DNA from: Desulfurellales bacterium
GTDB taxonomy: Bacteria > Campylobacterota_A > Desulfurellia > Desulfurellales > Hippeaceae
Assembly (NCBI GenBank): GCA_027064065.1
Contig: JAMOQJ010000083.1
Coordinates: forward strand, 1 to 37,902
Length of the DNA stretch: 37,902 nt
Direction of reading: 5' to 3'
The notes under the pieces are model-generated. The model saw only the letters and a program-made list of their open reading frames with translations. It did no database searches and had not been told where the DNA came from. Below are positions 1 to 37,902 of the stretch, piece by piece; the first letter of the stretch is position 1, and the number at the start of each line of letters is the position of its first letter. Position numbers and translations under genes: made by a program.

Positions 1-76
1 TCCTTTCTTTTCTATCTCCCCTTGAGAGAATGTGATAAACCGCTCCAGGGAATTCTATTCTTAAAGGTCTCGCCAT
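1..76 (-). CDS. IS200-like / REP-associated (RAYT, Y1_Tnp) transposase, N-terminal fragment cut by window edge
   Basis: Reading the minus strand from the ATG at 76 gives 25 codons beginning MARPLRIEFPGAVYHI and continuing LSRGDRKER. This is the hallmark N-terminus of the Y1_Tnp (transposase IS200-like) family, usually MARPLRIEYPGAVYHVTSRGN. These single-strand HUH transposases use a His-hydrophobic-His pair and a catalytic tyrosine, both beyond the window edge. The gene lies 54 nt downstream of the peptide-binding-protein stop, in the same orientation, and a conserved-looking leader sits between them. The rest of the gene is not visible, so I cannot tell whether it is intact. The N-terminal match is strong for so few residues. 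Confidence 0.8.
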   Translation of the reverse strand, partial: MARPLRIEFPGAVYHILSRGDRKER

Positions 77-100
77 AGGATTGTTATATATCATAAAATA

Positions 101-124
101 ATTCACAATTCAAGACCTGACCCC
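101..124 (-). repeat. Leader motif of the RAYT-type transposase
   Basis: On the minus strand the 24 bases begin GGGGTCAGGTCTTGAAT and continue to GTGAAT. From memory, a block starting GGGGTCAGGTCTTG precedes many Y1_Tnp/RAYT genes in unrelated bacteria and may be part of the mobile unit (end or target-recognition sequence). The block ends 6 nt from the stop codon of the upstream gene, so the element boundary probably lies within bases 125-131. Confidence 0.5.
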
Positions 125-130
125 TATTGT

Positions 131-1675
131 TTATTCATGCCATTCAATAAAGTTATATGTAATACCCGCTTTTTGGGGTTTTATGCCTTTGAACTTTTTA
201 TTTACGACGGTTATGGATGTAGGATAGTATAGAAAAATATATGGAAACTGCTTCACGATTAAATCGTTTATCTTTAAGTATATTTTTTCCCGTTCTTTTT
301 TATCAAATGTTCTTCTGCCCTTTTCTATCAATTCATCAATCTGTTTATCGCTAAAACCGACAAAGTTAAATCCGCCCTTAAAATCGCTTTTTGAATCCCA
401 AAGTGAATATTGGTCAGGGTCTGCACCAAGTTGCCATCCCAAAATTATAGCGTCAAAATGCCGTTCGTTAATCATATTTATAAATGCCTGCCATTCAAGT
501 ATTCGCAAATTTACCTTTATTCCTATGCGCCTTAGATACTCCTGAACCATTATAGCAGCATACTTTCTCTGCGCATTTCCATCGTTTGTGTATATGGTAA
601 AGGTAAAACGTTGGCCGTTTTTATATAAAAATCCGTCTTCTTTTTTATACCACCCTAATGTATTTAGTATTTCAAGTGCCTTTTTTGGATTGTATGAGCA
701 TATAGTCTTTTTCCTGAAATACGGCGAATTTTTAGGATATATCGAATCGGCAACCTCACCAAATCCAAGCAGTATGGTTTTGTTTATCTTTTGCCTGTCT
801 ATAGCCATACAGATTGCTTTTCTTATCCTTAAGTCTTTGAATAATTTTTCCTTTAGATTAAATCCTATATACGTATACCCTGCCGACGGCTGAAAATATA
901 CGTTGTAGTGTTTTTTTATAAAATCGTTCATCTCGTATTTGTATTCAAGCGGGCTTAAACCCATCATGTCTATATTTCCGCTTTTTAATTCAAGCAGGTT
1001 GGTTGTTTTGTCCGGTATTATCCTGTATAGAATTTCGTCTATATAGGGCTTGTGTATGAAGTAGCGTTTGTTTGCTTTAAGTATAAGATATTGAGACGTT
1101 TTCCATTCTTTAAGTATATAAGGGCCTGTACCTATCGGTTTTCTATTAAATTCGCATGTTGCTATACTTTTTGTATTTTTTAGAATATGTTTTGGAACTA
1201 TACCCATCATCCACGAATATAAAGCCGGAGCAAAGGGATATGGATAGTTCACTTCAATCGTGTAGTTGTCTATCTTTTTTATTGAACTTATGATTTTATA
1301 CTTACCCGCATACGGTGTGGGTGTATTTTTGTCTATGATTGTTTTATAGGTAAATATAACGTCGTCTGCGGTAAACGGAATACCATCCTGCCAATAGACG
1401 TTTTTTCTTAAATGAAACAGAATGGTTTTTCCGCCGTTTTTAATTTCATAGCTTTTTGCCAAATCGCCAACAATGCGCATATCTTTATCGAACTTTAAAA
1501 GCCCGTTAAAAATATATGAAGATATCTCGCCGCTTGCCGAATCGGTTGAAAGAAACGGTATAAATCTTTTTGGTTGGGCGCTTAAGGATAAATTTATCTT
1601 GCTAGCGTAAGAAGATAAAGGAAAAGTCGCTATAAAAAATATTAAAAAAAGGTTTCTTCTAACGCCCTTGAGCAT
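131..1675 (-). CDS. Periplasmic peptide-binding protein (SBP family 5, OppA/DppA-like)
   Basis: A 514-residue extracellular solute-binding protein family 5 member, the ligand-binding part of an oligopeptide/dipeptide-type ABC importer. A basic, hydrophobic N-terminus ending in SSYA gives a likely signal peptidase I cut after about residue 24. There is no lipobox cysteine, so the mature protein should be soluble in the periplasm. Family-typical stretches are visible: LRKNVYWQDGIPFTADDV near residue 90, GTGPYILKEW near 185, RKAICMAIDR near 285 and AIILGWQLGADPDQY near 412. Length and C-terminus look complete. The start codon directly follows the secG stop (TAGATG), so translation is probably coupled. 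No permease or ATPase gene is in view, so the substrate is unknown. It may serve a remote transporter. Confidence 0.88.
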   Translation of the reverse strand: MLKGVRRNLFLIFFIATFPLSSYASKINLSLSAQPKRFIPFLSTDSASGEISSYIFNGLLKFDKDMRIVGDLAKSYEIKNGGKTILFHLRKNVYWQDGIPFTADDVIFTYKTIIDKNTPTPYAGKYKIISSIKKIDNYTIEVNYPYPFAPALYSWMMGIVPKHILKNTKSIATCEFNRKPIGTGPYILKEWKTSQYLILKANKRYFIHKPYIDEILYRIIPDKTTNLLELKSGNIDMMGLSPLEYKYEMNDFIKKHYNVYFQPSAGYTYIGFNLKEKLFKDLRIRKAICMAIDRQKINKTILLGFGEVADSIYPKNSPYFRKKTICSYNPKKALEILNTLGWYKKEDGFLYKNGQRFTFTIYTNDGNAQRKYAAIMVQEYLRRIGIKVNLRILEWQAFINMINERHFDAIILGWQLGADPDQYSLWDSKSDFKGGFNFVGFSDKQIDELIEKGRRTFDKKEREKIYLKINDLIVKQFPYIFLYYPTSITVVNKKFKGIKPQKAGITYNFIEWHE

Positions 1676-2026
1676 CTATTTTGTAATCGGAGCAGAACTT
1701 TTTTCTTTAGACTGTTTTGCCGGAATTTTTATTTCTACAGCAGACGGCTTGGTTGATGTGGTGGAGCTTGTCTCTTTAATCATCGATGTGGTGCTTGATT
1801 TATAAATTATATAAGATATACCGATTGAGTTAAACATAAACAAAAATGCCAAACCCCAAGTTATCTTTGCAAGTATAGACATAGGACCGCTTGTTCCAAA
1901 AAGCGTATCGGAAGCTCCAGCGCCAAAAGATACACCCATCTCAGCACCCTTTCCTTTTTGTAGAAGGATTATACCAACCAAGGCAATACCGAGTATTACT
2001 TGTAAAATTATTAGCAAACTAAGCAT
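1676..2026 (-). CDS. secG: Protein translocase subunit SecG
   Basis: A 116-residue SecG, the accessory membrane subunit of the SecYEG channel that assists SecA-driven export. It has two membrane segments (about residues 2-22 and 50-72) joined by the family loop LLQKGKGAEMGVSFGAGASDTLFGTSG. A Ser/Thr/Lys-rich tail follows, as is usual in this family. The start is well supported by AAAGGGAG upstream of the ATG, inside the end of tpiA, whose stop is 1 nt before the start. Its place after gap-pgk-tpiA is a widespread bacterial arrangement. Confidence 0.93.
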   Translation of the reverse strand: MLSLLIILQVILGIALVGIILLQKGKGAEMGVSFGAGASDTLFGTSGPMSILAKITWGLAFLFMFNSIGISYIIYKSSTTSMIKETSSTTSTKPSAVEIKIPAKQSKEKSSAPITK

Positions 2027-2027
2027 A

Positions 2028-2756
2028 CTACACTCCCTTTGTTTTTATAAATTTATCTATTATATCTTTAAAATCTTCAGCCACAAGCGATGCTCCGCCA
2101 ATCAAGAAACCGTTTACGTTATCAATTGATGCAAGCTCTTCGGCGTTTGACGGCTTTACGCTTCCACCGTATAGTATAGGCGTATCCGTTGCTATTTTTC
2201 TTATAAAGTTATGCATCTCTTCAATTGTTTTTTTATCTGCGGCAACGCCTGTTCCTATAGCCCAAACAGGTTCATAGGCTATAACGACTTTTCTTAAGTC
2301 AATGCCATCTAAACTATTCTTGAGTTGGTTTTCTATTACATGAAAGGCTTTATTGCTGTTTCTATCGTCAAGTGTTTCACCTACACACACTATCGGTATA
2401 AAGCCGTGCTCTATGGCACTTTTTGTTTTTTTATTTATTAAATTATCGTCTTCTTTGAATATATGTCTTCTTTCGGAATGCCCTAAAATTACGTATTTAC
2501 ACCCTACGGATTTGAGCATTATGGGCGACGTTTCGCCAGTAAACGCTCCTTTTTCTTCAAAATACATATTTTGAGCGCCGAGTTTTATGTTTGTTTTTTG
2601 AAAAATGGTATTCAATCTATCCAAATGGATAAAATTTGCGCACACGATAGTATCTATAGCAGTAGTATCGATAATTTCAGCCATCTTTCTGGCTACATCC
2701 TGCGCTTCATTAATATCGAAATGCATCTTCCAGTTTGCTGCTATTATGTTTTTCAT
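2028..2756 (-). CDS. tpiA: Triosephosphate isomerase
   Basis: Interconverts dihydroxyacetone phosphate and glyceraldehyde 3-phosphate in the cytoplasm. Catalytic residues are visible: N8 and K10 in AANWKMH, H93 in LGHSERR, E162 in AYEPVWAIGTG, and the phosphate-binding YGGSVKP near residue 200. At 242 residues it is slightly shorter than the usual ~250. The start overlaps the pgk stop (ATGA), indicating translational coupling within gap-pgk-tpiA-secG. Confidence 0.96.
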   Translation of the reverse strand: MKNIIAANWKMHFDINEAQDVARKMAEIIDTTAIDTIVCANFIHLDRLNTIFQKTNIKLGAQNMYFEEKGAFTGETSPIMLKSVGCKYVILGHSERRHIFKEDDNLINKKTKSAIEHGFIPIVCVGETLDDRNSNKAFHVIENQLKNSLDGIDLRKVVIAYEPVWAIGTGVAADKKTIEEMHNFIRKIATDTPILYGGSVKPSNAEELASIDNVNGFLIGGASLVAEDFKDIIDKFIKTKGV

Positions 2757-3937
2757 TCTTTCTCCTTTAAAGCTTCTATTGCGGGCAAACTTTTTCCTTC
2801 AAGCAGCTCTAAAGACGCTCCGCCGCCTGTTGAGATGTAGCTCATATTGCTACTTTCTCCAACCTTTTGAACGGCTTCTGCTGTATCTCCGCCGCCCACC
2901 ACGCTCAAAGCCCTGCTTTCTCCTATCGCTTTTGCTATTTTTTTTGTGCCGTTTGCGAATGCGTCAACTTCAAAAACACCCATAGGACCGTTCCATACTA
3001 TAGTCTTTGCGTCTTGCAAAACCTCTTTGAACAAAGCGCAAGATGCTTCTCCTATATCAAGCCCCATTTTATCCTTAGGTATCTCCTGATACGTTTTTGT
3101 TTCGTAATTTAGCGTATCATCTATCGAGTCGGCGCAAACAAAATCAACCGGCAGATAAAATTTTACAGAACTTTTTTTTGCTTTTTCAATAATTTCCAAT
3201 GCCGTATCTGTCAAATCGTCTTCTACAAGGCTTTTTCCCACTTCATAGCCCAACGCTTTTAAAAATGTAAAGGCTTGCGCTCCGCCTATTATGATTTTAT
3301 CGGCTTTGTCTATTAGGTTTATCAAGCATTCAAGCTTACCCGACACCTTTGCTCCGCCTATTACGGCTACGAATGGTTTTTCGGTCGAATTTAACACTTT
3401 ATCGAAGTATTCAAGTTCCCTTTTTAACAAAAAACCACCTGCTGCAATATCGGATATTTTAACAAGCGCATGGACAGATGCGTGCTTTCTGTGGCATACA
3501 CCGAATGCGTCGTTAATGTATATATCGAACAGCTTCTTTAACTCTTGCGCAAATTCCTGCGAATTCTTTTCTTCGCCTTCGTAAAATCTCAAGTTTTCAA
3601 GCAACAGCACATCACCATTTTTTAGCGCTTCAACCCTTGATAAAACCTTATTGCCGATACAATCATCAACAAACTCTACGTCTCTTTTAAGAAGCGTAGA
3701 CAATCTTTTGGCAACAGGTGATAGTGAATATTTAGGATTTTTTTTGCCTTTTGGTCTACCTAAGTGGCTTGCAAGTATTACCTTAGCCTTGTTGTCTATT
3801 GCGTATTCTATTGTCGTTAAGACCTGTTTTATTCTGTTGTCGTCCGTTATGTTGCCATTTTCGTCAAGCGGCACATTAAAATCGCAACGTATAAAAACCC
3901 TTTTGCCAATTAAATCTAAATCATTGATATATTTCAT
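2753..3937 (-). CDS. pgk: Phosphoglycerate kinase
   Basis: Transfers phosphate between 1,3-bisphosphoglycerate and ADP (reversible), the step after Gap. Diagnostic stretches in order: RCDFNVPLD near residue 18, SHLGRPKG near 59, LENLRFYEGEE near 114, VIGGAKVSGK near 193, NGPMGVFE near 315 and the nucleotide-loop region GGGDTAEAV...STGGGASLELLEGK near 349-379. Full length at 394 residues. Small departures from the commonest motifs are GGAQAFTFLKA where GGGMAYTFLKA is usual and GVCHRKHAS where GTAHRAHAS is usual. All catalytic elements are present. It starts 1 nt after gap and overlaps tpiA by 4 nt. Confidence 0.96.
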   Translation of the reverse strand: MKYINDLDLIGKRVFIRCDFNVPLDENGNITDDNRIKQVLTTIEYAIDNKAKVILASHLGRPKGKKNPKYSLSPVAKRLSTLLKRDVEFVDDCIGNKVLSRVEALKNGDVLLLENLRFYEGEEKNSQEFAQELKKLFDIYINDAFGVCHRKHASVHALVKISDIAAGGFLLKRELEYFDKVLNSTEKPFVAVIGGAKVSGKLECLINLIDKADKIIIGGAQAFTFLKALGYEVGKSLVEDDLTDTALEIIEKAKKSSVKFYLPVDFVCADSIDDTLNYETKTYQEIPKDKMGLDIGEASCALFKEVLQDAKTIVWNGPMGVFEVDAFANGTKKIAKAIGESRALSVVGGGDTAEAVQKVGESSNMSYISTGGGASLELLEGKSLPAIEALKEKE

Positions 3938-3938
3938 C

Positions 3939-4955
<1,017 letters not shown>

Positions 4956-4973
4956 TTATTTATTTGCGCATAA

Positions 4974-5001
4974 AGTATATATAATTGGGCTTTTTTTTCA
5001 A
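4974..5001 (-). promoter_or_regulatory. Candidate sigma70 promoter of the gap operon
   Basis: On the minus strand TTGAAA (4996-5001) and TATACT (4974-4979) are separated by 16 bp, about 30 nt upstream of the gap TTG start. The element lies back to back with the promoter of the plus-strand operon. Assigned by consensus match only. Confidence 0.6.
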
Positions 5002-5031
5002 GAATAAACTAATCTACACAGGTAATTTTAC

Positions 5032-5060
5032 TTGAATAAACAGGTTTCAACTATTATACT
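5032..5060 (+). promoter_or_regulatory. Candidate sigma70 promoter of the ACT-paaK-hit-lapAB-ruvA-xseA operon
   Basis: TTGAAT (5032-5037) and TATACT (5055-5060) are separated by 17 bp, placing a start of transcription near 5067 and leaving a short leader before the first gene. Assigned by consensus match only. Confidence 0.65.
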
Positions 5061-5092
5061 GTGAATTAGAAAATGAAAGGGGTATGCGTGAT

Positions 5093-5533
5093 ATGGCTAA
5101 TTATAAAATAACTCAGATTAGCGTTTTTATAGAAAACAAAAAGGGAAGGTTTTATAACGTTACAAAAACGCTTAAAAAAGCAGGTGTAAATATTAGAGCT
5201 ATGAGTTTAGCCGACACCATGGATTTTGGTATACTAAGATTTGTTATGGATAAACCTAAAGAGGCATACGACGCCCTGCTTGATGAGGATTTTATCGTCA
5301 AAAGAAACGAAGTTTTGGCAATAGCCATAAAGGATGAAAGTGGTGGATTGAGCGAACTGTTAAAAACTGTCAGTGATTTGGATTTAAATATTGAATATAT
5401 GTATACATTTGTAAATGCACTCGAAGGTAAAGCCGTTATGCTTTTTAAATTTGAAGATATTGACTTAGCTATAGAAAAACTTTCAGAAGAAGGCATAGAG
5501 CTTTTGGAAGAAGAATTCTTTAGGAGGGTATAG
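5093..5533 (+). CDS. Tandem ACT-domain protein
   Basis: A 146-residue protein made of two ACT domains (about residues 4-68 and 72-143). The first is [20 protein letters not shown] with [11 protein letters not shown], the second is [32 protein letters not shown] domains bind small ligands, typically amino acids, and this family is commonly found beside phenylacetate-CoA ligase genes, so sensing of an aromatic amino acid or its product is plausible but inferred. A longer reading from ATG 5084 is possible, but AAAGGGG (5076-5082) would almost touch that start. It is about 10 nt from ATG 5093, which I prefer. The gene begins the operon and lies 8 nt before paaK. Confidence 0.82.
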
Positions 5534-5541
5534 GATTTTTT

Positions 5542-6843
5542 ATGTTTTGGAATAAAGAAAAGGAAACAATGTCCCGCAAAGAAATAGAAAACCTTCAGGT
5601 AGAGCTTTTAAAGGAAAAAATAGAATACGCATACAACAACGTTCCATTTTACAAAAAGAAATTTGATGAATATGGCATAAATAAAAGCAGTATTAAAACA
5701 ATAGAAGATATACAGAAATTACCTTTTACCACAAAAACCGATTTTAGAGACAACTATCCGTTTGGGCTATTTGCTACTGATATGAAAAAAATTGTTCGTA
5801 TTCACTCATCAAGCGGCACAACGGGAAAACCTACAGTAGTTGGCTATACCAAAAACGACCTTGATGTGTGGAGTGAGCTTGTTGCAAGGATTGCGTCTTA
5901 TGCGGGCGTAACCGATGAGGACATAGTCCATATAGCGTTTGGATACGGACTGTTTACGGGTGGATTTGGTTTGCATTATGGTCTTGAAAAGATAGGCGCT
6001 GCCATTGTTCCCGCATCAAGCGGAAATACAAAAAAACAGATAATGCTTATGAAGGATTATGGCGCTACTGTTTTGGTATGCACACCAAGCTATGCTTTAC
6101 ACATAGCAGAGGTTGCTCAAAATGAAGGATTGGATGTAAATAAGGATTTAAATTTAAGAATTGGTATGTTCGGCGCTGAGCCTTGGAGCAACCAAATGAG
6201 AGAAAAGATTGAACAGGCTTTGGGCGTTAAGGCTTACGATAATTACGGCTTGAGCGAAGTTATGGGACCTGGCGTTTCAGGAGAATGTGAAGCACAAGAC
6301 GGTATGCATATAGCTGAAGACCATTTTATAGCAGAAATTATAAACCCGGAAACTGGAAGATGGGTAAAGGAAGGTGAATACGGAGAGCTTGTTATAACAC
6401 CTTTAACCAAAGAAGCCCTTCCTGTATTTAGATATAGAACGAGAGATATAACGAAATTAACGAGCAAACCGTGTTCATGCGGAAGAACCTTGGCAAGAAT
6501 GTATAAACCTATTGGAAGAACTGACGATATGCTTATAATAAGAGGGGTAAACGTATTCCCAAGTCAGATAGAAGAGGTATTGTTTAGCATAGACGGCATA
6601 TCTCCACATTATCAGATTATTATTGAACGTGAAGGAGCTTTGGATACAGCAACCGTCTTGGTTGAAGCAAACGCCAACCTGTTCTTTGATGAAATGAAAA
6701 AGCAGAGACAGTTTTTGGATAGAATCAATTATGAGCTTAAAACAACGTTAGGGCTTGATGTTAAGGTAAAACTTGTCGAACCGCACTCCATAGAAAGAAG
6801 CGAAGGAAAAGCAAAAAGAATTATAGATAAAAGAAAATTTTAG
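5542..6843 (+). CDS. paaK: Phenylacetate-CoA ligase family protein
   Basis: An adenylate-forming ligase expected to activate phenylacetate or a related aryl acid to its CoA thioester with ATP. The AMP/phosphate loop SSSGTTGKP is at residues 89-97, [15 protein letters not shown] is near 235, the hinge segment [23 protein letters not shown] is near 325-348, and the C-terminal GKAKR carrying the probable catalytic lysine is at 422-426. Length (433) is normal. In anaerobes such ligases with a neighbouring ACT protein are associated with aromatic amino acid degradation through indolepyruvate:ferredoxin oxidoreductase, but no ior genes are in view, so the natural substrate is uncertain. Gaps of 8 nt separate it from both neighbours. 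Confidence 0.88.
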
Positions 6844-6851
6844 AGGTTGAT

Positions 6852-7328
6852 ATGGATAGAATGTGGGCACCTTGGCGTATAGGATATATACTGTCTGACA
6901 AGAAAGAAGATGGCTGTGTTTTTTGTAACGCATACCAATCAAAAAACGACAAAGAAAAACTTGTTATCTTTCGCTCAAAATATTCGTTTGTGATAATGAA
7001 CCTATATCCTTATAACGCCGGACATATCATGATTGTTCCAAATAGACATATCGATTCTCCGACACTTCTTGAAAAAGAAGAGCAATTGGATATGTTTAAC
7101 TTGGTTAATAAAAGTTTGGATGTTTTAAAGGGTGTAATGCATCCAGACGGCTTTAATTTGGGAATGAATTTAAGTAGAACAGCAGGAGCAGGCATAGATG
7201 ACCATATTCACATTCACATAGTTCCGCGATGGAACGGTGATACAAACTTTATGTCTACCGTAAGTGATACAAAGGTTATTTCCGAATCAATAGAAGAAAC
7301 ATACGATAAAATAAAAAATGCTTTTTAG
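6852..7328 (+). CDS. HIT-family nucleotide hydrolase/phosphorylase (Ap4A phosphorylase-like)
   Basis: A 158-residue histidine-triad protein. The active-site motif reads DHIHIHIVPRW, with H118, H120 and H122, and is followed by NGDTNFM. An N-terminal CVFC pair (C22, C25) with H58 resembles the zinc site of some bacterial HIT enzymes. The frame NLGMNLSRTAGAGIDDH is typical of the bacterial/mycobacterial diadenosine-tetraphosphate-processing branch. The substrate is most likely Ap4A or a related nucleotidyl compound, inferred from family. AGAGGT upstream supports the start. It sits with 8-nt gaps on both sides. Confidence 0.87.
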   Translation: MDRMWAPWRIGYILSDKKEDGCVFCNAYQSKNDKEKLVIFRSKYSFVIMNLYPYNAGHIMIVPNRHIDSPTLLEKEEQLDMFNLVNKSLDVLKGVMHPDGFNLGMNLSRTAGAGIDDHIHIHIVPRWNGDTNFMSTVSDTKVISESIEETYDKIKNAF

Positions 7329-7336
7329 GTGGTAGT

Positions 7337-7630
7337 ATGAAAACATTAAGAGTTGTTTTAATAATCTTTACTTTGGCTTTATTGGGTCTTTTTGTGCTTT
7401 ATAATAATCAATTTGTTAGCATTCAATATTTAAGCGTAAAATTTGAAAATATGCCTTTATGGCTTGTTGTTTTTAGCTCCCTTTTTTTGGGTATATTTAT
7501 TGGTTGGTTTTTTATGTTTGTCGATGAATTATCAATAAAAAAAGAATTAAAGAGTAAAAATAAAGAAATTAAATCACTTAAGGAAGAGATTGCTCAATTA
7601 AGACAACTTACAATAACAAAAGAAGAATAG
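7337..7630 (+). CDS. lapA: LapA-domain inner-membrane protein
   Basis: A 97-residue protein with two membrane segments (about residues 5-23 and 40-62) and a charged C-terminal coiled coil (63-93), the architecture of LapA (YciS, DUF1049). It starts MKTLRVVLIIFTLALLGLFV. In E. coli LapA is encoded just before LapB and joins it in control of lipopolysaccharide assembly. The same order here, 1 nt apart, strengthens both calls. Confidence 0.85.
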   Translation: MKTLRVVLIIFTLALLGLFVLYNNQFVSIQYLSVKFENMPLWLVVFSSLFLGIFIGWFFMFVDELSIKKELKSKNKEIKSLKEEIAQLRQLTITKEE

Positions 7631-7631
7631 T

Positions 7632-8768
7632 ATGAGTTTTGATGTAGGTTTTTTAGTTCAATATAAAGAGTTTTTTGTAACCATTTTGGCATTCTTACTT
7701 GGCGTTCTTTTTTCCTATGTGTGGTTTTTAGGCAAAAGACGTAAAGATGATTTGGATAAGAAAAAGATAGAAAGCTATGTTAAGGGTTTAAACTACATCA
7801 TTGAAGATGAGACAGACAAAGCGATAGAAGAATTTACAGAAACTGCAAAATTCGACCCAGATTTGATAGATATATATATTAGCATAGGCAATCTGTTTAG
7901 AAAAAAGGGTGAGATAAACAGAGCACTTATTATACACAAGAGTCTTTTAGTTAGGCCGCATCTCACAAAACAAAAAAAATTAGAGATATACATAAACATT
8001 GGCGTAGACTACAGAAAAGCAGGGTTATACGACAGGGCAAAGGAGTATTTTAAAAATGCTTTATCTATAGACCCAAAAAATATCAAAGCAAAAAAACTGT
8101 TATATGAAGTATATGAAGATTCAAGAGACTGGGAAAATGCTCTTGTTTGGCATAAAAGGTTTTCAAAGAAAGATGATGCGATATTAGCCCATATATACAC
8201 TGAAATCGGTAAGGAAAAGCTAAAAGAAAGAGATTTTGATCAGGCAAAGAAAAACTTTGAAAAGGCGCTAAAAATAAATAAATCCTGCGTTGATGCTCAA
8301 ATACACTTAGGCGATATTTTCATACAATATGGAGAGATAGATAAAGCCTATAAACAGTGGACTAATGCTTGCATTATCAAGCCTGAACTGTCTAATATAG
8401 CCCTTTCAAAAATTCAAGATATAGACATACTAAAGAAAACGATGATTGAGCTTTTAAAAAACCATAAAGACAATAAATACATACTCTATTCTTGTGCTAA
8501 TCAATTTTTTAGTTTGGGAGAAAAAGAAAAAGCCATATCGATATATAAAAAATTGATGAATATGGGTATAAAATCACAATCTATGTTAAAAAAATTTGTT
8601 GAATACAAACAAGATACGCTTCCAAACTTTGTTGTTAAATTCGTATCTGAAATGCCAAATGAAAGCATAAAGTATATTTGCACAGGCTGTGGGTATGCAT
8701 CTCACTCGCCATTTTTTAGATGCCCAAAGTGCAGACAATGGGATAGTGCTAAGGTTGAAATAGTATAA
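7632..8768 (+). CDS. lapB: LapB-type TPR protein with C-terminal zinc ribbon (LPS assembly)
   Basis: A 378-residue LapB (YciM) homologue. An N-terminal membrane anchor (about 10-34) is followed by a run of TPR helices from about residue 46 to 310, with repeat cores such as AIEEFTETAKFDPDLIDIYISIG and AKEYFKNALSIDPKNIKAK. It ends in a rubredoxin-like metal site C350-x2-C353 and C364-x2-C367. In E. coli LapB works with FtsH to control LpxC and hence LPS amount. The same role is inferred here. Length is close to the E. coli protein (389). Its stop overlaps the ruvA start by one base. Confidence 0.88.
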   Translation: MSFDVGFLVQYKEFFVTILAFLLGVLFSYVWFLGKRRKDDLDKKKIESYVKGLNYIIEDETDKAIEEFTETAKFDPDLIDIYISIGNLFRKKGEINRALIIHKSLLVRPHLTKQKKLEIYINIGVDYRKAGLYDRAKEYFKNALSIDPKNIKAKKLLYEVYEDSRDWENALVWHKRFSKKDDAILAHIYTEIGKEKLKERDFDQAKKNFEKALKINKSCVDAQIHLGDIFIQYGEIDKAYKQWTNACIIKPELSNIALSKIQDIDILKKTMIELLKNHKDNKYILYSCANQFFSLGEKEKAISIYKKLMNMGIKSQSMLKKFVEYKQDTLPNFVVKFVSEMPNESIKYICTGCGYASHSPFFRCPKCRQWDSAKVEIV

Positions 8769-9340
8769 TGTTGCATGCTGTAGAAGGTTTATTGATAGAA
8801 AAAAACAATTTATTTGCAGCAATAAGTGTTAATGGTTTTGTTGTAAGGGTTTTTATTCCTTCATCAAGCTATTCAAAACTGCCTGAAGAAGGAAAAGAAT
8901 GCAGACTATATACGCAAATGGTGATAGGTGAAAAAAGTATTAGATTATATGGATTTACTACGCAAGAAGAAAAAAACCTTTTTAATGCACTTAGAAAAAT
9001 CTCCAAAATCGGAGCACAAACAGCTATGTCTGTCCTTTCTAATGTTTCCGTCGAACAATTTTACAAAATAGTTTCAAGCAAAGACGAAAAAATGCTTACG
9101 GCTATTCCTGGAATTGGGAAAAAAACTGCTCTTTCGATAATTTTAGAATTTTCTTCCAAACTACCAAAAGAGAGCGTTAATGATATAGTATTCGATGCAG
9201 TTAGTGCGCTGGAAACAATGGGCTTTGCAAAAACCGACTGTCTACCCATTGCGCAATCGTTATTTGATAAAAATCCTGATATATCCATTGAATCACTTAT
9301 TAAAGAATCCCTTAAACAATTAGCAAAAGATGTCTATTGA
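8768..9340 (+). CDS. ruvA: Holliday junction DNA helicase subunit RuvA
   Basis: RuvA binds four-way junctions and loads the RuvB motor during recombinational repair. An N-terminal OB-fold region (MLHAVEGLLIEK... to YGFTTQEE at about 62-68) is followed by two helix-hairpin-helix motifs: ALRKISKIGAQTAMSVLS near 74-91, less canonical than usual, and the very typical TAIPGIGKKTA at 111-121. A short C-terminal domain (about 143-190) would contact RuvB. Length 190 is normal. It overlaps lapB by 1 nt and xseA by 11 nt. No ruvB or ruvC is adjacent. Confidence 0.93.
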   Translation: MLHAVEGLLIEKNNLFAAISVNGFVVRVFIPSSSYSKLPEEGKECRLYTQMVIGEKSIRLYGFTTQEEKNLFNALRKISKIGAQTAMSVLSNVSVEQFYKIVSSKDEKMLTAIPGIGKKTALSIILEFSSKLPKESVNDIVFDAVSALETMGFAKTDCLPIAQSLFDKNPDISIESLIKESLKQLAKDVY

Positions 9341-10661
9341 AATATATACCGTTTCACAAATAAACAACCTTATAAAAGATATACTCGAATCAAATTTCTA
9401 CGGAATATGGATTGAAGGTGAGATTTCTTCACTTAGATACTCATCAACAGGTCATCTGTATTTTTCTTTGGTTGATGAAGATGCCTCAATCGGAGCTATA
9501 ATTTATAGAAATAGGCTCAAAAATATAAAACTATCTTTAAAAAACGGAATGAAGGTTGTGGTATTTGGCTCTTTGGGCTTATATGTAAAAGGTGGTGAGT
9601 ATAGAATAGTTGTAGAACACATTAGGCTTTCTGGGATTGGAAAAAAATTTTATGATTTAGAGATACTTAAGAAAGAATTTAAAGAAAAAGGTTATTTTGA
9701 TAATAAAAAACCGATACCAAAAAATCCAAACAATATTATACTTCTAACCAGCATAACTGGAGCAGCTATTCACGATATGATAAATATATTAAACAGAAGA
9801 GGTATAGGGCTAAATATCAATATATACCCTATCCCTGTCCAAGGAGAACATGCTGAAATTGCTATAGTTGAAGCATTGAAAAATATCAATTCTATCAAAG
9901 AGAATATTGATGTAGTTATCATAGCAAGAGGCGGCGGCTCTAATGAGGATTTGTGGATATTTAACAGTCCAAAAATAGCTAAAGCACTATATAAATTAAA
10001 ATTTCCAACCATAAGTGCCATAGGGCACGAGATTGATTTTACTCTCTGTGATTTTGTAGCCGATTTGCGTGCAGAAACACCATCAGCAGCAGCTGAACTC
10101 ATAACAAAATCAAAGATTGAAACCTTAGAAAGATTGACCCTACTCAGAAACTCCCTTTACAATACTCTAAAAAGAATCTTCTTAAGAAAAAAAGAACAAT
10201 TCAATAACTTTTCGGACAGAAGAAACCTTTTAAGAATGAAAAGCTTGATAAACAACAGATTGATGTATGTGGATAATCTACAAAGCTCAATCCAATCATT
10301 TATGCACTCAAAGATAAACGTAAAAAAATTACTAACACAAAAGTTTCTAAATACCATAAATGTCTACAACCCAAAAAATAGGCTCAATAAAATAGAGCAA
10401 AAACTAACACTGCTTGACTATAGGCTTGCCAACAATATCAAACGTATAATTACTACAAAGAAAAAAAATGTTGATATGTATCAATATAAATTACCCGCAT
10501 TAAACCCAAAAAATATTTTACAGAGAGGCTACACAATTACAACAGATAAAAATAATATTCCTTTAAAATCATATGAAGACGCACTAAATAGCACTATTAT
10601 AAAAACACAGTTTTTCGATGGAATTGTTGTATCTGAAGTTAAAAAAGGCGAAAAGGAATAA
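9330..10661 (+). CDS. xseA: Exodeoxyribonuclease VII large subunit
   Basis: The large subunit of exonuclease VII, which degrades single-stranded DNA to oligonucleotides. An N-terminal OB-fold (about residues 4-100) precedes the catalytic region with the family signature ARGGGSNEDLWIFN (R200 to N212) and SAIGHEIDFTLCDFVADLRAETPSAAAEL. A long helical region follows, and the C-terminus carries the usual RGYTIT segment. Length 443 is typical. The small subunit xseB is not next to it. The gene ends the operon, and its stop codon sits inside the loop of a hairpin shared with the convergent sdh operon. Confidence 0.95.
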   Translation: MSIEIYTVSQINNLIKDILESNFYGIWIEGEISSLRYSSTGHLYFSLVDEDASIGAIIYRNRLKNIKLSLKNGMKVVVFGSLGLYVKGGEYRIVVEHIRLSGIGKKFYDLEILKKEFKEKGYFDNKKPIPKNPNNIILLTSITGAAIHDMINILNRRGIGLNINIYPIPVQGEHAEIAIVEALKNINSIKENIDVVIIARGGGSNEDLWIFNSPKIAKALYKLKFPTISAIGHEIDFTLCDFVADLRAETPSAAAELITKSKIETLERLTLLRNSLYNTLKRIFLRKKEQFNNFSDRRNLLRMKSLINNRLMYVDNLQSSIQSFMHSKINVKKLLTQKFLNTINVYNPKNRLNKIEQKLTLLDYRLANNIKRIITTKKKNVDMYQYKLPALNPKNILQRGYTITTDKNNIPLKSYEDALNSTIIKTQFFDGIVVSEVKKGEKE

Positions 10662-10675
10662 ACCCTTTCGCCTTT
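10641..10675 (-). terminator. Intrinsic terminator of the sdh operon, overlapping the xseA end
   Basis: Perfect 10-bp inverted repeat AAAGGCGAAA (10644-10653) and TTTCGCCTTT (10666-10675) with a 12-nt loop. On the minus strand the stem is followed by a run of six T (10641-10646), so it should terminate sdhB transcription. In the plus direction there is no proper T tract, so it may serve xseA only weakly. The xseA stop lies in the loop. Confidence 0.8.
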
Positions 10676-10681
10676 GAATTC

Positions 10682-11404
10682 TTAGTATTTTCTCTTGAGG
10701 ATTTCTTTTTGTAGGTTTGCGATTGCCTTTGTTGGGTTGAGCTCTTTCGGACAAGCGCTGATACAGTTCAAAATTGTATGGCATCTCCATACACCGTGAA
10801 CATTATTTACAGCATCGAGTCTTTCATCAGAACCTTCATCCCTTGTATCAAAAACATATCTTGCAGCATTTAGCATTGCAGATGGTCCAAGATAATCAGG
10901 GTCTGCCCAATATGACGGACAAGAACTTGAACAACATCCACACAAAATACATTCATACAAACCGTTGAGTTTATTTCTATCTTCAATACTTTGCAATCTC
11001 TCCCTTCCTGGAGGAGGCGTTTTTTCTATCAAATATGGTTTTACTACATAGTATTTATTAAAGAAATCTTCAAAATCACAAACAAGGTCCTTTATTATAG
11101 GGAAACCAGGAAGTGGTTTGATAACAAGGACATTAGAATCATAGTCTTCTATGTGAGACATACAAGAAACGGTATTAACACCATTTATATTCATTCCGTC
11201 TGAGCCGCAAACACCTTCCCTACAGCTTCTTCTATATGTAAGTGTAGGATCTTGCTCCCATTTTATCTGATTTAATCCATCTAAAACCATCATACCGGTT
11301 CTAGTAATGGTTACTTCATAATCTTTATAGTAGGGAGCCTTATCTTTTTCTGGGTCGTATCTAAAAATCTTAAATACTACTTTATCTCCAACATTTAAAG
11401 CCAT
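10682..11404 (-). CDS. sdhB: Succinate dehydrogenase/fumarate reductase iron-sulfur subunit
   Basis: Carries electrons between the FAD subunit and the membrane quinone site. The [2Fe-2S] ligands are C61, C66, D69 and C81 in CREGVCGSDGMN...VSC. The aspartate in place of the third cysteine is as in E. coli SdhB. CILCGCCSSSCP (152-163) and CHTILNCISACPK (208-220) give the expected ligands of the [4Fe-4S] cluster (C152, C155, C158, C218) and the [3Fe-4S] cluster (C162, C208, C214). Full length, 240 residues. GGGGGAG precedes the ATG. Last gene of the operon, with the terminator a few bases after its stop. Confidence 0.96.
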   Translation of the reverse strand: MALNVGDKVVFKIFRYDPEKDKAPYYKDYEVTITRTGMMVLDGLNQIKWEQDPTLTYRRSCREGVCGSDGMNINGVNTVSCMSHIEDYDSNVLVIKPLPGFPIIKDLVCDFEDFFNKYYVVKPYLIEKTPPPGRERLQSIEDRNKLNGLYECILCGCCSSSCPSYWADPDYLGPSAMLNAARYVFDTRDEGSDERLDAVNNVHGVWRCHTILNCISACPKELNPTKAIANLQKEILKRKY

Positions 11405-11419
11405 CTGTTCTCCCCCTTT

Positions 11420-13231
11420 TTAATAAACTCTCTTCTTAGGCTGGAAGGTTGGAGCCGTCAGAGGTTTTGTTCTAACAGGTTTATAATCTAATTCTACACT
11501 TCCATCCTCTTTCAAATAAGCAGCGGTGTGTTTCATCCAGTTAGCATCATCCCTTTCAGGATAGTCGTCTCTGTAATGAGCACCCCTACTTTCCGTTCTG
11601 TTAAGTGCAGCTGCCGTTTCCAATTTAGATACATACAGTAAGGATTCAAGGTCAAAATACTCTACCAATTCAGTATTGAATACCTTACTTTTATCTGTCA
11701 AGCCAACATTCTTGAATTTTTCAAAGTAACCGTCAATAATGTCAAGCTGTTTCTTTATTCCTTCTTCAATCCTAAAGACCGACATATTATGCTGCATTGT
11801 GTCTCTTAAGTCTTCCCATATCTCGTCCATCTTTACTGTACCTTCAGGACCGTCAAAGAGCTCATTTAGTTTATCTATAACATCTTTTGCGTACTTATCT
11901 GCCACATACTCTTCAGGCGGGTTCGGGAATACAGGTTTTTCTTCCCTTATCCACTTAGCAGCACTAATCCCTGACTGTTTTCCTGTAATAACAAGGTCTA
12001 ATAGTGAGTTACAACCAAGTCTGTTTGCTCCGTGAACGGATGCGCAAGCACATTCACCTGCAGCATATAATCCTGGTATCGGAACTTCTTTATCGCCTTC
12101 CCACTTGATAACTTCACCATAGATATTTGTAGGTATTCCGCCCATGTGGTAATGTGCTGTAGGCTGAACCGGAATTGGGTCTTTTGTACAATCAACACCA
12201 ACAAATTTATATGCAAGCTCCCAAATACCTGGTAGCTTATCCATAATGAAATCATGTCCTAAGTGGTCAAGTTTCAACAAGATATGGTCTTTCTTAGGTC
12301 CTACTCCGCGTCCTTCTCTAATTTCTTGAGCCATACCCCTTGAAACAACATCGCGGGAAGCAAGGTCAAGAACGTGAGGAGCGTATTTTTTCATGAATCT
12401 TTCACCTTGAGCATTCAGTAGATATCCACCTTCGCCTCTAACACCTTCAGTAATCAAGTTACCAACACCATAGATTCCCGTTGGATGGAACTGAATGAAT
12501 TCAGGGTCTTTGATAGGAATACCAGCTTTAGCACATAGCGTCCAACCAATACCCGTATTAACATGAGCATTTGTATTTGTTCTAAAGTTCCTAGTATTTC
12601 CGCCTGTCGCAAATATAACGGCATAGGAAAAGAAAATGTGAACGCCACCGTTAACCATATCCCATGCAACAATACCCATTGCGTGGCCTTCTTCGTTCAT
12701 GAGTAGCTTTAATGCATAATATTCTGAATAGTAGCTAACATAAGGAGCTATATCCGACCTTAATGTTCTTTCAAAAAGGGTATGCAATATAGCGTGTCCT
12801 GACCTATCCGCAACTGCGCAAGCTCTATGAGCAAGAGATTCACCAAAGTTTCTTGTCTGTCCACCGAAAGCTCTCTGGTAAACAGTTCCTTTTTCAGTTC
12901 TTGAGAAAGGCATTCCCCAGTGCTCAAGTTCTATAATTGTTTTTGGAGCGTTTTTTGTAAAGAACTCCATAGCATCCTGATCGCCTATGTAATCACCGCC
13001 TTTTACGGTATCATACATATGCCAAATCCAATAATCCTCATCCATATTGGCCAAAGCAGCATTAATACCGCCCTGAGCAGAAACGGTATGAGACCTAGTG
13101 GGATAAACTTCGGAAATAACAGCTGTTTTCAAACCTGCCAAACCAGTTTGAACAGCTGCAGCAAGTCCAGCACCACCAGCTCCAACTATAACTACATCAA
13201 ACTCTTCTATTCTTACATTTATATCTGCCAT
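11420..13231 (-). CDS. sdhA: Succinate dehydrogenase/fumarate reductase flavoprotein subunit
   Basis: Catalytic subunit interconverting succinate and fumarate. The dinucleotide motif VVIVGAGGAGLAAA starts near residue 13. H48 in RSHTVSAQGG is the expected covalent FAD attachment site. Substrate-site segments are QFHPTGI, TEGVRGEGGYLLN, PTAHYHMGGI and the C-terminal ESRGAHYRDDYPERDD. Length 603 is normal. The close match to the E. coli/mitochondrial type rather than the Wolinella fumarate reductase type suggests a succinate:quinone oxidoreductase, though reversal is possible. AGGAGG lies 11 nt before the ATG, as for sdhD. Confidence 0.96.
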   Translation of the reverse strand: MADINVRIEEFDVVIVGAGGAGLAAAVQTGLAGLKTAVISEVYPTRSHTVSAQGGINAALANMDEDYWIWHMYDTVKGGDYIGDQDAMEFFTKNAPKTIIELEHWGMPFSRTEKGTVYQRAFGGQTRNFGESLAHRACAVADRSGHAILHTLFERTLRSDIAPYVSYYSEYYALKLLMNEEGHAMGIVAWDMVNGGVHIFFSYAVIFATGGNTRNFRTNTNAHVNTGIGWTLCAKAGIPIKDPEFIQFHPTGIYGVGNLITEGVRGEGGYLLNAQGERFMKKYAPHVLDLASRDVVSRGMAQEIREGRGVGPKKDHILLKLDHLGHDFIMDKLPGIWELAYKFVGVDCTKDPIPVQPTAHYHMGGIPTNIYGEVIKWEGDKEVPIPGLYAAGECACASVHGANRLGCNSLLDLVITGKQSGISAAKWIREEKPVFPNPPEEYVADKYAKDVIDKLNELFDGPEGTVKMDEIWEDLRDTMQHNMSVFRIEEGIKKQLDIIDGYFEKFKNVGLTDKSKVFNTELVEYFDLESLLYVSKLETAAALNRTESRGAHYRDDYPERDDANWMKHTAAYLKEDGSVELDYKPVRTKPLTAPTFQPKKRVY

Positions 13232-13250
13232 TACTAAAAGCCTCCTTTTC

Positions 13251-13622
13251 TTAACCCTTAAATGGTAGTACTGTTATAGCTGCCAAAACCAGATACAGCA
13301 CACCTACAATCCAGAAGAAGCCTTTCCAGAAAACTCTCCAACCGGAATGAACGTAGTCTTCTATAACCATAAATATACCATTTATGCCGTGATATAAAGC
13401 AAAAACAACAAATGTCAAATCAAACACTTTCCAGCCTGTGGAAGCCAATCTTGCAGCAACATTCTGGTAATCAACCTGAATCCCTGCGAAGTGCTCAATA
13501 AAGAAGTGGCCTAACAACAAAACCAATAAAGCTGCCCCGGAAACTCTCTGAAGTAACCAGTTCCACTCGCCACTTTTTCCACTTCCCTGATATCTATCTA
13601 TGTAACCCCTCATGTACATCAT
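13251..13622 (-). CDS. sdhD: Succinate dehydrogenase membrane anchor subunit SdhD
   Basis: A 123-residue protein with three membrane segments. WNWLLQRVSGAALLVLLLGHFFIEH (residues 20-44) and ALYHGINGIFMVIEDY (75-90) match the SdhD pattern. H78 is a candidate heme b ligand or heme-proximal residue. Together with SdhC it would form the quinone and heme site. Three Met codons (1, 2 and 4) are possible starts. The first is closest to AGGAGG, at 11 nt. The subunit name depends on order and motif, since SdhC and SdhD are structurally alike. Confidence 0.85.
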   Translation of the reverse strand: MMYMRGYIDRYQGSGKSGEWNWLLQRVSGAALLVLLLGHFFIEHFAGIQVDYQNVAARLASTGWKVFDLTFVVFALYHGINGIFMVIEDYVHSGWRVFWKGFFWIVGVLYLVLAAITVLPFKG

Positions 13623-13643
13623 TTTAGATAATACCTCCTTTTC

Positions 13644-14021
13644 TTAAAGGTGCATAAACATAGGAATAGCACCGGCTACAAAAACAATGGCGAACACTAC
13701 CCAGAAAATCCAAACATTTCCCTTGTAGTTGCTTCTTTCTGCCGCACCGGCAAAATTAACCAAAATAACCCTTAAACCATTAACAGCATGATATGAAGCA
13801 ACGAGCCATAATCCTATCTCTGCAAGTTTAAATATAGGATTTTCAACAGCCTTCATAGTTGCATCAAACGTGCTTGGGTTTTGTAATGTGGATATTACCC
13901 ATTGATGCAAAAAAAGATAAAAAATTAACAACAAGCCTGTAATCCTATGAAACAACCAAGCCACAAATCCCTCATGCCACTTATACTGAATATGATGCGG
14001 ATGTCCTCTATACCAATCCAT
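13644..14021 (-). CDS. sdhC: Succinate dehydrogenase cytochrome b556 subunit SdhC
   Basis: A 125-residue, three-helix membrane anchor. FHRITGLLLIFYLFLHQW (24-41) is the SdhC signature, and SYHAVNGLRVILVNF (76-90) carries H78, a likely heme ligand. It is the first gene of sdhCDAB, 138 nt after the fumarase beta gene, with a promoter candidate and palindrome in that gap. The start is not well supported by a ribosome site: GAAAGA lies close but is weak, and the strong AGGAGG is about 40 nt upstream with no in-frame start codon between. Confidence 0.88.
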   Translation of the reverse strand: MDWYRGHPHHIQYKWHEGFVAWLFHRITGLLLIFYLFLHQWVISTLQNPSTFDATMKAVENPIFKLAEIGLWLVASYHAVNGLRVILVNFAGAAERSNYKGNVWIFWVVFAIVFVAGAIPMFMHL

Positions 14022-14083
14022 AGTTCTTTCGGTTACGTTTGTGTATAACGCAACCTCTGACCTCCTTTCCAGAAATTTTTCTC

Positions 14084-14112
14084 AACTTACTAAAAAACTA
14101 AATATTTGTCAA
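14084..14112 (-). promoter_or_regulatory. Candidate promoter of sdhCDAB
   Basis: Consensus TTGACA (14107-14112) is followed after 17 bp by TAAGTT (14084-14089), a weak -10. With the palindrome just upstream, this suggests sdh can be transcribed independently of mdh-fum, perhaps with an activator. Consensus match only. Confidence 0.45.
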
Positions 14113-14119
14113 GATATGA

Positions 14120-14147
14120 AGGTCAACTAAGATATCTTAGTTGACCT
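14120..14147. promoter_or_regulatory. Perfect 28-bp palindrome between fumarase beta and sdhC
   Basis: The half site AGGTCAACTAAGAT is followed directly by its exact reverse complement, with no spacer. It lies 12 nt after the fumarase stop and is centred about 57 nt before the inferred sdhC transcription start. No T tract follows on either strand, so a standard intrinsic terminator is unlikely. An operator for a dimeric regulator, or an RNA 3'-end stabilising hairpin, are the alternatives. Confidence 0.7.
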
Positions 14148-14159
14148 ATATAAATAGTC

Positions 14160-14717
14160 TTAAAGTTTATTCGCCCACTCTTTTTTTGCGATTTCATACA
14201 GATCGTTACCGTGAGCGTCATAGCATACAAACAAAGGCATATCTTCAACCTCAAGTCTTCTTACAGCTTCAGGTCCAAGTTCAGGATATGCAATTACTTC
14301 GGCTTTCTTAACTGCTTTTCCTACAACGGCAGCGGCACCGCCTATTGAAGCAAAATAGCATGCTTTATATTTTACGCAGGCTTCTTTTACTTCATCACTC
14401 ATCTTGCCTTTGCCTATCATACCCTTCTGTCCCTTTTCTATAAGAATAGGTGCGAAAGGATTCATTCTGTAGCTTGTCGTAGGTCCTGCTGAACCGATTG
14501 GCTTACCCGGTCTTGCAGGAGATGGTCCAACGTAATATATCACCTGTCCTTTAGGGTCAAATGGTAATTCTTCACCTTTTTTCAAGGATTCTACCATTCT
14601 CATATGAGCGGCATCCCTTGCTGTATAAACAACTCCAGATAGAAGTACTTTGTCGCCGGCTTTTAGCTTTATAATATCTTCATCGCTCAATGGCGTGGTC
14701 AATTTATACTCTGCCAT
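14160..14717 (-). CDS. Class I fumarate hydratase, beta subunit (TtdB/FumB-like)
   Basis: C-terminal half of the two-subunit iron-sulfur fumarase, reversibly hydrating fumarate to malate with its alpha partner. Diagnostic stretches are YTARDAAHMRMVE near residue 31, YYVGPSPARPGKPIGSAGPTTS near 61-82 and ASIGGAAAVVGKAV near 123. The family also includes L-tartrate dehydratase beta, but linkage with mdh and sdh favours fumarase. Length 185 is typical. AGGAGAG precedes the ATG, and the gap from the alpha gene is 14 nt. Confidence 0.92.
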   Translation of the reverse strand: MAEYKLTTPLSDEDIIKLKAGDKVLLSGVVYTARDAAHMRMVESLKKGEELPFDPKGQVIYYVGPSPARPGKPIGSAGPTTSYRMNPFAPILIEKGQKGMIGKGKMSDEVKEACVKYKACYFASIGGAAAVVGKAVKKAEVIAYPELGPEAVRRLEVEDMPLFVCYDAHGNDLYEIAKKEWANKL

Positions 14718-14731
14718 ACTACACTCTCCTT

Positions 14732-15580
14732 TTAAAGCTCTATCTCTTTATGTCTGTTAACGTGACAAGCCGTATTTATTGCCAAAGGCAGTGTTGCTAT
14801 GTGGCACGGCTCCATCTCTATGTGTACAGCCAAAGCCGTTGTTAAACCGCCCAATCCCGCAGGACCTATACCTGAATTATTAATTTTAGTCAGTATCTCC
14901 TGTTCCATTTCAGCTAATACAGGATCATCGCTAGGTTGACCTACTTTTCTCAAGGTTGCATGCTTTGCCATAACGGCAGCCCTTTCAAAATCACCGCCAA
15001 TTCCAACTCCCACTATAGTTGGTGGGCAAGGATTTGGACCTGCCTGTATCATCCAATCAACTACCGTTTGTATAATGCCGTCCCTACCGTCTGCAGGTTT
15101 TAGCATCTGAACCTTACTCATCGATTCGCTGCCGCCGCCCTTTGCGTCAAATATAATCTTTACTTTGTTGCCCGGCACTACAAAGGTATGAATGATTGCA
15201 GGTAAATTATTTCCGTAATTTGCCCTGGTTAATGGATGGCAACTTGACTTTCTTAAGTAACCGTCTTTATATGCTCTTTCTACACCCTTGTTTATAGCAT
15301 CAACTATATATCCGTCAGTAAAATGAACATCCTGACCTACTTCAAGAAAAATGATGCCCAAACCGGTATCTTGGCACAATGGAAACTCTTCTTCAGATGA
15401 AACCTTTATGTTTTCGAAAATTGTTTCCAAAACCTTTTTTGCCGTTTCGGATTTTTCTTTTTCGTAGGCTTTTTTCTCAGCTTCTAAAACATCTTCCGGT
15501 ATGTGATAGGCAGCATCCAAAGCAAGCTTATAGATAGCTTCTTCCACATCCTTTACGCTAACATTTCTTACTTCTGACAT
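14732..15580 (-). CDS. Class I fumarate hydratase, alpha subunit
   Basis: Alpha subunit of the heterodimeric [4Fe-4S] fumarase. The three expected cluster cysteines are C69 in PLCQDTG, C114 in SSCHPLTRANYGNN and C185 in NPCPPTIVGVGIGG. AKGGGSESMSK (146-156) and GPAGLGGLTTALAVHIE near the C-terminus are also family marks. Length 282 is normal. This fumarase class is oxygen sensitive, consistent with an anaerobe. It follows mdh by 18 nt. Confidence 0.94.
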   Translation of the reverse strand: MSEVRNVSVKDVEEAIYKLALDAAYHIPEDVLEAEKKAYEKEKSETAKKVLETIFENIKVSSEEEFPLCQDTGLGIIFLEVGQDVHFTDGYIVDAINKGVERAYKDGYLRKSSCHPLTRANYGNNLPAIIHTFVVPGNKVKIIFDAKGGGSESMSKVQMLKPADGRDGIIQTVVDWMIQAGPNPCPPTIVGVGIGGDFERAAVMAKHATLRKVGQPSDDPVLAEMEQEILTKINNSGIGPAGLGGLTTALAVHIEMEPCHIATLPLAINTACHVNRHKEIEL

Positions 15581-15598
15581 AACGTCTTCTTCCTTATT

Positions 15599-16549
15599 TT
15601 ATAAAAGTTTTAGCTCTTCAACTCTGTTGCACAATTCTCTAACGTGCTCAGCAGATGCCTTCAAGTCTGCAAGCTCTTTGTCTGTCAACTTGAATTCTAC
15701 CACTTCTTCAACACCATTCTGTCCGAGTCTTGTAGGCAATCCAACAAACAAATCAGGATCAAGACCATATTTACCCTGAGTTTTAACAGCGCATGGCAAT
15801 ATGTCTTTTGTATCTTTTACAATAGCTTCAACCATCTGAACAACAGCAGATGCTGTTGCATAGAATGCAGAGCCTGTCTTCAATAGAGAAACAATTTCTC
15901 CGCCGCCCTTTCTTGTTCTTTCAACAAGTCTTTCTATCGTATCAGCATCAAATATTTCTGTTATAGGAACACCTCTAACTGTGGAATATCTTGTAAGCGG
16001 AACCATATCATCTCCGTGTCCGCCCAATGTCATAGCTTGAACTGCTTTTACTGAGCATTTTGCTTCCCAAGCAATAAATCTTGCAAATCTTGTTGAATCC
16101 AAGCAACCTGCCTGACCAAATACTTTATCATCAGCAAAACCACTAACTTTCTTTGCAGCATAAACCATAGCATCAAGAGGGTTAGCAACTACGATTATTA
16201 TTGCGTTTGGAGAATATTTGGCTACCTGCTCTGTAACTTCTTTCATTATTTTAACGTTTGTTACAAGAAGGTCATCCCTGCTCATTCCTGGTTTTCTTGG
16301 TAGACCTGATGTAATAACAACTATGTCTGAGTTCTCTGTATCCTTATAGTCGTTTGTTCCGATAATCTCAGTATCGAACCCTTCAATCGGAGCTGCTTCC
16401 ATCTCGTCAAGAGCTTTACCCTGTGGCAATCCCTCAACGATATCAACCATAACTACTTCTTTTGCCAACTCTTTCTCGGCAATCCTCATCATTGTGGTGC
16501 CACCGACTTGTCCTGCACCAATTACACTTATCTTGGCGTTAGCTAACAT
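15599..16549 (-). CDS. mdh: Malate dehydrogenase (LDH-like type)
   Basis: Interconverts malate and oxaloacetate with NAD(H). The nucleotide motif GAGQVGG begins at residue 11 and D36 favours NAD. Substrate residues are R85 and R91 in GLPRKPGMSRDDLL (the arginine pattern separates malate from lactate dehydrogenases), N123, D151, R154 and catalytic H178 in GGHGDDMVPL. Full length, 316 residues. AGGAGG lies 9 nt before the ATG. First gene of mdh-fumarase-sdhCDAB, with a strong promoter upstream. Confidence 0.96.
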   Translation of the reverse strand: MLANAKISVIGAGQVGGTTMMRIAEKELAKEVVMVDIVEGLPQGKALDEMEAAPIEGFDTEIIGTNDYKDTENSDIVVITSGLPRKPGMSRDDLLVTNVKIMKEVTEQVAKYSPNAIIIVVANPLDAMVYAAKKVSGFADDKVFGQAGCLDSTRFARFIAWEAKCSVKAVQAMTLGGHGDDMVPLTRYSTVRGVPITEIFDADTIERLVERTRKGGGEIVSLLKTGSAFYATASAVVQMVEAIVKDTKDILPCAVKTQGKYGLDPDLFVGLPTRLGQNGVEEVVEFKLTDKELADLKASAEHVRELCNRVEELKLL

Positions 16550-16607
16550 AACTCTAAACCTCCTAAAGAAATTAATTTATATTCACCTTCCTCTCAATCT
16601 TCGTGAT

Positions 16608-16635
16608 TGTATACCTAAAGCATTTTATATGTCAA
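16608..16635 (-). promoter_or_regulatory. Candidate sigma70 promoter of the mdh-fumarase(-sdh) operon
   Basis: On the minus strand TTGACA (16630-16635) and TATACA (16608-16613) are separated by 16 bp, about 60 nt before the mdh start. The -10 runs on as TATACAAT, so an 18-bp spacing to TACAAT is also possible. This is among the best promoter matches in the window. Confidence 0.7.
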
Positions 16636-16845
16636 TATTTTTCTTATGCTTAAAATAATAGTTAAGTTTTTTAAATATAGATTAACAAAAGTCCAAAAAA
16701 GGCAGGCACTTGAAATCACCTTTTGTATCGGTTTAAAAATAGACAGCATTGTAAACAATCTGTTTCATAGGCAACGCAAAAAATTTACAAAAACGACAAA
16801 TTTTCATTTCTTGATAATATTATTAAAAAATGGTAAAAGTTTTTT
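16636..16845. other. Rest of the mdh/glnD divergent intergenic region
   Basis: AT-rich DNA between the mdh promoter and glnD. A weak plus-strand promoter candidate is TTGAAA (16710-16715), 16 bp, TTTAAA (16732-16737). TTGATAATATT near 16811 could hold another -10. I see no hairpin, repeat or convincing small gene. Confidence 0.4.
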
Positions 16846-19398
16846 ATGTTATTTCAGGAATTTGTTGATAGGAAGCTTGAAGAAAAAAATACTCTTTTTT
16901 CTGAAATAAGAATTCTTAACAGAAAAAAGGGCTCAATAAAAGATAGTGTAAAAAAACATTCTTTATGGGTAGATAGTTTAATCAACGAATACTTTTCTTT
17001 AATTGATTACAAAAATAATATATGTGCCGTAGCTTTGGGAGGTTATGGAAGGAGTCAATTAAATATACATTCAGATATTGATGTTATGATTCTATCAAAC
17101 GGCAATATTGACGATAGTTTAGTGAGAGGGTTGTATGATATTTTTTACTCTTTGGGCTATGAATGCTTTATATCTGTCAGAACGCCAAAAGAATGCGTAG
17201 TTTTATCCAAAAAAGACGACACCATCAAAACTTCTATGTATGACTCCCGTTTTTTATGCGGAGACAAAACGCTCTATAGACATTATGAAAAGCTATTAAA
17301 CGATAAAATCATCGAAGAAAATAAAAATGAATTTATAGAAAAGAAAATGGAATATATGAAGAATAGATACGCCACATACGGCAACACCGTGTTTGTGCTT
17401 GAGCCAAATATCAAAGAAGGCGTCGGCTCTCTAAGGGACTACCATACCTTAATCTGGATTGGAAAAACGCTTTTTTCTACAAAAAATCTACTGGATATGA
17501 AAAAAAAGAGGATAATAAATCAAGAAGATTACACCAAAATGAAAATTTCTATTTATTTTTTATGGCAATTGAGAAACGCTCTCCATTTTGTTAGCTCAAG
17601 AAAAACCGATATACTGCACCTTGATTTAAGAGATAAAATTGCTTCGGAGATGGGTTATGAGCCGTCAAAAAGATTCAGTGCGCAAGAAAGATTAATGAGA
17701 AAATACTACTATCATGCGCGATATGTTGAAAGAATAACACAAAAATATCTCGATATATTTTTAAATAACCAGCCCAATATCTCCAAGGATAAGATATATC
17801 TAACCCAAGATATTCTTTTGGATAATAAAATTTTTTGCAAAAAAGACAACGTAAGCGTTCTGGATACCTTTTTGATATTTTATTATTCAGCATTATACAA
17901 TGCCGACATATCGGTAGAGACTATGGATAAAATGAAAAGAGTCATTATCTACGATTTAAGAAAACATAAAAAAGACAAAATTAGTGCATTTATTTTCAGA
18001 GATACCTTTTCATTCAATAAATCGGTCGTAAAAACAATTAGAATAATGCATGAATCGGGATTTTTGGATAGATACATTCCCGAATTCGGCAATATTTGTT
18101 GTTTGAGTGAATATAGTCTATATCATAAGTATACTGTGGATGAACACTCTATACAGGCACTAAAGCATCTTGAGGCTTTATATGATTTTGATATACCAAA
18201 AACGTTTTTAACAAGATTAAGTTATATATGGAAAAATTTAAAGCCGCACGACAGGTTTATATTAAGACTTGCCGTTCTGCTACACGATATAGGTAAAATA
18301 AAAAAAGAAAAACATGAAATAGTTGGCGCAAATCTTGTAAAAAAGATAGCAAAGAGACTCAATTTGGGTAAAGATTTAACCGACAAGCTTGTTTTTCTTG
18401 TAGAAAATCACCTTTTAATCAATATTATCATTTCAACAAGAGATATAGAAGACCCTAAAACACTTAAGGATTTTGTTGCCATAGTCGACAATAAAAACAA
18501 ATTAAATCTTTTAAGCCTGCTTAGCTATGCAGATATGAAAGCAGTAAACGATAATGTATGGAATTCGTGGAGAGAAAGCCTTATCGAATCATTATATTTA
18601 AAAACCGTATACTACTTTGAAGATAAAAACTACGATGAATACATAAAAATAAATGCTAAAGACTCAAAAAGAAGAATAAAAGCTATGCTGGATAAAAAAT
18701 ACGAACAACTTATAGAAGAATTTCCCGATAATATATTCAACGACATAGACGATAAAAGTATGTCTAAGTATATTAAAAATATATATGATACAAATAATAA
18801 TGTCTTTATATATAAAACCGGCAAAGATACAGATAAACTTCTCATCTATTATAAGAATGAATTCGGACTTTTTCATAAAATCAGTGGCATTCTGGCATGC
18901 TTCAACATCAATATAATATCGGCAAAATCTTATAATCTAAAAAACGGAATGATTTTAGATATCTTTGACGTGCATCTACCCAATAACTATTCCGTTAATG
19001 CGTTGGATATTGAAAATATGTTAAGAGATGTAGAGAGCGGCAAAGAAGACTTAAATAAATGCGTATTGGCAAAAAAAAGCACCTTCTTGAGTAGAACCGA
19101 AAGAGCTAAGCTTGAAATTTCCCTAAGCCAAATCAACGTGATTGTTGACAATGATTTATCAGATATGTATACAGTAATAAGGGTATATGCACCTGACAGG
19201 ATAGGTCTTGTATATGATATAACAAAAGTGTTTTTTAAATTTAAGTTGCATATAGGTGTGTTCATTTTGGACACAAAGGGCGCTATTGCAGTGGATACGT
19301 TTTATGTTGTTGACGACAAGTACAAAAAGATATACCTGGACAAGCTGGTTAATCTTATAAAAAGCAGTCTTTACGAGGTTTTAAGTTTTGAAGGATGA
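16846..19398 (+). CDS. glnD: Bifunctional PII uridylyltransferase/uridylyl-removing enzyme
   Basis: GlnD adds UMP to PII proteins when glutamine is low and removes it when glutamine is high. Domains in order: nucleotidyltransferase with GGYGR (65-69) and SDID (76-79); the GlnD-specific helical region with VGSLRDYHTLIW; an HD hydrolase domain with H480-D481 in LAVLLHDIGK; and two C-terminal ACT domains (from about 660 and 775) that sense glutamine. At 850 residues it is full length. The ribosome site is weak, but no better in-frame start is visible. It begins an eight-gene operon and overlaps the next gene by 11 nt. glnB is not in the window. Confidence 0.95.
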   Translation: MLFQEFVDRKLEEKNTLFSEIRILNRKKGSIKDSVKKHSLWVDSLINEYFSLIDYKNNICAVALGGYGRSQLNIHSDIDVMILSNGNIDDSLVRGLYDIFYSLGYECFISVRTPKECVVLSKKDDTIKTSMYDSRFLCGDKTLYRHYEKLLNDKIIEENKNEFIEKKMEYMKNRYATYGNTVFVLEPNIKEGVGSLRDYHTLIWIGKTLFSTKNLLDMKKKRIINQEDYTKMKISIYFLWQLRNALHFVSSRKTDILHLDLRDKIASEMGYEPSKRFSAQERLMRKYYYHARYVERITQKYLDIFLNNQPNISKDKIYLTQDILLDNKIFCKKDNVSVLDTFLIFYYSALYNADISVETMDKMKRVIIYDLRKHKKDKISAFIFRDTFSFNKSVVKTIRIMHESGFLDRYIPEFGNICCLSEYSLYHKYTVDEHSIQALKHLEALYDFDIPKTFLTRLSYIWKNLKPHDRFILRLAVLLHDIGKIKKEKHEIVGANLVKKIAKRLNLGKDLTDKLVFLVENHLLINIIISTRDIEDPKTLKDFVAIVDNKNKLNLLSLLSYADMKAVNDNVWNSWRESLIESLYLKTVYYFEDKNYDEYIKINAKDSKRRIKAMLDKKYEQLIEEFPDNIFNDIDDKSMSKYIKNIYDTNNNVFIYKTGKDTDKLLIYYKNEFGLFHKISGILACFNINIISAKSYNLKNGMILDIFDVHLPNNYSVNALDIENMLRDVESGKEDLNKCVLAKKSTFLSRTERAKLEISLSQINVIVDNDLSDMYTVIRVYAPDRIGLVYDITKVFFKFKLHIGVFILDTKGAIAVDTFYVVDDKYKKIYLDKLVNLIKSSLYEVLSFEG

Positions 19399-20062
19399 AG
19401 TTATCAACCTAAAAGATATAGACAGTATAATACCTGTCGGTCAGAAGATTATGGTCTACATAAAAAACGGCAATTTCCAAGGGACATACTCAAGCTATAT
19501 ATACGATATAGACAAATATATTCATATATTAATACCCACCAACGAAAACGGTCTTAAAGCCGTAATGAGAAAAAAAGACGAAATAGACATAAGTTTTGTA
19601 GCCAAAAACGGTGATAGATTAGGTTTTCAATCAATAGTTGTCGGCAGCACAAAAGAAGGCTCTAATATCATATATCAGATACAAAAACCTAAAACCATAA
19701 AAAAAACGGAGCTAAGAAATAATTTCAGGGTTCAGGTTTTAATAGATGCGGAATTTTACTATTTCAAAGATGGCAAGATTAAAAAAGGCACAGGAACTAT
19801 CATAGATATTAGTGCAGGCGGAGCAAGATTATCCTGCGAAGAAGAATTAACAGTAAGGGATAAAATTTCATTAAAATTTGCTTTGGGAGAGTACTTAGAA
19901 AATATTGACGCCGAAGTCGTAAGAATTGCTCTAACAGGCGAAGACAACATAAGACATTATGGTTTAAGATTTATTAATGTTAGCAAAGACAAAGAAGACA
20001 AGATAATAAAATTTTGCATCAGCAAGCAGTTGGAAACCTTAAGAAAAATGAGAGGTATATAG
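19388..20062 (+). CDS. PilZ-domain (YcgR-like) protein, first of a tandem pair
   Basis: A 224-residue cytoplasmic protein. An N-terminal YcgR-like beta domain (about 10-100, GQKIMVYIKNGNFQGTYSSY) precedes a C-terminal PilZ domain (from about 107). Both cyclic di-GMP contacts are present: RNNFR (R110, R114) and DISAGG (D140, S142, G145). In characterised relatives such proteins brake flagella or control exopolysaccharide. Here the target is unknown. The start is TTG with GAGG 9 nt upstream, inside the end of glnD. The next gene is a clear paralogue sharing both domains and the C-terminal KMRG. Confidence 0.88.
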   Translation: MKDEVINLKDIDSIIPVGQKIMVYIKNGNFQGTYSSYIYDIDKYIHILIPTNENGLKAVMRKKDEIDISFVAKNGDRLGFQSIVVGSTKEGSNIIYQIQKPKTIKKTELRNNFRVQVLIDAEFYYFKDGKIKKGTGTIIDISAGGARLSCEEELTVRDKISLKFALGEYLENIDAEVVRIALTGEDNIRHYGLRFINVSKDKEDKIIKFCISKQLETLRKMRGI

Positions 20063-20763
20063 TGAGAAAAGAACCCATAAATGTAAAGAATGCAGAAAAA
20101 ATTATACCTATCGGCCAAAAGATAGATATATTTGTTAGAGACGGTGATTTTGAAGGCATATACTCCAGCTACATATACGATATGGATGAGAAATACATAT
20201 ACATTCTTCTTCCAACAAATAAAAACGGCTTAAACGCATATATAAGAAGAGGAGAAGTGTTTGATATAAGTTTTATAGATAGTAAAGAAAGAAGGGTTGG
20301 TTTCTCAACAAAGCTTGTAGATGTCATCAAGGAAGAAGATGATAAAACCATATACAAAGTAGAAAAACCAAAAGAGGTCTTTTATAGGATAGAGCTTAGG
20401 GAAAGTTTCAGGGTTGATATCTTAACAGAGTCCGAGATTATGTATTTTAAAAATGCTATTCCAAGAAAAAACAAGGCTACAATTATAGATATCAGCGCAG
20501 GCGGAGCAAAGCTGTCTGCAAACATAGAGCTTGCCACTAAATTAAATATAGGCGATAAGGTATTTCTATCCTTCGAGCTTGACGATAATATGAAACTTGA
20601 AAACATTGAAGCAAAAGTAGTAAGAAAAGCCATAGCAAAGGAAAACGGCCTTCATCATTACGGTTTGCAGTTTATAAACTTAGACAAAGATACAAAAGAG
20701 AAATTGATAAAATTTTGTATAAACAAACAGCTTGAGTTTGTAAGGAAAATGAGAGGGTTGTAA
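20062..20763 (+). CDS. PilZ-domain (YcgR-like) protein, second of a tandem pair
   Basis: A 233-residue paralogue of the preceding gene with the same two-domain layout: N-terminal GQKIDIFVRDGDFEGIYSSY, then a PilZ domain with RESFR (R113, R117) and DISAGG (D143, S145, G148). Both should therefore bind cyclic di-GMP. I place the start at GTG 20062, which overlaps the previous stop (TAGTG), has AGAGG 6 nt upstream and aligns with the paralogue start. A longer reading from ATG 20014 would run 48 nt into the first gene. It ends in KMRGL and is followed after 2 nt by rfaE1. Confidence 0.87.
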   Translation: MRKEPINVKNAEKIIPIGQKIDIFVRDGDFEGIYSSYIYDMDEKYIYILLPTNKNGLNAYIRRGEVFDISFIDSKERRVGFSTKLVDVIKEEDDKTIYKVEKPKEVFYRIELRESFRVDILTESEIMYFKNAIPRKNKATIIDISAGGAKLSANIELATKLNIGDKVFLSFELDDNMKLENIEAKVVRKAIAKENGLHHYGLQFINLDKDTKEKLIKFCINKQLEFVRKMRGL

Positions 20764-20765
20764 AT

Positions 20766-21707
20766 TTGAAAGATTTGGAATCGTTAGCAAATGCCAAGAT
20801 TGCCGTAATCGGCGATTTGATATGCGATAAATATATATTTGGCGAAGTTGAGCGTATATCGCCTGAAGCGCCCGTTCCTGTCGTTAGGGTTGAAAAAGAA
20901 AAGTATTTCTTGGGTGGTGCATCAAATGTTGCATTAAATCTTAAAAGCATAGGGTGCAACGTTTATATGTTTGGCATTGTCGGAAACGACAGGTGCGGAA
21001 AAAGATTGTTGAATATGCTTAAAAAGGAAAATATAGATATTGATAATATAACAGTCCTTGACGATAGGCCTACAACATCAAAAACGAGAGTCATAGCCCA
21101 TTCTCAACAGATAGTTAGGTTTGATAAAGAAAAGATTTTGCAAATAGATAAAAAGTATACAAATGAAATAATATCAAAAATAAAGAGCGTGTCTATTGAT
21201 GCTGTTATCGTTTCAGACTACGGCAAAGGCGTTGTAACAAAATACCTTATAGAACAACTGACAAAGATGGATAATCTATTCGTCAGCGTTGACCCTAAGG
21301 TCAATAACGCCGATATGTACAAAGGAGTAGATATCATAACACCAAACACAAAAGAAGCAAAACAGATGAGTTCTATCGAGATAAACGCATTTAAAAACGG
21401 TCTTGAGCTTGCGGCAAAAAAGATTATCAACACATCCCAAACAAAATACCTGCTCATTACACAAGGCAGTAAAGGCATGACGCTTTTTGATAAAAATGGT
21501 GCTGTATACAAACAACAGTCCAAAGCAAGGGACGTATACGATGTAACGGGAGCCGGCGATACCGTAATAGCCATTTTAACCGCAGCTATTGCGGCAGGGT
21601 TTAATATAAAAAACGCCGTAAAGATATCTAATGCGGCAGCTGGCGTGGTTGTCGGCAAAGTCGGAACCGCAACGGCAACCATTGATGAAATAAGGAATAA
21701 CTTATGA
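20766..21707 (+). CDS. rfaE1: D-glycero-beta-D-manno-heptose-7-phosphate kinase (HldE domain 1)
   Basis: A PfkB/ribokinase-fold kinase making heptose 1,7-bisphosphate for ADP-heptose, an inner-core LPS sugar. RfaE1 marks are GDLICDKYIFGEVERISPEAPVPVV near residues 18-42, FLGGASNVALNL near 50 and the catalytic VTGAGDT near 260. At 313 residues only the kinase half is present. The nucleotidyltransferase half (RfaE2) must be encoded elsewhere. The start is TTG, chosen because GAGAGGG lies 8 nt upstream and no ATG is near the conserved N-terminus. It overlaps kdsB by 4 nt (ATGA). Confidence 0.92.
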   Translation: MKDLESLANAKIAVIGDLICDKYIFGEVERISPEAPVPVVRVEKEKYFLGGASNVALNLKSIGCNVYMFGIVGNDRCGKRLLNMLKKENIDIDNITVLDDRPTTSKTRVIAHSQQIVRFDKEKILQIDKKYTNEIISKIKSVSIDAVIVSDYGKGVVTKYLIEQLTKMDNLFVSVDPKVNNADMYKGVDIITPNTKEAKQMSSIEINAFKNGLELAAKKIINTSQTKYLLITQGSKGMTLFDKNGAVYKQQSKARDVYDVTGAGDTVIAILTAAIAAGFNIKNAVKISNAAAGVVVGKVGTATATIDEIRNNL

Positions 21708-22429
21708 AGATAGCCATATTAATTCCTGCGAGATATCAATCCAGCAGATTTGAAGGAAAACCGCTTGCCGATATATTGGGCAAAACAATGATTCAAAGGG
21801 TTTATGAAGGCGTTAAGCACTCCAAATATGCATCTTTTGTAGGCATACTAACCGATGATGAGCGAATTTTTGAAAACGCCAAATCGTTCAACGCCGATGT
21901 TTTTATGGTCAAGGGCAACTTTGAAAGTGGAACCGATAGGATTGCCTACTTTAGTAAGGATAAAGAGTTTGATTACATTGTTAATATGCAGGGCGACGAA
22001 CCCTTAATCGACCACCAAACAATAGATAAATTGATAGAATGCGCCATAGAAACAAAAGAGGATATGGCTACATTGGCATCTTTTTGTGATGATGAGCTAA
22101 TAGACAATCCAAATACCGTAAAGGTTGTCTTGGATAGAAACGGATATGCTCTCTACTTTTCACGCTCAAGGATTCCGTTTAACAGAAACCCTTATAGCAA
22201 ATATCTGAAGCATATAGGCATCTACATATACTCAAAAAAAACTTTAATGCACTTATATAAAAAAGAAAAGGGCGTGCTTGAAAAAGCCGAAAGCCTTGAG
22301 CAGTTAAGAGCTCTCGAAAACGGCATAAGGATAAAGGTGTGTATGACCGACAAAAAACTAATTGGCGTAGATACTAAAGAAGACTTGGAAAAGGTTAAAA
22401 GGGTTTTAAAAAAGAATGAGAAAGAATAA
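21704..22429 (+). CDS. kdsB: 3-deoxy-manno-octulosonate cytidylyltransferase (CMP-Kdo synthetase)
   Basis: Activates Kdo with CTP for transfer to lipid A. The N-terminus ILIPARYQSSRFEGKPLADILGKTMIQRVYE is typical, although EGKPL replaces the usual PGKPL. FESGTDRIAYF near 77-87, NMQGDEPLI near 103-111 and YFSRSRIPF near 147-155 follow. Length 241 is normal. Its neighbour rfaE1 supplies the other inner-core sugar. It overlaps coaBC by 14 nt. Confidence 0.95.
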   Translation: MKIAILIPARYQSSRFEGKPLADILGKTMIQRVYEGVKHSKYASFVGILTDDERIFENAKSFNADVFMVKGNFESGTDRIAYFSKDKEFDYIVNMQGDEPLIDHQTIDKLIECAIETKEDMATLASFCDDELIDNPNTVKVVLDRNGYALYFSRSRIPFNRNPYSKYLKHIGIYIYSKKTLMHLYKKEKGVLEKAESLEQLRALENGIRIKVCMTDKKLIGVDTKEDLEKVKRVLKKNEKE

Positions 22430-23627
22430 CGTTTTAATAGGAGTAACAGCCAGCATAGCCATATACAAAGCCCTTGAAGTAATTAGCCTTTTAAAAAAAA
22501 AGGGCTGCTCTATCAGGGTGGCTATGACCAAAGAAGCAACCAGGTTCATATCACCTGTCGTATTTCAGGCGTTGACAAACAGCAAGGTTTATGTCGACGT
22601 ATTGGAAGAGTTTGACGATTTAAGCGACACCAACATAACACACATATCGCTTGCCAAATGGGCAGACGTATTTGCTATCGTGCCGGCAACTTCCAATATC
22701 ATAGCAAAACTTGCAAACGGAATTAGCGACGATGCGGTTAGTTTGATAGGATTGGCAACAAAAGCAAAAAAACTTATAGCGCCGGCTATGAATTCCGATA
22801 TGTATTTGAATCCTATAACGATAAGTAATATAAACAGGCTTAAAGAATACGGTTGTGAGTTTGTCGAACCGATAGAAGGCGATTTGGCGTGCAATACTAA
22901 AGGAGTAGGCCATATTGCCGACGTATGCGACATCGCTGATAAGATTGAATCTATGCTTTACGAAAAACCCTTATCGGGAAAGAATGTTATCGTTACAGCC
23001 GGTCCTACATCCGAAGCCATAGACCCGGTAAGATACATAACTAACAAATCAAGCGGTAAGATGGGATACGCCTTAGCCAAAATGGCATACAATCTAGGTG
23101 CCAATACGATTTTGATAAGCGGTCAAAGCTGTTTAAGAGCACCCTACGGCGTAGATTTTGTGAATGTTGAAAGCGCTGAAGAAATGCTTAATGCCCTAAA
23201 GGATAAGATTAAGAATCTTGACAAAGCAATTGTGGTTATGGCTTCTGCTATTGCCGATTTTAAACCTAAAAATTATCAAAATAAAAAAATCAAAAAAAGG
23301 GATATGACAAATAAAATGGTTATAGAGCTTACGGAAAATCCCGACTTAACCAAAGAGATAAATAGATTTGCAAAAGATAATAAGATAGAACTTTTCAGTA
23401 TTGGATTTGCGGCAGAAACCAATGATTTGATACAAAACGCAACCGAAAAGATAAAGAAAAAAGGGCTGAATTTTATAGTTGCAAACGATGTTTCGCGAAG
23501 CGATATAGGATTTAGTTCCGATGAAAATGAAGTAAGCATAATTTATGCAAACGGCAAGATAGAAAAACTTGACAAAATGAAAAAGGATGTCGTTGCATAT
23601 GAGATTTTAAGGAGGATAGAGACTTGA
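22416..23627 (+). CDS. coaBC: Bifunctional phosphopantothenoylcysteine decarboxylase/phosphopantothenate-cysteine ligase
   Basis: Performs two consecutive steps of coenzyme A synthesis. The flavin-dependent CoaC half shows GVTASIAIYKAL (9-20), catalytic H76 in THISLAKWAD, VPATSNIIAKLANGISDD, AMNSDMY with N126, and C159 in GDLACNTKGVG. The CoaB half begins near VIVTAGPTSEAIDPVRYITNKSSGKMGYALA (about 190) and holds VVMASAIADFKP and KIKKRD. Length 403 is normal. It overlaps hisD by 4 nt (TTGA). Confidence 0.95.
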   Translation: MRKNNVLIGVTASIAIYKALEVISLLKKKGCSIRVAMTKEATRFISPVVFQALTNSKVYVDVLEEFDDLSDTNITHISLAKWADVFAIVPATSNIIAKLANGISDDAVSLIGLATKAKKLIAPAMNSDMYLNPITISNINRLKEYGCEFVEPIEGDLACNTKGVGHIADVCDIADKIESMLYEKPLSGKNVIVTAGPTSEAIDPVRYITNKSSGKMGYALAKMAYNLGANTILISGQSCLRAPYGVDFVNVESAEEMLNALKDKIKNLDKAIVVMASAIADFKPKNYQNKKIKKRDMTNKMVIELTENPDLTKEINRFAKDNKIELFSIGFAAETNDLIQNATEKIKKKGLNFIVANDVSRSDIGFSSDENEVSIIYANGKIEKLDKMKKDVVAYEILRRIET

Positions 23628-24904
23628 TTAAAGATGTTTTAAGCATCAATAACATTAATAGTTTAATACTCGATGATAGAAAAACAGAGATTGAAGATAA
23701 AGAAAGAATAGTAAAAGATATTGTCTTGGACGTAAAAACAAATGGCGATAAAGCACTGTTTGAATACACCAAAAGATTTGACGGATTTGATATAAACAAA
23801 AACAACATAAAGATAGGGCAACAAGAGTTTGATGAAGCCTTAAATTCCATTTCCGATAAAGCAAAAGAGATTATTGGTTACGCAAAGGAAAGGATAGAAA
23901 AATTCCACGAAGCAGCAAAACAAAAGTCTTTTTTTATCGAAGAAAACGGCATAATTTTAGGCAATAGGATTACACCGGTAAATAGCTGCGGTTTGTATGT
24001 CCCGGGTGGCAAAGCTGCTTATCCGTCAACTGCCTTAATGACAATTGTGCCGGCAGTTGTTGCAGGCGTTAACAATATCTATATAGCCACACCTACGCAA
24101 AATGGCAAAGCAAACCCGTATGTTTTATATGCCGCTTATATCTGTGGCGTTGAAAATATTTATAAAATAGGCGGAGCACAGGCTGTTAGTGCTTTTGCAT
24201 ATTCTACCGAAAGCGTGAAGAATGTTGATGTGATAGCAGGACCTGGCAATATATATGTAGCATTGGCAAAAAAACTTGTATTCGGAGATGTTGCGATAGA
24301 TTCCATTGCAGGACCTTCTGAAATTATGATTGTAGCCGATGATAGCGCCGATATTGAGTTTGCGGCAAACGATTTGTTGAGCCAAGCCGAACACGACGAA
24401 ATGGCTGGATGTTATTTTGTCGGATTAGACAAAAACTTAACTAAAGCTGTGATGGATAGGTTTTTTGAATTAGCAAAAACAACAAAAAGGAAAGATATAA
24501 CGACCATTTCTTCAAAAAACGCAAAATTCTTTTATGCAGACAGTTTAGAAATTGCGGCAAAACTTGTAGATATGGTTGCACCTGAGCATCTTGAACTTCA
24601 ATTAAACGACCCTTATATGTTTATGAATATGTTTAACAACGCAGGCGCTATTTTTATTGGAAACTATACGCCCGAACCCATAGGCGACTATATAGCAGGA
24701 CCAAACCATACCCTACCCACAAACCATACGGCAAGATTTGCATCTCCATTATCTACGGATGTATTCATGAAAAAAAGTAGCATAATACACTATTCCAAAA
24801 ACGCTTTCTTAAAGAGTGCCAAATATGCTTCAGAATTTGCCGAACTCGAAGGTCTATATGCCCATAAACATTCGATAGAGGTAAGATTTGATAAAGATAG
24901 ATAA
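23624..24904 (+). CDS. hisD: Histidinol dehydrogenase
   Basis: Catalyses the last two oxidations of histidine synthesis (L-histidinol to L-histidine, zinc and NAD dependent). Signatures are LYVPGGKAAYPSTALM near residue 126, KIGGAQAVSAFAYSTE, DVIAGPGNIYVALAK, IAGPSEIM, the catalytic APEHLEL near 320 and AGPNHTLPT. Length 426 is typical. The start is TTG overlapping the coaBC stop, with a perfect AGGAGG 8 nt upstream. No other his genes are present, so it is separated from the rest of the pathway. It overlaps the next gene by 17 nt. Confidence 0.96.
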   Translation: MIKDVLSINNINSLILDDRKTEIEDKERIVKDIVLDVKTNGDKALFEYTKRFDGFDINKNNIKIGQQEFDEALNSISDKAKEIIGYAKERIEKFHEAAKQKSFFIEENGIILGNRITPVNSCGLYVPGGKAAYPSTALMTIVPAVVAGVNNIYIATPTQNGKANPYVLYAAYICGVENIYKIGGAQAVSAFAYSTESVKNVDVIAGPGNIYVALAKKLVFGDVAIDSIAGPSEIMIVADDSADIEFAANDLLSQAEHDEMAGCYFVGLDKNLTKAVMDRFFELAKTTKRKDITTISSKNAKFFYADSLEIAAKLVDMVAPEHLELQLNDPYMFMNMFNNAGAIFIGNYTPEPIGDYIAGPNHTLPTNHTARFASPLSTDVFMKKSSIIHYSKNAFLKSAKYASEFAELEGLYAHKHSIEVRFDKDR

Positions 24905-25349
24905 ACCGACACTTAACGACGTTGAGAGTATACAATCCATAATAAACGAATTTGCCAAAAAAAAAGATATACTGCCAAGAAACATTGAAGATGTAGCAGA
25001 AAGGATAAGGGAATTTATTGTAGCAAAAGATAATGATACAGTTGTGGCTATTAGCAGTTTAAGACTTTACTATCCGTTTTTAGCAGAAATAAGAACCATT
25101 GCGGTCAAAAACGAATATCAAGGACAGGGTATAGCAAAAAGGTTGATAGAATACGAGATTGAAGAAGCCAAACGGTTAGCGGTGAAAAAGGTTTTCGCAT
25201 TAACATTTCAACTTAAATTTTTCGAAAGCGTGGGTTTTAAACTGATAGACAAAAAACAACTACCTCAAAAAAAAATTTGGGAAGATTGTGTTAATTGTCC
25301 GTTTTTTCCTGATTGCAAGGAAGAAGCGGTTATTAAATACCTGGATTAG
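24888..25349 (+). CDS. argA: Single-domain GNAT N-acetyltransferase, probable N-acetylglutamate synthase
   Basis: A 153-residue GNAT enzyme of the short ArgA type that lacks the amino-acid-kinase-like domain. Evidence is ARTIA-like LAEIRTIAVKNEYQGQGIAKRLI (about 63-85) for acetyl-CoA binding, ALTFQLKFFESVGF, and the conserved tail WEDCVNCPFFPDCKE with three cysteines, which I associate with this NAGS group. It would make N-acetylglutamate for arginine synthesis. TTG start with GAGG 6 nt upstream, inside hisD. It ends the operon tail to tail with the WecA-like gene, the two stop codons overlapping. Confidence 0.8.
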   Translation: MIKIDKPTLNDVESIQSIINEFAKKKDILPRNIEDVAERIREFIVAKDNDTVVAISSLRLYYPFLAEIRTIAVKNEYQGQGIAKRLIEYEIEEAKRLAVKKVFALTFQLKFFESVGFKLIDKKQLPQKKIWEDCVNCPFFPDCKEEAVIKYLD

Positions 25350-26428
25350 CCCAAAATTGTTCCTATCTTAAATCGCACAATTGCAAGGTAAAACCATACA
25401 TAAAAGATACAAAACAGCACGCTAAATAACATTAAAATCAACGTATTTTGCCAAAACATAACGGCAGGCAGAACGCTCATGGAACACAAAAACCATAAAA
25501 AAGGTGATGTTGCCGAGTTTCTTGCCAATTTTTCGTCTCTTTTAATATCGTAAAAATGCGGGACAACTCTATCATATATAAGTTGATGCAAATGAAACGA
25601 ATCTGGTTTTTGAGCACTCCTTTTTTTTAGCCTTCTCCTATACATAGAAAACAGCGTTTCAAAGACAGGATATATTACAAGCAGCATAGGAAACCAAGCC
25701 GATACATCAGGATGTCTATCTACGAGCAGTATAGATAACTCAGCTATGGAAAATCCTATAAAATATGCGCCTCCGTCTCCCAAGAATATCTTACCAAAAG
25801 GATAGTTTAAAAGAAAGAATCCTGCTACTGAACCTGAAAGTATCAACGATATATACAACACAAGATTATCGTGAACCTTGTGGCTTACATAGGCAATACC
25901 AAGCAAAATGAGCATTGTTACTATAGCAGCCAATCCATTATACCCATCAACAATATTGATAGAATTTGCCACACCGCTTACGGCAATTAATGTAAATAAA
26001 TATGCCAATATTTCAATAGATAAAAAATTATCCACAAAAGGCACATCCACTCTATGAAGCGTTGCACCCAAAAGCCACATACCTAAAACGGCAGAAAGTA
26101 TTGTAGATATAAGCCTTACCTCGGGTGATACTCTTTTTGTTAAATCTTCAATAAATCCCGATAAAAAAGCTGGAATAGATGCCAATAAAAAAAATATTAT
26201 ATCCTTATCTTTTTGGATATCAAAAAGTGCTAAATATATCAAAAAAGAAGATAAAAATATGCCCAATCCGCCGATTCTTGGCGTTAATCTGTCGTGAAAT
26301 TTTTGTGGACCAATATTAGAGTCAGCCGCAATATTCTGAACTCTTTTATTAGTAATAAAAAATCTTACTATTGAAAAGCAAAACAAAAACGATAATAAAA
26401 AAGCAAAGATTGTTAATTTTACAAGCAA
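25346..26428 (-). CDS. Undecaprenyl-phosphate sugar-1-phosphate transferase (WecA/MraY superfamily)
   Basis: A polytopic 360-residue membrane enzyme with about ten membrane segments. It should transfer a sugar 1-phosphate from a UDP-sugar to undecaprenyl phosphate, the first step of a surface glycan. Superfamily motifs are HDRLTPRIGGLGIF (45-58), SGFIEDL near 90, NIVDGYNGLAAIV near 157, FLGDGGAYFIGFS near 215 and the cytoplasmic DSFHLHQLIYDR near 276. WecA (UDP-GlcNAc) is the nearest named type, but specificity is uncertain. TTG start with AAGGAG 5 nt upstream. It follows the nucleotide-sugar dehydrogenase by 13 nt. Confidence 0.87.
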   Translation of the reverse strand: MLVKLTIFAFLLSFLFCFSIVRFFITNKRVQNIAADSNIGPQKFHDRLTPRIGGLGIFLSSFLIYLALFDIQKDKDIIFFLLASIPAFLSGFIEDLTKRVSPEVRLISTILSAVLGMWLLGATLHRVDVPFVDNFLSIEILAYLFTLIAVSGVANSINIVDGYNGLAAIVTMLILLGIAYVSHKVHDNLVLYISLILSGSVAGFFLLNYPFGKIFLGDGGAYFIGFSIAELSILLVDRHPDVSAWFPMLLVIYPVFETLFSMYRRRLKKRSAQKPDSFHLHQLIYDRVVPHFYDIKRDEKLARNSATSPFLWFLCSMSVLPAVMFWQNTLILMLFSVLFCIFYVWFYLAIVRFKIGTILG

Positions 26429-26441
26429 ACTATCTCCTTAA

Positions 26442-27716
26442 CTACAGCCTATCATCTACATACTCTTTATTAAAAAAGCCTTTTACATCGTATATAACCT
26501 GATTTGTATAACGTTTGTCTATTTTGCGTTTTATTTCATCAAACTCCTTATGGCCAACAGCAAGAACAATTGCATTATAATCATTTAGATTTTCATCTAT
26601 GTTGTTTATCAAATCCAAACCGTATTCTTTTTTCAGCTCATCTTTATCGGCTATCGGGTCAAATATATCTACGTTGCATCCAAATTCTTCAAGCTCTTTC
26701 ACTATATCCACAACCTTTGTATTTCTAACATCAGGGCAGTTTTCTTTAAAAGTTACGCCCAATATCAAAATCCTACTGCCTTTTACAGTATGGTCTTTCT
26801 TAATTAAAAGTTTAACAACCTTGTCAGCTACAAATTTTCCCATATTGTCGTTCATCCTTCTTCCAGCAAGGATAATTTCTGGATGGTATCCGATGGCTTT
26901 CGCTTTATAGGTAAGATAGTATGGGTCTACACCTATACAGTGTCCACCTACAAGGCCAGGCTTAAAGGGCAAAAAGTTCCACTTAGTTCCTGCAGCTTCT
27001 AATACTTCAAGCGTATCTATACCCATTTTGTCGAAAATCAAAGCAAGTTCGTTTACGAATGCTATGTTTATATCTCTTTGCGTATTTTCTATAACCTTTG
27101 CTGCTTCTGCAACCTTTATGGATGATGCTTTGTGCGTTCCAGCGTCGATAATGGATGCGTAAAGATTATCGATAAAATCGGCTATCTCTTCGGTTGAACC
27201 GGATGTTACCTTTTTTATTGTATTGACCCTATGTTCTTTATCGCCAGGATTTATTCTTTCGGGCGAGTATCCCACAAAGAAGTCTCTATTAAAAGCCAAT
27301 CCACTATTTTTTTCAAGTTCGGGAACGCAAACTTCTTCTGTACAACCTGGATATACGGTTGATTCGTATATGACTATATCGTTTTTTTTCAAAACACTGC
27401 CCACTGTTTTGCTGGCTGAAATTAACGGCTGCAAATCCGGATTTTTATATTCATCAATTGGTGTAGGCACTGTAACTATATATATATTTGCTTTTTTTAT
27501 ATCTTCAATATTGCTTGTGTATTCTATGGAAACCGATGCTAATTCTTTACTGTCGACTTCAAGCGTTCTATCTATGCCATCTTTTAAATCCTGCACCCTT
27601 TCCTTCTTTACATCAAAACCTATAACGTCATATTTCTTTGCAAAGGCTACAGCCAAAGGCAATCCCACATATCCAAGTCCTATTATACATATTTTTACTT
27701 TTTTTAAGCTAAACAT
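26442..27716 (-). CDS. Nucleotide-sugar dehydrogenase (TviB/WbpA-like, UDP-HexNAc 6-dehydrogenase)
   Basis: Oxidises a UDP-sugar to the UDP-uronic acid with two NAD, supplying acidic sugars for polysaccharide. The N-terminal [14 protein letters not shown] binds [14 protein letters not shown] is in the middle. [25 protein letters not shown] holds the catalytic cysteine. A C-terminal domain contains [15 protein letters not shown]. These stretches favour the UDP-N-acetylhexosamine branch (TviB, WbpA) over UDP-glucose dehydrogenase. An upstream ATG at 27737 would add seven residues, but AAGGGAG lies 5 nt before the ATG at 27716, so I start there (424 residues). It sits between the WecA-like and phosphohexomutase genes. 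Confidence 0.9.
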
Positions 27717-27785
27717 ACCAACTCCCTTTATAAACATCTACCTTAATCAGATACATATTTTCTCAATAAAAAGCTTAAGCAAAAA

Positions 27786-29189
27786 TTAGTCCAAAAAGTT
27801 GTTTAGTGCATCCATTGTTGTTTGTTTTAAGTTATCAAGATTGTCAAGACTGTTTGCTTCAAATCTCAAAACCAATGATGGCTGGGTATTGCTTGCTCTT
27901 ACCAAACCCCATCCGTTTTGTGTTTCAAATCTTGCTCCGTCGATTGTGTTTATATTGATTATATTTAGTTTTTCTCTATTATTCTCCAAATATTTTATAA
28001 ATCTATCCACGGTCGTTTTCTTTTTATCATCAGGACACTCTACCCTAATCTCGGGTGTGTTGAATGTTTTTGGCAACCTATTTTTCCATTCTACCAAATC
28101 TATCTTTTCCTTGGTCAATATCTCAAGCAATCTTATAGATGCGTATATGGCATCGTCATATCCAAAATATCTGTCGGCAAAGAATATATGTCCGCTCATT
28201 TCTCCTGCAAGCAGTGCTTTTTCTTCTTTCATTTTTGATTTTATTAGGGAATGCCCGGCTTTATACATTATAGCTTTACCGCCAGCCTTTTCTATACCAT
28301 CAAAAAGCACTTTGGAACATTTTACTTCGCTTATGATTTTTGCGTTTTTATTGTTTTTTATTACATCTTGGGCAAATAACAATAAAAGCTCATCTCCATA
28401 GAGCATTTCTTCGTTTTTTAAAACCACACCTATCCTGTCGGCGTCGCCGTCGTATCCTATACCTACATCGTATTCTTCATTTTTTACCGTATCTATTAAA
28501 ACCTTGAGATTTTCTTTGATTGTAGGGTCAGGGTGGTGATTTGGAAAATTACCGTCTGGCTCTATGAATAATCCCTTAACATCAAACCCCAATTCCTTTA
28601 TTATCTCAAAACCAACAAATCCACCCGCTCCGTTTCCACCGTCTAATACTGCGGATGGTTTGTTTTTATAATCTTTTAAATATCCGAACTGTTCTAAAAT
28701 ATAGTTTTTGTAGTCTTTTAGAATATCGTATTCTTTTACGGTGCCGTATTTTGAGTTTTGGGTTTTGTATCGGTCTAAATTTTTCATGATTTCCTTTACT
28801 TGCTGAATTTGAGAGCCGTATAGCGTTTCTTTGTTTAGACTCAACTTAAACCCATTATATTCTTTCGGATTATGCGATGCTGTAATCATAATTCCACCGT
28901 CAAGGGAGAGTTTAAATAGAGAAAAATATTGAACAGGCGTAGGAACCAATTTAAGATTAACTACATCTACGCCTTCTTTATTTAAACCTTCGGATAAACC
29001 TAAAAAGGCTTCTTGAGAAGACAGCCTTGCATCATAGCCGACACTTACTATAAGATTGTCTTTTTTTGTTTTTTCCTTTAAATAAACTGCAAAAGCCTTT
29101 CCTAAATCAACACAAAATTCTTTATTTATGTCTTTATTCCATACGCCCCTTATATCGTATTCTCTAAATATAGAATCGTTGATTGTCAT
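27786..29189 (-). CDS. Phosphomannomutase/phosphoglucomutase
   Basis: Alpha-D-phosphohexomutase, probably dual-specificity PMM/PGM as in AlgC, linking hexose 6-phosphates to nucleotide-sugar synthesis. Catalytic phosphoserine loop MITASHNPKEYNGFK near residue 99, metal loop GYDGDADRIG near 243, sugar-binding GEMSGHIFF near 327 and phosphate-binding RASNTQPSLVLRFE near the C-terminus. Length 467 matches AlgC. GAGGGGTG precedes the ATG and lies inside one arm of an inverted repeat that also encloses a promoter. Confidence 0.93.
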   Translation of the reverse strand: MTINDSIFREYDIRGVWNKDINKEFCVDLGKAFAVYLKEKTKKDNLIVSVGYDARLSSQEAFLGLSEGLNKEGVDVVNLKLVPTPVQYFSLFKLSLDGGIMITASHNPKEYNGFKLSLNKETLYGSQIQQVKEIMKNLDRYKTQNSKYGTVKEYDILKDYKNYILEQFGYLKDYKNKPSAVLDGGNGAGGFVGFEIIKELGFDVKGLFIEPDGNFPNHHPDPTIKENLKVLIDTVKNEEYDVGIGYDGDADRIGVVLKNEEMLYGDELLLLFAQDVIKNNKNAKIISEVKCSKVLFDGIEKAGGKAIMYKAGHSLIKSKMKEEKALLAGEMSGHIFFADRYFGYDDAIYASIRLLEILTKEKIDLVEWKNRLPKTFNTPEIRVECPDDKKKTTVDRFIKYLENNREKLNIININTIDGARFETQNGWGLVRASNTQPSLVLRFEANSLDNLDNLKQTTMDALNNFLD

Positions 29190-29194
29190 AAAAA

Positions 29195-29252
29195 CACCCC
29201 TCTTGTTTTTTAAAGCATTATAGCGTTTGAAAATAAAAAAACAAGAAAGGTG
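29195..29252 (-). promoter_or_regulatory. Inverted repeat enclosing a promoter before the phosphohexomutase gene
   Basis: Two 17-nt arms (29195-29211 and 29236-29252) pair at 15 of 17 positions around a 24-nt loop. On the minus strand the upstream arm begins right after the stop codon of the small rod-like gene. The downstream arm contains the ribosome site GAGGGGTG and is followed by five T and the ATG. The sequence could act as an imperfect terminator or hide the ribosome site on read-through RNA. Confidence 0.55.
29217..29244 (-). promoter_or_regulatory. Candidate promoter of the phosphohexomutase-dehydrogenase-WecA genes
   Basis: On the minus strand a consensus TATAAT (29217-29222) lies 16 bp downstream of TTGTTT (29239-29244). 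The -10 falls in the loop and the -35 in one arm of the inverted repeat. RNA starting here would contain only the second arm, so its ribosome site would stay open. Confidence 0.55.
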
Positions 29253-29564
29253 CTAAGCTTTTAAATCGATAATGCTGCCAATCATTTCGTTTTGGGTTTT
29301 TAAGACGTTTACGTTGGCTTTTTCCTGATTGACGTTGTTGAGTTGGGCAACCGTCTCGGTTACCAAATCGACGTTATTATTTTTATTGTTTGATGGTGCA
29401 TTTGTTTTTGTTACTATGCCTTCAACGCCTCCGCTTTTCGCTTCTTTGTTAATTACACCCTTTGCCTGATAGTTTTTCGTGTTGATATTGGCAACGTTGT
29501 TTGCAGCCACATCCTGTCTTAAAAACGCATTTTTTATTCCGCTTATAGAGGTATTAATATTCAT
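29253..29564 (-). CDS. Minimal flagellar rod/hook-type (FlgC/FlgG-like, D0-only) protein
   Basis: A 103-residue protein matching only the two ends of flagellar axial proteins. Residues 1-40 (ISGIKNAFLRQDVAANNVANINTKNYQAKG) carry the basal-body-rod N-terminal signature ANNVANxNTxxY. Residues 66-103 (DLVTETVAQLNNVNQEKANVNVLKTQNEMIGSIIDL) match the rod/hook C-terminal helix. The middle domain is reduced to about 25 Asn/Lys-rich residues. The two terminal helices could form a D0 coiled coil alone. It may be a rod, adaptor or assembly factor. No flagellar gene flanks it. GGGAGGTGG precedes the ATG. Confidence 0.75.
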   Translation of the reverse strand: MNINTSISGIKNAFLRQDVAANNVANINTKNYQAKGVINKEAKSGGVEGIVTKTNAPSNNKNNNVDLVTETVAQLNNVNQEKANVNVLKTQNEMIGSIIDLKA

Positions 29565-29585
29565 AAAACCACCTCCCTACTAAAT

Positions 29586-29613
29586 AGAATATTCTATGGC
29601 GCATAAAAGTCAA
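29586..29613 (-). promoter_or_regulatory. Candidate promoter of the rod-like gene
   Basis: On the minus strand TTGACT (29608-29613) and TATTCT (29586-29591) are 16 bp apart, close upstream of the gene. It resembles sigma70 sites. I see no sigma28 or sigma54 element, which would be more usual for a flagellar gene. Confidence 0.5.
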
Positions 29614-29688
29614 GAAAAACAGTTTAAATAGTAGAATTTTTTATTTAAAACAGGTATAAATACCACAAGACATTTTTACGGGGGAGTT

Positions 29689-30753
29689 ATGGGTGAAAAA
29701 GAGATAAAATTAAAAGAGATTAACTTTGATACGCCAATAGACCTAATCATAAACAACAATAAAATACCGCTAAAGTTTCAACACTGCAATTTTGAAAACT
29801 ATATACCGAACAAAGAGTATCCATCTCAACAAGAAGTAAAGGAAAGACTTATTACGTTTGTAAAATCTTTAGAAGAATACAATAAATCAAAGTGCTGTGA
29901 GACAATTGTAAAACGGCTATTTAAGAAAAATTCTAAACCCAAAAATATTTATATAGATGGTGGATTTGGCGTAGGCAAAACCCACCTTTTATCTTCAATA
30001 GGAAACGCATACAGCGGAAAGTCTATTTTTGTATCGTTTTCTGAATTGATGTATCTAATCGCCTACTTTAACCTTTTACCGCTTGTAGAAAAGATGTCGC
30101 AATTCGACGTTGTCTTGCTTGATGAGTTTGAACTTGACGATCCGGGTGATGCTATGATGGGCATAAACTTTATTAGAGAGATAAGCAATACCGATACTGT
30201 GGTTGTTACTACATCAAACACTACGCCTGTAGCCTTAGGTGGAAGAAAATTTGATTTGATGTTATTTAAAGAACGCATCGGTAAATTTGTCAACTACTTT
30301 AACACCTACGCCATAGACGGCAAAGATTATAGGGTAACGAAGGCTCCAAAAACAGAATACGATTCTTCCAAAAAAACACTTAAAGACCTGTTTAACGAAT
30401 ATGAGACCAAAAATAGAAAAAAACTTTATGTGAGTTTTGACGAACTGATAAATAAAATGAAAGAGATACATCCCGCAAGGTACGTAAACTTCAACGAAAA
30501 CATAGACGCAATATTCATAGAAAATTTGAGAAAATTTACAGACGACGAACTGCTTGACGCTTTAAGGTTTACCTATTTAATAGATATTTTATACTATGGG
30601 TCGGTCGATATATTCATTAGCACAGACATTCAACTATGGGATATGTTTTCTGAAGATTTAAAGGACGGCAAATTTAAAAACAAAATTATGAGATGTTTAT
30701 CGAGAATTTCAGAAAAGGGTGTATTTGTAAAAACACACGATATTGACAGTTAA
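29689..30753 (+). CDS. zapE: ZapE/AFG1-family ATPase
   Basis: A 354-residue AFG1-like P-loop ATPase. Walker A GGFGVGKTH (91-99, K97), Walker B VVLLDEFELDDPGDAM (141-156), sensor TTSNTTPVALGG near 178, and ERIGKFVNYFNTYAIDGKDYR typical of the family. In E. coli ZapE associates with the division ring under stress. In mitochondria AFG1/LACE1 relatives act in protein quality control. The role here is inferred from family only. GGGGGAG precedes the ATG at short spacing. It stands alone before ilvD, whose promoter overlaps its last codons. Confidence 0.85.
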   Translation: MGEKEIKLKEINFDTPIDLIINNNKIPLKFQHCNFENYIPNKEYPSQQEVKERLITFVKSLEEYNKSKCCETIVKRLFKKNSKPKNIYIDGGFGVGKTHLLSSIGNAYSGKSIFVSFSELMYLIAYFNLLPLVEKMSQFDVVLLDEFELDDPGDAMMGINFIREISNTDTVVVTTSNTTPVALGGRKFDLMLFKERIGKFVNYFNTYAIDGKDYRVTKAPKTEYDSSKKTLKDLFNEYETKNRKKLYVSFDELINKMKEIHPARYVNFNENIDAIFIENLRKFTDDELLDALRFTYLIDILYYGSVDIFISTDIQLWDMFSEDLKDGKFKNKIMRCLSRISEKGVFVKTHDIDS

Positions 30754-30771
30754 GAATTTTAGTAATATAAA
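30743..30771 (+). promoter_or_regulatory. Candidate sigma70 promoter of ilvD-leuS-lptE
   Basis: Consensus TTGACA (30743-30748), exactly 17 bp, then TATAAA (30766-30771). The -35 overlaps the last codons of zapE. It is the best consensus match in the window, about 30 bp before the ilvD start. Confidence 0.7.
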
Positions 30772-30800
30772 CAACTAATTTGATTTTAAAGGAGGAAAAG

Positions 30801-32468
30801 ATGGCAAGAAGAAGCGATATTATGTTAAAAGGAGCAGAGAGAGCTCCTCACAGGTCATTATTTAAAGCCGACGGTTATACGGATATAGAACTAAATAGAC
30901 CGATAATAGCTATAGCAAATTCATATAACACAATAGTTCCCGGACATGTTCATCTTCAAAGCATAGTAGAAGCCGTAAAATACGGTATATACATGGCAGG
31001 CGGAACGCCTATTGAATTTAATGTAATTGGTGTTGACGACGGAATAGCAATGGGGCATTTGGGCATGCACTACTCTTTGCCATCAAGAGAACTTATTGCT
31101 GATTCGGTTGAAACGATGGTAAATGCACATCCCGTTGACGGGCTTGTGATACTGCCCGCTTGCGATAAGATTGTTCCCGGAATGATGATGGCTGCCGCAA
31201 GGGTTAATATCCCATCTATTATGATTTCAGGCGGTCCTATGCTTGCAGGTAGATTTAACGGAACAGATATAGACTTAGCTCAAGTATTTGAAGCCGTAGG
31301 TAAATACCTTAACGGTGATATTTCAGAAGACGAATTAAGGGCGGTTGAAGAAATTGGATGTCCATCTTGCGGCTCATGTTCTGGTATGTATTCTGCAAAC
31401 TCGATAAATTGCATAAGCGAAGTATTGGGATTATCGCTTCCTGGAAACGGTACGATACCTGCTCCAATGGCAGCAAGAGTCAGGCTTGCCAAACTTGCCG
31501 GCATGAAGATAATGGAGCTTGTAGAAAAGGATATAAAACCGAGAGATATCTTAACCATAGATGCTTTTAAGAATGCCATATGCGCTGATATGGCTATGGG
31601 TTGTTCAACCAACACCGTTTTGCATCTTTTGGCTATAGCCCAAGAAGCCAAAGTAGACTTAAAGCTTGATATTTTCAATGAAATAAGTGATAAAGTGCCG
31701 GATTTATGCGCATTTTCACCGGTTGGACCATATCACCTTCAGGATTTGGACGAAGCAGGTGGTATGATGGCTCTTTTAAATAGAATTGACCCGCTTGGTG
31801 TATTAAATAGGGATTGCATCACAGTAACAGGCAACACAATTTACGAAAACTATAAAAATTCACGCGTATACAGGGATGAGGTTATAAGACCGCTCGACAA
31901 ACCTTACTATCCTAAGGGTGGATTGAGTGTTTTAAGCGGAAATTTAGCGCCGCATGGTGCTATCTTGAAACAGTCGGGCGTCGATACGACGATGAATCAC
32001 TTCGTAGGTAAAGCAAGGGTGTTTGATTCAGAAGAAGAAGCCTTAAAAGCAATTTTTGGTAAAGAGATTAAAAAAGGCGACGTTGTCGTAATAAGATACG
32101 AAGGGCCTGCAGGCGGACCTGGCATGAAAGAGATGTTGCAACCCACAAGTGCAATAGCCGGAATGGGTTTAGATAAGGATGTTGCTTTGATTACTGACGG
32201 TAGATTTTCTGGCGCAACAAGAGGATTGTCCATAGGCCACATATCTCCTGAAGCCGCAAGAGGCGGTTTGATAGGGCTAATAAAAGAAGGCGATGAAATT
32301 GAGATAGATGTCGATAAAAAGACCATAAATCTGCTTGTTGATGAAAAAGAGATAGAAGAAAGAAAGAAAAATTTCACTCCTAAGAAACCAAAAATAGATT
32401 ACGGATGGCTTGCAAGATATGCTAAAATGGTAGGCCCTGCCCACAAGGGCGCAATACTGGAGTATTAA
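30801..32468 (+). CDS. ilvD: Dihydroxy-acid dehydratase
   Basis: Penultimate step of valine/isoleucine synthesis, an iron-sulfur dehydratase. C121 in [14 protein letters not shown] and C193 in [15 protein letters not shown] are the expected cluster cysteines. [12 protein letters not shown] (75-86) and [20 protein letters not shown] are also typical. Near residue 45 the sequence reads PGHVHL rather than having a cysteine, as I recall for the oxygen-labile [4Fe-4S] E. coli type. I start at ATG 30801 because AAAGGAGG lies 5 nt upstream. An upstream TTG at 30780 would add seven unlikely residues. Length 556 is normal. Confidence 0.96.
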
Positions 32469-32482
32469 CGGAGGAAGAAAAG

Positions 32483-34927
32483 TTGTGTAAATATAATCCA
32501 GCAGAAATAGAAGAAAAATGGCAAAAGGTTTGGGAAGAAAAAAAGGTTTTTCAAGCTGTTGATTTTGATAAAAAACCTAAGTTTTATCAACTTGAAATGT
32601 TCCCATATCCGTCTGGTAGAATACATATGGGACATGTCAGAAACTACTCCATTGGCGACGCTATAGCAAGATATAGATGGATGCAGGGCTATAACGTATT
32701 GCATCCAATAGGATTTGACGCATTCGGTATGCCTGCGGAAAATGCAGCCATTGCCCACAAAACACATCCTGCAAAATGGACATATGAAAATATAGATTAC
32801 ATGATTAAAGAATTAAAAAGGCTTGGCTTTTCATACGATTGGGATAGACTGATTGCAACATGTGATGCCGAATATTACAGGTGGGAACAGAAGATTTTTA
32901 TAGAGATGTTTAAAAAGGGCATGGTATATAGAAAAAAAAGCAGTGTAAATTATTGCCCTACCTGTCAAACGGTTCTTGCAAACGAACAGGTTGAAGATGG
33001 CAAATGCTGGAGATGCGGCGACGATGTCGTTCAAAAAGAACTTGACGAATGGTTTTTTAAAATAACCGACTATGCCGACCAGTTGCTTGACGATATGAAA
33101 CTTATAGAAAAGGGTTGGCCGGCAAAGGTTTTAACTCAGCAAACAAATTGGATAGGAAAGTCAAAAGGCGCCTTTGTTAAATTTAAGATAAAAGGAACAG
33201 ACGAATATCTCGAGGTGTTTACCACAAGGCCTGATACGCTTTTTGGTGTAACATTTGCTTCTATTGCACCTAACCATCCTAAACTAATAGAGCTTGTTCC
33301 AAACGATTATAGGGATAGGGTGGAAAAATTCGTAGATGAATACAAAAAAACAGAAAGGGATTTTTCAAAGGAAAAAGAAGGCGTATTTACCGGCATATAC
33401 TTGATAAATCCCGTAAACAATAAAGAAGTCCCGTTATATGCGGCAAACTTCGTCTTGCTTGAATATGGAACAGGTGTAGTAATGGCAGTACCTGCTCACG
33501 ACGAAAGGGATTTTGAATTTGCTCAAAAATACGGACTGCCCAAACAACTTGTTATATACAAAGAAGGCATGCCCAATAATGCTGACGAACTAAAAGAGGC
33601 ATATACCGAAGATGGCATACTTGTAAATTCCGCTCAATTTGACGGTATGAAAAACGAAGATGCCAAATGGAAGATAGTTGAGTGGTTGTCGTCAAAAGGA
33701 TTGGCAAGGCAAACCTATCAATATAAGTTAAGAGATTGGAACGTATCAAGACAGAGATATTGGGGTGCACCAATTCCTGTTGTTTATTGTGAACATTGCG
33801 GAATAGTGCCTGAAAAGGAAGAGAATTTACCTATAAAGTTACCCGAAAACGTTGAAATAACGGGAGAAGGCGGCTCTCCTTTGGCAAAAGTAAAAGAATT
33901 TGTCGAAACGACCTGTCCAATATGCGGCAGAAAAGCAAAAAGAGAGACGGACACATTTGATACCTTTGTAGAATCTTCATGGTATTTTTTAAGGTATTGT
34001 TCGCCCAAATACGATAAGGACATATTTGAAAAGGATAGGGCGAACTATTGGATGGACGTTGAGCAGTATGTGGGCGGCATCGAACATGCCGTTATGCATC
34101 TTCTTTATTCAAGATACTTTACAAAGGTTTTAAGGGATTTGGGTTATGTGGATTCCAGCGAGCCGTTTAAAAGACTCTTGACTCAAGGAATGGTCATAAA
34201 AGACGGCGCAAAAATGAGCAAATCTAAAGGCAACGTTGTTGACCCGGATGATATTATAAAAAATTACGGCGCCGATACGGCAAGATTGTTTATACTGTTT
34301 GCGGCACCGCCGGAGAAAGACCTTGAGTGGTCGGATGATGGCGTAGAAGGCGCATATAGATTTTTAAACAGGCTTTGGAGATTGGTTTTAGCTCACAAAG
34401 ACTTAAAAGCAAAAAAAATTGAAGCAGATACAGATAGACTAAAAGAACTGTCTTATATGATTAACAATACAATAAAAAGGGTGAGCGAGGATTTTGAACA
34501 CTACCACTTCAATACAGCTATAGCGGCATGTATGGAGCTGGTCAATTTTATGCAAACGTTCAACCCTAAAGACGATAAGGAAAAGGCGCTTTTTGCATAC
34601 GGACTTGAGAAACTCTTGATTTTGTTAAGCCCGATAGTTCCGCATATCACCGAAGAGCTGTGGGCAATTATCGGACACAACAATTTGATAGAAAAGGAAG
34701 TTTGGCCTACATACGAAAAAGATGCTTTGGTTAAAGATAAAGTTACTATAGCAGCAACCGTAAACGGAAAGTTAAGAGACACGGTAGAAGTAGAGACAGA
34801 CGCCGAACAAGACACAGTTTTGGATATAGCCCTAAAGAGCCCTAAGGTTCAAAAACATATTGAAGGCAAAGAGATAAAAAAGGTTATATTTGTGAAAAAC
34901 AAATTGATAAATATAGTGGTAAAGTAG
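32483..34927 (+). CDS. leuS: Leucyl-tRNA synthetase
   Basis: A class I synthetase charging tRNA-Leu. HMGH (48-51) in PYPSGRIHMGHVRNYSIGDA is the HIGH motif. The zinc-type CPTC...CWRC segment follows near 155-180. The CP1 editing domain shows TTRPDTLFGVTF near 248 and GTGVVMAVPAHDERDFEFA near 330. KMSKSKGN is near 577. The C-terminal tRNA-binding part is intact. Length 814 is typical. The start is TTG (MCKYNPAEIEEKWQ) with GGAGG 8 nt upstream. The only overlapping ATG/GTG codons are out of frame. Confidence 0.97.
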   Translation: MCKYNPAEIEEKWQKVWEEKKVFQAVDFDKKPKFYQLEMFPYPSGRIHMGHVRNYSIGDAIARYRWMQGYNVLHPIGFDAFGMPAENAAIAHKTHPAKWTYENIDYMIKELKRLGFSYDWDRLIATCDAEYYRWEQKIFIEMFKKGMVYRKKSSVNYCPTCQTVLANEQVEDGKCWRCGDDVVQKELDEWFFKITDYADQLLDDMKLIEKGWPAKVLTQQTNWIGKSKGAFVKFKIKGTDEYLEVFTTRPDTLFGVTFASIAPNHPKLIELVPNDYRDRVEKFVDEYKKTERDFSKEKEGVFTGIYLINPVNNKEVPLYAANFVLLEYGTGVVMAVPAHDERDFEFAQKYGLPKQLVIYKEGMPNNADELKEAYTEDGILVNSAQFDGMKNEDAKWKIVEWLSSKGLARQTYQYKLRDWNVSRQRYWGAPIPVVYCEHCGIVPEKEENLPIKLPENVEITGEGGSPLAKVKEFVETTCPICGRKAKRETDTFDTFVESSWYFLRYCSPKYDKDIFEKDRANYWMDVEQYVGGIEHAVMHLLYSRYFTKVLRDLGYVDSSEPFKRLLTQGMVIKDGAKMSKSKGNVVDPDDIIKNYGADTARLFILFAAPPEKDLEWSDDGVEGAYRFLNRLWRLVLAHKDLKAKKIEADTDRLKELSYMINNTIKRVSEDFEHYHFNTAIAACMELVNFMQTFNPKDDKEKALFAYGLEKLLILLSPIVPHITEELWAIIGHNNLIEKEVWPTYEKDALVKDKVTIAATVNGKLRDTVEVETDAEQDTVLDIALKSPKVQKHIEGKEIKKVIFVKNKLINIVVK

Positions 34928-34928
34928 C

Positions 34929-35438
34929 ATGAAAATAGTTAGATTTTCAATTTTAGCAGTTGTGTTTGTGTTATTGAATTCATGCGTTTATCATTTTGCA
35001 GGTAAGTATGCGAGTCTACCAGGCGGCATAAGAACAGTTTATATAGATAGCATAGAAAACTTGACATACGAACCGAACCTACATGTAAAACTTAAAAAAT
35101 ACCTTTTAGATGAACTCAACCTTGATACGAGAGTTAAGCTCACAAACAAAAACGATGCGCAGGGTCTCATTGAAGTAAAAATAACAAAATACAATATATC
35201 TCCATCAGCATTTGACAAAAGCGGTTTTGCGTCTATGTACAGATGCTTTGTTGTCGCCACCGTATCTTTAAAGAACTCAAAAGGGTATGTAATTAAAAAC
35301 AAAAGTGTAAGTTCTTACAAAGATTACAGTTCCAACGACTTAATATCCGCAACCGAGATAGCAAGGAACAGTGTTTCAAACTACGTTTTAAAGGATTTGG
35401 CTTCAAAGATAAAGGATGAACTGTTTGTAGGTTTTTAA
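34929..35438 (+). CDS. lptE: LPS-assembly lipoprotein LptE
   Basis: A 169-residue outer-membrane lipoprotein expected to plug and support LptD in LPS export. The signal peptide ends in a lipobox LLNSC, with lipidated C19. The mature part starts VYHFAGKYASLPGGIRTVYIDSIENLTYEPNL, the typical LptE opening with a YxFxG pattern and IPxFxN-like strand. Immediate linkage to leuS (1 nt) matches the leuS-lptE pair of many Gram-negatives. Sequence identity in this family is low, so gene order carries part of the call. Confidence 0.83.
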   Translation: MKIVRFSILAVVFVLLNSCVYHFAGKYASLPGGIRTVYIDSIENLTYEPNLHVKLKKYLLDELNLDTRVKLTNKNDAQGLIEVKITKYNISPSAFDKSGFASMYRCFVVATVSLKNSKGYVIKNKSVSSYKDYSSNDLISATEIARNSVSNYVLKDLASKIKDELFVGF

Positions 35439-35453
35439 CAATACAGGTTTGCA

Positions 35454-37016
35454 ATGTTTATATCAAAGCCCATTTTGATTTTTATAGGCTTTATGTACAT
35501 TGCAGGCCTTTTTTTTCATCTGGGATATAAACCTTTTAATAGCAAAGAATCAAAATATGCCATAGCTTCAATAGAGAGTTCGTACAATTCAAACTATTTA
35601 AATCCATCGGTAATAGGAAAACCTTTCATAGAGCACCCGCCTTTATATATAATATTGGAGTCTCTCATATTTCATCTAACAAAACCGTCTGAATTCTCAG
35701 CAAGATTGATAAGTGTATTCTCTTTTTTAGCTATAGGATGGCTTATACAAGTTTCTATATTGGATATTGTTGGTTTTGAAGCCTCACTCTTTGCCGCCGT
35801 TGGTTTTTTGGTATCGTTTGGTATATACTATTCGATATCGGCAACACCCTACGCGCTCTTTTCGTTTTTTATCTTTTTGTCTATGATAAGTGTGTTTTTA
35901 TTCGAAAAAAGTGGGGTTTTGGTAGGATGTATATTAACCTTCTTGGCATTTTCAACATACGGTTTTTCTTCCTTTGTATTTTTCTATCTATTTTTACTTG
36001 TATACGGATATTTAGATAGCAAAGCGAGACAATATATACTCTCAAAAGAACACCTGCTTGGCATAATAATTTCACTCTTTGCAATGGTTTTGTATTTTCT
36101 TTTGATATCTAAAGGCAATATTCACAAAATAAACTATATTTTGGGTTTTTTTATTATTATACCTTTCAAAAATCTTCTATCTTCAATGTCTATTTCTAAT
36201 GTTTTAACACATTCCATAACCTCTCTGCTTAAAGCTTTTTACTATTCTTTACCGTTTTCTTTCATATTTTTCACCCTATTTAAAAAAGAATTTAGAAGCG
36301 AATTTATATTCTTAATTAAAGATAATAAAAGAATAAAAAGGTTAATCGTATTTTTGACTTCCGCTTTTTCGCCAAATTTCTTTCTTTTTTCTTTTCTGCC
36401 CAATACCGAATTTGACACGTATGTATGGCTTGTAGCTTTTATGGCAATGTTTGCAGGTGTTTTGTTTTATGAAGTAGAGTATATGGAAACTTTGTTTGAT
36501 TTCAAAAAAATTGCATATATCGCTTTTTTTGCGTTTTTTATTTTATCACTATTTTGCTTTATATTTGATTTGGAATTCATAAACTCTAAAGACTACCTTA
36601 TCTTGGGCGCTATTCTTATCGTTTCAGTTATATTTTTTCCTATTGTTAAACGCATTCAAGATAATCTCAGCGCTATGTTTGTATTGCTTGTGCTTTTGTC
36701 TATACTATGCAAATTCCTTTACTCTTCATCTTATGTTGCCTACATTAAAAATTATCAAAGGGATTATGAGAAATATGCCAACGGCATAGCCAGAATTGTT
36801 TTGAAAAATAAACCCGAATATGTTATGAGTGATGGTGGAAATTTAAAGCTCTTTTTTTATTTGGAAAGAAAATTAAAGATGCCTATTTACTCTTTTAAAA
36901 ACAACAGATACGGTATAGTCATAACAAAAAACAGACAACGGGTTGCAATACTAAAAGGAGCTATTGATACGCCAAACGGCGTTTATTATATAGGAATAAA
37001 AAACGGAGGTGTTTAA
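35454..37016 (+). CDS. GT-C fold membrane glycosyltransferase (ArnT/PMT-like)
   Basis: A 520-residue protein with about a dozen membrane segments and a small soluble C-terminus. The first periplasmic loop, FNSKESKYAIASIESSYNSNYLNPSVIGKPFIEHPPLYI (about 27-65), matches the ArnT/PMT family pattern, where lipid-linked sugar donors are used. The acidic pair normally at the start of this loop (DE before xRYA) reads KE here, so the family's metal/catalytic Asp is missing by eye. It might transfer a sugar to LPS or protein, or be degenerate or differently arranged. It follows lptE by 15 nt. Confidence 0.72.
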   Translation: MFISKPILIFIGFMYIAGLFFHLGYKPFNSKESKYAIASIESSYNSNYLNPSVIGKPFIEHPPLYIILESLIFHLTKPSEFSARLISVFSFLAIGWLIQVSILDIVGFEASLFAAVGFLVSFGIYYSISATPYALFSFFIFLSMISVFLFEKSGVLVGCILTFLAFSTYGFSSFVFFYLFLLVYGYLDSKARQYILSKEHLLGIIISLFAMVLYFLLISKGNIHKINYILGFFIIIPFKNLLSSMSISNVLTHSITSLLKAFYYSLPFSFIFFTLFKKEFRSEFIFLIKDNKRIKRLIVFLTSAFSPNFFLFSFLPNTEFDTYVWLVAFMAMFAGVLFYEVEYMETLFDFKKIAYIAFFAFFILSLFCFIFDLEFINSKDYLILGAILIVSVIFFPIVKRIQDNLSAMFVLLVLLSILCKFLYSSSYVAYIKNYQRDYEKYANGIARIVLKNKPEYVMSDGGNLKLFFYLERKLKMPIYSFKNNRYGIVITKNRQRVAILKGAIDTPNGVYYIGIKNGGV

Positions 37017-37808
37017 ATGGGTGAATTAAACGAAAAAGTCATATCTAAGGCAATAGTTGAAAGATACATGAATAAACTCATGGATTATCTTGAAAACGAC
37101 GTAAGTATAGTAGGCGGTGGTCCGGCTGGACTTGTCTGTGCTTATTATCTTGCAAAAAAAGGCGTTAAGGTTGCCGTTTTCGATAAAAGACTAACCATCG
37201 GTGGCGGTATGTGGGGCGGAGCTATGTTTTTTAATGAAATAGTAGTTCAAGATATTGGTAAAGCCATTCTTGATGAATTTGATGTAAATTACGAACAATA
37301 CACAGACGGTTATTATACTGCAGATGCTGTAGAGACTACAACAACGCTTATATCCAAGGCAGTAAAAGCCGGCGCTAAAGTCTTTAATGCCGTAGAAGTG
37401 GAAGATGTTCTCTTTAAAAAGATTGGCGGTGAATATAGGGTGAACGGCCTTGTTGTTGGGTGGACAACAATGTATATGGCTCATCTTTTAGTTGACCCGC
37501 TTGTAATAACCAGCAAATATGTCGTTGACGCAACAGGACATGATGCCGATGTAGCAAGTGTTTTAACAAAGAAAGGCGGGGTAAAATTAAATACGGAATT
37601 TGGTGATGTTGTTGGAGAAAAACCTATGTGGGCAGAGGTTGGAGAGCAATCCACAATTGAGCAAACAAAAGAGGTATATCCCGGCCTTGTAGTCGCCGGC
37701 ATGGCAGCAGTCGCTGTTAGCAGATCTCATAGAATGGGACCGGTTTTTGGCGGAATGCTTAATTCGGGTAAAAAGGCAGCAGAACTTATACTTGAAAAAC
37801 TAAAATAA
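37017..37808 (+). CDS. thi4: Thi4-type thiazole synthase (sulfide-dependent, prokaryotic)
   Basis: A 263-residue FAD/NAD-binding protein of the THI4 family, forming the adenylated thiazole of thiamine from NAD and glycine. VSIVGGGPAGLVCAYYLAKKG (29-49) is the dinucleotide motif. IGGGMWGGAMFF (61-72), VDATGHDADV and the C-terminal SRSHRMGPVFGGMLNSGKKAA are family marks. Yeast THI4 donates sulfur from a Cys just before MDP. Archaeal enzymes have His there. Here the segment is AHLLVDP with Leu158, so this cannot be the suicidal cysteine type and probably uses free sulfide. GGAGGTG precedes the ATG. Confidence 0.9.
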   Translation: MGELNEKVISKAIVERYMNKLMDYLENDVSIVGGGPAGLVCAYYLAKKGVKVAVFDKRLTIGGGMWGGAMFFNEIVVQDIGKAILDEFDVNYEQYTDGYYTADAVETTTTLISKAVKAGAKVFNAVEVEDVLFKKIGGEYRVNGLVVGWTTMYMAHLLVDPLVITSKYVVDATGHDADVASVLTKKGGVKLNTEFGDVVGEKPMWAEVGEQSTIEQTKEVYPGLVVAGMAAVAVSRSHRMGPVFGGMLNSGKKAAELILEKLK

Positions 37809-37822
37809 TAAGGGAGATAAAT

Positions 37823-37902
37823 ATGGCTGAAGATAAAAAGTTTATAGACCCATTTTTTGAGCAAGACTTAGAAAAAGGTATTCAACCCATATCTTATGAC
37901 GA
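37823..37902 (+). CDS. Unidentified protein, N-terminal fragment cut by window edge
   Basis: An ATG with AGGGAG 6 nt upstream opens 26 full codons, MAEDKKFIDPFFEQDLEKG followed by IQPISYD, still open at the window end. It starts 14 nt after thi4 and is therefore probably co-transcribed. I do not recognise the family from this short acidic N-terminus. A thiamine-related role is possible from position only. Confidence 0.6.
   Translation, partial: MAEDKKFIDPFFEQDLEKGIQPISYD

Follow-up and report, generated by a model that had tools for sequence, protein, structure and literature searches.

The minus-strand gene at positions 29,253 to 29,564 of the window (the whole stretch of DNA analysed, 37,902 nucleotides) encodes a protein of 103 residues, P0001, which, judged from its sequence, is a bare D0-type relative of the flagellar rod and hook proteins, homologous to them at both ends. 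The gene is real and under purifying selection. Short D0-only proteins of this type are widespread and associated with flagellated genomes, not every one of which carries them. We tentatively propose, with slightly less than even confidence, that P0001 is a conserved single-gene flagellar accessory protein that would probably act by D0-D0 contact, a mechanism that we infer, and that it is not an ordinary exported rod subunit.

The Gene and Its Product

ORF search and translation of the window give an intact minus-strand frame of 103 codons starting with an ATG at 29,564, with orthologues in 17 of the 19 genomes of two families. The original prediction of a 103-residue D0-only rod-like protein is therefore borne out. 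This prediction also held that both terminal signatures are kept. At the N-terminus, residues 3–33 (ANNVANINTKNY; 29,466 to 29,558, minus strand) indeed match PF00460 (Flg_bb_rod, Pfam) with 28.3 bits for a cut-off of 20.7 (E 1.7e-6), and the genome scan returned the same stretch. At the C-terminus, a Flg_bbr_C-like helix covers residues 64–101 (29,262 to 29,375, minus strand), but in P0001 taken alone the PF06429 match stays below the cut-off (14.7 bits for a cut-off of 23, E 0.022) and is backed by profile comparisons. The cut-off is passed by all seven other short proteins scanned (L020, L133, L145, L149, L152, L154, and L156). A profile built from 18 relatives matches the solved structures of FlgE (3.3e-9), FlgG (9.8e-9), and FlgC (2.2e-8), and its printed alignments with FlgE and FlgG span both the N- and the C-terminal stretches. 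The conserved motifs of the short proteins are ANN-AN and N-V-D-L. Between the two ends, the linker (residues 34–63; 29,376 to 29,465, minus strand) contains a GGV sequence and is devoid of the F-x-x-x-hydrophobic gate-recognition motif, the sole phenylalanine of P0001 being residue 14. An AlphaFold2 model computed with 7 sequences has helices at residues 4–29 and 64–102 with a coil between them, at low confidence (pLDDT 53, pTM 0.22).

P0001 scores below every rod/hook family cut-off of NCBIfam. The best model is TIGR01396 (FlgB), with 27.4 for a cut-off of 59.05 and through the N-terminus only; the FlgC model TIGR01395 gives 21.6 for a cut-off of 102.1. One relative, L133, is just above the cut-off of TIGR03506 (FlgEFG_subfam; 70.4 for 70.25). 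Among solved structures, the profile ranks FlgE and FlgG as the nearest relatives. With these two proteins and FlgF, all built from PF00460 and PF06429, P0001 has in common the N-terminal ANN-AN motif and the C-terminal NVDL helix. Unlike them, it is devoid of D1 and of any further domain, carries no gate-recognition motif, and has no place in a rod/hook operon.

FlgB and FlgC (about 130–140 residues) resemble P0001 in being small, with two terminal helices and no large middle domain. The presumed FlgB (131 residues) and FlgC (137 residues) of the host genome are no exception, so that P0001 misses only about 30 linker residues as compared to them. Hence, the loss of a middle domain, as initially claimed, is correct with respect to FlgG and FlgE but reduces to those 30 residues with respect to FlgB and FlgC. 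P0001 further differs from FlgB and FlgC by the missing motif and by its location apart from the host flgB-flgC-fliE genes. FliE, the MS-ring/rod adaptor of about 100 residues, has a similar length and no outer domain. However, the presumed host FliE (97 residues, encoded next to flgC) is not among the Flg_bb_rod matches and carries FGDIL at residue 28, unlike P0001. As in the other members of the short D0-only group, P0001 is encoded by a single ORF (about 90–135 residues in the group) having both D0 ends and usually lying outside flagellar clusters.

Conservation, Selection, and Origin

Short orthologues are present in 14 of the 16 genomes of the window's family, the other two being 76% and 81% complete, and in the three genomes of the second, sister family of the order. 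They are absent from families f4 (0/3, FliG being found in two of these genomes) and f3 (0/3, with no FliG found); G020 and G022, two sister genomes that are flagellated, are devoid of the short gene. The genome G016, listed as 100% complete, has two copies of 92 and 103 residues (L055 and L052) in differing contexts.

The reading frame is open in all 17 carrying genomes. Among the 34 printed pairs made from 11 orthologues, the nine with a finite dS have dN/dS values of 0.02–0.17, dS often exceeding 1. It was stated beforehand that a degraded fragment, absent or interrupted in relatives, would undo the prediction; since the orthologues are conserved and open with low dN/dS, this explanation is rejected. 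More precisely, a truncated or decaying, functionless copy of FlgG, FlgF, or FlgC would account for the short length, and truncation is a known route to paralogues, but the open frames, the dN/dS values, and the position of the short proteins in a tree make it very improbable. In this tree of 84 columns, FlgC, FlgE, FlgF, FlgG, and FlgK group together (support 99/95), apart from 20 short proteins and four longer paralogues. A single clade of the 20 short proteins is neither rejected (AU p 0.117) nor demonstrated, in a data set of 84 columns and long branches. FlgB is found among the Desulfurellales short proteins on a branch of length 3.35, a position that probably reflects long-branch attraction.

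Upstream of the start codon, a ribosome-binding site (GGGAGGTGG; 29,569 to 29,577, minus strand) is read from the sequence, and a similar purine-rich site precedes nearly all orthologues, as judged by eye. A promoter scan gives a candidate sigma-70-type promoter, TTGACT-16-TATTCT (29,586 to 29,613, minus strand), the number of sites not being above that in shuffled sequences. When the best layout is taken for each of 17 regions upstream of orthologues, 11 show a TTGA hexamer, a spacer of 16–17, and a TATTNT-like hexamer, a count made without a chance control. Neither sigma-54 nor sigma-28 patterns were found in the 17 orthologue upstream regions (a set that leaves out L052), and the possibility of a late (sigma-28) gene was accordingly discarded, if only tentatively. 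Sigma-28-like matches occur just before start codons on the flagellar loci L114 and L118, with a loose pattern that has many other matches, including in the window.

Host Genome and Gene Neighborhood

The window corresponds to the complete contig C83, part of a 1.53-Mb genome of the Desulfurellales, an order placed in Campylobacterota by NCBI. As predicted, the gene stands apart from other flagellar genes, the other rod-type genes of the host all being on other contigs. From their length, order, and sequence, these and associated genes are taken as encoding FliE, FlgB, FlgC, FlgF, FlgG, two FlgE-type proteins, and FlgK; FlhA and FliG are also present. Because the rod, hook, and FlgK-type set looks complete, P0001 appears to be an extra protein. 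The idea of a substitute for a missing rod protein was rejected, since the rod and hook positions look filled by other genes.

The gene is followed, 63 bp downstream, by a phosphoglucomutase/phosphomannomutase gene (27,786 to 29,189, minus strand; Pfam) and is divergent from a gene for a ZapE/AFG1-type ATPase (29,689 to 30,753, plus strand; family scans). Both neighbors were judged to be outside the system. Nineteen other ORFs of the window were scanned (131 to 24,904 and 25,346 to 37,808). They are mostly housekeeping genes, among them those for SecG, triosephosphate isomerase, GAPDH, GlnD, histidinol dehydrogenase, IlvD, LeuS, LptE, and Thi4. An ORF of 520 residues (35,454 to 37,016) has no Pfam match and is kept beside thi4 in eight relatives.

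The original prediction pointed out the polysaccharide genes nearby. That they matter is not supported by comparison with the relatives. Phosphoglucomutase also follows the short gene in G001, G003, and G006 only. In genus g5, the short gene is located downstream of thi4 in eight carriers and is followed in seven of the eight by a small convergent gene, encoding desulfoferrodoxin in the one case scanned (G005). In three loci of family f2, it adjoins a transporter-sized gene, identified as EamA in the two that were scanned. Thus, the neighbors change between genera, the polysaccharide setting is incidental, and membership of a polysaccharide operon was rejected. Directly upstream of one of the G016 copies lies a YjfB-like gene (L052:8392-8667; PF14070, E 0.0035, below the cut-off).

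Relatives in Other Phyla and Link to Flagella

The survey comprised 386 genomes, 25 from the window's phylum (all listed in the window's class) and 361 others. A single profile (E 1e-6) detected short relatives in at least 8 of the 361 genomes outside the phylum (G055, G116, G252, G271, G304, G332, G361, and G383), a lower bound. Hence, the supposition that the protein is peculiar to the flagellum of this lineage is not supported. FliG is found in six of these eight carriers and FlhA in the other two. In G116, the short gene follows the gene for FlgM and is near genes resembling flgL and flgK; the ORF upstream of the short gene in G383 looks similar to that in G116. In G252, a gene with a flagellin N-terminus is nearby.

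The phylum of G332, which may be Desulfobacterota, was surveyed more broadly. At least 88 of its 345 genomes have a full-length short match, these 88 being rows picked among the matches listed, down to E 2.2e-15. All 88 were read as sequence. The last 56 sequences (from 55 genomes) resemble the short proteins, some with a linker 10–30 residues longer, and none is FlgC-like when set beside four FlgC controls. Among the matches listed, carriers represent 81 of 209 FliG-positive vs. 7 of 136 FliG-negative genomes (Fisher p 9e-14, with genomes counted as independent despite their kinship); 128 of the 209 FliG-positive genomes have no short gene among these matches. Of the seven FliG-negative carriers, three (G613, G390, and G721) encode FlhA together with several rod-type proteins. 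In the other four (G612, G426, G454, and G621; L172-L175), an intact short protein is the only Flg_bb_rod match and neither FliG nor FlhA was found. G612 is 100% complete, and three of the four marker-less carriers are less than 95% complete.

These four genomes bear on whether the protein has a non-flagellar role, for instance as a regulator or in scaffolding an envelope structure, and simply happens to be frequent among flagellated bacteria. The gene contexts, which are mostly scattered and apparently non-flagellar (neighbors being judged mainly by eye), would fit such a role. Indeed, in 28 of the 30 loci fetched, those with usable context (L146 and L147 being excluded), the neighbors look non-flagellar by eye except in G726. 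In this genome, an overlapping YjfB-like gene is found upstream (L154:1815-2078; E 1.2e-5, just below the PF14070 cut-off). However, only four of at least 88 carriers are without FliG, FlhA, or another Flg_bb_rod match, three of them incomplete as noted above, FliG-positive genomes are enriched in carriers, and a recent flagellar loss leaving the gene behind would give the same picture. We consider a non-flagellar role unlikely. Similarly, the suggestion that the protein serves another secretion structure received no positive evidence, even if the four genomes leave room for a role outside the flagellum.

A plasmid of Azospirillum ramasamyi encodes a protein of 134 residues (WP_111068137.1) among genes without flagellar annotation. 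A member of the short family, a relative used as query instead of P0001, matches it end to end with 31.7% identity. A tblastn search of plasmids with P0001 itself gave 13 weak matches, the best with an E of 9e-3. The Azospirillum protein, annotated as “flagellar basal body rod C-terminal domain-containing protein”, is like P0001 in being encoded by a stand-alone gene, in another phylum and under a generic name. A short protein of this kind is therefore already in the public record; judged by title, no paper on stand-alone D0-only rod/hook proteins was found in the literature searched.

Gate-Recognition Motif and C-Terminal Export Signal

According to PMC8983047, rod and hook subunits are unchaperoned and carry their own export signals. 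Early subunits dock at FlhB via a gate-recognition motif, residues 39–43 in FlgE, and their C-terminal signal includes I376, R380, and Y382 (PMC8983047 and PMC10936197). Sequences were searched for the motif 12–36 residues after the ANN motif, its usual place being about 16 residues after ANN, or about 30 in FlgC. The form used, F-x-x-x-hydrophobic, is our assumption, a wording that is not found in the text of PMC8983047.

The motif is present in 22 of 27 FlgB, FlgC, FlgE, FlgF, and FlgG proteins vs. 6 of 108 short proteins, the mean for shuffled short proteins being 9.7. Widening the stretch to 12–42 residues raises these counts to 23 of 27 and 8 of 108. The rows in these counts and in those of the signal residues below are related and hence not independent. 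The host itself has an FlgE-type protein carrying FVDVL. None of the 12 Desulfurellales short proteins tested, P0001 included (12 of 18 known copies), has the motif. The five rod/hook proteins without it comprise two FlgC, one with a motif just outside the stretch, and three FlgF from the window's order. More precisely, the FlgF proteins of Desulfurellales lacking a strict motif are L113, L115, and L131 (from G000, G016, and G005), while those of G116, G271, and G332 have one. The six short proteins bearing the motif come from five genomes of family f27 (G459, G492, G718, G573, and G548) and from G452; the corresponding loci are L213, L215, L219, L222, and L240 for f27, and L232, the other 102 short proteins having no match. 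Four of the six read FDAVL, FEAAM, or FEAAL, resembling a genuine motif. Longer stand-alone FlgF/FlgG-like paralogues of about 240–256 residues also exist (L025, L070, L073, and L074; L069 is a split frame), and the four with an intact frame have no gate-recognition motif either. In G029 and G316, such a longer paralogue is located near a similar-looking gene.

Two residues of the C-terminal signal are also altered in the short proteins of the window's order. At the site equivalent to R380, none of the 12 Desulfurellales short proteins has an arginine vs. 18 of 20 FlgC, FlgE, FlgF, and FlgG rows, FlgB having none in three. At the site equivalent to Y382, an aromatic residue is found in one of the 12 vs. 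20 of 20. The short proteins of G332's phylum have R at the 380 site in 15 of 29 cases and an aromatic residue at the 382 site in 22 of 29.

Because FlgF of the order and one or two FlgC are devoid of a strict motif, and because FlgB lacks R380, the absence of the motif is no proof of non-export. The main alternative to an accessory protein is a minor subunit of the axial structure, exported by a different route. Such a D0-only adaptor, ring, or plug would occupy a junction or the inside of the proximal rod, the need for FlhB docking being bypassed or relaxed. The solved homologues are axial proteins, the ANN-AN and N-V-D-L motifs are conserved, the genes are associated with FliG-positive genomes, and the f27 proteins have a docking-like motif. 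On the other hand, the motif is matched in so few short proteins, two C-terminal signal residues are altered in the order as well, no locus read belongs to a rod operon, and many flagellated relatives do without the gene. We regard an axial piece as possible, if rather doubtful, and the rod subunit, adaptor, or plug put forward at the outset is weakened, insofar as the gate-recognition motif is usually missing.

Proposed Role

Returning to the accessory protein that we tentatively favor, P0001 would be a rod/hook-family protein of which only the D0 helices and a short linker are left, and which is added to a complete rod/hook set. It might bind the D0 segments of unchaperoned rod and hook subunits, or the place on the export machinery that receives these subunits, a step that we put forward with some reserve, and as part of the same binding step it would tune early assembly from inside the cell. 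From the features above, a location inside the cell seems more likely than that of an ordinary exported subunit. Counted in favor of the accessory role are the homology at both ends, the conservation, the selection, the association with FliG, the missing motif, the altered R380 and Y382 sites, the YjfB-like gene upstream in two lineages (both below the cut-off), and the FlgM gene upstream in G116. Counted against it are the absence of the gene from most flagellated genomes sampled, the four carriers without flagellar markers, the six short proteins with a motif match, and the C-terminal signal residues often kept in G332's phylum.

A known protein offers a partial parallel. FlgV, found in spirochaetes, Firmicutes, and Epsilonproteobacteria, is likewise a small flagellar accessory protein with a wide and patchy distribution. 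In contrast to P0001, which has D0 signatures and sits apart, it has two transmembrane helices and is encoded in flagellar operons (PMC11607428).

Extended to the whole family, the short proteins might form a widespread further rod/hook class, made of bare D0 proteins mostly without the FlhB docking motif. Acting as a D0 chaperone or decoy, they would remain intracellular and, through D0-D0 binding, govern the assembly of the unchaperoned early subunits; in this general form, we hold the idea to be rather unlikely. A D0 protein that usually has no docking motif would be either a missing cytoplasmic partner of the rod and hook subunits or the sign of an alternative route of axial export. Finally, the four carriers that appear to be non-flagellate bear on whether the D0 module was taken into another use.
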